In this document: positions 1-64,000 of the stretch, piece by piece
Numbering within the stretch: the stretch's first letter is position 1
Layout: the number at the start of each line of letters is the position of its first letter
From: an uncultured Atopobiaceae bacterium
Lineage (GTDB): Bacteria; Actinomycetota; Coriobacteriia; Coriobacteriales; Atopobiaceae
Reading direction: 5' to 3'
Assembly: GCA_947625405.1 (NCBI GenBank)
Contig: CANQOF010000006.1
Span: 1 to 64,000 of the forward strand
DNA: 64,000 nucleotides
The notes under the pieces: generated by a model
The model's input: only the letters and a program-made list of their open reading frames with translations
The model's database searches: none
Told to the model about the DNA's origin: nothing
Made by a program: the position numbers and the translations under genes

Positions 1-190
1 CCGGGCTCCGGGGACTATAGGCACCCCCGACCCCAGAAGACATCCCAGCGCGAGGACTATCGGGACGCCGATCCCAGAAGACATCCCAGCGCGAGGACTA
101 TAGGGACGCCGACCCCAGAAGACATCCCAGCGCGAGGACTATAGGGACGCCGACCCCAGAAGACATCCCAGCGCGAGGGCTATAGGCATC
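1..190. repeat. 41-bp tandem repeat, about 4.5 copies
   Basis: The motif GAGGACTAT recurs at positions 10 (as GGGGACTAT), 52, 93, 134 and 175 (as GAGGGCTAT). The period is 41-42 bp and each unit contains CCCCAGAAGACATCCCAGCG. The units are nearly identical, including what would be spacers, so this is a plain tandem repeat and not a CRISPR array. It sits directly upstream of the NlpC/P60 gene and may continue to the left of the window. Function unknown. Confidence 0.9.
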
Positions 191-274
191 CCCGCCCTCC
201 TGCGCCGTTCCCGCGTCATAGAATTGCACGACCTTGCCATGGGAGAACACAGAGGCTCTGGCCCTCGTGGCACT

Positions 275-2293
275 ATGGCGGGGAGACGGAGTGGAGGCGG
301 ATTGGCAAGGCTACGCAAGAAACTGCTCTCAGCTTCTCTGCTGTGTGTTGTCATGATATTGGGTGCGGTGTCGTGGGCGTTTGCCACGCCAGCGCATTCC
401 TCGCAGGCGGTGCTCACGGCGCGCGTGGCATCCGACGAGAAGTCAGTGAGGATCACCGCCACGGGTGCCGACATCTCCGATGCCAGCCGAATTTGCTTCA
501 AGATATGGCCCCAATCCGGGGACCCGAGCGCGGCCATAGAGCTCGAGGCGGCGCGCATGATGGATGGCGCTTGGTCGGCGACCGCTTTCGTTGCCGCGGC
601 CCAGCCGAGCGGATCCGAGGTGCCCTACAACTGCGCGGTACCCCAGGCCGTGCATCGCCTCTACAACCCGTACACGTACGAGCACTTCTTCACGCGCGAT
701 GTGGACGAGGCGGGCAATCTCTCTCGCATCGGTTGGCGCTACGAGGGCGTGGCCTGGGTCGAGCCGCAGAAGGATGACGGAGCCGCGAAGGCGGTGTACA
801 GGCTCTTCAACCCCTACACCGACGATCATCACTACACCTCGGACGCGAACGAGTACCGAAGCCTTCCTGAGTACGGCTGGCAGCAGGAAGGGCTCGCGTT
901 TTATTCGGATCCCACGATGGCGCAGCCAATCTACAGGCTCTACAACCCCTACCTCACGTCCGCTTACCATCACTTCACCTCGGATGCGAATGAGCACCAG
1001 GCGCTCGTGGAGAGCGGATGGGTATCTGAGGGCGTTGATTTCTACGGTGCCGCGGTGAATGGCGACGGGTCGTGGAGCGTGCGCGGTGGCAATCGGTGGT
1101 TGAACGAGGCCGGCGATTACGTCGTTGAAGCCTCGATCCTCTCCTTCGACGGCTCGTCGACCGGGGCGCCGCTTGCCTCGGCCTCCTTCGTCGTGAGCGC
1201 ACCGACCGCGCGGATCCACAGCGAGTCGATCGACAACGGTGCCGGCACGTTCGATGTGGTCATCGACGAGATTGATTCGAAATCGGGAATCGCAAGGGTG
1301 GAGGCGCCCACGTGGGACCGCGAGGGCAACCAAGGCGATATCCGCTGGTATGAACCGCAACGCCAAGCGGATGGAAGCTATCGCCTCACTGTCTCGGCGG
1401 CAGACCATGACCTCGCAAAGCATTATTTGATCCATTGCTACCTCACTGCGGGAAACGGCCTGCGCGTGCTCGCGGCTCAAGCGACCGTCGACCTCACGCT
1501 TGATAACTACGTGACCATCACCGGTGGCCCCTACGAGTTCACCGCGTCAATCTGCAAGGAAGGTTCCGTGGATGCGGTACGCGTGCCCGTGTGGTCTGAC
1601 GAAAACGGGCAGGACGACATCAGGTGGTATGAGGCGACGCCGCAAGGAGACGGCTGGTGGACGGCATCGCTCTCGACGGAGACGCTCATGAGCGCGGGCT
1701 TGATTCATGTGCATTTCTATGCGGATGAGCTCTGCTGCGCGACAAGGCAATTCTCGATTGAGCCGTGGCAACTCCCCTATCGCGGATTCCAAAACCCACC
1801 CGGATACTTCCAGGTATCCCATCGCTCGGTCGATTTCCCCCATCAAGGCGAGGGAAACTTCGGCTATCGCACCGAATCGCGCATCTCGCCTTGGGCAACC
1901 AAGGAAGAGTGCGTCGAGACGATGATCGGTCGAGCCGTCGAGTATCTGGGGACGCCCTACAAGTGGGGTTACAGCGCCGCACCCGGGGTGGGCGTGGATT
2001 GTTCAGGGCTCGTGATCCAAGCGCTCTACGCAACGGGCATGGATCTCGATCCGCTCAATCCGTGGGTCCATTACTACGACGAGGATTTGGTCACGACCAC
2101 CGCGATGATCGAATCGGGCGGCTTCAAGGAAGTGAGCTTCTCCGAGCGCACGCGCGGGGATCTGATCTTCTACCACGACCATGTGGGGATCTACCTCGGC
2201 GATGATCAAATCATCGAGGCAACGCCGCCGCGAGTGAGGATCTCCAGCGTATACAGGAACCCCATCGTCTGCGTCCGCCGCGCGTTCATCTGA
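275..2293 (+). CDS. Secreted NlpC/P60 cell-wall peptidase with repeat domains
   Basis: The protein has 672 aa from the ATG at 275. This start gives a clean signal peptide: basic residues 1-16, then a hydrophobic stretch ending near AFATPA. An upstream ATG at 224 is less likely. Residues about 123-255 hold three DUF5648-type repeats (RLYNPYT...HHFT...GW..EG). Two GBS Bsp-like repeats follow, each with a DIRWYE motif. The C-terminal domain (about 550-672) is NlpC/P60, with candidate catalytic Cys576 in DCSG and His636 in HVGIYLG. The family cleaves peptidoglycan stem peptides. It is probably exported and wall-associated, with the repeats serving in binding or spacing. The substrate is inferred. 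Confidence 0.88.
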   Translation: MAGRRSGGGLARLRKKLLSASLLCVVMILGAVSWAFATPAHSSQAVLTARVASDEKSVRITATGADISDASRICFKIWPQSGDPSAAIELEAARMMDGAWSATAFVAAAQPSGSEVPYNCAVPQAVHRLYNPYTYEHFFTRDVDEAGNLSRIGWRYEGVAWVEPQKDDGAAKAVYRLFNPYTDDHHYTSDANEYRSLPEYGWQQEGLAFYSDPTMAQPIYRLYNPYLTSAYHHFTSDANEHQALVESGWVSEGVDFYGAAVNGDGSWSVRGGNRWLNEAGDYVVEASILSFDGSSTGAPLASASFVVSAPTARIHSESIDNGAGTFDVVIDEIDSKSGIARVEAPTWDREGNQGDIRWYEPQRQADGSYRLTVSAADHDLAKHYLIHCYLTAGNGLRVLAAQATVDLTLDNYVTITGGPYEFTASICKEGSVDAVRVPVWSDENGQDDIRWYEATPQGDGWWTASLSTETLMSAGLIHVHFYADELCCATRQFSIEPWQLPYRGFQNPPGYFQVSHRSVDFPHQGEGNFGYRTESRISPWATKEECVETMIGRAVEYLGTPYKWGYSAAPGVGVDCSGLVIQALYATGMDLDPLNPWVHYYDEDLVTTTAMIESGGFKEVSFSERTRGDLIFYHDHVGIYLGDDQIIEATPPRVRISSVYRNPIVCVRRAFI

Positions 2294-2321
2294 GCTACGC
2301 ATCGCCTCGCCCGCGGAGCGT

Positions 2322-2510
2322 GCCACGCCACGCCTTCGGGTGTACTTCGTGGCACGGGTGCGCTTGGGGTGTAGCAAATTGGGGTGAAAGTGGCCCGAAT
2401 CGGCCCGTTTTGCACACCGCAAGCAGGGGCGCGGCAGCTTTCGGTACATCCCAAGGGCACCCGCGGCTCGAGATACACCGCAAGGCCTGCTGTGGCGAGC
2501 GTCGCAAGCC
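2322..2510 (+). repeat. Palindromic intergenic repeat, copy 1
   Basis: This non-coding stretch matches the reverse complement of about 5690-5925 over some 165 bp at roughly three quarters identity by eye. Shared landmarks are CTTCGGGTGTA, TCGTGGC-CGGGTG, GGGTGTAGC, GCACACCGCAAGCAGGG and TACACCGCAAG. The two ends of the unit are themselves inverted relative to each other (GCCTTCGGGTGTA versus the complement of ACACCGCAAGC). It therefore looks like a small palindromic repeat of the MITE or REP kind. It fills the gap between the NlpC/P60 and metallo-hydrolase genes. Confidence 0.75.
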
Positions 2511-2638
2511 GAGAAGGTGCTGCCGTACCCCGATCGACGCCACAACGCTCGGTGGTGGAGGTTGCCGCGGTGCACGTGAACGCAAGGGAGTACCCTCAGG
2601 CGAGGAATGCGAAAAGGCCCGGCGAAAAGGGGTGCGTG

Positions 2639-3259
2639 ATGGCGACGGACGCGAAGAGGGGCGAGATCCTCTACCAGGGGCACGCGAGCATGCGGATCAT
2701 CACCAAGGCGGGAACGGTCGTCTACGTGGACCCCTTCGCGGGCGAGGGCTACGACGTGCCGGCCGACCTCATCCTCGTCACGCACGAGCACTACGACCAC
2801 AACGAGGTGGACAAGCCGGCGCACAAGCCCGATACCGTCATCTGGCGCGAAGCGGAGTTCCTCGAGCACGGCTGGAGGGCCTCCGAGCTCGGCCACAAGG
2901 TGTTCCGCGATGTGGATATCCAGGCAGTCGAAGCCTATAACGGCCACCACCCGAAGGGCTTCGGGGTGGGCTACCTGCTGCGCTTCGACGGCATACTCGT
3001 CTACGCGTCGGGCGACACCTCGAAGACGGACCAGATGGCCTCCATGGCGAAACTCGGCATCGACTACGCGTTCCTGCCGATCGACGGCATCTACAACATG
3101 GGGCCCGACGAGATGATGCAGTGCGCGAAGCTCATCAACGCGAAGCACGTGATCCCCTATCACATGGACCCCGGGCACCTCTTCAACGAGGCTGACGCCG
3201 AGAAAGTGAAGCTCCCGAACGTGCTCATCGTCCCCGCGGGCGGCGTCATCGACTATTAA
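2639..3259 (+). CDS. Metallo-beta-lactamase-fold hydrolase
   Basis: The protein has 206 aa. The ATG at 2639 is preceded by AAAAGGGG at good spacing; the open frame extends upstream, but only through the intergenic repeat. The metal-binding motif HEHYDHNE is near residue 41. Further candidate ligands are in NGHHPKG, ASGDTSKTD and PYHMDPGHL. Length and motif order fit the small UPF0173/YtkL-like group of the metallo-beta-lactamase superfamily, which binds two divalent metals. The substrate is unknown. The protein is cytoplasmic, with no signal peptide or membrane segment. It appears to be a single-gene unit. Confidence 0.85.
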   Translation: MATDAKRGEILYQGHASMRIITKAGTVVYVDPFAGEGYDVPADLILVTHEHYDHNEVDKPAHKPDTVIWREAEFLEHGWRASELGHKVFRDVDIQAVEAYNGHHPKGFGVGYLLRFDGILVYASGDTSKTDQMASMAKLGIDYAFLPIDGIYNMGPDEMMQCAKLINAKHVIPYHMDPGHLFNEADAEKVKLPNVLIVPAGGVIDY

Positions 3260-3274
3260 CTCAGGCGTTCGCGA

Positions 3275-3367
3275 AATCCGACAAACCTGAACCGAACCCT
3301 AAAACTAGCTGCGCAAGCTGGGGGAACCATAAGGAGCAACGCACGCTCCCCACGGAGAGGAACTCCC
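3275..3367 (+). promoter_or_regulatory. Possible structured leader upstream of a 25-aa ORF
   Basis: The segment has compact hairpin potential (AGCTGCGCAAGCT; GGAGC-AACGCAC-GCTCC). The string GGGGGAACCA is reminiscent of the conserved part of c-di-AMP (ydaO-type) riboswitches, which often control wall hydrolases. The rest of that consensus cannot be matched by eye, and the only gene downstream on this strand is a 25-aa ORF. Assignment is speculative. Confidence 0.2.
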
Positions 3368-3445
3368 ATGGAAACCCCGCTCACGCTTGAAAACGTACTC
3401 GCCACCTTGATCTGGGACGTCGAGCGCCCCGACCTCGAGGACTAG
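3368..3445 (+). CDS. Possible 25-aa small protein or leader peptide
   Basis: The ATG at 3368 is preceded by GGAGAGGAACTCCC, a plausible ribosome binding site. The frame runs 25 codons to TAG at 3443-3445. The peptide is acidic and amphipathic (METPLTLENVLAT...DLED), with no signal sequence or cysteines. The next gene is convergent, so if real it is either a stand-alone small protein or the relic of a leader whose downstream gene was lost. No family is recognised. Confidence 0.35.
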   Translation: METPLTLENVLATLIWDVERPDLED

Positions 3446-3473
3446 CTTGCCGCGCGCTCAGCGCGCCCGCCCC

Positions 3474-4133
3474 TCACGGCATGCGATAGTGGCCCACGAG
3501 GTCGCTTCGCGATTCGAGGATGTCCTGCTCGTAGGCCGTTTGGAAGATGCCATCGTGGTGGATCACGTAGGGAACGCCGCGCTCGTTTCGCCGGTTCGAC
3601 ACTACGCCGATGTGGTCCTCGAAGACGACGATATCGCCACCCTGCCATTCCTCAATTGCTGAGAGATCGTTCGTAAGCGTCGCCGCGTTTCGCGGGAAGA
3701 AGACGCGAAGATTCCTCACCCTCCGAAAATCAATCGCCGGATCTGGCTGCTCGATGCAGTAGGCATCAGGAGCTGCGGCTATGTCTGCGGTGACGAGCTC
3801 CATGAGGTCGAAGCCCGCGCCCTTGCACGCGAACGCCACCACGTCCGTGCACACGCCGTAGCCGTCATCGGGGTAGCCGCCCGCGTAATAGCGGCTCTCG
3901 TATTTCGGCTGCGTCGATACGTACTCGAGCGCGCCCAGGAGGATGTCCGTCTGATCGTCAACGCCGTCGCCATCCGCGTCGAGCGGGCTCACAAGCTGGG
4001 GGATCTCGCCTGCATATGCGTCAGCGGGTCGCGCCGTGGAAGTGCGCTGGTAAGGGAAGAGGGTTGACGCGATGAGCGCCCCCGCGGCAATGAGCATGAC
4101 GAGCGCGATAGTGATGCGTCCGCGTACTTGCAT
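3474..4133 (-). CDS. DUF1287 family protein, membrane-anchored or secreted
   Basis: The protein has 219 aa from ATG 4133, which has GGGGGAGGG just upstream. Residues about 9-27 form one hydrophobic segment (signal peptide or anchor). The body carries the DUF1287 signature: GYGVCTDVVAFACKGAGFD followed by DPAIDFRRVRNL and a phenylalanine-rich FF.R segment. The family has a papain-like/NlpC fold, with the Cys of VCTDVV as likely nucleophile and the His of DHIGVVS as likely partner. It is probably a periplasmic or surface cysteine hydrolase of unknown substrate. It is convergent with the 25-aa ORF. Confidence 0.8.
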   Translation of the reverse strand: MQVRGRITIALVMLIAAGALIASTLFPYQRTSTARPADAYAGEIPQLVSPLDADGDGVDDQTDILLGALEYVSTQPKYESRYYAGGYPDDGYGVCTDVVAFACKGAGFDLMELVTADIAAAPDAYCIEQPDPAIDFRRVRNLRVFFPRNAATLTNDLSAIEEWQGGDIVVFEDHIGVVSNRRNERGVPYVIHHDGIFQTAYEQDILESRSDLVGHYRMP

Positions 4134-4196
4134 TGCCCTCCCCCGCACAACCGGAATGCCATGCCAAGGAGAGTCTACAAGGACGCGTGCGGTGGC

Positions 4197-5552
4197 CTAA
4201 GCCCTCCCGCGATGCGCCAAAAGCACGCCCAGCGCGCCGATGCCGATGCCGAGCGCGCCCATGATCGCGAGCGTGCGCAGGCACTCGGCGCGCGTGTCGC
4301 CGAGGATGGCGAGGAGGTCATCGAGCGTCTGCCTCCTCGCCTGGCCTTTGCGGAACTCGTGGAGCTCATCCGCCGAGAGAGGGGTATCTGGGTCGATTGC
4401 CCGCGCGCCACTGCGGCGCATCTGGCAGATGAGGGAGTGAATATCCTCGCCGAGGTCAATGCGCGCCTCGCTCGCGTAGCTCCCCACTAGAGCCGTCACG
4501 AGTGTGAGCACGTAGTGCTGCGCGTCGTGGTCGAGCCTGAGGATCTGGTTCAGGAGCCGCATGAGCATTCGCGGATTCCCGGAGCAGAGCTGCGTGAGCG
4601 TCTCGATGCGCGCCACTGCGGCAGCGGCAAAGAACTCATTGAAGACGCGCTTTCGTGTGGCGTTGTCCGCATCGTGGAACCAGTCGTTGAAGTCCTTCGA
4701 GTAGGAGAGCGCGATCGGGTCGATCTCCTGTGGCTCCACCGCCACGAGGTGGCTCCCCATGACCTCCCAGCTCGTGGCGGAGTGCTGGAGCATTCCCTTG
4801 GCGCTCGAGGACACGATCTTCGTCGGGGTTTGGCGGCAGAGGAGCTGCCCCACGATGTCGAAATGCGGCACGTAGAGGCGCACGCGATCCTGCACATTCG
4901 CGTAGGGCTCTCGGGCAATCACCTGCTGGGCGAAGCCTGGGCCGTCCATGTCCCAGATGCGCACCACCCTCGCGCGGGCGGCGTCGCTCGCGTGGGCCGC
5001 CGCGAAGACCGCGAGGTTTCCACCCTTGGAGTGGCCCCCGAGCATGAGAGGGCCATCAGTGGTGGAGGCGATGCCATCGAGGTACTTACGGGCGTCCACC
5101 TGCGCCGGCGTGATCTCGTAGGACATGTCGAAGTTCTCGTGCCAGCCCACGAGTGTGTCGTCGGTGCCGCGGAAGGAGAGGTAGGTGGAGCCATCGTCCA
5201 AGGCGATGGAGATGGCGCCGAATTGCTCGGCCGTGGCGGGATCGAGCGTGTCCACGTAATTCGCGAGCCGCGCGCCCGCGAAGCGCTTGCCTTGCGCCAT
5301 CTTCTGCGGCAGAAGCTCGACGACGGGATCGGTGAAGGACGGCGTCGCGTAAAGGGTGAGCTTGCCGTACTTCGCCTGATAGGCCGGGGCGGCCTCGGCG
5401 ACGGCAACGCTCCCCTCGCCCGGCCCCGGCACCACGTTCGCAAGGCGCACGTAGGAGAGGTTCGCGAGGAGAAGGGCGTCCACCTCGTTGAACGGCACCT
5501 GCTCGAAGGTCAGGTCGCCATACCAGTCGAGGTAGTCGAAGAAGTTCGCCAT
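4197..5552 (-). CDS. DUF2974 (Mbeg1-like) alpha/beta-hydrolase
   Basis: The protein has 451 aa. The ATG at 5552 has AGAGGAGCGAGGCC upstream; the frame stays open another 100 codons, but only through intergenic repeat sequence. It begins FFDYLDWYGDLTFEQVPFNEVDALLL, typical of DUF2974. The lipase-type nucleophile elbow GGHSKGGNLA is near residue 180, with Ser as candidate nucleophile. FRGTDDTLVGW upstream and GSHLVAVE downstream complete a lipase-like layout. The last 25 residues are hydrophobic (ALGIGIGALGVLLA) and may anchor the protein in the membrane. The substrate is unknown, probably a lipid or acyl ester. Confidence 0.85.
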   Translation of the reverse strand: MANFFDYLDWYGDLTFEQVPFNEVDALLLANLSYVRLANVVPGPGEGSVAVAEAAPAYQAKYGKLTLYATPSFTDPVVELLPQKMAQGKRFAGARLANYVDTLDPATAEQFGAISIALDDGSTYLSFRGTDDTLVGWHENFDMSYEITPAQVDARKYLDGIASTTDGPLMLGGHSKGGNLAVFAAAHASDAARARVVRIWDMDGPGFAQQVIAREPYANVQDRVRLYVPHFDIVGQLLCRQTPTKIVSSSAKGMLQHSATSWEVMGSHLVAVEPQEIDPIALSYSKDFNDWFHDADNATRKRVFNEFFAAAAVARIETLTQLCSGNPRMLMRLLNQILRLDHDAQHYVLTLVTALVGSYASEARIDLGEDIHSLICQMRRSGARAIDPDTPLSADELHEFRKGQARRQTLDDLLAILGDTRAECLRTLAIMGALGIGIGALGVLLAHRGRA

Positions 5553-5689
5553 GGCCTCGCTCCTCTCGCACGCTCCGCTCGACCCTCTCACTATTTCCCA
5601 TCCGAGCGTGCGACGTTGCGCGCGAATGATGGCGGACACATTCGGGAGGCGCGTGCCGCGCGAGGGATGGTGTTGTGCTTCGCGCTGCA

Positions 5690-5925
5690 CATGCGCCGCG
5701 CGAAGCCTTGCGGTGTACGTGCTTGGCGCGGGTGTCCTTATGGTGTACGTGGAGCTGCCGCGGCCTCGCTTGCGGTGTCTCTCATGGCGCGGGTGTCCTT
5801 CCGGTGTACTGAAAAGCGCCACAGCCCTGCTTGCGGTGTGCGAATCGAGCCGATTCACGCCGTCATCACCCGAAATCGCTACACCCTAAGCCCACCCGCG
5901 CCACGAGATACACCCGAAGGCCCCG
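5690..5925 (-). repeat. Palindromic intergenic repeat, copy 2 (inverted)
   Basis: Read on the minus strand this matches 2333-2500. It is longer than copy 1: at its minus-strand 3' end the module ACACCGCAAG...GCACCCGCGCC is present in extra tandem copies. On the plus strand the pieces TTGCGGTGT and TGGCGCGGGTGTCCTT each appear twice, around 5700-5740 and 5770-5810. No open reading frame with a ribosome binding site is present. The two copies flank about 3.2 kb of ordinary genes. Confidence 0.75.
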
Positions 5926-6125
5926 CGCGCCACGAGCGCGCACACCGCATAGGTATGCATGGCGGCAACGTTCAGCAGATCGGACAGTCACTTCGAAGAC
6001 GAGGCGAGGCGTTGCCCCTATCCCCAGAGCATGATGTTCGCCATGGCGTAGAGCGGGATGTTTCGCATCCAGGAATCGCTCCATCGTCTTCCCCGCATCT
6101 CGCCCTTACATCCCGATTTTCTCCC

Positions 6126-6161
6126 AAAAGTGCGAAAACAAGGACGTTTTGCGCACTTTTT
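6126..6161 (-). terminator. Rho-independent terminator of the TA operon
   Basis: AAAAGTGCGAAAAC pairs with GTTTTGCGCACTTTT across the loop AAGGAC, with one bulged base. On the minus strand the hairpin ends in a T-rich stretch. It lies about 75 nt downstream of the antitoxin-like gene. Its symmetry means it could also act on the plus strand. Confidence 0.65.
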
Positions 6162-6235
6162 GGTCATTTTCAGGACGTAAGGTGGATATGGCCGCGGCGT
6201 CGTCATCTCTGGTCAATGCAACTGCTGTAGTCGTG

Positions 6236-6535
6236 TCATGCTTCGTTGAGCGCATCGGCGACGATGGCTTCGCGTAGTCGCTGGGAACGCGTTTGCCCAA
6301 GCCGTTGGGCCTTGTGATCCACTGCCTCAATCACCGAGATCGGGAGCCTGACGGAGATGATGCGGTTCTCCTCCTCGCTGATCCGCGGCCTCCCCGGAGC
6401 GGTGACAAACCCGCCTGAGCGCCCGGGCACCTTTTCCATTTCGTAGGGCTTCGCCCATTCGTCAAGGAGCTCGTCGGTTACCTCAACGCCACCTTCGGCC
6501 ACGAACGGCTTTGCCACCTTGGCTTCCTTGCCCAT
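6236..6535 (-). CDS. Probable antitoxin with ribbon-helix-helix-like C-terminus
   Basis: The protein has 99 aa. The C-terminal half reads ENRIISVRLPISVIEAVDHKAQ then LGQTRSQRLREAIV. This is the strand-helix-helix pattern of CopG/MetJ-type DNA-binding antitoxins. The N-terminal half (VTDELLDEWAKPYEMEKVPG) has the acidic, linker-like character of toxin-wrapping segments. Its start codon shares one base with the stop of the upstream 88-aa gene (TGATG), so the pair is translationally coupled. Gene order is toxin first. It likely represses its own operon. The exact family is not certain. Confidence 0.7.
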   Translation of the reverse strand: MGKEAKVAKPFVAEGGVEVTDELLDEWAKPYEMEKVPGRSGGFVTAPGRPRISEEENRIISVRLPISVIEAVDHKAQRLGQTRSQRLREAIVADALNEA

Positions 6536-6801
6536 CAGAGTCCAAGCTCCCTTCGAATTCCCGCGCTCACTGGGCTGTTCGCATGGAAGATGAGCACGTC
6601 ACCTTCCATCGGATCGTACACAGCGACCATCTCCACCTGCTTGCCAGAACCGTCGAAGCCAACCGCAACGTACTGTGGTGGCCACGGTCCGATCCGAACC
6701 TGACATTTCAGCCGGTTTTGCCACGCTTGGAGAATCGACTCTTCCGTGAGTTGCGGATGCCTCCTCAAGACGCGTTCGTGTATGGATACCCGTTGCGGCA
6801 C
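6535..6801 (-). CDS. Probable toxin partner, 88 aa
   Basis: The small protein begins with a helix (ERVLRRHPQLTEESILQAWQNR), then has an alternating beta pattern (YVAVGFDGSGKQVEMVAVYD, VLIFHA). I recognise this layout from actinobacterial proteins encoded next to ribbon-helix-helix antitoxins, with a compact RelE/BrnT-like fold. No activity has been assigned from sequence alone. It is the first gene of a two-gene operon and overlaps the antitoxin-like gene by one base. A ribonuclease role is inferred from fold class and context only. Confidence 0.6.
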   Translation of the reverse strand: MPQRVSIHERVLRRHPQLTEESILQAWQNRLKCQVRIGPWPPQYVAVGFDGSGKQVEMVAVYDPMEGDVLIFHANSPVSAGIRRELGL

Positions 6802-6938
6802 TCTTCCTAATCTCGAGTTATGTCATACGTAATGTATTACAAATTCATGGTAAGTAAGGCCTCTAATTATTGTCAGGGAAGCTTCGTAGAATTGATTCCA
6901 AGTGAGCGCCACCGGGCATTTTAGAGATTGGCGGCACC

Positions 6939-7751
6939 ATGAACGTCGAGGAAGAGATGGGTGTTTCTACCTCTCGCGAGCGACTCCGGCGAGTGCAGAA
7001 GCGCATCGTCGACCTCCTCTTCGAGATCGACACCATCACCTTGCAGGTGAACCCACAGATCGAGGCGGACTACGCCACGCGGATCGGCTGCTTCGAGAAC
7101 GAGCTCCTGCGATGCCAGCTCGACGCGCGTCGCGCCAAGCGTCGCCTCGCGCTCGCGCAGGCGAGGGCGAACGCTGGCGCGCCGTTTGGCGCGGACGAGT
7201 TCGAGGCGCGCCTCGACGAGGAGTTCGAGGAGTGGGAACGAAAGTTCCAGGCCAACATGGCGGCCTACCTCCATGCCGTTGAGTTTCGCGCAAGCCACGT
7301 TGCCATGAGCGCCTTCGACGCGCGCGAGCTTGCGCGCGTACATCGCGAGTTCGTCAAGCGCCTCCATCCGGACACGCATCCCGGCCAAGACGAACGGGCA
7401 AAGAAGCTCTTCCTCGCCGCCCAGTCGGCCTACCGCGCGGGCGACCTCGCGCTGCTCCGATCGCTGATCGTCGCCACCGAGGATCTCGTGGACGAGGGCG
7501 ACGAGGCGCTCAGCGAGGACGAGTTGGCCCTCGCGCTCGAGATCGGCCTCGCCCATCAGAAGGTCCTCGAGGAGCGGCTCGCCGAGCTCAAGCGCTCGAT
7601 GCCGTATCGCTTGAAGGCGAAGCTCGAAGACCGCGTTTGGGTGGAGAAGCGCACGTCCGAGCTGAGGCGCCAGATCGAGGAGCAAAAGAGGGTCGCTGCG
7701 GCCTACCACGCGAGATTCCACTCGCTCCTCGAGGAGGTGAGCCACAGGTGA
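6939..7751 (+). CDS. Coiled-coil protein with a J-domain-like HPD segment
   Basis: The protein has 270 aa and is mostly long charged helices (residues 10-120 and 185-270). The middle segment HREFVKRLHPDTHPGQDERAKKLFLAAQ (about 134-162) carries the HPD tripeptide and the helix-III spacing of DnaJ J-domains. It lacks a full 70-residue J-domain, so the match is partial. If functional it would stimulate a DnaK ATPase; otherwise it is structural. The stop overlaps the GTG start of the HIRAN-like gene (GTGA), so the two were one operon. Confidence 0.65.
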   Translation: MNVEEEMGVSTSRERLRRVQKRIVDLLFEIDTITLQVNPQIEADYATRIGCFENELLRCQLDARRAKRRLALAQARANAGAPFGADEFEARLDEEFEEWERKFQANMAAYLHAVEFRASHVAMSAFDARELARVHREFVKRLHPDTHPGQDERAKKLFLAAQSAYRAGDLALLRSLIVATEDLVDEGDEALSEDELALALEIGLAHQKVLEERLAELKRSMPYRLKAKLEDRVWVEKRTSELRRQIEEQKRVAAAYHARFHSLLEEVSHR

Positions 7752-8070
7752 ACACGCCTGTCGACGCCGCCGGCGCACTCGCCACCATCGGCGCCGGCGC
7801 CTTGATCGGCATCTCCGAAACCGCTGGCGCGTCGCTTTCCGTGCCTATCCCCTTCGAGAACCCCATCACCCTCATCGAGGAAACGCGCGTCGCCGGAACG
7901 ACGCACGTGCCACGCATCGACGCGATCGTCGCCGAGCTCAAGTGCGACTGCGAGCTCCGCTTCCAGCGCGAGCCGGACAACCTCGCGGATCCGTGGGCGA
8001 TCAAAGTCTTGTAGCCTTCGAGCTCCCCTACTTCCGCGAGTACCTCGAGGAGCAGCTCGAAGAGGGCTGA
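7748..8070 (+). pseudogene. Broken HIRAN-domain gene
   Basis: From GTG 7748 the frame gives 88 codons. It contains the first half of a HIRAN domain (TRVAGTTHVPRIDAI...CELRFQREPDNLADPWAIKVL) and then stops at 8012-8014. In another frame, GCCTTCGAG onward reads AFELPYFREYLEEQLEEG and stops at 8070, which looks like the normal end of such a protein. About half the HIRAN domain is missing between the two parts. An internal deletion with frameshift is the simplest explanation. HIRAN domains bind DNA 3' ends or lesions. Confidence 0.65.
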
Positions 8071-8188
8071 TTCCCCACTCGAGAGACCCCATGGTGGGTT
8101 TCAGTCCAAGGCCCGCGATGTCGGCTACATAGCCATCACCCTATTTAGCAGCCCACACTGCGATCCGCAGCTTGGGTTCGTACGTATC

Positions 8189-8237
8189 GTTGCAACGTAT
8201 TTGGAACGATAATCTTTCGTTGCAAATACGTTGCAAC
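8189..8237. promoter_or_regulatory. 14-bp inverted repeat, probable operator
   Basis: GTTGCAACGTATTT (8189-8202) is mirrored exactly by AAATACGTTGCAAC (8224-8237), with a 21-nt spacer. A third half-site CGTTGCAA lies at about 8218-8224. The repeat ends 39 nt before the GTG start of the AlbA_2 protein. That position and that protein's C-terminal winged helix suggest autoregulation. Confidence 0.7.
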
Positions 8238-8276
8238 GAAACTAGGCTGGAAAAGCAGTCGACGCGAGGAGGCGCA

Positions 8277-9536
8277 GTGAGGGAGACGAAGACACTCGAG
8301 TTCAAACGTGAGGTATCGCGCGCCTTCCTCAAGACGGTAAGCGCCTATGCGAACTTCGGTACGGGTGAAATCCTGTTTGGCGTGGATGACGACGGAAACG
8401 TAGTCGGCGTGACTAATCCGGAAAAGACATGCTTGGAAGTCGAGAATTATGTCAACTCGAGCCTCAAGCCCATACCACGCTACACGCTCGACATTCGCAA
8501 GATGAACGATCGCAGAGTGGTTGCCCTCACAGTATACGAGGGCCATGACAAGCCCTTTTACTACCGCGGAAAGGCCTATCGCAGGAGCGATACGGCTGAT
8601 GTCGAGGTTGACCGGCTCGAGCTCAACCGACTCGTTTTAATAGGGCAAAACCTGTCGTTCGAGGAGGTTCGGTCACATCAGCAGAACTTGACATTCGATG
8701 CGCTCGGTTCTGAATTACGCGAGCGCATCGGCGTGGAGACGGTCGACGCCGACATATTGAAGACGCTCAACCTTTATTCAGATGCCGACGGCTATAACAA
8801 CGCTGCTGCTGTCATGGCAGATGAAAACGAGTTCGCAGGCATCGATTTGGTGCGATTCGGTGAAAGCGAACGTGAGATCCTTGATCGAGAGCGCTACACA
8901 GGAGTATCTGCGCTGAAGCAGCTGCATGCCGCCCTCTCGATGTATCGAAAGTATTACCAGTATGAGAGGGTGGACGGAACTCGGAGAGAAGCGCACGAGC
9001 TCGTCCCCGAAGAGGCGTTCCGCGAAGCAATCGCCAACGCCCTCGTACATCGCTTGTGGGATTCGCCGGCAAACATCCAGGTGAGCCTCAGCGCTGAGGA
9101 CATTCGGATCACATCCCCAGGGGGACTCCCCACAGACATTTCCTTCGAAGAGTACGTTGGGGGCCATGTATCGATCCTACGCAACCCCATCATTGGCACC
9201 GTGTTCTACCGCCTGGATTACATCGAGATGTTCGGGACTGGCATCGCACGCATTCAGGCATCCTACAAGGACGCGACGGTAGCACCGAAGTTCTTCGCTT
9301 CCGACAACCTTCTGACTGTGGAACTTCCCGTTTTGAGGTATACGGGGTCGCTGTCTACCGGAGAATCCACGGTTTTGGAATGCTTTCGCAAAGGACGGCT
9401 CTTGACCCGTGGGGAGGTGCAAGAAGCCTCTGGGATGGGACGGGCTAGGGCCATTCGCGCCCTCAACGCGCTCATCAACAAGGGCTACCTGCGCAAAGTA
9501 GGTTCAGGTCGAGCCACGCACTATGAGCTGATTTGA
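8277..9536 (+). CDS. AlbA_2 / RecG-like transcriptional regulator
   Basis: The protein has 419 aa. The GTG start at 8277 is preceded by GAGGAGGCGCA; the ATG at 8172 would run through the operator repeat. Domain order: AlbA_2/Schlafen-like N-terminus (ETKTLEFKRE...VSAYANFGTGEILFGVDDDG); a GHKL-type ATP-binding C-domain (EEAFREAIANALVHRLW, ITSPGGLP, NPIIGTVFYRLDYIEMFGTG); and a winged helix at about 360-419 (LLTRGEVQEASGMGRARAIRALNAL). The family is annotated as ATP-dependent helicase-related, but it lacks helicase motifs and acts as a regulator. The gene is less GC-rich than its neighbours, suggesting transfer. It probably binds the inverted repeat upstream. Confidence 0.85.
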   Translation: MRETKTLEFKREVSRAFLKTVSAYANFGTGEILFGVDDDGNVVGVTNPEKTCLEVENYVNSSLKPIPRYTLDIRKMNDRRVVALTVYEGHDKPFYYRGKAYRRSDTADVEVDRLELNRLVLIGQNLSFEEVRSHQQNLTFDALGSELRERIGVETVDADILKTLNLYSDADGYNNAAAVMADENEFAGIDLVRFGESEREILDRERYTGVSALKQLHAALSMYRKYYQYERVDGTRREAHELVPEEAFREAIANALVHRLWDSPANIQVSLSAEDIRITSPGGLPTDISFEEYVGGHVSILRNPIIGTVFYRLDYIEMFGTGIARIQASYKDATVAPKFFASDNLLTVELPVLRYTGSLSTGESTVLECFRKGRLLTRGEVQEASGMGRARAIRALNALINKGYLRKVGSGRATHYELI

Positions 9537-9751
9537 GGTTATCGCACCCAAAGTTCCATGGGCCAGTATCCGCCTAACCTGATGCCGTCTCTCAATCCTC
9601 GCTCGAAACCATGATGTCCCCTCTGGCTTACGGGCACGGAAACTCCGCAAGGGCACGACAACGGCGAGTGAACGTTAACGAGAGGCGCTGGGGCGCCCGA
9701 GATCGTGGTCGGATCGGGTTCAGCCAGCATCTCGCAGCGTCAACCCGTCAC

Positions 9752-9763
9752 TCCCACTCGATG
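9752..9763. repeat. guaA-end att-like copy, distal
   Basis: TCCCACTCGATG is identical to 44603-44614 inside the guaA stop region. It is the expected footprint of site-specific insertion into the 3' end of guaA. Confidence 0.55.
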
Positions 9764-9841
9764 TGCGATGACCGGCCCCAGCTAGCTCCCAGCTTGCCCT
9801 CGTTTGCGCACGTATCCCGATTTGGCTCAGATTTCATTTTG

Positions 9842-9899
9842 CTGGGCACCATCTGGGCACCGGCCTTGCCATTCAACTTCTCCACAGAAGTGCCCAAAT
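9842..9899. repeat. 11-bp arm-type repeats, remnant element
   Basis: CTGGGCACCAT and CTGGGCACCGG are head-to-tail copies with an 11-bp period. They are followed by an inverted form (AGTGCCCAAAT) at 9889-9899. The arrangement matches 14223-14264 although the bases differ. These are likely integrase arm sites. Confidence 0.55.
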
Positions 9900-10042
9900 C
9901 ACCTCCCAATCGAGTGCGCGAATGTCGGTTGAAAGCGCACGCATGGGCGCACCGCCGCTCCGTTCATGCGCTCGAAACGCGCTGTCCTCCCAAGGCGAGC
10001 ATAATTGGTCCAAGCACGTGGACCTAGATGAAAGGAAGACCA

Positions 10043-10435
10043 ATGAACGAGAAGGTCCAGAAGTTCTACGAGGTCGTTTCCGCCGATGACGCGCTCCAGG
10101 CCGAGCTCGTCACCGTGACCGAAAACGTTGACGTTGAGGGCGTCTCCGAGGAGGAGGCCCGCGCCGCCATGGCCGAGGCCGTCGTCGCCTTCGCCGCCGC
10201 CCATGACCTCGACCTCACCACCGAGGACATCCTCGCGGCCGACGTGGAGGCCTCCGAGGGCGAGCTCTCCGAAGCCGAGCTCGAGGCCGTCGCCGGTGGT
10301 GGAGGCTGCGGGTGTTTCGTCATCGGCGTGGTGAAGGGCTGCGTCTGTGTCATGTACGGCGAACATCAAAACGTCGAGTCGAAGAAACTCGGGTCCGCTG
10401 GAGAGCACGTTTGCACGGGCATCGGCGGCATCTAA
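10043..10435 (+). CDS. Nif11-like precursor peptide with Cys-rich core
   Basis: The peptide has 130 aa from ATG 10043, with GAAAGGAAG upstream; an ATG at 10028 is possible but lacks that site. The leader is helical and acidic (MNEKVQKFYEVVSADDALQAEL...LTTEDILA) and ends ELSEAELEAVAGG, the double-glycine signature of Nif11-type RiPP leaders. The core starts GGCGCFVIGVVKGCVCVMYG and has five cysteines. In the known family the leader is removed by a peptidase-transporter after enzymatic modification. No enzyme is encoded nearby. Its leader is almost the same as that of the convergent gene at 11155-11541. A terminator follows. Confidence 0.82.
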   Translation: MNEKVQKFYEVVSADDALQAELVTVTENVDVEGVSEEEARAAMAEAVVAFAAAHDLDLTTEDILAADVEASEGELSEAELEAVAGGGGCGCFVIGVVKGCVCVMYGEHQNVESKKLGSAGEHVCTGIGGI

Positions 10436-10465
10436 GGGCAAGCGCCTCATAGGCTGAGTCTCGCG

Positions 10466-10498
10466 CGGGGCGTCCGTCATCGGCGAGCGCCCCGTTTT
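10466..10498 (+). terminator. Rho-independent terminator
   Basis: CGGGGCG (10466-10472) pairs with CGCCCCG (10488-10494) and is followed by TTTT. It lies just downstream of the first Nif11-like gene, so that gene is a separate transcript. Confidence 0.7.
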
Positions 10499-10619
10499 CC
10501 ATGGCAGGGGGATCCGACGGCCCACGCGCGCCCGAGAGGCTTTTGTAACTGGCTGCGAGGCCAGAGCAGGCTGTTCTCGCAGCTCGGAGCATATCGATCC
10601 CATGAAAAGGAGCAGCACG

Positions 10620-10793
10620 ATGTCGGAGGACAAGAAGGCAACCGAGAAAAAGGTCGAGGAAGTCGACGTAGTCGAAGTGGAGCTCAACGAAGACGAGCTT
10701 GACAAGGCTTCCGGCGGCTGGCCCCCCGTCGTCAGGCCGGTCGAGAAGGGCGGCAGGCAGTACCCCATCGTCCCCGAGTTCGATAATCAATAG
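10620..10793 (+). CDS. Short precursor-like peptide, LDKASGG leader
   Basis: The peptide has 57 aa. ATG 10620 has AAAAGGAG at good spacing; the ATG at 10602 overlaps that site. The leader is Lys/Glu-rich (MSEDKKATEKKVEEV) and ends ELNEDELDKASGG. The 24-residue core is WPPVVRPVEKGGRQYPIVPE plus FDNQ. It has no cysteine and is rich in Pro, Tyr and Trp. EKGGRQYPIVPE closely resembles EKGGKKYPLKPE in the gene at 12893-13051. This is presumably a ribosomally made peptide cut after GG. The modification and function are unknown. Confidence 0.75.
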   Translation: MSEDKKATEKKVEEVDVVEVELNEDELDKASGGWPPVVRPVEKGGRQYPIVPEFDNQ

Positions 10794-10816
10794 GTAGCCA
10801 CAGACGGGAGTCGAGC

Positions 10817-10993
10817 ATGGATGAGAAGAAGGGCGCTCGCCCAGAGACCGCCGACGACGTCAAGGCCGTCGCCTCCGAGGGGAAGGTCGCCGACGCGGCC
10901 CTCGACGACGTCGACGGAGGCACCTTCACGCCGACGTACGATCGAAGCAAACCGCGGAAGGGCACGCACCTCTACGACGGCACCGACGAGTAG
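10817..10993 (+). CDS. Short precursor-like peptide, DVDGG leader
   Basis: The peptide has 58 aa from ATG 10817, with CGGGAG upstream, ending TAG at 10991-10993. It starts 24 nt after the previous stop, so the two are probably co-transcribed. The leader (MDEKKGARPETADDVKAVA) ends AALDDVDGG, a variant of the LDKASGG ending. The core begins TFTPTYDRSKPRKGTHLYDG. The TF start is shared with the core of the gene at 13075-13233. No cysteine. The function is unknown. Confidence 0.65.
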   Translation: MDEKKGARPETADDVKAVASEGKVADAALDDVDGGTFTPTYDRSKPRKGTHLYDGTDE

Positions 10994-11036
10994 GAGCCGA
11001 CGAGAAGCGTCGGTGGCCGCCACCGTTTTCAACGAG

Positions 11037-11077
11037 GGAAAGGGGCCGAGGCAGTGTGGCTGCCTCGGCCCCTTTCC
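11037..11077. terminator. Strong bidirectional hairpin
   Basis: GGAAAGGGGCCGAGGCA pairs perfectly over 17 bp with 11061-11077 across a 7-nt loop. It separates the plus-strand peptide genes from the convergent Nif11-like gene and probably terminates both transcripts. Confidence 0.75.
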
Positions 11078-11154
11078 ATCTCGGGCATCGATCACGCGCC
11101 TGGGAGCATCGCCCCGCACCCAACACCCCTGCGCGGCCCGGATGCGCGGGCCTC

Positions 11155-11541
11155 TCACATGCCGAAGCCGAACAGGCAGAGCGTGGGGTCGCTGCTGATG
11201 GCGCTTTCCTTTGCGCCGCCGAAGACCACGCAGCCGCAGCCCTTCACGGCGCCGATGACGATGCAGACGCAGGCGTCCAGGCCGCCGGCCACGGCCTCGA
11301 GCTCGGCTTCGGAGAGCTCGCCCTCGGCGGTGGCTTCGGCTTCGGCCGCGAGGATGTCCTCGGCGCTGAGGTCGAGGTCGTGCGCGGCCGCGAAGGCGGC
11401 GACGGCCTCGGCCATGGCCTGGCGGGCCTCCTCTTCGGAGACGCCCTCGAGGTCCACGCCCTCGGTCACGGCGACGAGCTCGGCCTGGAGCGCGTCGTCT
11501 CCCGAGACGACCTCGTAGAACTTGGTCACTTTTTCGTTCAT
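11155..11541 (-). CDS. Nif11-like precursor peptide, paralogue
   Basis: The peptide has 128 aa from ATG 11541, with AAGGGATAGGG upstream. The leader is nearly identical to that of the gene at 10043-10435 (MNEKVTKFYEVVSGDDALQAEL) and ends ELSEAELEAVAGG. The core LDACVCIVIGAVKGCGCVVF shares the C-x-C...GxVKGCxCV pattern with its paralogue. The rest of the core has diverged. This duplication with a conserved leader and variable core is usual in RiPP precursor families, where one enzyme set serves many cores. No such enzyme is present here. Confidence 0.82.
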   Translation of the reverse strand: MNEKVTKFYEVVSGDDALQAELVAVTEGVDLEGVSEEEARQAMAEAVAAFAAAHDLDLSAEDILAAEAEATAEGELSEAELEAVAGGLDACVCIVIGAVKGCGCVVFGGAKESAISSDPTLCLFGFGM

Positions 11542-11753
11542 CGCCCTATCCCTTCGTTGATGGCGAGTGATATGGCGGATTATGGCCCGTGAGGCTTCCG
11601 CCACCCCAAGAAACCGCAAACGGCAAAACCAACAGTTCGTTCGTGCGATGCGAGCCACCATTCGTGTCCTAGCCTCGGTTCGCGTCGCTTGCAGCGGGTA
11701 ATCCCCTCAAGCATGCTCGCAGGCACAGCACATGTCCGCTGAAAGGAACGACC

Positions 11754-11966
11754 GTGAAAGACGACAAGAAGAAGGTAATCGAAGAAGACGTTGAGGAAAC
11801 CGTCGTTGAAGAAAAGCTCACCGAAGAAGAGCTTGACAAGGCTTCAGGCGGCTCCGGCCACGCCGATGATCCCATCGTCGACTACGACTTCCACTACGGT
11901 CCCATCATCGGACCTGATGGCAGGTTGTACCCGCGACTCATCTGGCCCGATTCAGACGATGACTAA
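11754..11966 (+). CDS. Short precursor-like peptide, LDKASGG leader
   Basis: The peptide has 70 aa from GTG 11754, preceded by GAAAGGAACGACC. The leader MKDDKKKVIEEDVEETVVEE ends KLTEEELDKASGG. The core is 37 aa, acidic and aromatic (SGHADDPIVDYDFHYGPIIG then PDGRLYPRLIWPDSDDD). It contains DGRLYP, an instance of the [GD]G[RK]xYP motif shared with three other cores. No cysteine. The next gene starts 20 nt or less downstream, so they form an operon. Confidence 0.75.
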   Translation: MKDDKKKVIEEDVEETVVEEKLTEEELDKASGGSGHADDPIVDYDFHYGPIIGPDGRLYPRLIWPDSDDD

Positions 11967-11986
11967 GAATGGACGGTGAAACGCAG

Positions 11987-12259
11987 ATGAACGAAGAAAT
12001 GGCGGAGAAGCTCGTAGGAGCCACCTCTGCTGCAGATGTGCAATCCATCGCCAACAGCTACGGCAAAGAGCTGACGATGGAGCAGGCGCAAGAGATCTAC
12101 GACAAGATCCAGAGCTTCAGTGCCGATGGCGAGCTTTCCGATGAGGAGCTGGCGGCGGTGTCTGGCGGCATAGGTAGGGGCATTGACCCCCGCTGGATTG
12201 ACTACTGGTTCTATGGGGGGCCATATCCTCTGGACTCAGAGGGGCATTGGATAGTGTAG
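11987..12259 (+). CDS. Short precursor-like peptide with VSGG leader
   Basis: The peptide has 90 aa from ATG 11987; an ATG at 11969, two bases after the upstream stop, is an alternative, and neither has a strong ribosome binding site. The leader (MNEEMAEKLVGATSAADVQS...TMEQAQEIYDKIQ) is the compact Nif11/NHLP-type helical form. It ends ELSDEELAAVSGG. The core is IGRGIDPRWIDYWFYGGPYP plus LDSEGHWIV, with three Trp and three Tyr and no Cys. It is co-directional with the gene upstream. The function is unknown. Confidence 0.72.
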   Translation: MNEEMAEKLVGATSAADVQSIANSYGKELTMEQAQEIYDKIQSFSADGELSDEELAAVSGGIGRGIDPRWIDYWFYGGPYPLDSEGHWIV

Positions 12260-12291
12260 CGGGCCAATTGTGTTCGGTTCGATGTTCGACG

Positions 12292-12366
12292 ATGGCAAGC
12301 GGCTGCCCCATTGCCGGCAGGGGTAAGAGTGGCTGCATCTGCTTCGTCTTCGGCGCTGCCAGTTAA
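12292..12366 (+). pseudogene. Orphan core fragment of a Cys-rich precursor
   Basis: One frame ends in GCPIAGRGKSGCICFVFGAA before TAA at 12364-12366. GCICFVFGA resembles GCGCFVIGV and ACVCIVIGA of the two full Nif11-like cores. No leader precedes it: upstream of ATG 12292 the frame has no leader-like sequence. It looks like the residue of a third paralogue that lost its leader by recombination. Expression is unlikely. Confidence 0.5.
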
Positions 12367-12420
12367 TAGGTGCGAGCTGGCGCAATCGGGCAACAGTCAC
12401 AAGAATGCTTTGTTTTGCAT

Positions 12421-12457
12421 AAAAACACGGAGCGAAGATTGTATCCTTCGCTCCGTG
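12421..12457 (-). terminator. Terminator of the minus-strand peptide operon
   Basis: CACGGAGCGAAG (12426-12437) pairs perfectly with CTTCGCTCCGTG (12446-12457). On the minus strand the hairpin is followed by TTTTT. It lies about 45 nt after the stop of the peptide gene at 12501-12662. Confidence 0.8.
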
Positions 12458-12500
12458 CCACTTCGCTATCGCTTAGTCCCTCGCGTAGCTCGCTTCCGAT

Positions 12501-12662
12501 TTAGAGAGGCGACCTCTCGGTTCCTGTAGTCAGCCGCTTATGATATAGATCCCTTTTTCGCTCTGCACCGCCAGTCACGGCTTTGAGGTCATCGTCCGAC
12601 AGCCTCTCCTCGGGCTTTGCCTTCTCGACCTCGGGATTTGCGTCCCGCTTCTCGTCAACCAT
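12501..12662 (-). CDS. Short precursor-like peptide, AVTGG leader
   Basis: The peptide has 53 aa from ATG 12662, with AAGGAG eight bases upstream, a strong site. The leader MVDEKRDANPEVEKAKPEER ends LSDDDLKAVTGG. The core AERKRDLYHKRLTTGTERSP L is basic, unlike the other, acidic or aromatic, cores. It is the last gene of a minus-strand run and is followed by a good terminator. No Cys. The function is unknown. Confidence 0.65.
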   Translation of the reverse strand: MVDEKRDANPEVEKAKPEERLSDDDLKAVTGGAERKRDLYHKRLTTGTERSPL

Positions 12663-12702
12663 TATTGGCTCTCCTTAACGGAACAATATCCGGCACCGTC
12701 CA

Positions 12703-12879
12703 TTACCAAGGGGCAGGGGGGTATACCCTGCCATCCCTTCCGATGGGGATAGGGTGGGGATTGTAGGAGCCGCCGCCTGAAGCCTTGTCGAGATTTTCTT
12801 CAGTGAGTTCCTCTTCCTCGACTACGACTACCTCTTCTTCGACCTCTGCGGTCTCTGTCTTTTTCTTGTCGTCTTTCAT
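12703..12879 (-). CDS. Short precursor-like peptide, LDKASGG leader
   Basis: The peptide has 58 aa from ATG 12879, with AAAGGAG seven bases upstream. The leader (MKDDKKKTETAEVEEEVVVV) ends ELTEENLDKASGG. The 22-residue core GSYNPHPIPIGRDGRVYPPA PW carries DGRVYP, the shared [GD]G[RK]xYP motif, and five prolines. It follows the next peptide gene by 13 nt on the same strand. Confidence 0.75.
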   Translation of the reverse strand: MKDDKKKTETAEVEEEVVVVEEEELTEENLDKASGGGSYNPHPIPIGRDGRVYPPAPW

Positions 12880-12892
12880 GGCCGCTCCTTTC

Positions 12893-13051
12893 CTAGTCAG
12901 GATACTCGGGCTTAAGGGGATACTTCTTGCCACCTTTTTCGGTTGGTCTCCATGGATAAAAGCCGCCTGAAGCCTCGTCAAGCTCCTCTTCGGTGAGCTT
13001 CTTCTCGTCTTCGACCTTCGCTTCGGTCGCTTTCTTCTCGTCCTTGCACAT
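12893..13051 (-). CDS. Short precursor-like peptide, LDEASGG leader
   Basis: The peptide has 52 aa from ATG 13051, with GGAAAGGA upstream. The leader MCKDEKKATEAKVEDEKK ends LTEEELDEASGG. The core FYPWRPTEKGGKKYPLKPEY PD is a close relative of the 10620-10793 core: both read aromatic-P...RP-x-EKGG[RK]xYPxxPE. That cross-strand similarity is good evidence that these short frames are translated and selected. Confidence 0.75.
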   Translation of the reverse strand: MCKDEKKATEAKVEDEKKLTEEELDEASGGFYPWRPTEKGGKKYPLKPEYPD

Positions 13052-13074
13052 GTGCTCGTCCTTTCCGTTGAATC

Positions 13075-13233
13075 CTACTCGTGCCTGTTAAACCAATAAC
13101 CAGCGTCTTTTGGTTCCCAATCCGCAACGAACGTAGCGCCCGTTGCGTCTTCGAGGTCTTCGTCACGAAGCTTCTCTTCGGTCTCGTCTACCTTCTCGAC
13201 CTCGGGCTTTGCGTTCTTCTTGTCATCTTTCAT
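13075..13233 (-). CDS. Short precursor-like peptide, DATGA leader
   Basis: The peptide has 52 aa from ATG 13233, with AAAGAG upstream. The leader MKDDKKNAKPEVEKVDETEE ends LRDEDLEDATGA, with Gly-Ala in place of Gly-Gly. The core TFVADWEPKDAGYWFNRHE begins TF, like the core at 10817-10993. It is the first gene of the close-packed minus-strand trio. No Cys. The function is unknown. Confidence 0.65.
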   Translation of the reverse strand: MKDDKKNAKPEVEKVDETEEKLRDEDLEDATGATFVADWEPKDAGYWFNRHE

Positions 13234-13357
13234 AGCCGCTCTTTTCAGCGGTTTTCGTTGCCTTTATATTATTTCAGATGGCGATGTGCTTTATAGAATG
13301 ACCTTGCGCGAATAGGGCGAAACCAGACGCGAATGTGCCGATATCACCGAAAGCTCA

Positions 13358-13621
13358 CTATCGTTTGCGGCGGGGAGCTGACAGCCAGTCTTGCCGGCAC
13401 AACAGCTCGGTACCGCATATGCCCCTCGCCGCCATGAAGTCTTCGAGCGACATCCCGGCTCCGTGGGCTGCGTAGTCGGCCTGGAGAGCGTCCTCGTCAG
13501 ACTGGTCCCATCCCGCCATCGACCAGCCCTCACCGCTTTGCGACCAGCCGCCACTGACCCCTGCCAGCTCGTCATCACTTAAACGCTGCGGCTCGTTGGG
13601 GTTCTTCTTGTTCTCGGCCAT
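13358..13621 (-). CDS. Precursor-like peptide with very short leader
   Basis: The peptide has 87 aa from ATG 13621, with AAGGGCAGC upstream. The leader is only about 25 residues (MAENKKNPNEPQRLSDDE) and ends LAGVSGG. The long remainder is Trp/Gln/Ser-rich at first (WSQSGEGWSMAGWDQSDEDA). It then has a helical segment (LEDFMAARGICGTELLCRQD) with two Cys. It could be a precursor with a large core or a small secreted protein. Separate from the trio by a 124-nt gap. Confidence 0.6.
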   Translation of the reverse strand: MAENKKNPNEPQRLSDDELAGVSGGWSQSGEGWSMAGWDQSDEDALQADYAAHGAGMSLEDFMAARGICGTELLCRQDWLSAPRRKR

Positions 13622-14120
13622 TTATGCTGCCCTTCGTGAGAGTGCTGTCTGTCCTCGCGTCTCCATTGTCCCCGACACATCTGGTCGCAAGATGGAGACT
13701 TTTGCTTGGGTGGCTTTTAGTCACGTTCGTGTCGTGTTTAAGTACATTCATGACACTGAGGTCATGACTTGCGATATTGCTCAGCAGCATCCGCAGACAG
13801 CCCCCCAACAACGGCTCCTTCGGAGCACCGCCTGGACACCTGCGGAAGCGAAGGTACGGCGGCTCCGCGACTCAAAAGGCGAACGAGTCTCCTCGACGAC
13901 ATCGCGTGCGCGAACGAAGGCACTCGCCGACAACCGGCGAGGCGCTCTCGCGAATCCTTGCCCCAAGAACGGTGGAGCCAGGGACGAGCAAAACGTCAGC
14001 GAGGCGCTCTGGGATGCCTCAGATAGGCAGGATCTCGAATGCGACGCGTGCTTAGGTACGCGAGTATTCGAGATCGTGACTAGATGAGGTATATCCAGAG
14101 CGCCGCAGCGTCGACCTGCT

Positions 14121-14130
14121 ACTCCCACTC
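14121..14130. repeat. Left att-like site of the prophage
   Basis: ACTCCCACTC matches the end of guaA (TTCCCACTC at 44602-44610) for eight to nine bases. It lies 170 bp from the integrase stop. The exact core cannot be fixed by eye. Confidence 0.5.
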
Positions 14131-14222
14131 AACAGACGCATGAAAACCTCCTTTCAAATCGCGTCTGCGTTCCCGCAGGTCAGAAGCTTGAAATTGCAAC
14201 TCCTCTCGTCTTGGCGGTCTTG

Positions 14223-14264
14223 CTGGTACGAATCTGGTACGAATCGTGCAGAAGTTCGTACCAG
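14223..14264. repeat. 11-bp arm-type integrase repeats
   Basis: CTGGTACGAAT is repeated head to tail at 14223 and 14234. An inverted copy (GTTCGTACCAG) follows at 14254-14264. The repeats lie between the integrase stop and the att-like site, where phage integrase arm sites are expected. Confidence 0.65.
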
Positions 14265-14290
14265 GCGGTTCTGGCAGTGCTCGGGTGGGT

Positions 14291-15481
14291 CTAGAAAACG
14301 GACGCGACGGCGGCTACCGCCTCGCGCTTCGAGTCCATGTTCACATGGGTGTAGATGTCCATGGAGATCTGCGAGCTGTAGTGCCCGGCGAGCTCCTGCA
14401 TCACCTTGGGGTGCACGCCGTTGATGGCGAGCAGGGTCAGGTACGTATGACGGAACTCGTGAAGGCACCAGCCGTCGAGGCCGTACTTGGCGCGATCCTC
14501 CATCCACCAACGGCTGAGGCTCGTGGGCAGCACACGGGTGCCGCTGTTGTCGGATATCACAGGGCTGTCGTCGGTCTGCTCGATGTAGCCCTCCTCCGGC
14601 TTGCGCCACTGGTTGGTGCGGGCGTAGCGCTTGAACTGAGCCTCCTTGTGGGCCTTGAGAACTTGGATGGTCTTATCCGAGAGCGGCAGCACGCGAGTGC
14701 CGGCCTTGGTCTTGGTGGCCTTGAGGTTGCCCATGTAGTCGTATGAGTGGCGTATGTCGGCAACCCTGCGATCGAAGTCGATGTCGCCCCAGGAGAGCCC
14801 GCAGATCTCGCCACGGCGCAGACCCATGGTGATGGCGAGCAGGTATGCGCACTCACGGTCGGGCTCGGGGTCGAGCGCTTCGATGAACTTGTGCGCCTGG
14901 GCGGGTCTGAGGGCGCGCTTGGCCTTGGTATCCATCTTGGGCGGGTTCGCCTTATCGCAAGGGTTTGTCACGAGGATCTCCTCCTTTACTGCTTGCTGGA
15001 ATACGAGGGTGATGTTGTCGTGGATGCCGTTTACGTAGGAGCCTCCCGACGGCTTGCCGGAGAGCGTGTCGCCGCCGAGCATGGCGATGTACATGTCATC
15101 GAGCATAGTGGGCGTGATGGCGGCGAGATTCGCCTTGCCGATGTGCATGTTGGCGGCCTTGAAGAGCTGGCGCTGACGCTCCAGGGTCGTGGCCGCTATC
15201 TCCTTGTTGAGCTCGCGGCGCTTGAGATAGCGCTCGGCGTATTCCTCGAAGGTGTAGGTCGTCTTCCCCTGGACTCGGTCGCCCTCGACCTCGTCAATGA
15301 ACTCGCGCAGTGCTGCCTTCGCCTGGGTGTACGTTCCCTCGAAGCGGCGGGTTCGGGCCTTGTACTTGCCGGTGCGGGGGTCTTTCCCGATGCATACGCG
15401 CAACTGCCACTTTCGGCAACGGCTTTTCGGCTTGTCCTTTTCGAGCTGGATGATGGATCCGTTTCCCTTGGTCTCTGCCAT
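14291..15481 (-). CDS. int: Tyrosine recombinase, phage integrase
   Basis: The protein has 396 aa from ATG 15481 (GGTGAG upstream). The N-terminal arm-binding part is basic (SRCRKWQLRVCIGKD...KARTRRFEGTYTQAKAAL). The core-binding domain spans about 75-170. The catalytic domain has Arg in MGLRRGEICGLSW, His-x-x-Arg in CLHEFRHTYLT, His in LAGHYSS and the Tyr nucleophile in MDIYTHV. Length and motifs are those of actinobacterial and Firmicute prophage integrases. It lies directly beside 11-bp arm repeats and the left att-like site, and presumably recombines that site with the 3' end of guaA. Confidence 0.95.
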   Translation of the reverse strand: MAETKGNGSIIQLEKDKPKSRCRKWQLRVCIGKDPRTGKYKARTRRFEGTYTQAKAALREFIDEVEGDRVQGKTTYTFEEYAERYLKRRELNKEIAATTLERQRQLFKAANMHIGKANLAAITPTMLDDMYIAMLGGDTLSGKPSGGSYVNGIHDNITLVFQQAVKEEILVTNPCDKANPPKMDTKAKRALRPAQAHKFIEALDPEPDRECAYLLAITMGLRRGEICGLSWGDIDFDRRVADIRHSYDYMGNLKATKTKAGTRVLPLSDKTIQVLKAHKEAQFKRYARTNQWRKPEEGYIEQTDDSPVISDNSGTRVLPTSLSRWWMEDRAKYGLDGWCLHEFRHTYLTLLAINGVHPKVMQELAGHYSSQISMDIYTHVNMDSKREAVAAVASVF

Positions 15482-15486
15482 CGAGC

Positions 15487-15873
15487 TCACCTGCCCTGCT
15501 GGGTGGCGATGAGCTGGTCGCGGAAGGCCAGGAACTGCAGGTACTCGTCGAAGCGCTCCTTGCCGCCTTCGCTGAGTGTGCGGTATGCGGCGTTGAGGTC
15601 GCGGCCCTGCGTGTCGTCGGCGCCTTCGCGGCCCACGACCGCATCGATGGAGCAGTGGAGCTTGTCTGCGATGGCCCACGCAGCGCGCAGCGGGATGCCG
15701 CTGTCGGGGTCTGCCAGGGTGCGCTCATAGCGCGAGTAGGTTGTCGCGGGGATGCCGAGAACGGCTGCGAATTCCTTGCTGCTGCGGTATCCTGCCGCCT
15801 TGCGGAGGTCCGCCAAGGATGTTTTGGGTGGAACAGGCGCCTGGGCGCTGTTCATGCGGTTAGTTGATGCCAT
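15487..15873 (-). CDS. XRE-family repressor, short
   Basis: The protein has 128 aa. Its helix-turn-helix is at about 18-75: TSLADLRKAAGYRSSKEFAAVLGIPATTYSRYE, then AWAIADKLHCSIDAVVG. The C-terminus is helical, with no LexA/CI peptidase motif, so release from repression probably does not use self-cleavage. A 17-bp imperfect palindrome lies 17-33 nt upstream of the start and recurs, inverted, before the excisionase-like gene. This fits a lysogeny repressor controlling itself and the lytic operon. The stop lies 5 nt before the integrase start. Confidence 0.8.
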   Translation of the reverse strand: MASTNRMNSAQAPVPPKTSLADLRKAAGYRSSKEFAAVLGIPATTYSRYERTLADPDSGIPLRAAWAIADKLHCSIDAVVGREGADDTQGRDLNAAYRTLSEGGKERFDEYLQFLAFRDQLIATQQGR

Positions 15874-15889
15874 ATAATGACACCGTCCT

Positions 15890-15906
15890 TTCTAGGCGCT
15901 ACTAGG
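15890..15906. promoter_or_regulatory. Phage operator, copy 1
   Basis: TTCTAGGCGCTACTAGG is an imperfect palindrome centred on TAGGCGCTA. Its exact reverse complement lies at 16934-16950. It sits just before the 128-aa repressor gene. Confidence 0.7.
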
Positions 15907-15958
15907 TTGGACACGGCCCGTGGGTGTTGCAGCACTCTCGGGCCAACTCTTTTTGCGG

Positions 15959-16687
15959 CTAGAGTCGTATCGTGCTGTATTCGATGGTGACCCTATGCTG
16001 CCTGTCGAACGCTTGCATTACCCTGGCTATCACCTCCTCGTCCTTCTTTCCGTATTCCTCGTCTATCCGTGAACGCTCGTCTGCGAGCATCGACTGGATC
16101 TCGTCTTCCGACCAGTGCTTCTCGGTGCCGTCGGCGTCGAGGTATCCATCGCGCAGCTCTTCCTCGAGCCCCTCGCAGTGCAGGTCGATGCCGGGCTTGC
16201 GCTTTGCCGCCGCCTGCTCGGATAGGAAGCTCTCGAAGGCGGAGCGCTCTTCCTTCGGCGTCGAGAACGCGACGAGCTCGCCGAACCGGGTTCCCTCGTA
16301 TGCCGTCTCGTAGAACATGCGCTGGTAGTACCTGCACAGGTCGTCGTACTTGCGGTCCTGCTCGTCCTGGCGCTGCCGACGCGCCTTCTCGTCCTTCGCG
16401 CGGGCGAACTCGATGAACTCGTCCATGAGTGCGCGGGTCTCGGGCAAGAGGCCGTCGTAGAACTCCTGCAGCTCGTTGCGGCCGGAAGTGACGGGGGTGC
16501 GGCCAACGATCTCGTCCACGGAGCATTCCAGAAGGTCGGCCATCGCAATGGCGTGCTTCATGGGGATCGTCTCCGGGTCTCGGTCGTAGCGGGACATGCT
16601 GGACGCCGCGATGCCCAGCGCTTCGGCGAACTCTCGGGCGCTGCGGTATCCCTTTTCCTCCCGCAGGTCCTTGATGCTCTTCGCCAT
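15959..16687 (-). CDS. XRE-family repressor, long
   Basis: The protein has 242 aa from ATG 16687, with GAGGAGGAAAC upstream. The N-terminal helix-turn-helix (IKDLREEKGYRSAREFAEAL...ASSMSRYDRD) is followed by the dimerisation-like segment AIAMADLLECSVDEIVG. A long charged helical C-terminus follows, with no peptidase motif. It shares the HTH layout of the 128-aa repressor next to it, suggesting duplication. Two 11-bp direct repeats 70-100 nt upstream may be its own operator. Together the two genes form the phage immunity region. Confidence 0.8.
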   Translation of the reverse strand: MAKSIKDLREEKGYRSAREFAEALGIAASSMSRYDRDPETIPMKHAIAMADLLECSVDEIVGRTPVTSGRNELQEFYDGLLPETRALMDEFIEFARAKDEKARRQRQDEQDRKYDDLCRYYQRMFYETAYEGTRFGELVAFSTPKEERSAFESFLSEQAAAKRKPGIDLHCEGLEEELRDGYLDADGTEKHWSEDEIQSMLADERSRIDEEYGKKDEEVIARVMQAFDRQHRVTIEYSTIRL

Positions 16688-16976
16688 GGTCTTGTTTCCT
16701 CCTCGTGTGTGCGTTCTGTGGTGGAGCGGTGCCTTTCCCGCCGTGAACGGTTCAACACTACGCAACGAATCATACCACCACGCAACGCTTCTAACAACCT
16801 CTATCGGCTATTGTACCATATATTTCAACTTCTGTTAGCTCAGATGGGATTCTGTGTGCTACCCTATGGCACGCGGAAGCAACAGACCGAATCGCTGTTC
16901 CACGGAGCGCATCGGAGCTTTTGCGGCCGTAGACCTAGTAGCGCCTAGAAGACAACCGAGCATTAGGAGGTACGAC
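16688..16976. promoter_or_regulatory. Divergent immunity promoter region
   Basis: The 289-nt region drives the long repressor leftward and the early genes rightward. Direct repeats ACTACGCAACG (16757-16767) and ACCACGCAACG (16777-16787) are 20 bp apart, two helical turns. The second copy of the 17-bp operator, CCTAGTAGCGCCTAGAA, is at 16934-16950. A ribosome binding site TTAGGAGG precedes the excisionase-like start. The middle is AT-rich, as expected for promoters. Confidence 0.65.
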
Positions 16977-17186
16977 ATGGGAACCAAGTTCGACGACCTG
17001 CCGCTGTTCCTGACACCGCAATAGCTGGCGCAGATAACCGGAGAGCACGTGAACTCGATCCGGCGCGGCATCACGGAGGGCCGCATCCCCGCGGACAAGG
17101 TGAACGGACGTTGGCGCATCTGCCGTGACGCGGTGTTCGCCAAGACGAAAGAGGGCCTTCTCTTCGGCGAGAAGGTCGAGTCGTGA
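16977..17186 (+). CDS. Excisionase-like HTH protein with in-frame amber
   Basis: The frame is 70 codons from ATG 16977 (TTAGGAGG upstream) to TGA 17184-17186. Codon 16 is TAG (17022-17024). The frame reads LPLFLTPQ, then stop, then LAQITGEHVNSIRRGITEGR IPADKVNGRWRICRDAVF. This is the HTH_17/MerR-like fold of phage excisionases, and the amber falls inside helix 1. The stop overlaps the GTG of the next gene, showing the frame is otherwise maintained. Either the gene is inactivated by a point mutation, the amber is read through, or the base is a sequencing error. In related proteins this position is probably Gln or Lys. Confidence 0.65.
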
Positions 17187-17407
17187 GCGAGCGCACGCTG
17201 CGCATAGGGCAGATCTGCGAGAAGCGGGGCACCCAGGCGATGATCGCGAGGAAGACGGGCATATCGCGCCCGGCGGTGTCGCGGATCGTGCGCGGACTGG
17301 AGCCTCCCTACCCGAAGCGCGGCAAGGCTATCGCGGCAGCCGTGGGCTGGGCCGGCGACTGGCGCGAGCTCTTCGAGGAATGCGACGAGGAGGGAGGCCC
17401 GATGTGA
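17183..17407 (+). CDS. Small HTH protein, phage early gene
   Basis: The protein has 74 aa from GTG 17183, overlapping the excisionase-like stop (GTGA). RIGQICEKRGTQAMIARKTG ISRPAVSRIVRGLEPPYPKR is a Cro/CI-type helix-turn-helix. The C-terminus is acidic (WRELFEECDEEGG). Position as second gene of the rightward early operon suggests a Cro-like or replication-control role, inferred only. Confidence 0.7.
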   Translation: MSERTLRIGQICEKRGTQAMIARKTGISRPAVSRIVRGLEPPYPKRGKAIAAAVGWAGDWRELFEECDEEGGPM

Positions 17408-17550
17408 AGGCCTTGGAAATAGGGCGACCCACAGCCGGAATCTTGGCGGATGCGAGGCTGCGGGCCACCGGTAACCAGAGCTCTGCGCTCTGTGCGAGCG
17501 ATTATAAACCTTGCGGCAACTTCCCAGAAGCGTGGGAGGTGGGCCGATGA
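17404..17550 (+). CDS. Small phage protein, 48 aa, unknown
   Basis: From GTG 17404 the frame gives 48 aa (VKALEIGRPTAGILADARLR...) and ends TGA 17548-17550. It overlaps both the upstream stop (ATGTGA) and the ATG of the primase (ATGA). Tight overlaps on both sides are the main evidence for translation. No family recognised; two Cys. Confidence 0.5.
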   Translation: MKALEIGRPTAGILADARLRATGNQSSALCASDYKPCGNFPEAWEVGR

Positions 17551-18635
17551 TCACCGAGACCGACCGCGACGCATTGCGCGGGCTCATGCCCGAGCTGCTG
17601 GAAGTGCGCTGCGGGATCACAGACCTGCGGAGGTCCTTCCGCTGCCCGTCGCCCAACCACGACGACCGCGACCCCTCCGCCCACTATTACGAGAACGACA
17701 ACACCGTCCACTGCTTCGGATGCGGCAAGACCTGGGACGTGTTCTCCCTCATCGCCGAGCTCGACGGCGTCGACGGATTCGCCGAGCAGGCCAGGGCCGT
17801 GGCGGATGCAGTGGGCTACCGGCTGACGGATGACGACGAGCCCAGGCGGCCGAGGCAACGGCCAAAGCGCAAGCCCAGGCCGCTCTTCGACAAGCCACGC
17901 GAGGCCGGCGGCGTCGACTGCGCCGAGGCATGCGGCAACGCCTTCGGCCAGCTCTACTACACCGAGAACGACATCGGCCGGCGCTACCTTCGCTGGCGCG
18001 GCCTGGACGACGGCGACGCGGCCACCTTCGGGCTAGGCTTCACGAAGGACCCGCGAGAGATTATGCCGGAGTTCCGCGTGTACGAGCCCAAGGCCTTCGG
18101 CTTCATCACCATACCGTTCTGGAACAAGGACTTCTCGACGGCAAACTACTGCATGGTGCGCACCGTGTGCAAGCCCGGCAGCGCGCGCAACAAGGAGTGG
18201 CGCCCGCGAGGGCTGGCGACTCCCCTGTGGTGCGAGTGGCTCCTGTCCAACGGCGCCGATCAGGTCTACGTGACCGAGGGGCTGATTGACGCGATGGCGC
18301 TCGCCAAGATCACCGGCGGCGACACCATGGCCCTGGGCGGAGTGTCGAACGCCAATCGCCTGGCGCAGGTGCTCTACGCGACGCCTCCCGAACTCAGGCC
18401 GAAGAAGATCACGGTGGCCATGGACGAGGACGACGAGGGCCATAGGACCCGCGACAGGATCTGCCACGACCTGGACGTGCTCAAGATTCCCCATGCGGTG
18501 ATGCCTCCCTACCCGGGCGGCGCCAAGGACGCCGACGAGTACCTCATGGCCATGCGCGGCAAGGAGTGGGAGTTCTACAAGAGGCGGGGCTCGGTGACCA
18601 CCGACTACCCGCTGTGGTACACGAGGTGGCTGTAG
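17547..18635 (+). CDS. Phage DnaG-type primase
   Basis: The protein has 362 aa from ATG 17547. An N-terminal CHC2-type zinc finger spans about 22-65 (FRCPSPNHDDRDPSAHYY...VHCFGCGKTWDVF). The TOPRIM-like catalytic part has VYVTEGLIDAMALAKITGG and VAMDEDDEG. It makes RNA primers for phage DNA replication. The helicase-like ATPase follows with no gap. It is about half the length of bacterial DnaG and lacks the helicase-binding C-terminus, as usual for phage primases. Confidence 0.9.
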   Translation: MITETDRDALRGLMPELLEVRCGITDLRRSFRCPSPNHDDRDPSAHYYENDNTVHCFGCGKTWDVFSLIAELDGVDGFAEQARAVADAVGYRLTDDDEPRRPRQRPKRKPRPLFDKPREAGGVDCAEACGNAFGQLYYTENDIGRRYLRWRGLDDGDAATFGLGFTKDPREIMPEFRVYEPKAFGFITIPFWNKDFSTANYCMVRTVCKPGSARNKEWRPRGLATPLWCEWLLSNGADQVYVTEGLIDAMALAKITGGDTMALGGVSNANRLAQVLYATPPELRPKKITVAMDEDDEGHRTRDRICHDLDVLKIPHAVMPPYPGGAKDADEYLMAMRGKEWEFYKRRGSVTTDYPLWYTRWL

Positions 18636-19883
18636 ATGGGAGCTAACAAGGACGCATACATGCACGACGTGGAGGCCGCGAACGACGCGGCCTCCGTCGT
18701 CTCCGAGGATATTGCGGCATCAAACGGCTTTTCATCGTCACTGCCACCCTTCCAGCAGGCCATCGTGCTCAAGGACGAGCTGCCCGAGATGCCGGCAGAG
18801 GTGATCGAGGGCGTGCTCCTGGAGACGCACAAGATGCTCTTGACCGGGCCCAGCAAGGCAGGCAAGACGTGGTGCCTCATCAACCTGGCCGTGAGCGTGG
18901 CGACCGGCGGATGGTGGATCGACTTCCGCTGCGCCCAGAGGAAAGTTCTCTACGTGGACCTGGAGACCGACCCGAGGACGCTGCAGAAGCGCGTGTCTCG
19001 CGTGGCCGAGGCTAAGAGCGCCGACGCCCAGCCTGTGCGCGAGAACCTCACGCTCTGGCCCCTGCGCGGCAAGCCCTGCTCGCTCGAGGAGATCGCGGCC
19101 GAGCTCTTCTGCCGGTGTAAGGCGGGCGACTTCGGCATGGTCATCATCGACCCCGCCTACATGGTGCAGGACGGTGATGAGAACAACGCAAAGGACATCC
19201 GCGAGTTCTTCGCCAAGCTCGACGAGATCTGCGTGAACCTGGAGTGCACGGTGGTCATCAGCCACCACCACTCCAAGGGCGCCCAGGGCCTGAAGAGCTC
19301 GATCGACCGCGGCTCGGGCTCTGGCGTGTTCGGCCGGGCGCCTGACGCGGTGCTCGACATGACCGAGCTGGTCCTGGAGTCCGGCACGCTGGAGATGGCG
19401 CGGCAGTCGCACAAGCTGGCAGATGTGAAGCGGCTCACTGGCTGGCGGATGTCGTTCACCCTGCGCGAGTTCGCCCAGAAGGACCCGCTCGACCTGTGGC
19501 TGGTATTCCCGCTGCACGAGGTCGACCACACCGAGCTTTTGGCCGACTGCAAGCCCAACTACGGCGGCGTGTCCGAGGCCAGGAAGCTTCGAACCGAGGC
19601 CGAGAACCTGGGCAAGGTGGCTTCGCTTGAGGGCGTGTGCGACCGGCTCATCGGGCGCGGCGAGAGCTGCGAGCGCGACGAAGTGCGCAAGTCCCTGGGA
19701 TGGAGCCTGCCCACCGTGCGCCGCTGGCTCGAGGAGTCCTCCCGCTTCGAGCAGACGCTCGACCCGAAGACAGGCAAGGCGCTCATCGTGCGCAGCGTCG
19801 TGAATGATGCGGCAACTTCTGGCTCTTCTGGCGATGCCGCTGGCAGTGGAGAGGGGGCGCCAGGTGTCCTTCCCATGGCCTGA
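18636..19883 (+). CDS. RepA/AAA_25-type replicative ATPase
   Basis: The protein has 415 aa, and its ATG is adjacent to the primase stop. Walker A is LLTGPSKAGKTW (about residue 68) and Walker B is GMVIIDPAYM. TVVISHHHSKG follows, as in RecA-fold hexameric helicases of the RepA/AAA_25 group. A DNA-binding C-terminus is suggested by CERDEVRKSLGWSLPTVRRW. It likely unwinds DNA at the phage origin together with the primase. The end of the gene contains one copy of a 13-bp repeat found again at 20533-20545. Confidence 0.88.
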   Translation: MGANKDAYMHDVEAANDAASVVSEDIAASNGFSSSLPPFQQAIVLKDELPEMPAEVIEGVLLETHKMLLTGPSKAGKTWCLINLAVSVATGGWWIDFRCAQRKVLYVDLETDPRTLQKRVSRVAEAKSADAQPVRENLTLWPLRGKPCSLEEIAAELFCRCKAGDFGMVIIDPAYMVQDGDENNAKDIREFFAKLDEICVNLECTVVISHHHSKGAQGLKSSIDRGSGSGVFGRAPDAVLDMTELVLESGTLEMARQSHKLADVKRLTGWRMSFTLREFAQKDPLDLWLVFPLHEVDHTELLADCKPNYGGVSEARKLRTEAENLGKVASLEGVCDRLIGRGESCERDEVRKSLGWSLPTVRRWLEESSRFEQTLDPKTGKALIVRSVVNDAATSGSSGDAAGSGEGAPGVLPMA

Positions 19884-20552
19884 AAGGGTGCAAATTTCCA
19901 TGTTTAAGGGGGGTAAACAAACCCTTATATATAGAACTTTTTGTGGGGAGGGGGATGTGTGTCGGGGACAGGGCGCCCCGACCACACACCCCCGCACCCT
20001 TCCCGTGAGGCTTGAGGGGGTCAAAGGCTTTCACCCAACCCTTCACCGTGGGCGGTGGCCGGCATGAGCGCGAAGGGATGGCGGGCCTGGACCACGCGCG
20101 AGGTCGACGTGATGCGGGCCAACGGGCACCTGGGCGTGGAGGCCGTGCACGATGCGCTGCTCAGGGAATGCGGCACCGACCGCTCCGCGCGCTCCATCGA
20201 GAGCCAGGCGAGCCGATGCCACGTGAGCCTGCGCGTGCAGCAGGTGTGCCCCGAGTGCGGCGTCGTCGGCGTGCGCCTGAACAGGCAGAGCGGCCTTTGC
20301 CCCATGTGCACGGAGATCATGCACCTCAATGAGGAGGTGGCCTTCAACGAGATCCTGCAGCGCGAGCGCGAGGAGAAGGCGGACGAGGCCGAGGTCGTCC
20401 AGATCCGCCGGGAGCGGGACCGGATGCGGCAGCGCAACAGCCGGCTGTGCAGGAAGTTCGGGCTAAAGAGTAGACGCGACCGCAGGGACGGCAAGTGACA
20501 TGGAGGGTGCAAGGGGTGAAAGATTCGGCCCTTTGCACCCTTTCACCCCTTG
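19881..20552. repeat. 13-bp inverted repeat pair and overlapping hairpins
   Basis: TGAAAGGGTGCAA at 19881-19893 recurs as its exact complement at 20533-20545. Related sequences are near 20022-20047. At 20504-20551 AAGGGGTGAAAG pairs with CTTTCACCCCTT, and alternatively GGGTGCAA pairs with TTGCACCC; the two pairings exclude each other. The cluster surrounds the replication genes. It may be iteron-like origin sequence or terminators. Confidence 0.4.
20064..20498 (+). CDS. Phage protein with SANT-like helix bundle and zinc ribbon
   Basis: The protein has 144 aa from ATG 20064 (GGCGGTGG upstream; GTG 20055 is possible). GWRAWTTREVDVMRANGHLG with ALLRECGTDRSARSIESQAS looks like the Myb/SANT-type helical bundle seen in phage DNA-binding proteins. 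A zinc ribbon follows: VCPECGVVGV and GLCPMCTEIM. The C-terminus is a charged helix. It probably binds DNA. It could regulate late genes or act at the origin. No named family is certain. Confidence 0.65.
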   Translation: MSAKGWRAWTTREVDVMRANGHLGVEAVHDALLRECGTDRSARSIESQASRCHVSLRVQQVCPECGVVGVRLNRQSGLCPMCTEIMHLNEEVAFNEILQREREEKADEAEVVQIRRERDRMRQRNSRLCRKFGLKSRRDRRDGK

Positions 20553-20804
20553 TTAGCCAAGATAATCGCGAATTGCATCAATGATTTCGGGATGCCAAGC
20601 GTCTCCGTCAAAGACCCTGTCTCTGTAAATCGTGTACTTCACGCCCTCGTGGGTCACAAGCCAATGATTTCCCGAGTGCTCTTGGATACCCATCTCTTCG
20701 AGTATTAGGTTTAAGGCATGAACGCTCTTAACATCGTAGCCAAGTTCCTGCAAGCGGCTGACTATCTCGGACTTGTATAAGTCGCCTAAGTAGTTGTACG
20801 GCAT
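20553..20804 (-). CDS. Small phage protein, 83 aa, opposite strand
   Basis: The ATG at 20804 has GGGAGGTG five bases upstream, an excellent site. The sequence starts MPYNYLGDLYKSEIVSRLQE and continues with GNHWLVTHEGVKYTIYRDRV FDGDAWHPEIIDAIRDYLG. The mixed alpha/beta pattern is of no recognised family. It is AT-richer than its neighbours, transcribed against the phage late operon, and stands alone, which is typical of a lysogen-expressed accessory gene (moron). Confidence 0.7.
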   Translation of the reverse strand: MPYNYLGDLYKSEIVSRLQELGYDVKSVHALNLILEEMGIQEHSGNHWLVTHEGVKYTIYRDRVFDGDAWHPEIIDAIRDYLG

Positions 20805-20877
20805 TGCGACACCTCCCATTAGCGTATTCAATGCCTGCCAGCATAGTAAAACACATCAATCAGGCCGACCCTGTGAG

Positions 20878-20901
20878 TTTGTGACGCGCTGGGAGCATGC
20901 C
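20878..20901 (+). promoter_or_regulatory. TTTGTGACGCG element before terminase
   Basis: TTTGTGACGCGCTGGGAGCATGCC lies 20 nt before the terminase small-subunit start. The same 11-mer recurs before the portal (23279) and before the scaffold operon (32047), each time at the head of a late gene block. Probable late promoter or activator site. Confidence 0.6.
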
Positions 20902-20920
20902 ACCGTGAGGAGGTGGCACC

Positions 20921-21343
20921 ATGCCCGCGAAGTTGAAGCTTACATACGCGCTCGTCGAGCAGATCGTCGAGCTCAAGCGCGACGGACTGTGCGACGCGGA
21001 CATCATCGCCGCGATCGGCGTGCACCAGGCGACGTTCTACCGCTGGCTCAAGGAGGGCGAGAACGCCAAGACCGGAGTGAAACGCGCGTTATACGAAGAA
21101 CTAAAAAAGGCCGAGGCGCAGTACAAGAGATGCCTGCTCACGACCATCAAGTCGGCGGCCGAGAGCCGGGCGCAGTACTGGACTGCGGCCGCCTGGCTGC
21201 TCGAGCGCAAGTACCCCATGGAGTACGGCAAGATGGAGCGCAAGGCCGAGGAGGCCGACAACGCGCCGGTGCAGCTGACCCTCGGTCTCGTCATCGAGCC
21301 CATGGCCGACGACTCCGACGGCGAGGGCGGTGGTTCCGAGTGA
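20921..21343 (+). CDS. terS: Terminase small subunit
   Basis: The protein has 140 aa. The ATG is preceded by GAGGAGGTGGCACC. The N-terminal helix-turn-helix (ALVEQIVELKRDGLCDADII AAIGVHQATFYRWLKEGENA) is the DNA-recognition domain of phage small terminases. The remainder is helical (QYWTAAAWLLERKYPMEYGK) with an acidic tail. It binds phage DNA at the packaging site and loads the large subunit. Its stop overlaps the GTG of the large subunit. Confidence 0.85.
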   Translation: MPAKLKLTYALVEQIVELKRDGLCDADIIAAIGVHQATFYRWLKEGENAKTGVKRALYEELKKAEAQYKRCLLTTIKSAAESRAQYWTAAAWLLERKYPMEYGKMERKAEEADNAPVQLTLGLVIEPMADDSDGEGGGSE

Positions 21344-22617
21344 CCAACGTCTCCGACTTCGTCATCCCGCGCTTCCACCCGGTGCTCGGCGACGTGATGG
21401 CCCATGGCCACACGCACTACTGGCTGCCGGGCGGGCGTGGCTCCACGAAGAGCTCGTTCATCTCCATAGCCATTGTTCTTCTCATCATTGCCAGCCCGAA
21501 GGCGAACGCGGTGGTGGTGAGGCGCTTCTCCAACACGCTGAGAGATTCCGTCTACCAGCAGATCCAGTGGGCCATCGAGGTGCTGGGCCTGGAGGGTGTC
21601 TTCCGCTGCCGCGTTTCTCCCATGGAGATCACCTATACCCCTACCGGGCAGCGCATCGTGTTCCGCGGTGCGGACGATCCCCTCAAATTGAAGGGCGTAA
21701 AGTTCACCAAGGGCTATTGCAGCGTGGTGTGGTTCGAGGAGCTCGACCAGTTCGAGGGTGTCGAAGCCGTGCGAAGCATTCTCAATTCTCTTCGCCGTGG
21801 CGGCGACCGCTTCTGGATCTTCTATTCCTACAACCCGCCGAAGACGATGTGGAGCTGGGTGAACGTGGAGCGCCTGGAACGTGTGAGGCGTGACGACACC
21901 CTTGTGCGCGGTAGCTCTTATCTCGATGTGATTGAGACGCATCCCGACTGGCTGGGCGCACCCTTTGTCGAGGAGGCCGAGTACCTGCGCGACACGAACG
22001 AGCAGGCCTGGCGTTGGGAGTATTTGGGCGAGATCACCGGGACCGGTGGCGCCATCTTCGACAACGTGCACGAGGCGAAGCTTTCCGACTCTCGCATCCG
22101 CACCTTCCAACGTATTCGCAATGGTGTGGACTGGGGCTGGTTCCCGGATCCGTGGCGCTTTGTCCGCTGTGCTTGGGAGCCTGATGCCAGGCGCCTTCTC
22201 GTCTTCGAGGAGCATTCCGCAAACAAGATGATGCCGGCGGAGACGGGCAAGATCGTGGTGGATTCTCTCACCTTCCCAGACGAACAGGGCGCGGAGGCGT
22301 ACTTCCACGACCAGATTGTCTACTGCGACGACACGCCTGATAGCAAGGTGCAGATGAACGTGTGGAGACGCGAACTCGGCATTCGCGTGCATGCGGCGCG
22401 CAAGGCCAGGATGAGGCGCTTGTCTTACGAATGGTTGGCGGGGCTGCGCGAGATCGTGATTGACCCGGAGCGATGCCCCTTGACCTTCTCCGAATTCACC
22501 TTGAAGGAGTTCGAGAAGGACAAGGAGGGCAACTGGATTGACGAGATCCCAGATGGCAACGATCACAGCATCGACGCTGTTCGCTATGCCATGATGGACG
22601 ACGTATTGCGAGGTTAG
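21340..22617 (+). CDS. terL: Terminase large subunit
   Basis: The protein has 425 aa from GTG 21340, overlapping terS by four bases. The ATPase domain has Walker A WLPGGRGSTKSSF (about residue 30) and Walker B VVWFEELDQF. The nuclease domain has YCDDTPDSKVQ and a terminal NDHSIDAVRYAM with a metal-binding Asp. This is the PBSX/Terminase_3 type. It packages DNA into the prohead and cuts concatemers. Length is normal and the reading frame is intact. Confidence 0.93.
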   Translation: MTNVSDFVIPRFHPVLGDVMAHGHTHYWLPGGRGSTKSSFISIAIVLLIIASPKANAVVVRRFSNTLRDSVYQQIQWAIEVLGLEGVFRCRVSPMEITYTPTGQRIVFRGADDPLKLKGVKFTKGYCSVVWFEELDQFEGVEAVRSILNSLRRGGDRFWIFYSYNPPKTMWSWVNVERLERVRRDDTLVRGSSYLDVIETHPDWLGAPFVEEAEYLRDTNEQAWRWEYLGEITGTGGAIFDNVHEAKLSDSRIRTFQRIRNGVDWGWFPDPWRFVRCAWEPDARRLLVFEEHSANKMMPAETGKIVVDSLTFPDEQGAEAYFHDQIVYCDDTPDSKVQMNVWRRELGIRVHAARKARMRRLSYEWLAGLREIVIDPERCPLTFSEFTLKEFEKDKEGNWIDEIPDGNDHSIDAVRYAMMDDVLRG

Positions 22618-22620
22618 TCA

Positions 22621-22752
22621 ATGGCTTTTCTCATCGTTCTTCTCGCCATTCTTATTGCCGTCGGCATTTGTGTACTTCTCGCCATATTCGAGTTCATGCG
22701 CCTGCTGGCGTGCGCCTTGGTGACGTTGGCTCTTCTCGCCCTTATTGGCTAA
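22621..22752 (+). CDS. Small hydrophobic phage protein, 43 aa
   Basis: The ATG is three bases after the terminase stop. Almost the whole sequence is hydrophobic (MAFLIVLLAILIAVGICVLL and LLACALVTLALLALIG), predicting one or two membrane segments. Not recognised. It could be a small membrane effector. Its stop overlaps the 3' end of the convergent membrane-protein gene. Confidence 0.5.
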   Translation: MAFLIVLLAILIAVGICVLLAIFEFMRLLACALVTLALLALIG

Positions 22753-23222
22753 TGCACTGAGAGCTCACGCAGGTGCTCCAGATGGATCCCGATGTGGCCG
22801 ATGCCGAGGATTATGGCGGCGATCACGGTTATTGGCGATTGGTACCAGACACCCAAGAGCACTAGGGCAGCCACCGGAAGGCTCGCAATGGGTATGGGAA
22901 TGGGGCCTAGCGGCTGGTACATTCCGTCGAGCCTTTCTCCACCTTTGAAATACCGGGCCCAGGCGACCTCGTAGAGGAGCATGAGCAGAAATGCGGCTAC
23001 CAGCCAGAGGAACCATGGGAACGAGAAGCCCCGCGGGCACACGAAAACGACGGCAGAAGTGGTGGCAAGCACCTGGCCGACCCGCTCGAACATAAGAAGG
23101 GTCTTGTTCTCGCGCCTGGACAGCTCGTCGTAACCAAGGGGCTGATTCTTCGCCCACCTGATGTTCGGCATGAACAGCATCGCAAGGAAAACGACACCGA
23201 CTATCGAGAACCCGAACTGCAT
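22749..23222 (-). CDS. Integral membrane protein, probable phage moron
   Basis: The protein has 157 aa from ATG 23222, preceded by GGAAGGTGAAG. Four hydrophobic segments are visible: FGFSIVGVVFLAMLFMP; VGQVLATTSAVVFVC; FLWLVAAFLLMLLYEVAW; and two adjoining stretches near the end (SLPVAALVLLGVWY, TVIAAIILGIGHIGIHL). The gene is inserted between terminase and portal on the opposite strand. That is where lysogenic-conversion genes are usually found, so it is likely expressed by the prophage. A role in superinfection exclusion is possible but unproven. No motif identifies the family. Confidence 0.7.
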   Translation of the reverse strand: MQFGFSIVGVVFLAMLFMPNIRWAKNQPLGYDELSRRENKTLLMFERVGQVLATTSAVVFVCPRGFSFPWFLWLVAAFLLMLLYEVAWARYFKGGERLDGMYQPLGPIPIPIASLPVAALVLLGVWYQSPITVIAAIILGIGHIGIHLEHLRELSVH

Positions 23223-23278
23223 CTTCACCTTCCAAACCTTCACCAATGCTCTTCTCGGCATTTTAAGGCACGTGGGTG

Positions 23279-23302
23279 TTTGTGACGCGGGCGGATGCTT
23301 CA
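23279..23302 (+). promoter_or_regulatory. TTTGTGACGCG element before portal
   Basis: TTTGTGACGCGGGCGGATGC lies 36 nt upstream of the portal start. It is the second copy of the late-promoter-like element. It also lies upstream of the divergent membrane-protein gene. Confidence 0.6.
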
Positions 23303-23337
23303 CCTGACCTTATCGGCTGGACTATCGGAGGTGACGC

Positions 23338-24810
23338 ATGGGCGTGAACGGCCTGGATGAGTATTGGGTACCGGAGCATGTGAAGGACTATCTGAGCAAG
23401 CTCGGGTTTATCCTTCCCCTGGATGACATGGAGCCTTGGATTCGTAGCTGGGATGACTGGATGTCGGCGCGCGGGGAGTTTTACGACTACCGAGACAAGG
23501 ACGGTATGGGGCGCGTGTATGCGGTTCACCGTAGGAGCATTCACCCGGCAATGAGGGTCTGCAAGGAATGGGGTTCTCTTCTCCTCAACGAGGAAGTCAA
23601 GGTTGTCTGCGATAACCAGAAGGCCACCGACTGGATCAACATGTTCTTCTCGTCTACCAACTTCATGAACGCGGCGCAGGCCAACGTGGTGCGTGCGTTT
23701 GGCCTTGGCACGGGCGCCTGGGCCCTTTGGCTCGACCTGGACAAGAGGAAGGTCCGCATTCGCCATTACGACGCACGCATGGTTATCCCGCTGTCATGGG
23801 ACGAGGACGGGATCTCGGAATGCGCCTTCGTCACGCGGGCTTTCTACCGTGGGAAGGCCGTGGACCAGCTGCAGATGCACCTGCGCGGCGGCATGGGCTT
23901 CTCGGCGGACCTTTCCCCATCCGCACCTTCCCACGAGAGCGAGGAAGCTCTTCTCGCCCATGAAAGCGAGGAGACGTACAGGATCGTCACCGTCTGCTTC
24001 GACCATGAGGGAAACGAGCTCGCGCCTGCGGGTATCCTCCCGATCTACGATACCGGTTGTCCTTTCCCTACCTTCGGCATCGTGAAGCCGGCCGTCACCA
24101 ATACGCGCGTGGACATGAGCCCCTATGGGCAGAGCGTGTTCGCAGACGCGGTGGATGCCGTCCAGGCGGTGGACCTCACCTTCGACGCTCTTATCAACGA
24201 GATCGACCTCAGCAAGATGAGGGTGTTCTTGTCGGACGTCCTATTCGACCGCGAGTAGGACGGGAACAAGAACGTCACCATCCCGTTCGGCAAGCAGGAC
24301 TGCACCGTGTTCCGCAAGGTCATGAGCACGGAGGACACGATCCAGGAGTTCGCGCCGGCGCTTCGCACGAGCGGGCAAATCGAGGCGTTCCGCGTTGCCC
24401 TGCAGATGCTTGGCGACCTGACCGGCTTCGGCATCAGCTACTTCGACATGGACGAGTCTCGGGGGTATGTGAAGACGGCCACCGAGGTCTCTTCCGACAA
24501 CTCGGCGCTCATGCGCAACATCCGCCGGCACGAGAATAGCCTGGAGGGCTCGATCGTCTCGATAGCGAAAGCAGTCATGCACGCGTCGCGATCCTTCGGC
24601 GAGGGCATCCCTGACGAGGGCGAGGTCCGCGTGCAGTTCGACGACTCCATCATCCAGGACACGGCAGCGGAGAAGGAGCAGGACATGCGCGAGGTGGGCG
24701 TCACCATGGGCGCCTGGGAGTACAGGATGCGCTGGTATGGGGAGGAAGAGTCCATCGCACGCGCCAGGGCGGCAGAGATCGGCACGGGCAAGGGTAAGGG
24801 CAAGGAATGA
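23338..24810 (+). CDS. Portal protein with in-frame amber codon
   Basis: Translation from ATG 23338 gives 306 aa, stopping at TAG 24256-24258 (VLFDRE, stop, DGNKNVTIPF). The same frame then stays open for another 183 codons to TGA 24808-24810. The whole 490-residue frame looks like an SPP1/A118-type portal: RRSIHPAMRVCKEWGSLLLN, CFDHEGNELAPAG, YGQSVFADAVDAVQAVDLTF, SGQIEAFRVALQMLGDLTGF, and a C-terminal tail KGKGKE. The portal forms the DNA channel and cannot work without its C-terminal third. The second half shows no decay apart from the stop. Point nonsense, readthrough or sequencing error are all possible. Confidence 0.8.
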
Positions 24811-24815
24811 GGGAC

Positions 24816-25034
24816 CTACTCGGCCTCGAGCTCGATCCTCTCGTCGTCGCGCACGAGCTCGACCTTGTAGCCGCACGCCTGGGCGATCTGGACGAGGGTG
24901 TCGGTGCGCGGGTAGCTCCCACGGGATATCAGGGCGGAGAGGTACATGCGGGACTTGCCGAGGGCCTGGGAGACGCCCACGACGCCCTGTCCGCTCTTCT
25001 CGCACATGTGCTTGACGGCATCGGTGATCCTCAT
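24816..25034 (-). CDS. Small XRE-type regulator in phage cargo
   Basis: The protein has 72 aa from ATG 25034, with GAGAGGAGCC upstream. AVKHMCEKSGQGVVGVSQAL GKSRMYLSALISRGSYPRTD with LVQIAQACGYKVELV is a Cro/CI helix-turn-helix filling almost the whole protein. It is divergent from the 86-aa gene at 25193. Their shared 160-nt promoter holds three GATTAGCA sites, likely its own operators. It marks the left edge of the cargo block between portal and scaffold. Confidence 0.8.
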   Translation of the reverse strand: MRITDAVKHMCEKSGQGVVGVSQALGKSRMYLSALISRGSYPRTDTLVQIAQACGYKVELVRDDERIELEAE

Positions 25035-25086
25035 GCCCTGGCTCCTCTCGTCCGGTGTACCCGTACAGTCTATCCCAGCTGGAAGG

Positions 25087-25172
25087 GATTAGCAATATGT
25101 AATCTCTGTGGAAAGGTGATTAGCACTTGATAATACTCTGGTCTGGGCTTATCATATTATCAGTTGCTAATC
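25087..25172. promoter_or_regulatory. GATTAGCA operator cluster
   Basis: GATTAGCA occurs at 25087-25094 and 25118-25125, 31 bp or three helical turns apart. It recurs inverted as TGCTAATC at 25165-25172. All lie in the divergent promoter between the XRE gene and the 86-aa gene. Likely binding sites of the XRE protein. Confidence 0.6.
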
Positions 25173-25192
25173 TCTACCGATTGGAGGACACC

Positions 25193-25453
25193 ATGACCAC
25201 CGCGACCGCCACAGCCTTCAAGCTCCCCGACCTGGACACCGTCTACCACTGCGAGGGGCTCGGCACCATGACCCTGGGCCAGATGCTCGACGGCGTCGAC
25301 CCCGACCTGATCCCCTCCGACCAGACCATGTACGAGGACCTGCTGTGGGCCTTCGGCGCCTGGGAGAGCCTGGAGGAGATGAACGCGGCCATGGCCACGA
25401 GGGTGTACGCCACGAGCCTCGACGGCAGGGTGGGCTTCAGGCTGGTCAAGTAG
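25193..25453 (+). CDS. Unknown 86-aa protein paired with the XRE gene
   Basis: The ATG at 25193 is preceded by TTGGAGGACACC. The protein is acidic and soluble (LPDLDTVYHCEGLGTMTLGQ, PSDQTMYEDLLWAFGAWESL). The second half is a helix plus a short strand (TSLDGRVGFRLVK). No family recognised. Divergence from a small XRE regulator with shared operators recalls toxin-antitoxin or lysogenic-conversion pairs, but no toxin motif is seen. It also precedes the palindromic RNA-like segment on the same strand, so it may be co-transcribed with it. Confidence 0.6.
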   Translation: MTTATATAFKLPDLDTVYHCEGLGTMTLGQMLDGVDPDLIPSDQTMYEDLLWAFGAWESLEEMNAAMATRVYATSLDGRVGFRLVK

Positions 25454-26347
25454 CCGGCGCCGCCACAACCGAATACGCGATCACCTGGGGGCGGCCTGCG
25501 GGTCGCCCCTGCTGCGTGACGACCGCGGCCTTTGGCTCTGCCGCCGACGGTGCGCACAGGCCACGCAAGCGCGCAGCCCCACAACGGCAGCGCCATGGGG
25601 CCGGCAGGCCGTGCGGCGCGCGCAGGGAGGGAAGGCCACCCGGGCAGCGGGCGGCCAGAAAACGTTGCAGGTGCTGGCACACAGGGGGCCGTGGGCGTGG
25701 GCGGCTGAGCCCGCAGCGACGAACAGACCGCCGCAAGGCGGGCTGTGAGGCGCCGTGGCGAAGACGCACGCGCCCACGGCCCTCTGTGTGCCAGCGCAGG
25801 CCGGGAGCGTGGACGGCGGCCGTGGCTGAGCGCCGCCCGACGAACAGACCCGCGCCAGCGGGGCTGTGAGGCGGAGCGCGAAGACACGGCCGCCGGCCAC
25901 GCTCCCGGCCGTCCCCGGTTGACTTGCACGCCGCCCGCTGCCCGGGTGGCCTTCCCGACCCGCGCCGCACGGCCTGCCGGCCCCATGGCGCGGACAACCC
26001 TCGATGACTCTGCGCTTGCGTGGCCCGTGCGCATGACCCGGCGGCAGACAAAACACAAACAGCGTCTGCTGTCTGAATTGAGAAGCAGGCTCAGATCTCT
26101 TCAATATGGAATAGAACAGCCATATGCGCCTGCAGTTGCTTGGATGAGTCGAGCACTGTGAGCAGCGCTTTAGATTGGTTGTTATCGCTTTCAACATGTC
26201 AGAGTCGCACAGTCTGAGAAAAACTCACCTGACGGTATAATTGCATACCATGAGAAGGGATAACGGCTGCTTGATGCCGTGTAATGGCACGACAGGCGAA
26301 ATATCTCTTCTCTGAAATGCTGACGACATGCGAGGAGGCTGAGAATT
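25454..26347. other. Long gene-free stretch: palindromic RNA-like element and promoter
   Basis: The long frames on both strands across 25.45-26.05 kb follow from the GC-rich palindrome and have no coding features. Positions 25487-26048 form the structured element annotated separately. After 26050 the base composition drops sharply to AT-rich, marking the cargo junction. A TATAAT at 26236-26241 may be the -10 of the restriction gene. A 21-codon frame from ATG 26250 could be a leader, unsupported. Confidence 0.6.
25487..26048 (+). ncRNA. Candidate large structured RNA with two homologous arms
   Basis: Outer helices: TCTGCCGCCG with CGGCGGCAGA; GGCCACGCAAGCGC with GCGCTTGCGTGGCC; a 31-bp perfect stem between about 25591 and 25990; and a 24-bp perfect stem (25631-25654 with 25931-25954). 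Inside are two side-by-side hairpins, A (25673-25795) and B (25799-25910). Their basal stems are each about 25 bp and unrelated in sequence. Their loops share GGCTGAGC, the 13-mer CGACGAACAGACC and GCGAAGAC. Each loop also has an inner hairpin ACAG-A-N5-GNNA-N5'-G-CTGT, with CCGCC/GGCGG in A and CCCGC/GCGGG in B. Different but complementary stems around fixed loop bases is the pattern of conserved RNA structure. The strand is chosen from the GCAA (GNRA) tetraloop. Size and prophage location recall ornate phage RNAs such as GOLLD and ROOL, but membership is untested. Confidence 0.6.
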
Positions 26348-26938
26348 ATGGGTTCGCCATACGACGGTCATTCTGTGCGCGAATGGGACCGCATAACCCA
26401 ACAGTTGATTGATGAGCACCCATTGGAAGAGGAAGAGATTGTTGAAGTCGTGCTGGAAGCTTGGGAAAGCATTATGCAGACCAAAATCGGCGGCAAGCTT
26501 CAAATCGGGGTTGATGTGCTTCCTAGTCCACAAATCCTGGGCAACTATCTTCACATGCTAACCGCTGCGATTTTTGCAGAAAGATACCCTGGCATTTGGA
26601 GAGGTGAAATCGACAAAAGCGATAAGGACGTGGTCTATATTAATGACGATTACTACTCGTTTGAAATCAAGACCTCATCGCAGAACAGCATCTACGGGAA
26701 CAGGAGCTATGGTCAGCCAAATAGCGACAACAGTTCTGGTAAAGCAAAGTTTGGCTATTACCTAGCTATTAATTTCGAGAAATTCACGCAAACGCATCGC
26801 CATCCTGTAATAAAGCGTATTAAGTTCGGATGGATAGATCACTCTGACTGGCATGCGCAAGCAGCAGCGACTGGCCAAAACTCAACTCTTGATAGGGATG
26901 CATGGAATCATAAGTTGAAGCTTCTTTACGGAAGCTGA
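26348..26938 (+). CDS. ScaI-family type II restriction endonuclease
   Basis: The protein has 196 aa, with GAGGAGG upstream. The central block VLPSPQILGNYLHML, then AERYPGIWRGE, KDVVYINDDYYSFEIKTSSQ and YGNRSYGQ is what I recognise as the RE_ScaI family. The PD-(D/E)xK site is likely Asp in KDVVY with E-I-K in FEIKTSS. GWIDHSDWHAQAAATGQNS near the end is also typical. ScaI cuts AGTACT; the specificity here is inferred from family only. The gene is AT-rich compared with the phage. It is convergent with the methyltransferase gene, sharing a terminator-like hairpin. Confidence 0.85.
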   Translation: MGSPYDGHSVREWDRITQQLIDEHPLEEEEIVEVVLEAWESIMQTKIGGKLQIGVDVLPSPQILGNYLHMLTAAIFAERYPGIWRGEIDKSDKDVVYINDDYYSFEIKTSSQNSIYGNRSYGQPNSDNSSGKAKFGYYLAINFEKFTQTHRHPVIKRIKFGWIDHSDWHAQAAATGQNSTLDRDAWNHKLKLLYGS

Positions 26939-26945
26939 TAGCCTA

Positions 26946-26989
26946 ACTCGGTCGCTTCCTCGCAAAACTATAAAGGTAGCGACCGGAGT
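26946..26989. terminator. Bidirectional terminator-like hairpin between R and M genes
   Basis: ACTCGGTCGCT (26946-26956) pairs with AGCGACCGGAGT (26978-26989), with one bulge. It lies between convergent genes. Confidence 0.55.
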
Positions 26990-26999
26990 GATTAGCCGA

Positions 27000-29189
27000 T
27001 CAGATCTCCCATTTTTCCCTATACATCTCTGACCACCAGCCGTTTCGCTTCTCGGTAATTTCATAGTCTGAGGCTATTTCCTCTACGCTTGAAAGAAGCG
27101 TAGATAGGACAGTTACGCTTTCATCTCGCAGATTGCCATCAAGTAGATAGCGAGTCGGAAGGCAGGAATAAAACTCGGCAATAGCGATGTTCTGCATATC
27201 AGGTACGGTTACTTCCGCCTCTACCCTTTGAAGCCGATCGAGCGTTTCAAGTAATGTGCTCTTCGCTTTGTCCAAGGCACTATTCAACAAGTCAGACATA
27301 CTTTCGAATGCCTCAACCTTGCTATCGGTCTTTTGGGACACGAGCATTATGTCGATACCAATGGAATTCTTATTCGAGGTATGCGCCCCTGTTCTTGTTT
27401 CCGCCTGCACCGGGTAGCACTTAATCAATTTAAAGCCAGATTTGGCAATGCTCTCTAATACCGCAAGCCAGCTATCGAGACTTTTGTCGTGGAATGAGAA
27501 TACAAGGAAGCCTTCATCCTTAACTTTTGCATGGCATTCTGTCAGAACATCAGTCAGACCAGCCTGGTAATACGAGAAGTCTTTTCCTGCGACCGAGTTA
27601 ACGACGATTTCATCCGTTTTTGGCGACAATGGCTCCGTGAAGCCTAGCTCGTCAGCAATGCTGCTCAGATAATTCCAAACATGGAAGAAATCTATGAGCT
27701 CCGAGTACATAACGTTGGCTCCATATGGAGGGTCGGTCAATACGATATCGACCGAACAATCCGGTACGAACGACAGATTCCTCGAGTCACCACACCTTAA
27801 AAGTGGATGGGTGGCATCCATGTCTGAGAACTCTGTAACAGGGGTCGCTTGCACGATGTCCGTACTTGGCATTTTTACTGAGTCATATCTCCCCTTACTG
27901 TTCGCTGCGACCGAGAGATCATATATTCCCTTGTTGAAACGCTTCCCTCGTAAGATTTTCTGGACCGTCTTTACGAAAGTACCGGTACCGAGATGGGCGC
28001 CCCAAACGCAATTCTCCACGGGCATCGATATCGGGACATAGGCATGATTAAAGAAAATATTGCATATCTTATAGGCATTTTGCTGATACCTGCAGAACAT
28101 GTTGTTCATCTCCAACATGCCCGAGAAGGCAAGCTGCAGCCAAAGCTGGATGTTTCTGTCTTCGACTTTGTTTATCGCGTCAAGAAGAAGGCCGAGACAA
28201 AGCAACTGACGCTCATTGAACAGATCACGAAAACGCCTGTACCCGTGATTGAGTATCTGGTTCGTGTTGTATCCGACAGGTATCACCTGGTCAGGCATGG
28301 GAAGACTATTCTCTAGTTCAGCAAAATCGTTAATTGCCTTCTGCCGTAGTTCGATGTCCCTAGAATCAGGCTGTTTATAACCATGGTAGCCACAATGCGG
28401 GCAACAATACTCTATGGCAATTACGTCAGTCTCAAAGGGATACCCCGTCTCCGGCCCATAATCGGTCAAAATACGCGACTCACCACAGTCAGGGCAAGTG
28501 AATCTACCGCTTTTCACGTATGAGCTACGAGGGTTTTCGAGTGACCAACCACATTCGCACTCGAAAGGACCTTCCTTGAATTTGGTTTCGGACAACTTGC
28601 CGCATTTCGGACATGCGACAGTAAAAGTATCCTTTTTATAAGCGATGATGAAGCTTGAGAAGAAGCGGTGCTCGTGGTCACAATTGCATGATTTTGCCTT
28701 CTTAACATGGAATGAGTACATCCCATCGGCGTCCTTGCCGCAGTGTGGGCAAGTAGTCTTGTAGTATGACTTGATTCGGGCGCCTACCGTTTCTTCAAGC
28801 CTCTTGACCTCGCGATTAACAGCTCTCTCGTCTACTGGTTCTACCAGTGCTTTAGTCACAAATAGCGACAATGGCTGCAAGTCATTACCGATGACTTTGC
28901 ATCCGAAGCGTAGCGCCTCAAATATCGTAGTGCCGCCGCCCATAAAAGGATCCAGTACCGTTATGTCCTCGCGTTGAATTGAGGGTCTGTAAAATTGGTC
29001 CAGGATGTCGCCCTCGCCATCCGACATGTAGCCAAGTAGCGCGAGCCTGAAATTCGCCGTGATTCTTCTAGCGAAATACTTGTGAATGAAGAACACCGGT
29101 TTCTTTCGACTGGCCTCTTTTCGTGATGCCTGGTAGAGACGGTCGTATGGCATATCTGCGCAAAACCTATTATCATTCGCAGCGCTCAC
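27000..29189 (-). CDS. DNA amino-methyltransferase with zinc ribbons
   Basis: The protein has 729 aa, taking GTG 29189 as start (AGAAGGGG upstream); TTG 29210 is an alternative. The SAM-binding motif VLDPFMGGGTTIFEALRFG is at about 85-105. The catalytic motif IVLTDPPYGANV is around 470, giving a DPPY-type N4-cytosine or N6-adenine enzyme. Between them sits a large insert with several CxxC pairs (TCPHCGKD, ACPKCGKLSE, CECGW, CPDCGESR, CCPHCGYHG), presumably zinc ribbons for target recognition. The convergent ScaI-like nuclease suggests this enzyme protects its site. It is AT-rich like the nuclease, so the two were probably acquired together. Confidence 0.85.
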   Translation of the reverse strand: MSAANDNRFCADMPYDRLYQASRKEASRKKPVFFIHKYFARRITANFRLALLGYMSDGEGDILDQFYRPSIQREDITVLDPFMGGGTTIFEALRFGCKVIGNDLQPLSLFVTKALVEPVDERAVNREVKRLEETVGARIKSYYKTTCPHCGKDADGMYSFHVKKAKSCNCDHEHRFFSSFIIAYKKDTFTVACPKCGKLSETKFKEGPFECECGWSLENPRSSYVKSGRFTCPDCGESRILTDYGPETGYPFETDVIAIEYCCPHCGYHGYKQPDSRDIELRQKAINDFAELENSLPMPDQVIPVGYNTNQILNHGYRRFRDLFNERQLLCLGLLLDAINKVEDRNIQLWLQLAFSGMLEMNNMFCRYQQNAYKICNIFFNHAYVPISMPVENCVWGAHLGTGTFVKTVQKILRGKRFNKGIYDLSVAANSKGRYDSVKMPSTDIVQATPVTEFSDMDATHPLLRCGDSRNLSFVPDCSVDIVLTDPPYGANVMYSELIDFFHVWNYLSSIADELGFTEPLSPKTDEIVVNSVAGKDFSYYQAGLTDVLTECHAKVKDEGFLVFSFHDKSLDSWLAVLESIAKSGFKLIKCYPVQAETRTGAHTSNKNSIGIDIMLVSQKTDSKVEAFESMSDLLNSALDKAKSTLLETLDRLQRVEAEVTVPDMQNIAIAEFYSCLPTRYLLDGNLRDESVTVLSTLLSSVEEIASDYEITEKRNGWWSEMYREKWEI

Positions 29190-29336
29190 TGCGGTACCCC
29201 TTCTAATCAAATGAACGATCTACGTGTTGGCTACACTCATCAAGAACGTGTGCAGCCGGACACGGAAGATTCATCCTACCAGCCACCATAACGCTTCGGA
29301 GAATCGCACCGATGATTTGCGGTCCTTATCGATAAA

Positions 29337-32009
29337 TCATGCATGGTGATGCGCCTTCCGACGGCGATCCTCTATGGTCTTTCGCCATTCGTCTAAAGCG
29401 TTTACATCGTTCTCGAACTCTTGGATAGTTGGCAATGAATCGGGCGTTGCGAGAGGATCATCGTGTGCGTTGGTGAGCAATGAGCACTTGGTCATGTTCT
29501 CTTCAACAATCCTGATATCCTCGTCAGTTATGTCGGAAAGCCACTTCATCTGCTGTGTATGAATTGGTCGCTCCGCTCTCTTGACCACACCCGCCAGAAG
29601 CACCTGCTCAACAGCTCTCTCCCATGTTGATCTCAGGTCACTATAGCAATCACGCAGTTCTTTGCCAAGCTCTGCGTCAGTCTTGATTACACTGGTTTTG
29701 TATAGGCGCCGAAGATCGTTGGCCCTGTTCCTAAGAGCTCCAATGCGCTTCTTGACATTGCTTGCATCCCAATCAAGCTCATTAATGATAATACCTGTGA
29801 GCGCGCCTCTTTTTTGCACGGTGCGATAGGCCACCGGGACAACCTGTTTGGCCGAAAGCTCGGATATTGCATAACAAAACATGGGTTCATGAGTGAAGAC
29901 AACAACCGGGCGGGACTTCGCTTCTTCGACTATTCGCTCTGCGACGGCCGCACGCCAAAGATGATCGAGCGACGTTATTGGATCGTCAAGAATCACCGTC
30001 GAGTTGCCCGGCATCACATCTAATAGCGCAAAGAATCCCGCAAGCGCAACAATCTTCTGCTCTCCTTCGCTTAGCACGCTTCGTGTAGATGCGCTTGCAC
30101 CTTCCAGCATGATGCGCTGATACTCCTGACCAGCACGAGCACGTGTTGATATGGCGACTTGTTGGTTGGACGCCTTGAGTCTCTTGAGCTCGGCTACGAA
30201 CGCCGATTGCATCCTTTCGACAACTTCGACCTTCGAGACTGCCGAGATGAGTGTCGTCGCGGATCTGGTATTGCATTTCTTTCTTGCGGCTTCAAGTCCT
30301 TTCCTGGTCTCACGATTTTTGGCATCGCCCGCAAGCAGCTCCTTGTTGGCATCAATCCAAGCGCGTGCATTAAAAGCAAGCAGCTCAGACTTTAGCTTCT
30401 CCGCATTGTCTGGCTCCATGCCCTCGCGAAGCGACGTCATGCGCTGCTCAAGCGCGTCAATCTCGTCTCTTACGTATTTCCCGGCCTGCTGAGTATGCGC
30501 AGAGAGCGACTCGAGCATAGCTACATCGGGCACTGCTACAACAGGCTCGAGCTTCTGCATCAGCGCGTCCATCTCGCTTCTTGCTTGCTCCGTTGCCAAT
30601 ATTCCTATGCCAGAAGCGTCGCTCTTAACGGCCCTGACGGCGTTGACAAAACGAGTCTCCAGCTCGCTCAGGGTCCTGCTCTTCTCCGTCAGGTTCTTCT
30701 CGGCAACGCCGTTGACATAGGACTCGAAAGCATCCATGCGAGCCATGGTTTCGACTCCCAATGGTTGCTGACAAAGCGGGCAGAGGGAATCCTTCGGGAG
30801 CTTAGGATATCTGCTTCCCACATAGGCGAAGCTGTCCGAATACTTGCGCGCGGCTTCCCAGAGCGCTTTCCACGCATCGCTACCAAACCCATCCAAAGGT
30901 GAGTTATTGCTTGCGAGGGCACTCGCCGCTTTTGCCGCCTCCATCGCCTGATCTACTGCAGCACGCGCCTTCTCGAAGGTTTGGCCGAACGACGGTTGAC
31001 AGCATTGATACAACTCCGCCAGCCTTCCACGCATTGCCTTAAGTTGGAAGTGGCGTCTTTCGAGTTTCGGGAGCTCAACACTTGGCTCTGATTCTATGAG
31101 CTTGGGCAGCATCGCGCGTCTTGCTACCTCTTCGGGGCTGAGTGTCGCTTCTCCTATTAGCCTCGTCGCTTCGGCTTCGGATGAGCAGGACAGCAATGCC
31201 GTCACTTCCGGCAATGATCGCAGCTCAGACGGGATGGCCCTTGCATCGAGAGAATCTGTCAGCCGATTCTCTTGCTGCTGAATACGGTTGGCAACAGCCG
31301 TGATCAGCTCTGGAAGTAGAGCAAGCGATGAGATTACACCTGGCGCGTATAGGATTGCATTGTCCTTGTCGCCAATCTCCATGGCGGCACAGGCGGAGTC
31401 AAAGTAAGCGATTTCGGGAAACGTCGGATATGACGTCTCGCCATCCTTCCAAGTGAAAGAAGTCGGTATGCCATTGAGCTTGACACTGAACGAAGCCGAA
31501 GGCGTGACCTTGCTTTCGAATACATTTGAGAGAATGCTTTCCGAGCCCGTGCGAGAGGTGCATGCGTTGCGTATCATGCGGCTAAAACCTGATTTGCCTG
31601 ACCCATTGTTGCCATAGATGACTGTAATGCCGGTGGTAGCAACGTCTAGCTTGGAGCCTGGCTCTATGGCATTGATGCCAGTTTCAGCAGTAATCGACTC
31701 AAGCAATACCTCGCGCTGCGATGACCCTATGCTGCCAAGATCAGATGCATCGAACCCAGTAGGTTCAACAACGTTATCGATGCCAAGTGCAACTCCTGTT
31801 TCCTTACAAGCGGCAATGGCAAGAGCGTCCACCTGCTCGGCAGTATATTCGCCCTGCAATGCGATATGTAGTGCTGCAGAGCACCAAGATGGCTGGTTTG
31901 CAACCCATTTGAGGATGGTTGATTCAAGGCTTTGATTTCGTTCTTCCAAGTGCATGACCTCTGATTTCTCTACCGTCAAATCGTTAACCTTAGATTGTAC
32001 CCGAGACAT
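29337..32009 (-). CDS. AAA_13-type ATPase with zinc hook, probable defence protein
   Basis: The protein has 890 aa from ATG 32009 (TGGAAG upstream; ATG 31967 is possible). Walker A is TVIYGNNGSGKSGFSRMIRN at about 150. A long coiled coil follows, with a Rad50-like hook LCPLCQQPLG near 420. The signature is LSEGEQKIVALAGFFA, Walker B STVILDDPITSLD, and the His switch VVVFTHEPMFCY. The C-terminus is helical, ending MTKCSLLTNAHDDP. This is the SMC/RecF-like AAA_13 architecture of RloC and other anti-phage proteins. I do not see a clear anticodon-nuclease triad. Location beside a restriction system in phage cargo supports a defence role. Confidence 0.8.
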   Translation of the reverse strand: MSRVQSKVNDLTVEKSEVMHLEERNQSLESTILKWVANQPSWCSAALHIALQGEYTAEQVDALAIAACKETGVALGIDNVVEPTGFDASDLGSIGSSQREVLLESITAETGINAIEPGSKLDVATTGITVIYGNNGSGKSGFSRMIRNACTSRTGSESILSNVFESKVTPSASFSVKLNGIPTSFTWKDGETSYPTFPEIAYFDSACAAMEIGDKDNAILYAPGVISSLALLPELITAVANRIQQQENRLTDSLDARAIPSELRSLPEVTALLSCSSEAEATRLIGEATLSPEEVARRAMLPKLIESEPSVELPKLERRHFQLKAMRGRLAELYQCCQPSFGQTFEKARAAVDQAMEAAKAASALASNNSPLDGFGSDAWKALWEAARKYSDSFAYVGSRYPKLPKDSLCPLCQQPLGVETMARMDAFESYVNGVAEKNLTEKSRTLSELETRFVNAVRAVKSDASGIGILATEQARSEMDALMQKLEPVVAVPDVAMLESLSAHTQQAGKYVRDEIDALEQRMTSLREGMEPDNAEKLKSELLAFNARAWIDANKELLAGDAKNRETRKGLEAARKKCNTRSATTLISAVSKVEVVERMQSAFVAELKRLKASNQQVAISTRARAGQEYQRIMLEGASASTRSVLSEGEQKIVALAGFFALLDVMPGNSTVILDDPITSLDHLWRAAVAERIVEEAKSRPVVVFTHEPMFCYAISELSAKQVVPVAYRTVQKRGALTGIIINELDWDASNVKKRIGALRNRANDLRRLYKTSVIKTDAELGKELRDCYSDLRSTWERAVEQVLLAGVVKRAERPIHTQQMKWLSDITDEDIRIVEENMTKCSLLTNAHDDPLATPDSLPTIQEFENDVNALDEWRKTIEDRRRKAHHHA

Positions 32010-32046
32010 TGCCGCAACTTCCAAAGCAGCCGACAACAAATGCGAC

Positions 32047-32070
32047 TTTGTGACGCGCTGCGACGATGCC
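32047..32070 (+). promoter_or_regulatory. TTTGTGACGCG element before scaffold/capsid operon
   Basis: TTTGTGACGCGCTGCGACGATGCC lies 91 nt before the scaffold start. It is the third copy and differs from the terminase copy at only a few positions over 24 bp. It restores late transcription after the oppositely oriented cargo. Confidence 0.6.
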
Positions 32071-32137
32071 CGTACCGGTAAAGGTGCGGGCATTGTTCGT
32101 CTCTGCCCGCCTTACGAGACGAAAGGCAGGACGGAAC

Positions 32138-32671
32138 ATGGACGGTGAGACCAATGGCGGCCAGGAAGCCACGCAGGGTGCGCAGGACGCGTCGCAACAG
32201 CAAGGCCAGGAGCAGCAACAGGAAACGCAGCAGGGCCAGTCGCAGGTAGAGGCCCCCGACTACGAGAAGCAGATCGCAGAGCGTGACGAGAAGATCGCAT
32301 CGCTCGAGGCGCAGGTGGCCGAGGCAGCCAAGAACGCCGAGACGGCCGAGCAGCTGCGCGGCGAGATCGCCGAGCTCAAAGCCCAGGGCGAGTCCGACCG
32401 CATCGACTTCAAGCTGCAGCTCGCGGGCGTGCGCAACGTGAAGGCGGCACGCGCCCTTCTCGCGGACCACGGCAACGACGTGGACAAGCTGAAAGAGGCC
32501 GAGCCCTGGCTCTTCGAGGCCGCGGGCAAGCACGCCAAGGGCGGCAACGGCGGCTCCGGCACGACCGGGTTCCCCAACGCGGGCGCTGCTTCCGACGAGG
32601 GCAAGACGCTCAAGCACTGGCGCGAGATCGCGGGCCTCACCGACGATGACGACACCAAGAAGGAGGGCTAA
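32138..32671 (+). CDS. Phage scaffolding protein
   Basis: The protein has 177 aa from ATG 32138, with AAAGGCAGGACGG upstream. A low-complexity Gln/Gly-rich N-terminus (NGGQEATQGAQDASQQQGQE) is followed by a long charged coiled coil (YEKQIAERDEKIASLEAQVA...LRGEIAELKAQG). An acidic C-terminus ends DDDDTKKEG. This is the layout of DUF4355/minor-structural scaffold proteins encoded just before the capsid. It guides prohead assembly and is lost before maturation. The capsid gene starts 3 nt after its stop. Confidence 0.82.
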   Translation: MDGETNGGQEATQGAQDASQQQGQEQQQETQQGQSQVEAPDYEKQIAERDEKIASLEAQVAEAAKNAETAEQLRGEIAELKAQGESDRIDFKLQLAGVRNVKAARALLADHGNDVDKLKEAEPWLFEAAGKHAKGGNGGSGTTGFPNAGAASDEGKTLKHWREIAGLTDDDDTKKEG

Positions 32672-32674
32672 GCC

Positions 32675-33715
32675 ATGCCTAGCAACAACATCGCATTCGC
32701 ACGCAACTACACCTCGGTCATCGACGAGGTGTACCAGAGGGCGTCCGTCTCGGGCGTTCTCAACTCCGGCCGCCGCATGGTCCGCGCCGGGCACAACGCG
32801 AAGGAGATCCTCATCCCGAAGATCTCCGTCACCGGTCTCGGCAACTACACCCGAAACGTGGGCTACAAGACCGGCGCCATCACCTACGAGTTCGAGACCA
32901 AGACCTTCAACTACGACCGCGGCATCCGCCTTTTCGCAGACGTCATGGACGTCGAGGAGGCGGGCGTGAACGACTGCTTCGTGGAAGCAGGCGCCGAGCT
33001 CCAGCGCACGCAGGTGGCCCCGGAGGCCGACGCCTTCACCTTCGCGCAGATTGCCGGGCACACCGGCGTCACCGTCGAGTCCGAGAGCTACGCTTCCGCC
33101 GACGCCGAGGACATCCTGGAGGACCTGCGCACGGTAACCTCCGCCATGGACGAGAAGCAGGTGACCCTGGGCAGCCGCATCCTGTTCATCACGCCCACGC
33201 TCAAGGGCGTCCTGGACGACTTCTCCTACGCGAACCCGAACCGCTCCAACCGCGTGCTCGAGCGCTTCTCGCGCATCGTGGAGGTGCCGCAGGTGCGCTT
33301 CTACACGGCCATCGACCTGCTCTCCGGCGACGACGACCAGTTCGGCTACCAGAAGCGCGCAGCGACCTACGAACTGACCACGGACACCGAGGTCGACTCC
33401 GGCAAGACGTACTACACCCGCTCGGGGTCCGGCACTTCGGCGAGCCCATACGTGTACACCGAGGTCGCGAGCCCCGTGAAGGCCAACCTGGGCACCTACT
33501 ACGAGATGACCACGACTCCCGGCCTGGACATCAACTTCATGGTCGTAGAGCGCAGCGCGGTCATCAAGTTCGACAAGCACGTGGCGTCGCGCGTGTTCTC
33601 CCCGGACGAGCTCGAGGCGCTGGACAGCTACATGATGAAGTATCGCAAGTACGGCATCGTGGAACTCTTCGACAACAAGCTCGACGGCGTGTACGTCTCG
33701 GCCTCCACGGAGTAA
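32675..33715 (+). CDS. Major capsid protein
   Basis: The protein has 346 aa. The opening NNIAFARNYTSVIDEVYQRA SVSGVLNSG and KEILIPKISVTGLGNYTRNVGY with FNYDRGIRLFADVMDVEEAG is typical of HK97-fold capsids of Firmicute and Coriobacteriia phages. An inserted domain at about 225-280 (TYELTTDTEVDSGKTYYTRS) probably projects from the shell surface. The C-terminus VVELF-like stretch (YRKYGIVELFDNKLDGVYVS) is also conserved. The reading frame is intact. Confidence 0.88.
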   Translation: MPSNNIAFARNYTSVIDEVYQRASVSGVLNSGRRMVRAGHNAKEILIPKISVTGLGNYTRNVGYKTGAITYEFETKTFNYDRGIRLFADVMDVEEAGVNDCFVEAGAELQRTQVAPEADAFTFAQIAGHTGVTVESESYASADAEDILEDLRTVTSAMDEKQVTLGSRILFITPTLKGVLDDFSYANPNRSNRVLERFSRIVEVPQVRFYTAIDLLSGDDDQFGYQKRAATYELTTDTEVDSGKTYYTRSGSGTSASPYVYTEVASPVKANLGTYYEMTTTPGLDINFMVVERSAVIKFDKHVASRVFSPDELEALDSYMMKYRKYGIVELFDNKLDGVYVSASTE

Positions 33716-33717
33716 CC

Positions 33718-34056
33718 GTGGCGTCCACCGTGACATACGAGTTCTACTCGCAGACCTACGGGGGCGGTCTCTCTGAGGCCGCCTTCGCGGCATCGCTGCC
33801 CATTGCGGACTCTCACGTGAAGTGGCTCTGCGCCGTGAAGGGCGCGACGACAACCTGCAACGTGTTCAAGCGGGCGGTGTGCGCCGCCGTCGACGCCTTC
33901 GCCGAATACGGCGCGGGCGAGGTGGGCGGCTTCCAGATCGGCGAGTTCAGCGTGAAGAACTACGCGTCGCAACAGACGACCGGCGAGGAGCTGGCGACGG
34001 CCGCGGCGCTTCGCGAGCTCGGGCTCTCCGGCATGGCGTTTTCGGGGATCTGCTGA
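33718..34056 (+). CDS. Head-tail connector-like protein
   Basis: The protein has 112 aa from GTG 33718, two bases after the capsid stop. LSEAAFAASLPIADSHVKWL, FKRAVCAAVDAFAEYG and TGEELATAAALRELGLSGMA F form the helical pattern of gp6-like adaptor proteins that sit under the portal. The annotation rests mainly on position and size. Its stop overlaps the next start (TGATG). Confidence 0.65.
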   Translation: MASTVTYEFYSQTYGGGLSEAAFAASLPIADSHVKWLCAVKGATTTCNVFKRAVCAAVDAFAEYGAGEVGGFQIGEFSVKNYASQQTTGEELATAAALRELGLSGMAFSGIC

Positions 34057-34382
34057 TGAGGTCGATCCGCCCGATACCGAGATCGGCCTTGCCCGACATG
34101 ATGACCGTGCGGGCGCCGCTTCCCGACGGCACCTACGACGAGCCCGAGCTGATCTGCAACGTGCGCTTCGAGCGGACGCAGAGGGTCTCGGACGACGACC
34201 ACAGGAGCGCGGACGCCGGAGGCGGGACCGTCTTCGTCGACGCGGTCAACTCCATCGGCGCGTTCGAGGTAGTGGCTGGGTCGAGGGTGGCCGTCGGCGG
34301 CCGCTCCATGTACGTGGCCGAGTCGCACGCCTGCTGCGACCTGTTTGGGCGCGTGCACCACTGGGAACTCAAGGTGAGGTGA
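34056..34382 (+). CDS. Minor capsid / head-closure protein
   Basis: The protein has 108 aa from ATG 34056, overlapping the previous stop. It has a beta-rich sequence (MTVRAPLPDGTYDEPELICN VRFERTQ, TVFVDAVNSIGAFEVVAGSR VAVGGRSMYVAESHACCD). This fits the Minor_capsid_1/head-closure group encoded after connectors in this phage type. It is presumed to seal the head and dock the tail. Confidence 0.62.
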   Translation: MRSIRPIPRSALPDMMTVRAPLPDGTYDEPELICNVRFERTQRVSDDDHRSADAGGGTVFVDAVNSIGAFEVVAGSRVAVGGRSMYVAESHACCDLFGRVHHWELKVR

Positions 34383-34388
34383 TTCTCC

Positions 34389-34775
34389 TTGCAGCTTTCG
34401 TTTCTTATCGCGAAGGCCCTGCTAGAGGGCGACTTCGCAAGCTACTTCGCAAGTGTTCCGTCGGCGGCCGACGACCCCGAGCCCATCGTCGTGCGCGAGG
34501 GTAGGTTCGAGCGCGAGGCGCGGATGGAGGACGAGGAGCGCGGGACAGTAACTGTCGCCGTGCTCGTCGTGCGCGAGGTCGAGGCCCAGGCCGAGGCGGA
34601 TGCCCAGGCCTGCGAGCGCTGGATCCGCACCTACGGCTGGGAGCCGGTCGCCGAGAACGGCAGCTGGCGCATCTGCGGCCTGGACACGACGGCGCCTGCC
34701 TTCAAGGAGCGCGACGGGTCCGGCCGCTTCGTGTACCAGTTCGACGTGAGGCTAACGGTGGTGAGGAGCCTATGA
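34389..34775 (+). CDS. Minor capsid / tail-completion-like protein
   Basis: The protein has 128 aa from TTG 34389, preceded by AGGTGAGG. The sequence MQLSFLIAKALLEGDFASYF ends with ERDGSGRFVYQFDVRLTVVR SL. That C-terminal beta pair is typical of minor capsid 2/3 or tail-terminator proteins. In ordinary siphophages the major tail protein follows next. Here it is followed only by a 49-aa gene. Confidence 0.55.
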   Translation: MQLSFLIAKALLEGDFASYFASVPSAADDPEPIVVREGRFEREARMEDEERGTVTVAVLVVREVEAQAEADAQACERWIRTYGWEPVAENGSWRICGLDTTAPAFKERDGSGRFVYQFDVRLTVVRSL

Positions 34776-34921
34776 GCGACAAGACCAGGCGCGTGAACAA
34801 CGCGGGGCGCACGCCCGAGCCCGTCGTGAAGCGGGCAAGGCCTTTCGGCAAGGACGACCGCGCGGCTCGCGAGTCGCAACGGCGGGCGTCCTCCTACGGG
34901 AGAGCGAGGGGCAACGCATGA
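34772..34921 (+). CDS. Small basic phage protein, 49 aa
   Basis: The ATG at 34772 overlaps the previous stop, and TGA 34919-34921 overlaps the Dit start. The sequence is strongly basic and disordered (MSDKTRRVNNAGRTPEPVVK, then RARPFGKDDRAARESQRRAS). No family recognised. It occupies the place where the tail tube, tail-assembly chaperones and tape measure would normally be. It could be a genuine small protein or the scar of a deletion that fused gene ends in frame. Confidence 0.5.
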   Translation: MSDKTRRVNNAGRTPEPVVKRARPFGKDDRAARESQRRASSYGRARGNA

Positions 34922-35637
34922 GGTCGATCGTCTACGCCGGCAACGACTTCTCCGACATCTGCAGCGCGGAGGTGGTCGCAAGATCCGCGAACCCCATCAT
35001 CGCAGAGTACATGCGCGTCCCCGGCCGTGCCGGGGCGCTGCTCGTCACGGGCTACATCCCGCCGGTCGACGTGACCGTGCGGCTCTTCATGGACATGGGC
35101 TACAACCCCGGCTTCACCGGCATGGCACAGATGCGGGCAAAGGTGCGCCGCTGGCTGTCGTGGCCCGGCGGCGGGAACCTGATACTTCCCGATGACCCGG
35201 AGGTCGAATACCGCGACGTGATCCTCGTCGGCGCGGCCGACTGGTCGAACCTCTTCGAGGACGGCGAGTGCCAGCTGACGTTCACGCTGTTCGACCCCAT
35301 CGGGTGGGGTGCCGAGCGCGTGGAGCGCACGGCCCGCTTCGACGTGGGCGGCAACTGGCCGACCCTGCCCGAGATCCGGCTCGTGGCGGCTGCCGGATCC
35401 TACCTGCAAGTCTCCGTGCCGTCAATCGGGCGCAGCATCCGCGTAGACTACGAGTTCGCCGGCGGCGAGGCCGTGATCGTCGACTGCCAGGGCGAGACGG
35501 TGCGCATCAACGACACCGACGCTCGTGACTGCGTGGCGCTTGCGAGCGACTTCTTCGCGCTCGAGCCCGGCGAGGCGATCCTATCGACGTCCAACTGCAC
35601 CTATGTGGAGACGCGCTTCTCCGAGAGGTGGGCGTGA
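34918..35637 (+). CDS. Distal tail protein (Dit-like)
   Basis: The protein has 239 aa. MRSIVYAGNDFSDICSAEVV, GRAGALLVTGYIPPVDVTVR LF and AKVRRWLSWPGGGNLILPDD, then LTFTLFDPIGWG, match the Sipho_tail (PF05709) Dit family. Dit forms the hub at the tail tip joining tube to receptor-binding proteins. Its presence implies a long-tailed ancestor, which makes the missing tape measure upstream striking. Its stop overlaps the Tal-like start (TGATG). Confidence 0.8.
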   Translation: MRSIVYAGNDFSDICSAEVVARSANPIIAEYMRVPGRAGALLVTGYIPPVDVTVRLFMDMGYNPGFTGMAQMRAKVRRWLSWPGGGNLILPDDPEVEYRDVILVGAADWSNLFEDGECQLTFTLFDPIGWGAERVERTARFDVGGNWPTLPEIRLVAAAGSYLQVSVPSIGRSIRVDYEFAGGEAVIVDCQGETVRINDTDARDCVALASDFFALEPGEAILSTSNCTYVETRFSERWA

Positions 35638-36857
35638 TGGCGAGCATGGTGCCGACGCTCTACTGGTTCGACCGCTGGGACGAGCGCATCGGACTTTTGC
35701 GCGTTGTCGGCGAGCTCGTGCACACCGAGGAGCTGAACGGCGAGGACACGCTCGAGTTCTGCAGCTACGAGGTGCCGGCAAAGGGCGATCGTCTGCTTTG
35801 GCTCGACGGTGAGACCTGGCGCGAGCATGTTGTCGTGAGGACCGAGGAGCCGCTCGAGGGGCTCTGTTCCGTGTATGCCGAATCATCCTTGTGTGAGATG
35901 TTGGACGACTTCATCGAGGAGGCCCAGCTGGTCTCCCGCACGGCGTGGCAGGCCCTGACGGCGGTGCTCGCGCCGACGAGATGGTCGATCGCGTACTGCG
36001 CATCCCTTGGAACCGCCGGGGCGCTCATATACCACCAGAACGCAATCTGGGCACTCCGGCGCGTCGCCGAGGTTTGGGGCGGCGAGGTTACGCCGGTCAT
36101 CACGGTTGCGAACGGGCGCGTGGCATCGAGGGCGATCCGCCTGGACGAGGAGCGTGGCGAGTGGCGCGGGCTGCGCTTCACCTACGGCAAGAACATGGCC
36201 GGATGCACGCGCACGGTGCTCGAGCAGGACGTGTACACGGCGCTCTACGGCTTCGGGGCGGGCCTGCCCTTCACCGACGAGGATGGCAACTACAAGGCCG
36301 GATACCGGCGCAAGCTCACCTTCGGCGACATCAACGGCGGGCTGAACTACGTGGCCGACGAGAGCGCGAAGCTGGTCTGGGGCCGCTGGAACGCGAACCG
36401 CACCGCCAGGGTACATTCCTTTGGGCAGGTGACGTTCTCCGACGTTACCGAGCCCGAGAGGCTGATCGTGCTAACGCGGCGGGCCCTAGCTGAGGCGACG
36501 CAGCCAAAGGTGAGCTACGAGATCGACGTGGCGGCGCTCGACGGCGACGACGCCGAGCTGGGAGACACCGTGGCCGTGATCGACACGTCGCGGGACCCCG
36601 AATGGCGTTTGACTGCGAGGATCGTGCGGCGTGTGCGCACGTTCGGCGAGACGGTTGTGGCCCGTGTGACCGTGGGCACTGTCCAGAAGGCCGACTACGA
36701 GCAGGTGAGCGCCCTGGCGGCCGACGTTGCCACGCTGCAGAACGACGTCGTCGGCATCGACGGCAACCTGACGAGCGCGGCTTCCACCGAGCGCGTGAAC
36801 GAGACCGTCACCGAGGCGATCGACGACCTGGACGAGCTCGCGGACCTGGACTTCTAA
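35637..36857 (+). CDS. Tail-tip protein (Tal/Prophage_tail-like)
   Basis: The protein has 406 aa from ATG 35637. The N-terminal beta domain (GLLRVVGELVHTEELNGEDT LEF) plus EEPLEGLCSVYAESSLCEML and the fold core VTPVITVANGR match the Prophage_tail/endopeptidase-tail group that forms the tip below Dit. It ends in a short helical segment (QVSALAADVATLQNDVVGID) rather than a long lytic domain. It probably links Dit to the fibres. Confidence 0.75.
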   Translation: MASMVPTLYWFDRWDERIGLLRVVGELVHTEELNGEDTLEFCSYEVPAKGDRLLWLDGETWREHVVVRTEEPLEGLCSVYAESSLCEMLDDFIEEAQLVSRTAWQALTAVLAPTRWSIAYCASLGTAGALIYHQNAIWALRRVAEVWGGEVTPVITVANGRVASRAIRLDEERGEWRGLRFTYGKNMAGCTRTVLEQDVYTALYGFGAGLPFTDEDGNYKAGYRRKLTFGDINGGLNYVADESAKLVWGRWNANRTARVHSFGQVTFSDVTEPERLIVLTRRALAEATQPKVSYEIDVAALDGDDAELGDTVAVIDTSRDPEWRLTARIVRRVRTFGETVVARVTVGTVQKADYEQVSALAADVATLQNDVVGIDGNLTSAASTERVNETVTEAIDDLDELADLDF

Positions 36858-36894
36858 GACCTTATGCCCTGCATTCCTGACTGAGCAGCCCCAG

Positions 36895-37018
36895 CCGCGG
36901 TGCGCTGGAGCCAACCTGCCCTGCGAGCCTGCAGGCACGTGAGCGCGAAGCGCACCGCGGACGGGGCCGGACGTTGCGCGGCATTGGAGTGCCGGCACGT
37001 GGGAGCTGCGGCGCAACG
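36895..37018 (+). ncRNA. Two tandem GC-rich hairpins before the fibre gene
   Basis: CCGCGGTGCGC (36895-36905) pairs exactly with GCGCACCGCGG (36950-36960). CGTTGCGC (36972-36979) pairs exactly with GCGCAACG (37011-37018). Both loops contain a GGCACGTGRG motif. The first also contains GAGCGCGAAG, as does arm B of the large palindrome. The pair may be terminators, an RNA element or protein sites. TTGTGAC at 37029-37035, a weaker form of the late element, follows. Confidence 0.35.
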
Positions 37019-37080
37019 CTCGGACGAGTTGTGACAAGAGCTGATGATTTCCCCAGTTGGATTATGAAATTGGAGGTGCC

Positions 37081-38574
37081 ATGCTCGAAGGATACGGACT
37101 TCACACGTTGATATGGGACTCGGCGGACGAGCGCCTGGGCGACTTCCTGGTGGCGTCTCCCGCAGACGCGAAGGGGCGCGGGCTCGAGCTCCATGTGCGC
37201 CAGGGAGGCGCGGCGGCCGACCTGACCGGGGCTGAAGTTTACTTCATCTGGCGCCACAAGGCGACCGGCAGGCGCGGTTGCGAGCCCATGGAGGAGATCG
37301 ACGAGTCGCTGGGCCAGTACGTCGTCTACTACCCGGCCGCCATGCAGGAGGCCGAGGGTGCGGTCGACGCGCAGTGCATGGTGAGCTGGGACGACAAGTC
37401 GATCTCCACGAGGGCGTTCACGATCCGGGTCGAGCCCGTCATCATCGGCGGCACCGAGAGCGAGGACGGCTTCACCCTGTTTGTCGAGACCATCAAGCGC
37501 TACGAGGGCGCGATCGAGATCACTAACGAGGCCGCCGACGCTGCCAACGAGGCGGCCGAGGCGGCTGAGGACGCTGCAGACAGCGCGAGCGCGGTGGCTG
37601 CCGCCATCCAGGAGGCGGCACAGCGCGGCGACTACGACGGCGCAGACGGTTTCAGCCCGACGGCCACCGTCACGCAGACCGAAGGTGGCTGCACCATCAC
37701 GATCACCGACAAGAACGGCACGACTACGGCCGACGTGGCCAAGGGCGTGAAGGGCGACAAGGGTGACACCGGCGAGACCGGCCCCCAGGGACCAAAGGGC
37801 GACACGGGCGAGCAGGGGCCACAGGGCATCCAGGGCCTGACCGGTCCGAAGGGTGACAAGGGCGACACGGGAGCCACCGGCGCGACTGGGCCGCAAGGGC
37901 CGAAGGGCGATACGGGAGACCAGGGGCCGCAGGGAATCCAGGGATTGACTGGCGCTACGGGACCGCAAGGACCGAAAGGCGACACGGGAGATACCGGCGC
38001 GACCGGTCCGACTGGGCCGAAAGGTGCGACGGGGCCTGCCGGCGCCGACGGCACGCCTTGCACGCACAGCTGGAACGGCTCGGTGTTGACCGTGACAAGC
38101 GCATCGGGCACGAGCTCGGCCGACCTTCGCGGGCCGCAGGGCATCCAGGGGATCCAGGGCGAGACCGGCCCCCAGGGCGAGACGGGACCACAAGGCGAGA
38201 CCGGCGCGACCGGTGCCACCGGACCGCAGGGACCCAAGGGCGACACGGGCGACGACGGCGCGGACGCGACCATCACCAGTGCCTCAGCCACCGTCGACTC
38301 GTCTACCGGCACGCCCTCCGTAAACGTCACGCTCGGCGGCACAGCGTCTGCCAGGACGTTCGCATTCGCATTCCACAACCTCAAGGGCGAGACGGGAGCC
38401 ACGGGACCGCAGGGGCCGCAAGGGCCAGCGGGGACGACGCCCACCATCAACGCGCAGAGCCCGCTCTCTTATTCTGGCGGCACGCTCTCGATCGACCTGA
38501 CGAGCTACGCAACCAAGCAGTACGTGGACGATGCTATCGCCGCGCTGGCGAACCTCGAGGAAGAGGAGTTCTAG
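37081..38574 (+). CDS. Collagen-like tail fibre / baseplate protein
   Basis: The protein has 497 aa from ATG 37081 (TTGGAGGTG upstream). The N-terminal 140 residues ([22 protein letters not shown]...[14 protein letters not shown]) resemble BppU-type baseplate domains. A coiled coil ([20 protein letters not shown]) leads into Gly-X-Y repeats, with many [10 protein letters not shown] units in several blocks from about 225 to 460. Spacers with beta character separate the blocks. A C-terminal trimerisation-like segment follows ([20 protein letters not shown]). It is likely a trimeric collagen-like fibre. The repeats are long stretches of near-identical DNA that can vary by recombination. Confidence 0.88.
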
Positions 38575-38576
38575 TC

Positions 38577-39965
38577 ATGGCAGTTGGAACCGTCTCGACA
38601 TCCATCCTCACCGACATCGCCAACGCGATCCGCTACAAGGCAGGCGTTGCCACGCTGTACAAGCCGCGCGAGATGGCCGCCGCGGTGTCGGCGCTCGACG
38701 GCACCGACGCCGGCGACTACCAGGAGCAGCCTTACATGGAGCTCGAGTCCGGCGTGCTGCCGGAGTCGGTGTTCTCGGACATCGCCGCTGCCATTCGCGG
38801 GCAGAACGGGCTCTCAAACCGCTACCAGCCGGGAGACATGGCCGCCGCGATTCTCGCACTCGAGTGGGACGTGGGATTGAAGCCGAGGGCGGTTCTCACC
38901 TCGCTCGGCACCCTGGAGTTCAACTACGTGGACGGGCGCCACTGCTACTCTGGCGGCGTACCGGTGAACGCTTGGGAGATCGACCCGGCGGGCTACTCGT
39001 CGGCGGCGGCCAGGCCATATGACTCAATCAAGCTGCAGGTGAAGAAGGTCGTGATCCATTCCTCCTGGCCGCAGGTCGGCATGAGGAAGGCGGACTACCT
39101 CTTCAACGCGTTCCAGAGCATGACCGAGGTCTCCGGATTCGAAAACATGAGCGGTATCACGAGCGCGGCGCAGATGTTCAGCAGCTGCTCCTCGCTCGAG
39201 ACGATCTACGCGACCTCGTTCAACAACACGGGGCTCTCTGGCTCGCTCATGTTCAACGGGTGCTACAAGCTCGTGGGAGGCGCGGACGGCTTCGTGCCCT
39301 CCAGCACGAGCGGAGCGAGCGTGTGCAAGATCGGGACCGGCGGCGTGCTCACCGACCCGAACGCCGATGCGCGCACGTGGTTCTGGGCGCACTTCTACGA
39401 CGACGGCGAGGCGGTGCTGACGGCGAGCTCGTCTCCGGATCCGACGCGCACACTCCGTGCCTCCGGTCGCATCTGCGCGATCGGCAAGTACGTGGGCCTC
39501 GGCTTCACGCCCTGGACGGGCACGACGGGCCCGACCCACCGACAGCACCTGACGAGCGTGACGTTCGCGGCAGACATGGCCACTTTCTCGTACCTGAACC
39601 TGATCTACCTGTTCTACTCGTGCACGAACCTCGCGAGCGTCGCGGGACTGGGAAACCTGCGCGGTGTGCGGTCGATGCGCTACACGTTCTCGTCGTGCGC
39701 GTTCACCACGATCGACTTCCGGGGCTTCGACCCGTCCACATTGACGGATCTGTTCTACACGTTCTCGGGGTGCTCGCACATGACGACGATCTACGCGGAC
39801 TCCACCTGGGCGCTGCCCACGAGCGGGATCACGGGCTCGCAGTGCTTTTATAGCTGCCGGGCGCTTGTCGGGGGGAACGGAACCGCATGGTCGAGCTCGA
39901 ACGTCGGGTACACGTACATGAGGATCGACCGGGCTGGACAGACGGGGTACCTGACGGCGGCATGA
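38577..39965 (+). CDS. BspA-like leucine-rich repeat fibre protein
   Basis: The protein has 462 aa from ATG 38577. The N-terminus has two helical repeats (ILTDIANAIRYKAG, VFSDIAAAIRGQNG), each followed by a P-x-x-MAAA block, as in many Coriobacteriia phage fibres. The C-terminal two thirds has BspA/DUF285-type repeats: AAQMFSSCSSLETIYATSFN, MFNGCYKLVGG, LFYSCTNLASVAGLGN, TFSGCSHMTTIYADSTW. Such repeats bind proteins or glycans. In this position it is the likely receptor-binding fibre. The family is also common on bacterial surfaces. Confidence 0.82.
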   Translation: MAVGTVSTSILTDIANAIRYKAGVATLYKPREMAAAVSALDGTDAGDYQEQPYMELESGVLPESVFSDIAAAIRGQNGLSNRYQPGDMAAAILALEWDVGLKPRAVLTSLGTLEFNYVDGRHCYSGGVPVNAWEIDPAGYSSAAARPYDSIKLQVKKVVIHSSWPQVGMRKADYLFNAFQSMTEVSGFENMSGITSAAQMFSSCSSLETIYATSFNNTGLSGSLMFNGCYKLVGGADGFVPSSTSGASVCKIGTGGVLTDPNADARTWFWAHFYDDGEAVLTASSSPDPTRTLRASGRICAIGKYVGLGFTPWTGTTGPTHRQHLTSVTFAADMATFSYLNLIYLFYSCTNLASVAGLGNLRGVRSMRYTFSSCAFTTIDFRGFDPSTLTDLFYTFSGCSHMTTIYADSTWALPTSGITGSQCFYSCRALVGGNGTAWSSSNVGYTYMRIDRAGQTGYLTAA

Positions 39966-39973
39966 CCGGCTGT

Positions 39974-41461
39974 TTACCGAACTAGGAGGCAAAACTCATC
40001 GCCGGCCCCGGAAATGTGCCACGTGATTCTCGTCGCGGCCGCCACCAGCTTGGCGTCGTGCGACACGAGCAGGAGCGCGGCGGGGTACGCGGCGAGCATG
40101 CGTTCCAGGGCTACGGTCGAGCCGAGGTCAAGGTGATTCGTAGGCTCGTCCATCACGATGAGCTCAGGCCTGTCAAGGATGCCCAGGGCGAGCATGAGCT
40201 TGCGCATCTCCCCGGGACTTATGGTGTCTCCCTCCAGGATGCGTTCGGGCTCCGAGTTGAGCTGTGCCACGATGGAGAGTGCACGGCCTCGGCGGACGTC
40301 CGGAAGGTCACTCAGGGTGGCGAGGGCGGCGCGCTTGTCCGCCTCGCTGGGTTCCTGGGGGATGTAGAGCGTCCTCGTTCCGTCTGGAAGGCGGCCGACG
40401 ACCTGCTTGATGAGCGTCGTCTTGCCGGTGCCGTTGTCGCCGACGAGTCCGATGTGGTCGGTATTGCCGATGTGCAACGCGGGCACGCTCAAGGTGGCGT
40501 CGCCGAGGGCCAGCGCCTGCGGTTCCATGCGCAGGAGCACCCTTCGCCTGCTGGGTGCGGCGTCGAGCCACACGTCGGCGTCGTAGCGCTTCTCCACATG
40601 CGTTGCCGCAAGTCTTGCCTCGGCCGTCGCAAGCCTGGCCTCCATCCTCGACGACAGCCTTCCCGCTTTGCCGTCCTGGCCGGAGACCACGGCGATGCGC
40701 TTCTTGCAGCGAGCGTCGCTGTCGTGCTTGCCCACGCCCTTGAGGCTGCGCTTTCCCGCCGAGCGGGACGCCTCCTCGCGGCGGCGAATGGCCTCGCGCT
40801 CGATCCGGGCCTTCTCCCTGCGGGCGACCTCGCGCGCGTGGACGGCGCTCGCACGCTCGAGCGATGCCTGGCCTTCCGCCTGGGTATAGCCGCCCGGCCG
40901 CATGGTCGCGATGCCGCCCGCCACGAATAGGCACTGTGTGCAGAGCGCATCCAACAGCTCGCGATCGTGGGAGACGAGGAGCCCTATGCCGCCGAAGCGC
41001 GCGAGCGCCGAGGATATGGCATGCCGCGTGCTTGCGTCCACGTGGTTCGTCGGCTCGTCCACGGCGAGCACGTCGGGGGCGGCCCAGAGGGCGCAGGCCA
41101 CCTGGAGTCGCTTCTGCTGGCCGCCCGAGAGCGTGCCGTAGCGCCAAGGCCAATCGTCCTCGATGCCGGGGTCCCGGCGGAGGCGCGTCGCATGGCCGTC
41201 GTATGCAAGCGCGAAGTCCTCAAGGTTCTGCGGCGGTTCGGTCGCGTCCTGGGGACAGTACAGGGACAGGAGGGACGGCGAGACGGAGCCCGAGTCTGGT
41301 CGCAGGATCCCGCACGCCACGAGCGTGAGGGTCGTCTTTCCGCCACCGTTATCGCCGACGATGCCGGTCCATCCCTGGGGGAACGTCGCCGACACCCCGC
41401 GCAGGGCGGGATCTGCCGCCATTGGGTACGTGTACTCGATGTTCGAGAGGTTCAGCTGCAT
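39974..41461 (-). CDS. ABC-F family ATPase, probable ribosome protection
   Basis: The protein has 495 aa from ATG 41461, with GGAGGCACC upstream. It has two ABC domains and no membrane segment. Domain 1: Walker A GIVGDNGGGKTTL, signature LSGGQQKRLQVA, Walker B VLAVDEPTNHVD. Domain 2: Walker A GLVGDNGTGKTTL, degenerate signature ISPGEMRKLMLA, Walker B LIVMDEPTNHLD. The linker (about 195-290) is Arg/Lys-rich, as in ABC-F proteins that enter the ribosomal E site. Members such as Vga, Lsa and Msr protect ribosomes from antibiotics; the drug class here cannot be told. It lies inside the prophage, against the late operon, as an accessory gene. Confidence 0.85.
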   Translation of the reverse strand: MQLNLSNIEYTYPMAADPALRGVSATFPQGWTGIVGDNGGGKTTLTLVACGILRPDSGSVSPSLLSLYCPQDATEPPQNLEDFALAYDGHATRLRRDPGIEDDWPWRYGTLSGGQQKRLQVACALWAAPDVLAVDEPTNHVDASTRHAISSALARFGGIGLLVSHDRELLDALCTQCLFVAGGIATMRPGGYTQAEGQASLERASAVHAREVARREKARIEREAIRRREEASRSAGKRSLKGVGKHDSDARCKKRIAVVSGQDGKAGRLSSRMEARLATAEARLAATHVEKRYDADVWLDAAPSRRRVLLRMEPQALALGDATLSVPALHIGNTDHIGLVGDNGTGKTTLIKQVVGRLPDGTRTLYIPQEPSEADKRAALATLSDLPDVRRGRALSIVAQLNSEPERILEGDTISPGEMRKLMLALGILDRPELIVMDEPTNHLDLGSTVALERMLAAYPAALLLVSHDAKLVAAATRITWHISGAGDEFCLLVR

Positions 41462-41809
41462 GGTGCCTCCGGTTCTGCGAGAGGCCATGCGGGGCAGCAG
41501 GGCAAAGTCCATTCGATTTGTGATGTGGAGTTTGAGGTCGTGCATGGACACGCGATGCTGCACCCGATGGGGCATGGCCGCCAGCTGTAGCGCTTTATCA
41601 ACGGGTGGTTGTGGGCATCGCTAGTTCTTCATGCACCTGGTCCCTTCTCTTGCCGGTGCTTGCCAAAGGCCCCGGCTGATTCGACTTTGTCGATTATACC
41701 CACATAAATTGCTGCGGGCAATTCATTTGCCATGCCCCAAGCCACCTTGTGACGCCATTAGACACTGCCTCCTGAGGATGGACAACGAGACCTTTGGAGG
41801 CAGTTCTTT
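41462..41809. promoter_or_regulatory. ABC-F leader with short uORFs; late element before holins
   Basis: On the minus strand a promoter is visible: TTGCCC (41721-41716), 17 bp, TATAAT (41698-41693). It gives a leader of about 225 nt before the ABC-F start. The leader holds two tiny frames: ATG at 41632 reading MKN (GAAGGGACC upstream) and ATG at 41618 reading MPTTTR. Such leaders often control ABC-F resistance genes by attenuation. On the plus strand TTGTGACGC at 41747-41755 resembles the late element and precedes the holin genes. Confidence 0.5.
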
Positions 41810-42028
41810 ATGGAGTCAATCATCGTCGCGTGCATCACGGGGGTGGTCACGCTGGTTGGCGTGATCCTCTCCAACTCGAAGAGCAGGGCCGTCATGGAGG
41901 TCAAGCTGGACGCCCTCACGGCAAAGGTCGAGAAGCACAACCAGGTCCTGGAGCGCACCTACCGGCTCGAGCAGGACATGGCGGTGGCGAAGCACGACAT
42001 CGAGACCCTCAAGGGAAAGGCGGGCTGA
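41810..42028 (+). CDS. Holin-associated membrane protein (XhlA-like)
   Basis: The protein has 72 aa. The ATG is preceded by TTGGAGGC. One N-terminal membrane segment (IIVACITGVVTLVGVIL) is followed by a charged coiled coil (MEVKLDALTAKVEKHNQVLE RTYRLEQDM). This topology is typical of XhlA/haemolysin-type proteins in Firmicute prophage lysis cassettes, though they usually have the segment at the other end. It is encoded one base before the holin gene and presumably helps form the membrane lesion. Confidence 0.65.
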   Translation: MESIIVACITGVVTLVGVILSNSKSRAVMEVKLDALTAKVEKHNQVLERTYRLEQDMAVAKHDIETLKGKAG

Positions 42029-42029
42029 C

Positions 42030-42269
42030 ATGAGCGAGTTCCTGGCAAGCAACGACTGGCAGTGGAGGCTCCTGCGCACGATCGTGCAGGGGGTCCTTGG
42101 CGTGGTGATCGCCAACCTGGACCTGATCATGGGCTGGTGCGTGCTCGACCCGAGCATGCGTGGGCTCGTGGTTGCGCTGGTGATGGCGGTGCTCTCACCC
42201 ATTATGGCCGCGCTCGGCGGCGACGGCGACAAGCCGGAGATCCCGAGGGGTGAGGCGCGTGGGGCTTAA
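42030..42269 (+). CDS. Phage holin
   Basis: The protein has 79 aa. Two hydrophobic segments (LLRTIVQGVLGVVIANLDLI MGWCV and GLVVALVMAVLSPIMAALGG) are separated by a short turn. A charged tail (DGDKPEIPRGEARGA) follows. Size, topology and place just before the endolysin identify a holin, which opens the membrane to release the endolysin. The end overlaps the endolysin start. Confidence 0.8.
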   Translation: MSEFLASNDWQWRLLRTIVQGVLGVVIANLDLIMGWCVLDPSMRGLVVALVMAVLSPIMAALGGDGDKPEIPRGEARGA

Positions 42270-43890
42270 CGGCATCGACATCAGCTCCTGGCAGGACGAC
42301 CTGGTCGTCTCTGCCATGGGGAGCTGCGACTTCGTGATCGTGAAGGCGACCGGCGGCGCGGGCTACTCGAACGAGTGCTTCCGCCGGCACGCCGACGAGA
42401 CGCTGGCGGCCGGAAAGCTCCTGGGCTGCTACCACTACGCGCGCGACCATGGGTACGAGGGCTCGGCCGAGGCGGAGGCGGACCACTTCATCGCGGCGTT
42501 CAAGCCCTACGTGGGCAAGGCGATCCCGTTCCTGGACTGGGAGGCGGACGCGCTGAACCTGGGGCCATCCTGGGCCAAGAAGTGGCTCGACCGCGTAAAG
42601 GCCAAGACCGGAGTAACGCCGGGCATCTACACGAGCAAGAGCGTGTGCTTCGCGTACAACTGGTCCGGCGTGGCCAAGACGTACCCCCTGTGGGTTGCCC
42701 AGTACCCGAACTACGAGGAGACGGGCTTCCTCTCCGAGCCCTGGACCGACGGCTGGGACTTCGGGGCGTGGGACTCGCCGCTAATCTTCCAGTACACGGG
42801 CACCGGGCGCATCCCCGGCTACGGCGGGCACCTGGACCTCGACCTCTTCTACGGAACCAAGGACGACTGGCGGGGGCTCTGCGCGGTTGCCGGCGCCTCC
42901 GCTGGCGCCGGGGAGGTGAAGGAAGTGTCTATCAGCAGGGCGAACGTGGCAGCGCAGATCATGGAGCACCTCTGCAACTGCGCGGAGCACGGCTATAGCC
43001 AGCCTGGCCGGCACGGCACGAGCGGCCATTGCAACGTCCAGACCGACGCGGGCGTCGTCAAGGTCACCAAGGGCGACCGCGACTGCTCTTCCGCCGTATG
43101 CGAGGCGTGGGAGCTCGCTTTGGTCGGCTCGCCTTATGACGGGCTGATCACGCGCTACAACTGGACCGGCGGCATGCGCGAGATGTTCGTGGGCTCGGGG
43201 CTCTTCTCGTGGCAGAACGTGACCGCGAACGCGGCTCGCGGCGACATCTACCTCGACGAGGAGAACCACACGGCGATGTCGCTGGGAGGTGGCAAGATCG
43301 GGCACTTCACCGGCTCGGAGACCGGCGGCATCGACGGCGAGCCGGGCGACCAGACCGGGCGCGAGAGCCGCATCCAGGACTACTACCGTGGCAGCTGGGA
43401 CGGCGTCTTGCACTACAACGGCAAGGCCGACGTGGGCAGCGCTTCAATCCCTACCGGCTCTGGTGCGCCCTCCGGCGACGTGTCAGAGCTTGCGGCGAGG
43501 GTCATCGCCGGAGAGTTCGGAAATGGCGATGCGCGCAAGGCTGCGCTGGGCGACCGCTACGACGAGGTGCAAGCGGAAGTCAACCGGATCCTACTTGGCG
43601 GGTCGTCCGGTGGCTCCTACGACGTGGATGCCATGGCGAGGCGTGTGATTGCTGGCGAGTTCGGCAACGGCGACGAGCGGAAGCGGCGCCTGGGCGACAG
43701 GTACTCGGCCGTGCAGAGGCGCGTGAACGAGATCCTGGACGCCACGGGCGCGGGCTCGACATCGATGGACGTCGACGCGATGGCCCGCGCGGTGATCCGG
43801 GGCGACTACGGCAACGGCGAGGAGCGCAGGCGCCGGCTCGGCTCCTACTACTCGATCGTACAGCGGCGCGTGAACGAGATGCTGTCATGA
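42259..43890 (+). CDS. Modular endolysin: GH25 muramidase, Cys peptidase, Cpl-7 repeats
   Basis: The protein has 543 aa from GTG 42259 (AGGGG eight bases upstream; GTG 42250 is possible). Residues 1-205 are a GH25 muramidase (NGIDISSWQDD...FVIVKATGGAG...IPFLDWEAD). Residues about 230-385 are an NlpC/P60-like peptidase or amidase, with DRDCSSAVCEAW giving the Cys and NHTAMSLGGG the His. The C-terminus has three Cpl-7 (CW_7) repeats, each like LAARVIAGEFGNGDARKAAL followed by a V..RVNE.L end, which bind the wall. Two lytic activities in one protein match the peptidoglycan of Gram-positive hosts. Confidence 0.92.
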   Translation: MGLNGIDISSWQDDLVVSAMGSCDFVIVKATGGAGYSNECFRRHADETLAAGKLLGCYHYARDHGYEGSAEAEADHFIAAFKPYVGKAIPFLDWEADALNLGPSWAKKWLDRVKAKTGVTPGIYTSKSVCFAYNWSGVAKTYPLWVAQYPNYEETGFLSEPWTDGWDFGAWDSPLIFQYTGTGRIPGYGGHLDLDLFYGTKDDWRGLCAVAGASAGAGEVKEVSISRANVAAQIMEHLCNCAEHGYSQPGRHGTSGHCNVQTDAGVVKVTKGDRDCSSAVCEAWELALVGSPYDGLITRYNWTGGMREMFVGSGLFSWQNVTANAARGDIYLDEENHTAMSLGGGKIGHFTGSETGGIDGEPGDQTGRESRIQDYYRGSWDGVLHYNGKADVGSASIPTGSGAPSGDVSELAARVIAGEFGNGDARKAALGDRYDEVQAEVNRILLGGSSGGSYDVDAMARRVIAGEFGNGDERKRRLGDRYSAVQRRVNEILDATGAGSTSMDVDAMARAVIRGDYGNGEERRRRLGSYYSIVQRRVNEMLS

Positions 43891-44033
43891 GGCGGCGGCT
43901 GGAGTTCTTGGCCGACCAGGCGGGCTGGCTCTTGGGCGACGTGGCCTGCCTGGCGATGATGGCGCTGTTCCTGCCGGTGGTGCCGGTGTTCAAGGCGTTC
44001 GAGCGTGGCAAGCGTGCGGCCAAGGGCGAATAG
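43887..44033 (+). CDS. Small membrane protein after endolysin, 48 aa
   Basis: The ATG at 43887 overlaps the endolysin stop (ATGA). One hydrophobic segment (VACLAMMALFLPVVPVF) lies between a basic N-terminus and a Lys/Arg-rich C-terminus. Tight coupling to the lysis genes suggests a lysis-timing or antiholin role. No family recognised. A terminator follows at once. Confidence 0.55.
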   Translation: MRRRLEFLADQAGWLLGDVACLAMMALFLPVVPVFKAFERGKRAAKGE

Positions 44034-44039
44034 CATGCG

Positions 44040-44072
44040 GGAGGCCGCCTATCTTCGCGACAGGCGGCCTCC
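44040..44072 (+). terminator. Terminator of the phage late operon
   Basis: GGAGGCCGCCT (44040-44050) pairs perfectly with AGGCGGCCTCC (44062-44072), followed by TTGCTTGC. It directly follows the last late gene. Confidence 0.75.
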
Positions 44073-44094
44073 TTGCTTGCTGTGTGGGCTCGGA

Positions 44095-44403
44095 CTAGCC
44101 CAGGGCTTCGAGCTCGCGGTAGAGCGGGTCTCCTTCGCCCACGAGCACGTCCAACCACCACTGGGGGCTCTCGACGCCGGAGCCGCAGAGCATGTCCAGG
44201 AGCTTGGCGCGGGCGTCCGGGGGCAGCTGCTCGAAGTCCTCGCGCATGGCATCGAGCACGGCCTTGCTCGTACTCATCATGTCGTTGCAGATCTCCTTCT
44301 TCTCTTCCAGGCTGTAGCTCTCAGGCGAGTACAGGCAGAGGTCCGCTCGGAAGTAGGCCATGTCCTCGGCTTGGGTGAGTTCGGTCATCTTGGTTTCGTT
44401 CAT
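44095..44403 (-). CDS. Unknown 102-aa protein at the phage right end
   Basis: The ATG at 44403 has AAAGGAGAT at good spacing. The upstream part of the frame has no site. The protein is acidic and helical (TELTQAEDMAYFRADLCLYS, SLEEKKEICNDMMSTSKAVL, REDFEQLPPDARAKLLDMLC). No family recognised. It is transcribed leftward from next to the right att site, against the late operon, so it is likely expressed in the lysogen. It may be a moron or a control protein. Confidence 0.65.
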   Translation of the reverse strand: MNETKMTELTQAEDMAYFRADLCLYSPESYSLEEKKEICNDMMSTSKAVLDAMREDFEQLPPDARAKLLDMLCGSGVESPQWWLDVLVGEGDPLYRELEALG

Positions 44404-44505
44404 CTTTTTATCTCCTTTCGTGTTCCCAGGACCGCTGTGGGTGTTCCTGGGGTGCCACAAATTCCGCTACAAATAATCCGGAAAGGAGCGTTTTCTAGTG
44501 TAGAA

Positions 44506-44538
44506 AAGTGGTGCGCCGATTTCTCGAACGCACCACTT
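44506..44538. repeat. Inverted repeat near the right att site
   Basis: AAGTGGTGCG (44506-44515) pairs with CGCACCACTT (44529-44538). It lies 60 bp from the guaA end, between the last phage gene and guaA. It could be a terminator or an integrase arm site. Confidence 0.45.
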
Positions 44539-44598
44539 CTGACCTGCGGAATTGTTGTGTTTCGGGGTGGAGTGTGAAATACCGTTTTGTCCCGAATT

Positions 44599-46170
44599 TT
44601 ATTCCCACTCGATGGTGGCCGGTGGCTTGCTCGTGATGTCGTAGACCACGCGGTTCACGCCGGCGACCTCGTCCACGATGCGGCGCGAGATCTGCGCGAG
44701 CACGTCGTGCGGGAGGCGGGCCCAGTCGGCGGTCATGGCGTCGGCGCTCTCTACGGCGCGAAGGATCACGGGGCGTTCGTAGGTGCGCTCGTCGCCCATC
44801 ACGCCCACGCTGCGAATGTCGGGCAACACGGCGAAGTACTGCCAGCACGCGTGCGCGCTGTTGCGCTCGCCGGTCTTTTCGAAGAGGCGCGCGTTATAGG
44901 CGTCGAGCTCCTCGCGCACGATGGCGTCCGCCGCGCGCACGAGCTCGAGTTTCTCCGCCGTCACGGAGCCGAGGATGCGGATGGCGAGGCCGGGACCGGG
45001 GAAGGGCTGGCGCCACACGAGCTCCGAGGGAAGGCCGAGCTCTTCGCCGAGCTCGCGCACCTCGTCCTTGAAGAGATGGTCGAGCGGCTCGATGAGCTCG
45101 AAGCTCACGCCGGGCGGGAACGGGATGAGGTTGTGGTGGCTCTTGATGGTGGCTGCCTTGCCGCCGGTCTTGCGCGCACCGCTCTCGATGATGTCGGGAT
45201 AGATGGTGCCTTGGGCGAGGAACTGCACGTCGCCGAGCTTTGCGGCCTCCTCGAAGAAGACCTTCCAGAACTCGCCGCCGATGCGCCGGCGCTTTTCCTC
45301 GGGATCGGCCACGCCGTCGAGGAGGTCGAGGTAGCGCTGCTGCGCGTTCACCACTACGAGCGGAATGCCGAAGGCGTCGCCGAAGACGCGCTCCACGCCC
45401 TCGGCCTCGCCCGCGCGCAGAAGGCCATGGTCCACGAAGACGCAGGTCAGGCGGTCGCCGATGGCGCGATGTACGAGCGCTGCGCAGACAGCGCTGTCGA
45501 CGCCGCCGGAGAGCGCGCAGATGGCGCGGCCCTCCCCCACCGTCTCTCGGATCTCGGCCACTTGGTCTTCGATGAAGCTCGCCATGGTCCAGTTGGGGGT
45601 GAGCCCCGCCACGGCGAGGAGGAAGTTCGCGAGGATCTTCTGGCCGGCCTCGGTGTGGCGCACCTCGGGATGGAACTGGGTGGCATAGAGCCTGCGCTGC
45701 GGATTCTCCATCGCGGCGACGGGGCACGCCTCGGTGGTGGCCGTCACCATGAAGCCCTCGGGCGCGCGCGACACGGCGTCGCGATGGCTCATCCACACGG
45801 TTTGGATGTCCGGCGTGCCCGTGAGCAGCACCGACGCGCAGCCACGCGTGAGCTTCGCGGGACCGTACTCGCCCACGTCCGTGTGGCCCACCTCGCCGCC
45901 GAGCGCGAGCGCCATCACCTGCTGGCCATAGCAGAGCCCGAGGATGGGCACGCCCAGCTCGAAGATCGCGGGGTCCATCGTGGGAGCGTCCTCGGCGTAG
46001 ACGGAGGCCGGACCGCCTGAGAGGATGAGGGCCGCGGGACCCAGCGCCGCGAGCTCCTCGGCGGAGATGTCGCAGGGTATGACCTCGGAATACACGTGCA
46101 AGTCGCGCACGCGCCGCGCGATGAGTTGGGCGTACTGCGCTCCGAAATCCAACACGTAGACCGTTTGCAT
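44599..46170 (-). CDS. guaA: GMP synthase (glutamine-hydrolysing)
   Basis: The protein has 523 aa from ATG 46170, with GGAGGG upstream. It converts XMP to GMP with ATP and glutamine. Class I glutaminase domain (1-200): [17 protein letters not shown], the Cys of GLCYGQQ, and ATQFHPEV with His and Glu. ATP-pyrophosphatase domain: [13 protein letters not shown]-loop and [13 protein letters not shown]. The dimerisation domain ends in the conserved KPPATIEWE. The gene is complete although a phage has integrated at its stop codon, the usual outcome of 3'-end targeting. Its last bases provide the att-like core. Confidence 0.97.
44603..44614. repeat. Right att-like site within the guaA end
   Basis: TCCCACTCGATG codes for the last residues of GuaA (IEWE, minus strand). 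It recurs exactly at 9752-9763 and for its first eight bases at 14123-14130. Confidence 0.55.
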
Positions 46171-46349
46171 GAACCCTCCGCTTCCGTGCGCCAACGTCGT
46201 GGTTTCGATCGTAGCGTGACAGAGATGGTCAGAAACTGTGGACTTCCGCCCACCATGGGCCCCCTCGCATTATTATGTGCAAGTCGAAGTTGAGGCCGGA
46301 CCGCGGCCTCGCTCGGAGCAGTGCGGGGGTCCGCTTGAAAAAGCGCGAC

Positions 46350-47780
46350 ATGACAGAGCAGGACCTGTCGTCTGAGCCCATCGGATGGGATCGCGACGAC
46401 GTCTCCTACTACGCGAAGCAGCGCAAGAAACGCTCTCGCAAGAAGGCGCTCATCATCACCCTCGTGGTGTGCGTGTGCGTGATCGGCGCCCTCGCCGCCG
46501 CGGCAATCGTGTGGGCGATGGGGATCCAGGCCTCGCTGAACGAGGGCGTCGACGAGAACATCCGCAACGTCCTCACCGACACCGAAAGCGTGGACGACCC
46601 CTTCTACATGCTGCTTCTCGGCGTCGACAAGAACAAGGACCGCGCGGAGAGCTCCGAATACGGCGAAGAGGATTCCGCGTATCGCTCCGACACGATCATC
46701 CTCGCCCGCATCGACCCGCCGCAAAAGCAGGTGACGCTCGTCTCGCTCCACCGCGACCTCCTCGTGGACATGGACGAGTACGGGGTGAACAAGCTCAACA
46801 ACGCCTACTCGTTCGGCGGCCCGTCCTACGTGATCGAAGTCGTGAGCGAGCTTGCCGGCGTGCCCATCTCGCACTACGCCGAGGTGAACTTCGACGAGTT
46901 CGACGAACTCGTGGACAGCCTCGGCGGCATCGAGGTGGACGTGCCGATCGACATCAACGACCCCTACGCGGGCGAGCCCATCTCCGCCGGCCCGCAAACC
47001 CTCGACGGTGCCCAAGCCCTCACGCTCTGCCGCAGCCGCCACGCGTATGACGACTACGGCGACGGCGACGTCTTCCGCGCCGCGAACCAGCGCATGGTGA
47101 TCGCCGCCATCGCGAAGAAGATCATGGCGGTGGACCCCCTCACGCTCGCCTCCACCATCAGCCAGCTCGCCGAGATGGTCACCACGGACATGAGCGTTGG
47201 CGACCTCCTGCACCTCGCCGATGAGATGCGCGGCATCGACCTCGACAACAACGTCTACTCCGGCATGACGCCCACGACCTCGCTCTACCAAAACGGGGGC
47301 TGGTACGAGCTCCTCGACACCGAGGCCTGGCAAACGATGATGGCGAGGGTGGATAGCGGCCTTTCGCCCTATGCGAGCGCCGACGAGGATCTCACGGCCG
47401 GCCTCGCGGGCTCTCAAACCGAAAACATCAAGAACGGCGAGGTGAGCGAGGACAGCCTCACCTTCCAGACGGACACCCCCGAGGACGTGGACGCCACGGT
47501 GCTCGTGCTGAACGGCACGGGGATCGGGGGCCTTGCGAGCCGTGTCGCCGCGTCGCTCGAGCGCTTGGGCTATGAAACCTCCACGGGAAACGCCGCGAAC
47601 GACTACGACTACTCAGTGGTGGCGTATTCCTCGCCCGAGAACCGCGCGGCGGCCGAGGCGGTGGCCTCCGCGCTCGGCGGCTCGATCGACATCGAGGATT
47701 GGCAGGGCGTCTACGAAACGGATAGCGACGTGATCGTCGTGCTCGGCCTCGACATGGCGAACTCGGTCGACCCGCTCTAG
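46350..47780 (+). CDS. LytR-CpsA-Psr (LCP) family wall-polymer ligase
   Basis: The protein has 476 aa from ATG 46350; the site before it is weak and a TTG at 46335 is possible. A cytoplasmic basic stretch (AKQRKKRSRKK) precedes one membrane helix (ALIITLVVCVCVIGALAAAA). The extracellular LCP domain has SDTIILARIDPPQKQVTLVS LHRDLLVDM, NKLNNAYSFGG and LCRSRHAYDDYGDGDVFRAA NQR, with the polyprenyl-phosphate-binding Arg and Asp residues. A LytR_C domain follows (ATVLVLNGTGIGGLASRVAA). The enzymes attach teichoic acids or other glycopolymers to peptidoglycan. Confidence 0.92.
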   Translation: MTEQDLSSEPIGWDRDDVSYYAKQRKKRSRKKALIITLVVCVCVIGALAAAAIVWAMGIQASLNEGVDENIRNVLTDTESVDDPFYMLLLGVDKNKDRAESSEYGEEDSAYRSDTIILARIDPPQKQVTLVSLHRDLLVDMDEYGVNKLNNAYSFGGPSYVIEVVSELAGVPISHYAEVNFDEFDELVDSLGGIEVDVPIDINDPYAGEPISAGPQTLDGAQALTLCRSRHAYDDYGDGDVFRAANQRMVIAAIAKKIMAVDPLTLASTISQLAEMVTTDMSVGDLLHLADEMRGIDLDNNVYSGMTPTTSLYQNGGWYELLDTEAWQTMMARVDSGLSPYASADEDLTAGLAGSQTENIKNGEVSEDSLTFQTDTPEDVDATVLVLNGTGIGGLASRVAASLERLGYETSTGNAANDYDYSVVAYSSPENRAAAEAVASALGGSIDIEDWQGVYETDSDVIVVLGLDMANSVDPL

Positions 47781-47883
47781 CGGGAGGGATTCGCGAACCC
47801 GGCGGCGCGCGCCTTCGTCGGGCACCTCAATCCATTTGCAAAAACCTGTATTGTGTGGGCTGGCTTGCAAGGGAGGTAGGCAC

Positions 47884-49230
47884 ATGGCTGACGCTCCGAA
47901 GCGCGACTTCCTCGATGACCTCATCGACATCACCGGCGATCTGCAGGCGATCGGGAACCCCCTCAACAACCTCGCGAACACGCTCGCGGCCGAGCCCGGC
48001 TCGGAGCCCACGTGGAACCCCGCGGACTACAAGAAGCGCCCGCGCGCGAGCGTTATCCACTGCACGTCTTGCCGCACAAAGGACCCGAAGACGTGCCAGC
48101 GTTGCGTGGAGGTGTGCCCGGTAGACGCCATCACCCTCGACGAGGGCTCGATCGAGATGGCGGACACGTGCATCAAGTGCGGCCTTTGCGTGGAGGCCTG
48201 CCCCAACGAGTGCTATTCCTTGCGCGAGCTTGCGCCACGCTTCCTCTACGACGAGATCGCCGCGGCGGCCATGAGCCATGAGACGGCGTACGTGACCTGC
48301 ACGCGCGCCATGAATCGGATTCCGGAGAAGAACGAGGTCATCCTCCCCTGCGTGGGCGTGGTGCCGAGCGAGGTGTGGTCGTCCATCATGGCGGACTACC
48401 CGAACGTGTCCGTCTACCTGCCGCTCGGGCTTTGCGAAACGTGCCGCACCACCACCGGCGAGGAGGCCTACACCGACGCGATCGGCCGCGCCGAGGAGTG
48501 GTGCGGCTTCGGGCTCGGCCTCGAGGTGGACGAGGACGACCTCACCCACGAGGTGCGCCGCAGCTGGCAGCGCCAGGAGTTCATGGACAACCTCGTGAAC
48601 TCCGGCCAGCGCCTGCTCACCGGCGCGAACCCCGCGCTCACCATGGCGCAGCGCGTGACGAACCAGATCCGCGGCCACACCGCCCAACTGAACCGCCTCT
48701 CGCGCACGATCGATCAGGCCATGGGCACCAACACCTCGAAGAACCAGCGACGCATCCTGCTCGATCGCCGAAAGATCCTCATGGCGATGCTCCAGAAGCA
48801 TCCCTCGCTCGCGCAGAACATCGACCTCTACGAGCCGGTGTGCGATCCCGATCTCTGCACGCTCTGCGGCGCCTGCGAGAAGGTGTGCCCCACGCGCGCG
48901 ATCGAGCTCACGCCCGAGGGACGCTGGCTTTGCGAGAACGCCTTCTGCACGCAATGCGGGGCGTGCTTGCACGTGTGCCCCACGAAAGCGCTTGAGCCGG
49001 ACTACATCGACGCCTCCGATCTCGTGCTTCCCGATGACGAGGCGAAGATGGCGCAGGTGACGGTGCAGGAGCAGAAGGCCGACATCGAGCGCCTCAAGGC
49101 CGAGGGGATGAAGGCGCTGAACCAGGGTCTCGACTTCCTCGAGCGCCTGGGCGGCGCCGTGGGCGGCGACGCGGGCGCGGCGAGCTCCGGCACTTCTGCA
49201 AGTTCAGGCACGACGAGCAACGGAGAGTAG
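47884..49230 (+). CDS. 4Fe-4S cluster protein, ferredoxin-like
   Basis: The protein has 448 aa from ATG 47884, with GGGAGGTAGG upstream. Two ferredoxin domains: CxxC-type clusters near residue 60-110 (CTSCRTKDPKTCQRCVEVCP, TCIKCGLCVEACP) and near 320-365 (CTLCGACEKVCP, CTQCGACLHVCP). The middle part has further Cys (LPLGLCETCRTTTG) and resembles the DUF362/HdrA-linked partner domains of anaerobes. The C-terminus is a coiled coil and Ser/Gly tail. It probably transfers electrons in an anaerobic redox chain. The partner is unknown. Confidence 0.8.
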   Translation: MADAPKRDFLDDLIDITGDLQAIGNPLNNLANTLAAEPGSEPTWNPADYKKRPRASVIHCTSCRTKDPKTCQRCVEVCPVDAITLDEGSIEMADTCIKCGLCVEACPNECYSLRELAPRFLYDEIAAAAMSHETAYVTCTRAMNRIPEKNEVILPCVGVVPSEVWSSIMADYPNVSVYLPLGLCETCRTTTGEEAYTDAIGRAEEWCGFGLGLEVDEDDLTHEVRRSWQRQEFMDNLVNSGQRLLTGANPALTMAQRVTNQIRGHTAQLNRLSRTIDQAMGTNTSKNQRRILLDRRKILMAMLQKHPSLAQNIDLYEPVCDPDLCTLCGACEKVCPTRAIELTPEGRWLCENAFCTQCGACLHVCPTKALEPDYIDASDLVLPDDEAKMAQVTVQEQKADIERLKAEGMKALNQGLDFLERLGGAVGGDAGAASSGTSASSGTTSNGE

Positions 49231-49232
49231 GC

Positions 49233-50297
49233 ATGGCGCTTTCAATCGGCATCGTCGGACTGCCCAACGTGGGCAAGTCCACGCTCTTCACCGCGCTCAC
49301 CAAGCGGAGCGGCCTCGCGGCGAACTACCCCTTCGCCACGATCGAGCCGAACGTGGGCGTGGTGGACGTGCCGGACGAGCGTTTGGGAAACCTCGCCGCG
49401 ATCGTCGACCCCGGGCGCATCGTGCCCGCGACGGTGGAGTTCACCGACATCGCCGGGCTCGTGAAGGGCGCATCCGAGGGCGAGGGCCTCGGCAACCAGT
49501 TCCTCGCCAACATCCGCGAGACCTCGGCGATCTGCGAGGTCGTGCGCTATTTCAAGGACCCCGACGTCGTGCACGTGGACGGTCGCGTGGACCCGGAAAG
49601 CGACGTGGAGACGATCCAAACCGAGCTCGTGCTCGCCGACCTCGCCACCATCGAGCGACAGATCCCTCGCCTCGAAAAGGAATCGCGAAAGGACGCCGAC
49701 GCCGCCGCGACGCTCGCCCTCGCCAAGCGCCTCGAGCCCTGGCTGAACGACGGCCATCGCGCGGCAGACCTCGAGATGGCCGACGAGGAGCGCGCGCTCG
49801 CGAAGGGCCTCTTCCTCCTCACGATGAAGCCCGTGATCTACGTGGCGAACGTGGACGAGGACGCCCTCGGCGAACCCGTCGCCCCGCTCGCGGGGCAAGA
49901 GCCGATCCCCATCTGCTGCGAAGTGGAGGCGGAGCTTGCCGAGCTCGATGACGCCGAGGCGGCGGAGTTCCTCGAATCGCTCGGCCTCGAGCGCTCGGGC
50001 CTCGAGCGCCTCGCGCAGGTGGCCTACGACACCCTCGGGCTCCAGAGCTTCTTCACCGCGGGGCCCATGGAGGTGCGCGCGTGGACCGTGCGCAAGGGAG
50101 CAAAGGCGCCGGAAGCCGCGGGCGTGATCCACTCGGACTTCGAACGCGGCTTCATCAAAGCCGAGGTCGCGAGCTATGAGGACTTCGTCGAGCTCGGAGG
50201 CGAGGCGGGCTGCCGCGCCGAGGGCAAGCTTCGCATCGAGGGCCGCGACTACGTCATGCAAGACGGCGACGTCTGCCACTTCCGCTTCAACGTGTAG
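49233..50297 (+). CDS. ychF: Obg-like ATPase YchF
   Basis: The protein has 354 aa. It is P-loop GLPNVGKSTLF, switch region NYPFATIEPNVGVV, and G3 DIAGLVKGASEGEGLGNQFL. NVDED occupies the place of the G4 NKxD, the change that gives YchF its ATP preference. The C-terminal TGS domain ends GKLRIEGRDYVMQDGDVCHF RFNV. YchF is a universally conserved ribosome-associated ATPase linked to stress responses. Length matches the family. It starts 2 nt after the ferredoxin-like gene, probably in the same transcript. Confidence 0.95.
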   Translation: MALSIGIVGLPNVGKSTLFTALTKRSGLAANYPFATIEPNVGVVDVPDERLGNLAAIVDPGRIVPATVEFTDIAGLVKGASEGEGLGNQFLANIRETSAICEVVRYFKDPDVVHVDGRVDPESDVETIQTELVLADLATIERQIPRLEKESRKDADAAATLALAKRLEPWLNDGHRAADLEMADEERALAKGLFLLTMKPVIYVANVDEDALGEPVAPLAGQEPIPICCEVEAELAELDDAEAAEFLESLGLERSGLERLAQVAYDTLGLQSFFTAGPMEVRAWTVRKGAKAPEAAGVIHSDFERGFIKAEVASYEDFVELGGEAGCRAEGKLRIEGRDYVMQDGDVCHFRFNV

Positions 50298-50336
50298 CGC
50301 CACGCGCATCTGCCCAAACGGGCCCCCTCGGCAAAA

Positions 50337-52907
<2,571 letters not shown>

Positions 52908-53078
52908 ATCTACCTCGCTCTCACGTCCACCCCGCATTGTGACAGCCACGGCCAGCACGTTCGGCCCGCGCCGCGCGCGCTTCCGGAGCCGAGCGCTTCG
53001 TGCGGTGCGTGGCGCTGGCTACAATGGAGTTTCGGCGCTTTGCCAGCCTTCCCCTCACGCGCCGTCGAAGGAGCCTCC

Positions 53079-53645
53079 ATGTCAGCCGGAACGATCCTGC
53101 TCATCGCCGTCATCATCATCGTCGTGGCGATCATCATCGCCGTGATCGCGATCTACAACGGCATCGTGGCCAAGCGCAATCGCGTGGACAACGCCTGGCA
53201 GAACATCGACGCGAACCTCCAGCGCAGAAACGACCTCATCCCCAACGTCGTGGAGACGGTGAAGGGCTACGCCAAGCACGAATCCGGGGTCTTCGAGGCC
53301 GTCACCGAGGCACGCGCCATGGCGAGCACCGCGAAGACGCCCGAGCAGGTGATGGAGGCGGATAACCAGATCACGACCGCGCTCCGCCAGCTCTTCGCCG
53401 TGGCCGAGGGCTACCCCGATCTCAAGGCGAGCCAGAACTTCCTCGAGCTCCAGACGCAGCTCCAAGACGCCGAGGACCGCATCGTCTACGCGCGCCAGAG
53501 CTACAACGATTGCGTCTACGCCTACAACACCTCCATCCAAACCTTCCCTGGAAACATCCTCGCCGGCATCGGCCACTTCGAGCCACGGACCGGCTTCGAG
53601 GTCACGGAGGCAGAGGCACGCTCGGTGCCGAACGTCACGTTCTAG
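53079..53645 (+). CDS. lemA: LemA family membrane protein
   Basis: The protein has 188 aa from ATG 53079, with AAGGAGCCTCC upstream. The N-terminal hydrophobic helix (ILLIAVIIIVVAIIIAVIAI) is followed by the LemA core: NRVDNAWQNIDANLQRRNDL IPNVVETVKGYAKHES, ASQNFLELQTQLQDAEDRIV YARQSYND and FPGNILAG near the end. The core is a four-helix bundle outside or beneath the membrane. The molecular role is not established. The CapA-like gene follows after 9 nt, likely in the same operon. Confidence 0.92.
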   Translation: MSAGTILLIAVIIIVVAIIIAVIAIYNGIVAKRNRVDNAWQNIDANLQRRNDLIPNVVETVKGYAKHESGVFEAVTEARAMASTAKTPEQVMEADNQITTALRQLFAVAEGYPDLKASQNFLELQTQLQDAEDRIVYARQSYNDCVYAYNTSIQTFPGNILAGIGHFEPRTGFEVTEAEARSVPNVTF

Positions 53646-53654
53646 GGAGCGCGC

Positions 53655-55382
53655 ATGGCCTCCTCGCAGAAGCGAAAGCCCACCCCGCGCACGAACACGA
53701 GCGGGCTCCATCGCGCCCACCGCACGATCTCCGCGGACGCCCCGGAGCAGACGGCGAGCGCGCGCCCCGCGAAGAGCGAGCTCAGCGGCAACACCACCGA
53801 ACTCGACGCCACGGAGATCGCCGAGCGGGCGAGATCGCAGGGCGCCTCGCGCGAGGGGCGAGGGAGGAGGATCGAGACCATCCGCCACGCGCGCGGCGCC
53901 GAGGGACGCGCCACGCGTCGAAAGCGCCTCGAACACGATCTCCCCGATGTGGATCCTTCGAGCTCAGACACCGCATCCACTCCTTCGCAGGGCACGGCCG
54001 CACGCCCCATCACGCACCCCAACCGGCGCCCGGAGGAAAACCCGTACGAGCTCTCCTCTCGCGCCACGTCGGCGAAGAAGCGCGGTTTGAAGCGTCCCAC
54101 CGGCGTGCACAAGGGCGTGATCATCGCCGCGTGCTGCGTGGCCGCCGTGGCTGCAGGGCTCGTGGTGGCCTTTGCGCTCGGCGCCTTCAACACGCCCGTC
54201 GTCTCGCCCTCGGAGGGCATGAATGGCCTCTACGTGCCGCCCATCACCGACGACCCCACCACCGAGGACGACGAGAGCGCGCAGCCGCTCACCCCCACGA
54301 AGGGCGAGGCCTCCGTCTCGCTCTCGGCCGTGGGCGACAACCTCATGCACCTTCCCGTCGTGAACACCGCCGATTACGCCGAGGGCACTCTCGGCGACGG
54401 CCTCTACGACTTCTCCGTGTGCTACGCCGGCATGAAGAGCATCGTCGAGAGCCATGACATCAACTTCATCGACATCGAAACCCCCATGGGGGGCGACGAG
54501 CGCGGCATCAGCGGCTACCCGTCCTTCAACACGCCCTCCGACGACGCCGCGGACATCGCCGCGTTCGGATTCAACCTCGCCACGACCGCCACGAACCACG
54601 CGTGGGATGGCGGCCTCGAGGGCATCCAAAACATGAGCGCCACCTGGGCAGAGCACCCCGAGGTCGTGGTGACGGGCACCTTCACGAGCCAGGAGGATCG
54701 CGATCGCATCCGCATCTTCGAGAAGAACGGCATCACGTTCGCCTTCCTCGCCTACCAGGACTACCTGAACGGCTACGTGCTGCCGGACGACGTGAAGTGG
54801 GCGGTCGCCGATTCGAACGATCGCGCCAAGGTGAAGGAGGACATCGACAAGGCCCACGAGCTCGCGGAGTGCGTGATCGTGGCGATGAGCTGGGGCGACG
54901 AGTACGCAACTGAGCCCAACCAATCGCAGCGAGATTGCGCGCAGTTCATGGCCGACAACGGCGTGGACCTCATCCTTGGCTTCGGCGCCCACGTGATCGA
55001 ACCCGTTGAGTGGGTCGAGGCTTCCGACACCACCTCCGATGGCGCGGAGAACCCCTACGCCGGCCACCGGACCCTCACCGTCTTTTCACTCGGCAACTTC
55101 GTGAGCAACCAGCAGGACCCCCTCAGCAACGTGGAGGGCTGCTTCACCTGCAACATCACGCGCGACGCCGAGGACGTGATCGCCATCGCCGACCCCACGT
55201 GGATCCCGCTGGTGAACCACTTCTCGGGCGGCACCGGCCACACGGTCTACCAGCTCAAGGACTACACCGAGGAGCTCGCGCGCCAGCACGACGTCCTCGG
55301 CTCGCTCGACGACCCCCTCGGCTACGTGCGCACCCACACCACCGACATCATCGACCCCGAAGTTGTGACGATCGATATGTAG
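53655..55382 (+). CDS. CapA family protein (poly-gamma-glutamate synthesis type)
   Basis: The protein has 575 aa. A disordered basic N-terminus of about 150 residues precedes a membrane helix (GVIIAACCVAAVAAGLVVAF). The extracellular domain is of the PGA_cap/metallophosphoesterase type: SLSAVGDNLMHL, FIDIETPMGG, YPSFNTPSDDAADIAAFGFN LATTATNHAWDGG, IVAMSWGDEYATEPNQSQRD and DLILGFGAHVIEPVEWVE. The metal ligands Asp, Asn and His are in the expected places. CapA proteins act in capsule or poly-glutamate export; a wall-linked role in Coriobacteriia is inferred. Confidence 0.88.
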   Translation: MASSQKRKPTPRTNTSGLHRAHRTISADAPEQTASARPAKSELSGNTTELDATEIAERARSQGASREGRGRRIETIRHARGAEGRATRRKRLEHDLPDVDPSSSDTASTPSQGTAARPITHPNRRPEENPYELSSRATSAKKRGLKRPTGVHKGVIIAACCVAAVAAGLVVAFALGAFNTPVVSPSEGMNGLYVPPITDDPTTEDDESAQPLTPTKGEASVSLSAVGDNLMHLPVVNTADYAEGTLGDGLYDFSVCYAGMKSIVESHDINFIDIETPMGGDERGISGYPSFNTPSDDAADIAAFGFNLATTATNHAWDGGLEGIQNMSATWAEHPEVVVTGTFTSQEDRDRIRIFEKNGITFAFLAYQDYLNGYVLPDDVKWAVADSNDRAKVKEDIDKAHELAECVIVAMSWGDEYATEPNQSQRDCAQFMADNGVDLILGFGAHVIEPVEWVEASDTTSDGAENPYAGHRTLTVFSLGNFVSNQQDPLSNVEGCFTCNITRDAEDVIAIADPTWIPLVNHFSGGTGHTVYQLKDYTEELARQHDVLGSLDDPLGYVRTHTTDIIDPEVVTIDM

Positions 55383-55402
55383 CGATTCCCGAGGGCGCGG
55401 AT

Positions 55403-55581
55403 GCATATGGTTCGGCGCGACCTGTGGGAGCCGCGATGAGAAGGCCCTTTTTCTCGGACCTTGAGGAGTGGTCCGCCGGAATCAAAGCCCGTATGCCAAT
55501 GTGAGGTGTGTCACCCGAGAAAAGGGCCGGTGGAAGCACGATGGCCGTACGAGCGGGAGCCGGGCGCGACGAACCATATGC
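55403..55581. repeat. 179-bp imperfect palindrome between convergent genes
   Basis: The ends GCATATGGTTCGGCGCGA (55403-55420) and GCGCGACGAACCATATGC (55564-55581) are inverted copies with one or two mismatches. Nested inside, GGCCCTTTTTCTCGG (55443-55457) pairs with CCGAGAAAAGGGCC (55515-55528). It fills the gap between capA and pgi, which converge. It may be a MITE-like insertion or act as a bidirectional terminator. Confidence 0.7.
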
Positions 55582-55607
55582 CTCCACGCTCGGCCCCGCT
55601 ACCGTAA

Positions 55608-57299
55608 TTAGAAGACCCGGTTCTCGCGGTAGAACCTGATGAGCGACTGCGTGGAGGGATCCTGCTCCGCGAGGGCCTTGTCGCTCTCGGAGAGCGCCGG
55701 GGTGATCTGCTTCGCGAGCTGCTTTCCGAGCTCGACTCCCCACTGGTCGAACGAGTTGATGCCCCATACCACGCCTTCCACGAAGGTGATGTGCTCGTAG
55801 AGCGCGATGAGCTCGCCCATGGAGAACGGGGTGAGCGCCACGCCGAAGATCGACGTGGAGGGGCGATTGCCCGTGAAGATGCGCGCCGGCACGATGGCCT
55901 CGGGCGTGCCCTCCGCGCGCACCTCGTCCGCCGTCTTGCCGAAGGCGAGCGCCTTGGTCTGCGCGAGGAAGTTTCCGAGGAAGAGCTCGTGGACGTCCTG
56001 GCCGCCGTCCTTCGCGGGATTGGGCGTGTTGCAGAAGGCGATGAAGTCCGCCGGCACGATCGTCGTGCCCTGGTGGAGCAGCTGGTAGAAGGCGTGCTGG
56101 CCGTTCGTGCCCGGCTCGCCCCAGAAGATCTCGCCCGTCGCGCAATCCACGACCGAGCCATCCCAGCGCACGGACTTCCCGTTTGATTCCATCGTGAGCT
56201 GTTGGAGGTAGGCCGGGAAGCGCGCAAGGTATTGGTCGTAGGGCAGCACGGCGTGCGATTGGCAGCCGAAGAAATCGCGGTACCACACGTTGATGAGGCC
56301 CATCAGCATGATGGCGTTCTCCTCGAGCGGCACCTCGGCGAAATACGAATCCATCGCGTGCATGCCGGCGAGGAAGGCGTCGAAGTTCTCGGAGCCGAGT
56401 ACGACCGCGAGGATGGTGCCCACCGCGGAATCCACGGAGTAGCGTCCGCCGACCCAGCTCCAGAACCCGAAGGTGTTCTTGGGGTCGATGCCGAAGTCGG
56501 CCACGAGCTCGAGCTCCGTCGAGACGGCCACGAAGTGCTTGGCCACGGCCTCCTTCTGGGCCTCCGCGCCGCCGTCGATGGCGCCGTTCGCCTCGAGCCC
56601 CTCGAGGAGCCACGTGCGCGCCTCGCGCGCGTTCGTGAGGGTCTCGAGCGTGGTGAAGGTCTTGGACACGATGATGAAGAGCGTGGTCTCGGGGTCGAGA
56701 TCGCGTGTCTTCTCAGCGATGTCGTTCGGGTCGATGTTCGAGACGAAGCGCGCGGAGAGGCCGTCCTGCTTATAGACCTTGAGCGCCTCGTAGACCATCG
56801 CCGGACCGAGGTCGGAGCCGCCGATACCGATGTTCACCACCGTCTCGATGGGCTTGCCGGTGACGCCCTTCCACTCGCCCGAGCGCACGCGCTCGGCGAA
56901 GGCGTAGACCTTCTCGAGCTCCGCGTGCACGTCGGCGACGACGTCCTGGCCATCCACGACGAGCGTGCCGGCTTCCCCGGCCGGGCGACGAAGCGCGGTG
57001 TGGAGGACGGCGCGATCCTCGGTGGTGTTGATGTGCTCGCCCGCGAACATCGCATCGCGACGCTCCTCCACCTTGCACTCGCGCGCGAGGTCGAGGAGCA
57101 GGCGCACGGTCTCGGGCTTCACGAGGTTCTTCGAGAGATCGATGCGGAGATCGCCCACGTCGAAGGTGAGGTTCGCCACGCGCTCGGGGTCGGCGGCAAA
57201 CCAATCGACGAGGCTCACGCCCTCGTCCTTGAGCTCCGTGTAGTGGGAGGTGAGAGCTTCCCAGGCCTTCGTGGATGTGCAATCGACGGGTGCGCTCAT
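55608..57299 (-). CDS. pgi: Glucose-6-phosphate isomerase
   Basis: The protein has 563 aa, with GGGAAGGA upstream. It interconverts glucose-6-phosphate and fructose-6-phosphate in glycolysis. Both family signatures are present: [16 protein letters not shown] and [35 protein letters not shown] and SKTFTTLET form the phosphate-binding SIS domain, and [16 protein letters not shown] carries the catalytic His. Length fits the long (eukaryote/proteobacterial-like) Pgi type. It is a single-gene unit. Confidence 0.97.
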
Positions 57300-57407
57300 G
57301 GCATTCCTTCCCTTGCGCGCGACGCTCGCGCGGCCTACTCAGTCACGCCTTAGCCTACTCCACGAGCCCGCGAACATTTGCCGCGAGAAGCCGAACGCAT
57401 CGTTTGC

Positions 57408-57953
57408 TCAGTATGGTTCCGCGAGCGGTGGAAGGCGCTTCAAGCGCGCCCACATGAGTTGCTTTTTCGCGGGATCGTCGAGCGCCTCGGCAAAGCCGCC
57501 GAGCGCCATCACGCGAAGCCCCGCCACCTGCACCACGAGGCCGGGCTCGAGGAGCGCCTCGGAGAGATCCGCGAGCTCCACGAGGTCGGCGGCGAGGGTT
57601 TCCGCGAGAAGCGAACGGGCGACCTCGTCCGTGGCGACGACGGTGAGCGGTGAGAGCGTGGCGATGGTGAGGGCGAGGACCTCGGGTGGCATGGGCGAGC
57701 CGTCCTCGAGCACGCCAAGGCAGCCCGCCCAATCCTCGGGGGCGTAGCCGAGCGCGCTCGTGGCCTTAAAGAGCGCCTCGCCGTCTTCCCCCGAAAGAGG
57801 CTCCGCGCCCGCCGCCTCGGCCTCGCTCGGCGTGCCCTTCACGAAGAGGATCATGGGAAACGCGCAGCCCGCGAGGCGCACGCCTCGTGCGGCGAGGATG
57901 GAAAGCTCGGCCTCCGCCTTCGCTCGCGCCGCCTCTTTCGCGCTCTTGGCCAT
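57408..57953 (-). CDS. Hypothetical protein, 181 aa
   Basis: The start is ATG 57953, with GGGAGCGAGGCGGC upstream. N-terminal helix (KEAARAKAEAELSILAARGV), then CAFPMILFVKGTPSEAEAAG AEPLSGEDGEALFKATSALG YAPEDW. This has the strand-loop-helix look of family-4 uracil-DNA glycosylases, but the catalytic and iron-sulphur Cys residues are missing. The C-terminus GLRVMALGGFAEALDDPAKK QLMWARLKRLPPLAEPY is distinctive. I cannot name the family. It may be a degenerate, Coriobacteriia-specific UDG-fold protein. Confidence 0.65.
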   Translation of the reverse strand: MAKSAKEAARAKAEAELSILAARGVRLAGCAFPMILFVKGTPSEAEAAGAEPLSGEDGEALFKATSALGYAPEDWAGCLGVLEDGSPMPPEVLALTIATLSPLTVVATDEVARSLLAETLAADLVELADLSEALLEPGLVVQVAGLRVMALGGFAEALDDPAKKQLMWARLKRLPPLAEPY

Positions 57954-58094
57954 GCCGCCTCGCTCCCGCGTCCGCCGCTCACGCAACTTTCGCGAAGTCT
58001 ACGGCATCTCGCGTCATAGCCTCGCGGCACGCGGGTATAGAGAATGCCGAGCGCAGCCGCGCCCCTCGGGGCGCTTCTTCTTTCGGAGGCAGGA

Positions 58095-58415
58095 ATGGCC
58101 GTCAACGAACTCACCGCGCAGAATTTCGACAGCGCGATCAATGGAGCAACCAAGCCGGTCCTCGTGGATTTCTGGGCGTCGTGGTGTGGGCCCTGTCGCC
58201 TGCTCTCCCCCATCGTCGAAGAGCTCGCCGAGGAGATGTCCTCCGAGATGGACGTGTATAAGTGCAACGTCGAGGAGAGCCAAGACCTCGCGGTGCGCTT
58301 CCAGGTGATGAGCATTCCCACGCTCATCCTCTTCAAGGGCGGAAAGCCCGTGCACACGATGGTGGGCGCCGTGCCCAAGGCGAAGCTCGCCCAGGAGCTG
58401 CGCTCGGTGCTCTAG
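58095..58415 (+). CDS. trxA: Thioredoxin
   Basis: The protein has 106 aa from ATG 58095, with GGAGGCAGGA upstream. It has the active site FWASWCGPCRLLSPIVEELA and cis-Pro in VMSIPTLILFKGG, with the usual thioredoxin length. It reduces protein disulphides in the cytoplasm using thioredoxin reductase, which is not in this window. Confidence 0.95.
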   Translation: MAVNELTAQNFDSAINGATKPVLVDFWASWCGPCRLLSPIVEELAEEMSSEMDVYKCNVEESQDLAVRFQVMSIPTLILFKGGKPVHTMVGAVPKAKLAQELRSVL

Positions 58416-58444
58416 GTCTCGAGCCTTCGCCCTAGAATGGGCGC

Positions 58445-59167
58445 ATGGGATCTCCCGCCACACGCACGCATCTACGCGCACACGCGCATCGCGTGACGAA
58501 TTTCGCGCGCCGCTACGGCTGGATCATCCTCGCCGTGGCGGCCGCCGTCGTGCTCTTCGTGGTGGTCCAACGGCTGGTGGAGGGCGAGCTCATACGCCTC
58601 GACAGTGCCATCTACCTGGACTTCGTCCATCCCCTCCAAAGCGAATGGCTCACCTCGGCGATGATCGCCATCACCAACCTCGCCGCCATCCCGACGCTTC
58701 TCGTCGTGCTCCTCGTGATGGCGGCGCTCGTGCCGGGGTGGAAGCCCGCCACCTGCGCGGTGGCGAACCTCGTGCTCGTCGTGTGCCTGAACGAGCTCCT
58801 GAAGCAGATCGTGCAGCGGCCCCGCCCCGAGGGCTACCGCCTCATCGCCGAGCAGGGGTTCAGCTTTCCCTCCGGCCACTCGATGGTGGCCATGGCCTTC
58901 TACGGGCTCTTCATCTGGATGATCTGGCGCTACGAAACGGACGCGCGCCTCAAGTGGCTGAAGTCCGCGGGCTTCGCGGCGATCATCCTCTTGGTCGGCT
59001 TCTCGCGCATCTACCTCGGCGTCCATTACTTCTCGGACGTCGTCGCCGGATGGTGCGTGAGCTATCTCTGGCTCGTCTTCTTCACGCAGGTGATCGCGAA
59101 GCGCCTCATGCCGCCCGAGCCTGTTCCGCCTCGCCCACGCGCGCAAGGGTCATCCGCGCCGCGCTAG
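58445..59167 (+). CDS. PAP2-type phosphatase, membrane
   Basis: The protein has 240 aa. It has five to six membrane helices. The PAP2 motifs are in order: KQIVQRPRP (C1), FSFPSGHSMVAMAF (C2) and SRIYLGVHYFSDVVAG (C3), with His in C2 and C3 as catalytic residues. These enzymes dephosphorylate lipid phosphates such as undecaprenyl pyrophosphate or phosphatidic acid. The ends of this gene and the phosphodiesterase gene overlap by 4 nt, convergent. Confidence 0.9.
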   Translation: MGSPATRTHLRAHAHRVTNFARRYGWIILAVAAAVVLFVVVQRLVEGELIRLDSAIYLDFVHPLQSEWLTSAMIAITNLAAIPTLLVVLLVMAALVPGWKPATCAVANLVLVVCLNELLKQIVQRPRPEGYRLIAEQGFSFPSGHSMVAMAFYGLFIWMIWRYETDARLKWLKSAGFAAIILLVGFSRIYLGVHYFSDVVAGWCVSYLWLVFFTQVIAKRLMPPEPVPPRPRAQGSSAPR

Positions 59168-59676
59168 AAGAACCACCACCACGCGCGCTCCCTGTCCTCC
59201 TCGCTCATGGGAAGCTGGATGATCTCCGGATCCTCCACCTTGCCGTTTTTGATGAAGAGGCGCCCGAGCGTGGGGCCCTCCTTCGAGCGAGGGCTCGTGG
59301 GCGAGCCAGGGTTCATGATGAGCGTGCCGTTCTCGGCGTATTCGATCACGGGGCGATGCGTGTGGCCGAAGACGCACACGTCGGCCGTCTTCGGACGCAC
59401 CTGCTCGCGATGGTGCACCACCTGGAAGCGCACGTCCCCGAGGGAGAAGCGCGTGTCGCGCCCGATGTTCGGGCCGTATTCATAGGGATAGTCGTTGTTG
59501 CCGAGGCAAAGGTGCACGGGCGCGATCTTCTCGAGCGCCTCGAGGTCCGCGCGCGAGCAGATGTCGCCCGCGTGGACTATGTAGTCGCAGCCCTTGAGCT
59601 CGTCGAGAAGTTCCTCGGAGAGGTAGCCGTGCGTATCGCTCACCACGTCCACCCGCAGGCGCCCCGCACGCCCCAT
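59164..59676 (-). CDS. YfcE/MJ0936-type metallophosphodiesterase
   Basis: The protein has 170 aa. Metal-binding motifs: VVSDTHGY, IVHAGDI, LGNNDYP, VVHHREQ and FGHTHRP; then NPGSPTSPR, typical of this family. It hydrolyses phosphodiesters in vitro with Mn2+; the natural substrate is unknown. It stands at the end of the regulator-kinase-glycosyltransferase operon, 15 nt after the LytTR regulator gene. Confidence 0.93.
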   Translation of the reverse strand: MGRAGRLRVDVVSDTHGYLSEELLDELKGCDYIVHAGDICSRADLEALEKIAPVHLCLGNNDYPYEYGPNIGRDTRFSLGDVRFQVVHHREQVRPKTADVCVFGHTHRPVIEYAENGTLIMNPGSPTSPRSKEGPTLGRLFIKNGKVEDPEIIQLPMSEEDRERAWWWFF

Positions 59677-59691
59677 GGCACTCCCCTCGCC

Positions 59692-60411
59692 CTAGAGGCC
59701 GAGCGCCCGCTTCAATTGCACGACGCGACGCCTCGACACGGATACCTTTTTCCCGCTGATGCCGTTCAGGCCGAGCTTGAGGATACCGCTCGAGACGACC
59801 TCCACGTCCTCGACGTGGGCGAGGTTCACGATGTAGCCACGGTGCACACGGAAGAAGCCGTGCGGGCCGAGGCGGTTTTCCAGCTGCGCGAGGGAGATCG
59901 TGGAGAGGTAGCGATCGGTGTCGGTGTAGATGCAGGAGTAGTCGTCCTTGGCCTCGATGTAGCGGATTTGATCCACCGGCACGAGCACCTTGCGACCACT
60001 CTTCTCCACCGGGATGCGCTCCTGCGGCGGGCGCGACTGGCGACGCGGCGTGGCGTGCGCGGCTACCTTGTCGAGCGCCGCGTTCAGGCGCTCCTCCTCC
60101 ACGGGCTTCACGAGGTAGTCGATGGCCTCCACCTCGAAGGCCTTGAGCGCGTACTCGCCGTAGGCCGTCACGAAGACGATGGCGGGCGGGTTCTTGAGCT
60201 TGTGGAGGGCCTCGGCAAGCGACATGCCATCGGTCTTCGGCATGCGGATGTCGAGGAAGAGCACGTCGGGGCGCCCATCCATGAGCTTCTGCACGGCCTC
60301 GCGCGCCCCGGATGCCTCGACGATGGATTCAACCCGCCCCGACTGCTCGAGAAGGTAGCGGAGCTCCGACCTCGCGGGAGCCTCGTCATCCACGATCATC
60401 GCACTCAGCAT
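59692..60411 (-). CDS. LytTR-family response regulator
   Basis: The protein has 239 aa from ATG 60411, with AGAGAGGTGG upstream. The receiver domain has IVDDEAPAR, the phospho-acceptor Asp in VLFLDIRMPKTDG, Thr in VFVTAYGEYALKAFEVEAID YLVKP. The C-terminal LytTR DNA-binding domain spans about 140-239 (IRYIEAKDDYSCIYTDTDRY, FFRVHRGYIVNLAHVEDVE). It is the partner of the LytS-type kinase upstream. Such pairs control wall turnover, carbon uptake or surface polymers. Confidence 0.94.
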   Translation of the reverse strand: MLSAMIVDDEAPARSELRYLLEQSGRVESIVEASGAREAVQKLMDGRPDVLFLDIRMPKTDGMSLAEALHKLKNPPAIVFVTAYGEYALKAFEVEAIDYLVKPVEEERLNAALDKVAAHATPRRQSRPPQERIPVEKSGRKVLVPVDQIRYIEAKDDYSCIYTDTDRYLSTISLAQLENRLGPHGFFRVHRGYIVNLAHVEDVEVVSSGILKLGLNGISGKKVSVSRRRVVQLKRALGL

Positions 60412-60567
60412 GAACGCCACCTCTCTCAGTGGAAGAGCACGCCGTTCCCCCGGACGCACACATTCCTGAAAAGCATTGTAAAGATACCCCCTCGCGCGCG
60501 AATTACTCATACCAATATGGACGAGTTTGCAAATCCGACTTGAAATCACGCGCGAGCTTGAAACGCG

Positions 60568-61944
60568 CTACGAGGCGCTCTCGATCCTCGGCATGCGGAG
60601 GGCGCCGTTCAGGCGAAGGGTGATCACCGTGCCTTCGTCCGGCCGGGAGACGATGTCGACGCCGGAGCCCTGCGCGTACTGCTTGATGATGCGCTCGCGC
60701 ACGTTGCGAAGCGCGGTGCCGGTGCCCGCAGAGGGATCGTCCACCTCGCGCACGGGCGACTCGTCCCACTTCTCCTGCAGGCGCTCGAGCTCCGCGGCCG
60801 TCATGCCCACCCCGTCGTCGGCGATGGAGATCAGCAGGTCGTCGCCCTCGGTGGTGGCGTAGACGTCGATGTGGAGCATGCCCTCCTCGCGCATGGCGTG
60901 GCGCACGGCGTTTTCCACGATCGGCTGGATGATGAATGCCGGCACCGCCACGTCCCCGAGCCCCTCGGCCACCTCCTCCTGCTCGCTGATGCGGTCTTTG
61001 CCGAAGCGCGCGTATTCGAAGATGAGGTAGCGCCGCGTCTGCTCGAGCTCGCGCGAGAGGGGGATGAGGCTGTCGGAGTTTTCGAGGGTTTGGCGATAGA
61101 ACCGCGCGAATTCGCGCAGCAGCCCGCGCGCGCGTACGGGGTCCGTGCGGATGAGCGCACTGATGGTGTTGATGGTGTTGAAGAGGAAATGCGGGTTGAT
61201 CTGCGCCTGGAGCGCGCGCACCTCGGCCTCGGTGGCCAGGCGGGATTGGCGATCGAGCTCGGAGAGGGCGAGCTGCGTGGAGAGGAGCTCGGCGAATCCC
61301 TGCGAGACGGCGCGTTCCGTGCGATCGATGTCGCGGTAATTCGAGTAGTAGAACTTGATGACGCCGACGGTTTCGCCGCGAACCCTGAGCGGGCACACGA
61401 TGCCCGCCGGCATGAAGGACACCTCGCGCAGACGCTCGGCGGTGTCCATCTCGTTCAGGTCCTGCATCTGCGCGGGCGTGATGGAGGAGAACGTCTGCGT
61501 GGTGCCACCGGCGAGCACGTCCTTCGTGGCTTGGGTGCGCACGGGGCTTCCCGGCGGAAACTCCGGTTCGAGCACGCCCACGTAGGCGAGCACGTGCTCG
61601 CGGTCGGTGATGGCCACGGCCTCGGCGCGCGTCTCGTGCCAGAGGAGCTCGCAGACGGCGCGGCACCCGGCGGGGGTGAGGCCGTCTCGAATGAAGGCGA
61701 GGGTGGTGGAGGCCGTGCGAAGCGTCTGCTCTGTGGAGATGCTCTTGATGCGGTCCGGCGCGGCGAGGGATTGCACGCTCACGAACACGGCGATCACCAA
61801 GAGCGCCCCGGAAAGCGCCGCAAACGGCCAGCGATCGGACATCACGCACCACACGAACGCGGCGCCAAGGCCCGCGAGGGCGATCACGAGAAGCGCGATC
61901 ACGTAGATGCTGAGCGAGGTCCAGAACTGCCGGTAGCTGTTCAC
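60568..61944 (-). CDS. LytS-type sensor histidine kinase
   Basis: The protein has 458 aa from GTG 61944, overlapping the glycosyltransferase stop by 4 nt. Two N-terminal membrane helices (SIYVIALLVIALAGLGAAFV and FAALSGALLVIAVFV) precede a GAF-like sensor (AVAITDREHVLAYVGV, IVCPLRVRGETVGVIKFYYS). His_kinase domain: ALQAQINPHFLFNTINTISA L with the phospho-His. ATPase: PIVENAVRHAM and SIADDGVGM, then GTGTALRNVRERI. It senses an unknown signal and phosphorylates the LytTR regulator. Confidence 0.94.
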   Translation of the reverse strand: MNSYRQFWTSLSIYVIALLVIALAGLGAAFVWCVMSDRWPFAALSGALLVIAVFVSVQSLAAPDRIKSISTEQTLRTASTTLAFIRDGLTPAGCRAVCELLWHETRAEAVAITDREHVLAYVGVLEPEFPPGSPVRTQATKDVLAGGTTQTFSSITPAQMQDLNEMDTAERLREVSFMPAGIVCPLRVRGETVGVIKFYYSNYRDIDRTERAVSQGFAELLSTQLALSELDRQSRLATEAEVRALQAQINPHFLFNTINTISALIRTDPVRARGLLREFARFYRQTLENSDSLIPLSRELEQTRRYLIFEYARFGKDRISEQEEVAEGLGDVAVPAFIIQPIVENAVRHAMREEGMLHIDVYATTEGDDLLISIADDGVGMTAAELERLQEKWDESPVREVDDPSAGTGTALRNVRERIIKQYAQGSGVDIVSRPDEGTVITLRLNGALRMPRIESAS

Positions 61945-63398
61945 TGGGCATCCTCGGGCGGCTTTGGCGCGTCGGGAGGCTCTTGCGACGCCGCGGGCTC
62001 CGGCGCATCCCCGGCGAGGGTCTGCGAGGCCACCTCGGCCTCCACGACGCTCGCCACCTCCTCGACCGCCTCATCCACCGCGCTCAGGACCTCGAGATCC
62101 ACGTCCTTCTCGGCGATCGCCTCGTCGGGCTCGGCCATGGAGAGGAGCGCCTCCGCCGCCTCCGCGCCGCTCACGATTACCGCCGTCTCCTCGGGAGTCA
62201 CGAGCTCGCGAACCGCCTTCGGGATACCACTCGCGAGGAGCTCGAGCGCGAGCTCTCGATCGTCCCAAAGCGCCTCCATGAGCGACGGCCACCAGGTTTG
62301 GAAGGCGAGGTAGCGCGTCCTGTTCTCCTGGGCCGCGGCGCGGGCCTCGTCCACGCCCCTGCGCCAGATCTCGTAGTACGCCCCGTGCTCGCTCGTACCG
62401 ACGGCGCGGCGAAGCGCCGTCTTCTTCGCCCGCTCGTCCACCGCGGGCGAGACCCATTTCCCGGGGTAGGGCATGAGCGAGGACGGCGTCACGCGATTGA
62501 AGCCGATGATCGTGGCCGCGAACTGGAGCTTCGCGCGCTCGTAGATCCAGCGATAGACGTTTTGCGCGAAGCGCTTCGAGGGCACGTCCGTCCTCGGCGG
62601 ACGGTGCTCCACGCGCCAGCGGTTGTCGAACCACACGTCGAGCCCGTAGAAGCGCATGTTGATGAGGTAGTCGGTGTCCTCGCCGCGCGTGATGTAGGGG
62701 TCGAAGGCCACCCGCGTGTAGGCCTCGGCGTGAAGCGCCATGCAGCCACCGCACACGTGGTTCGAGCGGCTGATTCGCGTCGCCGTCATCGCGTGGCGCA
62801 TCCACTCGTTGAACTCGGCGGCCTTATTCCAATCCCGGTTGTACCAGGCGTTGTCCTCGGCCGCGTAGCAGGAGCCGTTCTCATTTAGGAAGTAGCCGCT
62901 CTTCGCCACGATCGGCTCGCCTTGGCGCGTGAGGTTGCCGAGGCCGTAGACGGCGTCCACGAGAAACGAATCGTCGAGCGCGAGCTCGTCGTCGTCGATG
63001 AAGGCCACGACGTCGTGCCCGAGGATGCCCGCCACGCAGAGCCCGAGGTTGCGAATAGCACCGTAGCCGCGAAGTGCGATGCCCTCGCCGGGGATGGTGG
63101 GCGCGAGCTCGGAGATCGCATCGCGCACGCGCGCGGCCTCCGCGCTCCCCACCACCATGGGGGCAAGGTTGGGGTGCTCGGCGAGGATCGCGTCCACGCG
63201 CTCGCGCGCGGCCGCCTCCACCTCGCGCGGCGCCACGAGGAGCACGAGCGTGCGCGTGACCCCGCGCACCTGCTCCAGGGAATCGAGGCACCGTGCGAGC
63301 TCGGGGGCACCGTCTGAGAGGTAGGTGGCGTGGTCGTAGGCGCCGGTGGCGTGCGCTTCGTCGGTCCAGAACGTCGGAATGACGATGACTGGATTCAC
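61941..63398 (-). CDS. Family 2-like glycosyltransferase
   Basis: The protein has 485 aa from GTG 63398. MNPVIVIPTFW begins a Rossmann-like GT-A fold. AFIDDDELALDDSFLVDAVY holds the DxD-type motif, and FDPYITRGEDTDYLINM the ED motif of GT2 enzymes. The Ala/Glu/Pro-rich C-terminal tail (SVVEAEVASQTLAGDAPEPA) is probably disordered. No membrane segment, so it works in the cytoplasm on a membrane-bound acceptor. Coupling to the two-component genes suggests regulated surface-glycan synthesis. Confidence 0.82.
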   Translation of the reverse strand: MNPVIVIPTFWTDEAHATGAYDHATYLSDGAPELARCLDSLEQVRGVTRTLVLLVAPREVEAAARERVDAILAEHPNLAPMVVGSAEAARVRDAISELAPTIPGEGIALRGYGAIRNLGLCVAGILGHDVVAFIDDDELALDDSFLVDAVYGLGNLTRQGEPIVAKSGYFLNENGSCYAAEDNAWYNRDWNKAAEFNEWMRHAMTATRISRSNHVCGGCMALHAEAYTRVAFDPYITRGEDTDYLINMRFYGLDVWFDNRWRVEHRPPRTDVPSKRFAQNVYRWIYERAKLQFAATIIGFNRVTPSSLMPYPGKWVSPAVDERAKKTALRRAVGTSEHGAYYEIWRRGVDEARAAAQENRTRYLAFQTWWPSLMEALWDDRELALELLASGIPKAVRELVTPEETAVIVSGAEAAEALLSMAEPDEAIAEKDVDLEVLSAVDEAVEEVASVVEAEVASQTLAGDAPEPAASQEPPDAPKPPEDAQ

Positions 63399-63509
63399 TC
63401 GCTCGCCTCCCCTCGCGCCTCGCTCGTGTGGCTCATACCCATCCTAGCCCAGCGCTTGCGCCGAGGAGACCTCGCCGCGGCACCCGTAATTAGGGCGGCT
63501 CAGCCGAAG

Positions 63510-64000
63510 CTACTCCCAGCCGTGGGCGCCGGCTCGCAGGCGGATGGTCCTCAACGCCACGAAGAGGAAGCCCACGAAGGCGACGACGCACGAAGCGCCG
63601 AGGAGCACGCCCTGCGCTCCCACCACTTCCGCCAGGAACGGGGCGATGAGCAGCGGGAACACGCCCGCGAACATATGGCCGAAGCGCACGAAGCCCATCA
63701 CGCGACCGAGCTTGTCGAGCGGAGTATCGCGCTGCACGAGCGTCATCTGCACGGGCTCGAGGAAGCCCCAGCCAAAGCCGTTGATCGCCTGGCCGACGAT
63801 GGCCACGAGGAGGTTTCCCGTACACACGTAGATGATCGAGCCCACGCCCACCACTGAGAGCGAGGCAAGCAGGGTACCGAGGTTTACGGAATGGGAAGGC
63901 AGGCGCGTGACGATCCATGAGCCGATGGTGGAGGTGATGCCCACCTCTGCCGAGAGCCACCCAAGCCACTCGATGTCCACCCGCAACACGTCTCGGTAGA
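63510..64000 (-). CDS. MFS transporter, C-terminal part (runs off window)
   Basis: The frame is open to the right edge, so the N-terminus is outside. Six membrane segments are visible, including VNLGTLLASLSVVGVGSIIY, LLVAIVGQAINGFGWGFLEP, MFAGVFPLLIAPFLAEVVG and VLLGASCVVAFVGFLFVALR. RDTPLDKLGRVMGFVRFGHM is the MFS-type cytoplasmic loop. The layout is the C-terminal half of a major facilitator. Substrate unknown. Confidence 0.8.
   Translation of the reverse strand, partial: YRDVLRVDIEWLGWLSAEVGITSTIGSWIVTRLPSHSVNLGTLLASLSVVGVGSIIYVCTGNLLVAIVGQAINGFGWGFLEPVQMTLVQRDTPLDKLGRVMGFVRFGHMFAGVFPLLIAPFLAEVVGAQGVLLGASCVVAFVGFLFVALRTIRLRAGAHGWE

Follow-up and report, generated by a model that had tools for sequence, protein, structure and literature searches.

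What is the half-kilobase palindrome that lies between a small gene and a restriction system in this Atopobiaceae prophage, and does it travel with the genes behind it? A sequence-only reading of the 64,000-nucleotide stretch analysed here (the window) had proposed a structured RNA, possibly of a new class, at 25487-26048, carried as phage cargo.

The element is a nested two-armed hairpin

Folding of 25487-26048 on the plus strand gave a minimum free energy of -463.9 kcal/mol, compared with -322.7 +/- 7.9 kcal/mol for 100 dinucleotide shuffles (z = -17.9). The minus strand of the same interval folds too (z = -16.2), because any palindrome folds on both strands. The nested palindrome was borne out by this fold, but its left end was not, as 25487-25510 is a separate hairpin that is part of the end of the upstream gene, and the conserved element begins at about 25536. 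The half-kilobase element itself is a nested two-armed hairpin, designated class A. Exact helix listing showed a terminal helix of 10 bp (25537-25546/26039-26048), a helix of 8+15 bp (25550-25573/26011-26034), and two outer helices of 31 bp (25590-25620/25961-25991) and 27 bp (25629-25655/25930-25956), both perfect and without G.U pairs; the 31 bp described earlier for the outer stem were recovered, and the 24 bp given for the second were extended to 27. Arm 1 contains a 29-bp helix (25671-25699/25769-25797), and arm 2 contains helices of 14+11 bp (25799-25812/25897-25910 and 25814-25824/25885-25895). No promoter-like site was seen upstream of the element in the window, and one was seen downstream at 26214-26241. 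The features are as follows.

25487-25510 (+): 10-bp hairpin of its own behind the upstream ORF, resembling a terminator but lacking a U tract; in relatives too, varied
25537-26048 (+): whole element, class A, two-armed, about 512 nt (fold z -17.9; helices; homologues in alignment A2)
25537-25573 (+): terminal stems, 5′ strand (TGCCGCC... end), partner 26011-26048 (exact helices; complementary though unrelated in L087)
25590-25655 (+): 31-bp and 27-bp outer stems, 5′ strand, partner 25930-25991 (helices; block-wise compensatory changes)
25656-25670 (+): conserved junction AGAAAACGTTGCAGG (GATAACCTTGCAGG in relatives; alignments A2 and A4)
25671-25797 (+): arm 1 (repeat comparison; exact helices)
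25703-25710 (+): GGCTGAGC of arm 1, 5′ half of the UGA/GAA tandem G.A internal loop (core in alignments A3/A6)
25723-25746 (+): arm 1 apical hairpin, ACAG-A-CCGCC-GCAA-GGCGG-G-CTGT (arm alignment, covariation)
25758-25765 (+): GCGAAGAC of arm 1, 3′ half of the tandem G.A internal loop (conserved core alignments)
25799-25910 (+): arm 2 (repeat comparison; exact helices)
25824-25831 (+): GGCTGAGC of arm 2 (conserved core alignments)
25844-25867 (+): arm 2 apical hairpin, GCCA loop (arm alignment, covariation)
25878-25885 (+): GCGAAGAC of arm 2 (conserved core alignments)
25911-25929 (+): conserved 3′ junction GTCCCCGGTTGACTTGCAC (alignments A2 and A4)
25930-25991 (+): 27-bp and 31-bp outer stems, 3′ strand (exact helices)
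26011-26048 (+): terminal stems, 3′ strand, ending ...GGCGGCAG (exact helices)
26049-26060 (+): A-rich tail past the last stem, RATAAATTC-like in relatives (tails compared across copies)

The two arms are direct repeats, 76% identical, with a common core of GGCUGAGC ... CAGACC-hairpin-GGGCUG ... GCGAAGAC (in DNA, GGCTGAGC ... GGGCTG ... GCGAAGAC). As the sequence-only reading had observed, the 13-mer CGACGAACAGACC is present in both arms (25717-25729 and 25838-25850), the basal stems are unrelated in sequence yet each complementary, and compensating changes distinguish the 5-bp apical stems, which are capped by a GCAA loop in arm 1 and a GCCA loop in arm 2. The core was kept across 29 otherwise divergent arms. 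Apical loops vary among GCAA, GCCA, GUCA, GAAA, GACA, GUAA, GAA, GCA and GUA; they are GNA/GNNA loops in which the third base is not limited to a purine. In L106 (8580-8680), about 100 nt with an open reverse strand (VRFKDGDSELFTQSVERGRAVTLTSALPSMAR) stand in place of the arm 1 apical hairpin; this coding-like insert had no Pfam match.

Related elements form an uncatalogued family in Coriobacteriia prophages

Comparison of the whole 64-kb window with Rfam 15, GOLLD, ROOL, HEARO and OLE included, gave no match to any family at the gathering threshold. When 25400-26150 was compared at E<=10, the best score was 23.2 bits against a cutoff of 40, to an unrelated family, and no Rfam match was found at the element in the loci of six relatives. 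A blastn search of a phage database returned only chance matches of about 21-52 nt, and the bacterium's own genome holds a single copy of the element. A search with the core pattern matched five, then seven viral contigs, as well as 56 genome contigs, of which only those from Coriobacteriia were real and the others were chance matches on a fold and GC check. Gordonibacter sp. An230 is among the carriers, as are several Coriobacteriaceae/Atopobiaceae metagenome-assembled genomes (MAGs). Using the protein of the ORF upstream of the element as a query gave further copies, plus decayed or deleted ones. An arm covariance model (R1) run against 400 genomes of the class revealed another form, about 383 nt long and with a single arm, and a single-arm covariance model (R2) revealed more copies, a class C with two nested modules, and further IMG/VR contigs, the E-values of both models being rough. 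Across 397 genomes of the phylum, matches were found solely in the same order as the window.

The Coriobacteriia prophage homologues that the sequence-only reading had suggested looking for thus number dozens, from gut and rumen, in three architectures: two-armed (about 510 nt), single-armed (about 383 nt, class B) and nested double-module (class C). Most carriers are MAG contigs, some of them incomplete. No description of such an element was found in the open-access literature. With its two arms, the element represents one form of a hitherto uncatalogued family of large modular hairpins on the sense strand, which a widespread group of Coriobacteriia prophages encodes between the portal gene and the scaffold/capsid genes. 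In L198, the interval between portal and cargo contains a tandem of two giant hairpin elements that differ from each other (portal end +60 to +900). The class B outer stem (columns 13-36 with 362-385 of alignment A4) has single A.G mismatches every 3-5 bp, at the same positions across copies.

Pairing is conserved while the stems change

Covariation was scored against shuffled and slid alignments, controls that ignore kinship among copies. Among 15 arms, 91.8% of cells were paired and both sides had changed in 13/30 pairs, with a covariation score of 0.313 compared with 0.110 for shuffled and 0.005-0.046 for slid alignments. The 20 whole single-arm elements had 97.7% of cells paired and both sides changed in 31/96 pairs, with a score of 0.198 compared with 0.097 (shuffled) and 0.014-0.062 (slid). 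Alignment A4 is misregistered in the arm of L145, L147, L148, L150 and L218, so its arm pairs need caution, and its outer-stem pairs are well aligned. The combined class A and class B alignment (A6) was excluded from the counts due to a one-base misregister at the 5-bp/4-bp apical stem, and alignment A5 was discarded as it contained reverse-strand palindrome hits. Stems have been replaced by compensatory changes while the core persists; these changes are block-wise (L010 compared with the window), and L087, a divergent copy, has a terminal stem of unrelated sequence that is nevertheless complementary. The missing Rfam match, the homologues and the covariation above controls support the structured element that had been proposed; that it is an RNA is likely rather than proven, as discussed below.

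The element forms the left edge of a defence hotspot in the head operon

The genes around the element are those of a phage head operon interrupted by cargo.

21400-22617 (+): terminase large subunit (Terminase_3; domain match)
23338-24810 (+): SPP1-like portal gene, broken by a TAG at 24256-24258 (domain match)
25127-25453 (+): 108-codon ORF directly upstream of the element
26348-26938 (+): ScaI-type restriction endonuclease, cargo
27000-29210 (-): DNA methyltransferase, cargo
29337-32093 (-): AAA_13/PDC-S06 defence candidate protein, cargo, beside the ScaI-type restriction pair
32066-32671 (+): capsid scaffold protein, right border of the cargo
32675-33715 (+): major head protein (phrog_422)

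The prophage in the window is probably defective, given the in-frame TAG in its portal gene. A small HTH gene on the opposite strand sits between the portal gene and the 108-codon ORF, which had been read as an 86-aa gene; it is open for 108 codons, but has about 86-87 from a later start. This ORF had no Pfam or PHROG match, and is a marker of class A and of some decayed copies. The restriction system reported to adjoin the element corresponds to the ScaI-type endonuclease and its neighbouring methyltransferase.

To extend this beyond the window, 40 regions 3′ of homologous portals were fetched (417 kb in total) and searched with R2 at >=29 bits. The module was present in 24 of the 40 loci, at +71 to +1115 from the portal end and in the sense of the portal in 24/24, and nothing else in the 417 kb reached E<0.01 with R2. 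A portal gene was again upstream of most single-arm copies. The scaffold and capsid genes, where found in close relatives, lie about 5-12 kb beyond the portal. Behind more distant portals (about 45-57% identity; L226-L228) another gene is followed by the scaffold, and the element is absent.

The genes directly behind the element differ in nearly every phage. They include restriction systems of ScaI, LlaJI-type, Bpu10I + IetS, EcoRII, type I, type III, IIG and Eco57I-like types, as well as AbiD, BREX BrxC/PglY and a C5-methylase with HATPase. With its fixed site and the variable defence genes behind it, the element bounds on the left a defence hotspot that lies within the head operon. The proposal that the element is itself phage cargo therefore fails, since it keeps its place between portal and cargo while the cargo behind it varies among phages. 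Element and cargo are not strictly linked: L078 and L080 have kept cargo and lost the element, and L222 has almost no cargo, its capsid gene lying just 1.6 kb from the portal; the candidate structure of L222 (z = -7.95) was recognised from fold and motif alone, without a model hit. Deletions inside or at the element are common. In L084 (G046:C10), a deletion has brought the major capsid gene directly up against the element's left end, so that no cargo separates the two. Repeats resembling ACGGTCTTCTC fill a few hundred bases between the element and the cargo genes in L011, L013, L024 and L080.

The sense strand is constrained, likely as RNA

Single mismatches within helices were strongly biased between strands, with 172 G.A compared with 6 C.U and 15 G.G compared with 0 C.C; the sense strand is therefore the one that is folded and constrained. 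Over all variants, G.U was found in 30 and A.C in 26 columns, a preference weaker than expected for RNA under strong pairing selection. In class B, variants shared by at least two copies gave 7 G.U compared with 2 A.C columns, and singletons gave 11 compared with 10. Many of the copies belong to prophages that are decaying, and this would contribute neutral singleton variants. The G.U/A.C ratio had been considered as proof of DNA, and was dropped once shared variants were separated from singletons.

Through template switching, DNA can acquire or restore stems, with compensatory changes that need no RNA function (PMC8794818), and the stems of the element could be maintained in this way. Like such quasi-palindromes (PMC8794818), the element has long stems, block-wise compensatory changes and few G.U intermediates, but it also keeps a sense-strand core with G.A mismatches. 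Template switching alone is insufficient to account for this core, as it would erase the mismatches. Judged from these patterns of sequence change, the element likely works as RNA rather than as single-stranded DNA; this is not proven, because G.U scarcely exceeds A.C and template switching also makes compensatory changes.

Alternative explanations

Coding can be set aside most readily. Several long antisense ORFs cross the element, but three antisense frames that overlap one another are all open, which is to be expected with GC at about 76%, and copies differ by single-base indels (GCAA/GAA loops, an extra A at GGAAGCGCG). With 1-nt indels in the loops there is no conserved protein frame. Protein frames conserved without base pairing had been named as evidence that would count against a structured RNA; the copies instead keep the pairing across these indels. 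Protein coding on either strand was rejected on the indels and the three open frames, and a coding or pseudogene region on the antisense strand is extremely improbable. Little better can be said of a mobile palindromic element (MITE, IS200/IS605-like end or attC-like cassette) inserted beside the cargo. Terminal inverted ends (TGCCGCC...GGCGGCA) in many copies would fit, but the single genomic copy, one phage position and one orientation throughout the carriers examined and the exchange of the terminal stem for an unrelated one in L087 do not; it was rejected for its single site and is very unlikely. No RT domain was found among the neighbouring proteins tested, as would be sought for a retron or RT-linked ncRNA.

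A DNA-level element deserves more weight, and is nevertheless rather unlikely. Here the long imperfect palindrome would fold on its sense strand as single-stranded DNA or a cruciform during phage replication, serving as a break or recombination hotspot that aids exchange of defence cargo, or as a protein-bound site, with its stems repaired by template switching. The near-equal G.U and A.C mismatches, the block-wise changes between L010 and the window, the position at the edge of the cargo hotspot and the frequent deletions are consistent with this, as are the loops, since the GNA/GNNA class is very stable in DNA and the third base need not be a purine. The strand bias of the mismatches and the tandem G.A core conserved on one strand only argue against it, as do the lean to G.U among shared class B variants and the constant orientation of the element with respect to the portal. 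A trans-acting large ornate phage RNA resembling GOLLD or ROOL, cut out of the late transcript as a free RNA or RNP in which the repeated core would be a protein- or RNA-binding module, is possible but doubtful. Its size (383-512 nt), prophage location, identical module repeated in unrelated stems, A-rich tail after the terminal stem and candidate copy without large cargo (L222) speak for it; the lack of an Rfam match in the window or the six relatives' loci, one invariable place and orientation rather than varied contexts, and the lack of a tRNA island in the 64-kb window speak against it.

A tentative cis-acting role

Our tentative preference is for a cis-acting sense-strand RNA that would let late transcription pass the cargo or would separate transcripts, as this makes the best use of the fixed border position. 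The element would be transcribed within the late head-gene transcript, fold in the nascent RNA and work in cis where the late genes of the phage meet the foreign cargo. By binding RNA polymerase or a protein, it may allow late transcription to reach the capsid genes through about 5-12 kb of cargo that has promoters of its own and genes in the opposite direction; alternatively, processing of the RNA may split head-gene from cargo transcripts. Fold stability, covariation, the conserved core, the mismatch bias, the fixed place and the changing cargo speak for this reading; the lack of a promoter-like site upstream, the weak G.U preference, the scope for template switching and the loose tie between element and cargo speak against it. 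The more specific idea of a giant modular phage RNA, of a new class, by which late transcription crosses a swappable defence island inside the head operon, is put forward as a doubtful one.

GOLLD and ROOL are elaborate prophage-borne structures of several hundred nucleotides whose function is unknown, and lie usually, but not obligatorily, near tRNA islands (PMC12286853). The element is like them in size and in prophage location, flanked by terminase, portal, scaffold and major head protein genes. It is unlike them in consisting of a single very long hairpin whose helices are long and perfect and whose modules are repeated, in having no sequence or covariance-model match to them, and in lying at a portal/cargo border with no tRNA in 64 kb. 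An abundant discrete transcript or RNA cage is a trait of GOLLD and ROOL. Processive antitermination RNAs of the HK022 put and EAR type are cis-acting nascent structures of roughly 70-120 nt upstream of read-through genes; the likeness is limited to the proposed way of working, and the element is far larger. P2/P4-type prophage hotspots also carry variable anti-phage systems at a fixed prophage place, and here the hotspot is inside the head operon with a conserved structured element as its left edge.

Implications for Coriobacteriia phages

The element is of an already known kind, a large structured phage element, and its genomic context makes its function testable. What is new is an uncatalogued family of such elements that share a conserved core, come in at least three architectures and keep a fixed position next to a defence hotspot in the head operon. 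This provides a testable link between a large structured phage element and a genomic role, the border of cargo, which GOLLD and ROOL still lack. The portal gene together with the module is a marker for finding defence systems in gut Coriobacteriia. If the element is indeed a read-through RNA, a phage could carry any defence cargo without losing capsid expression.
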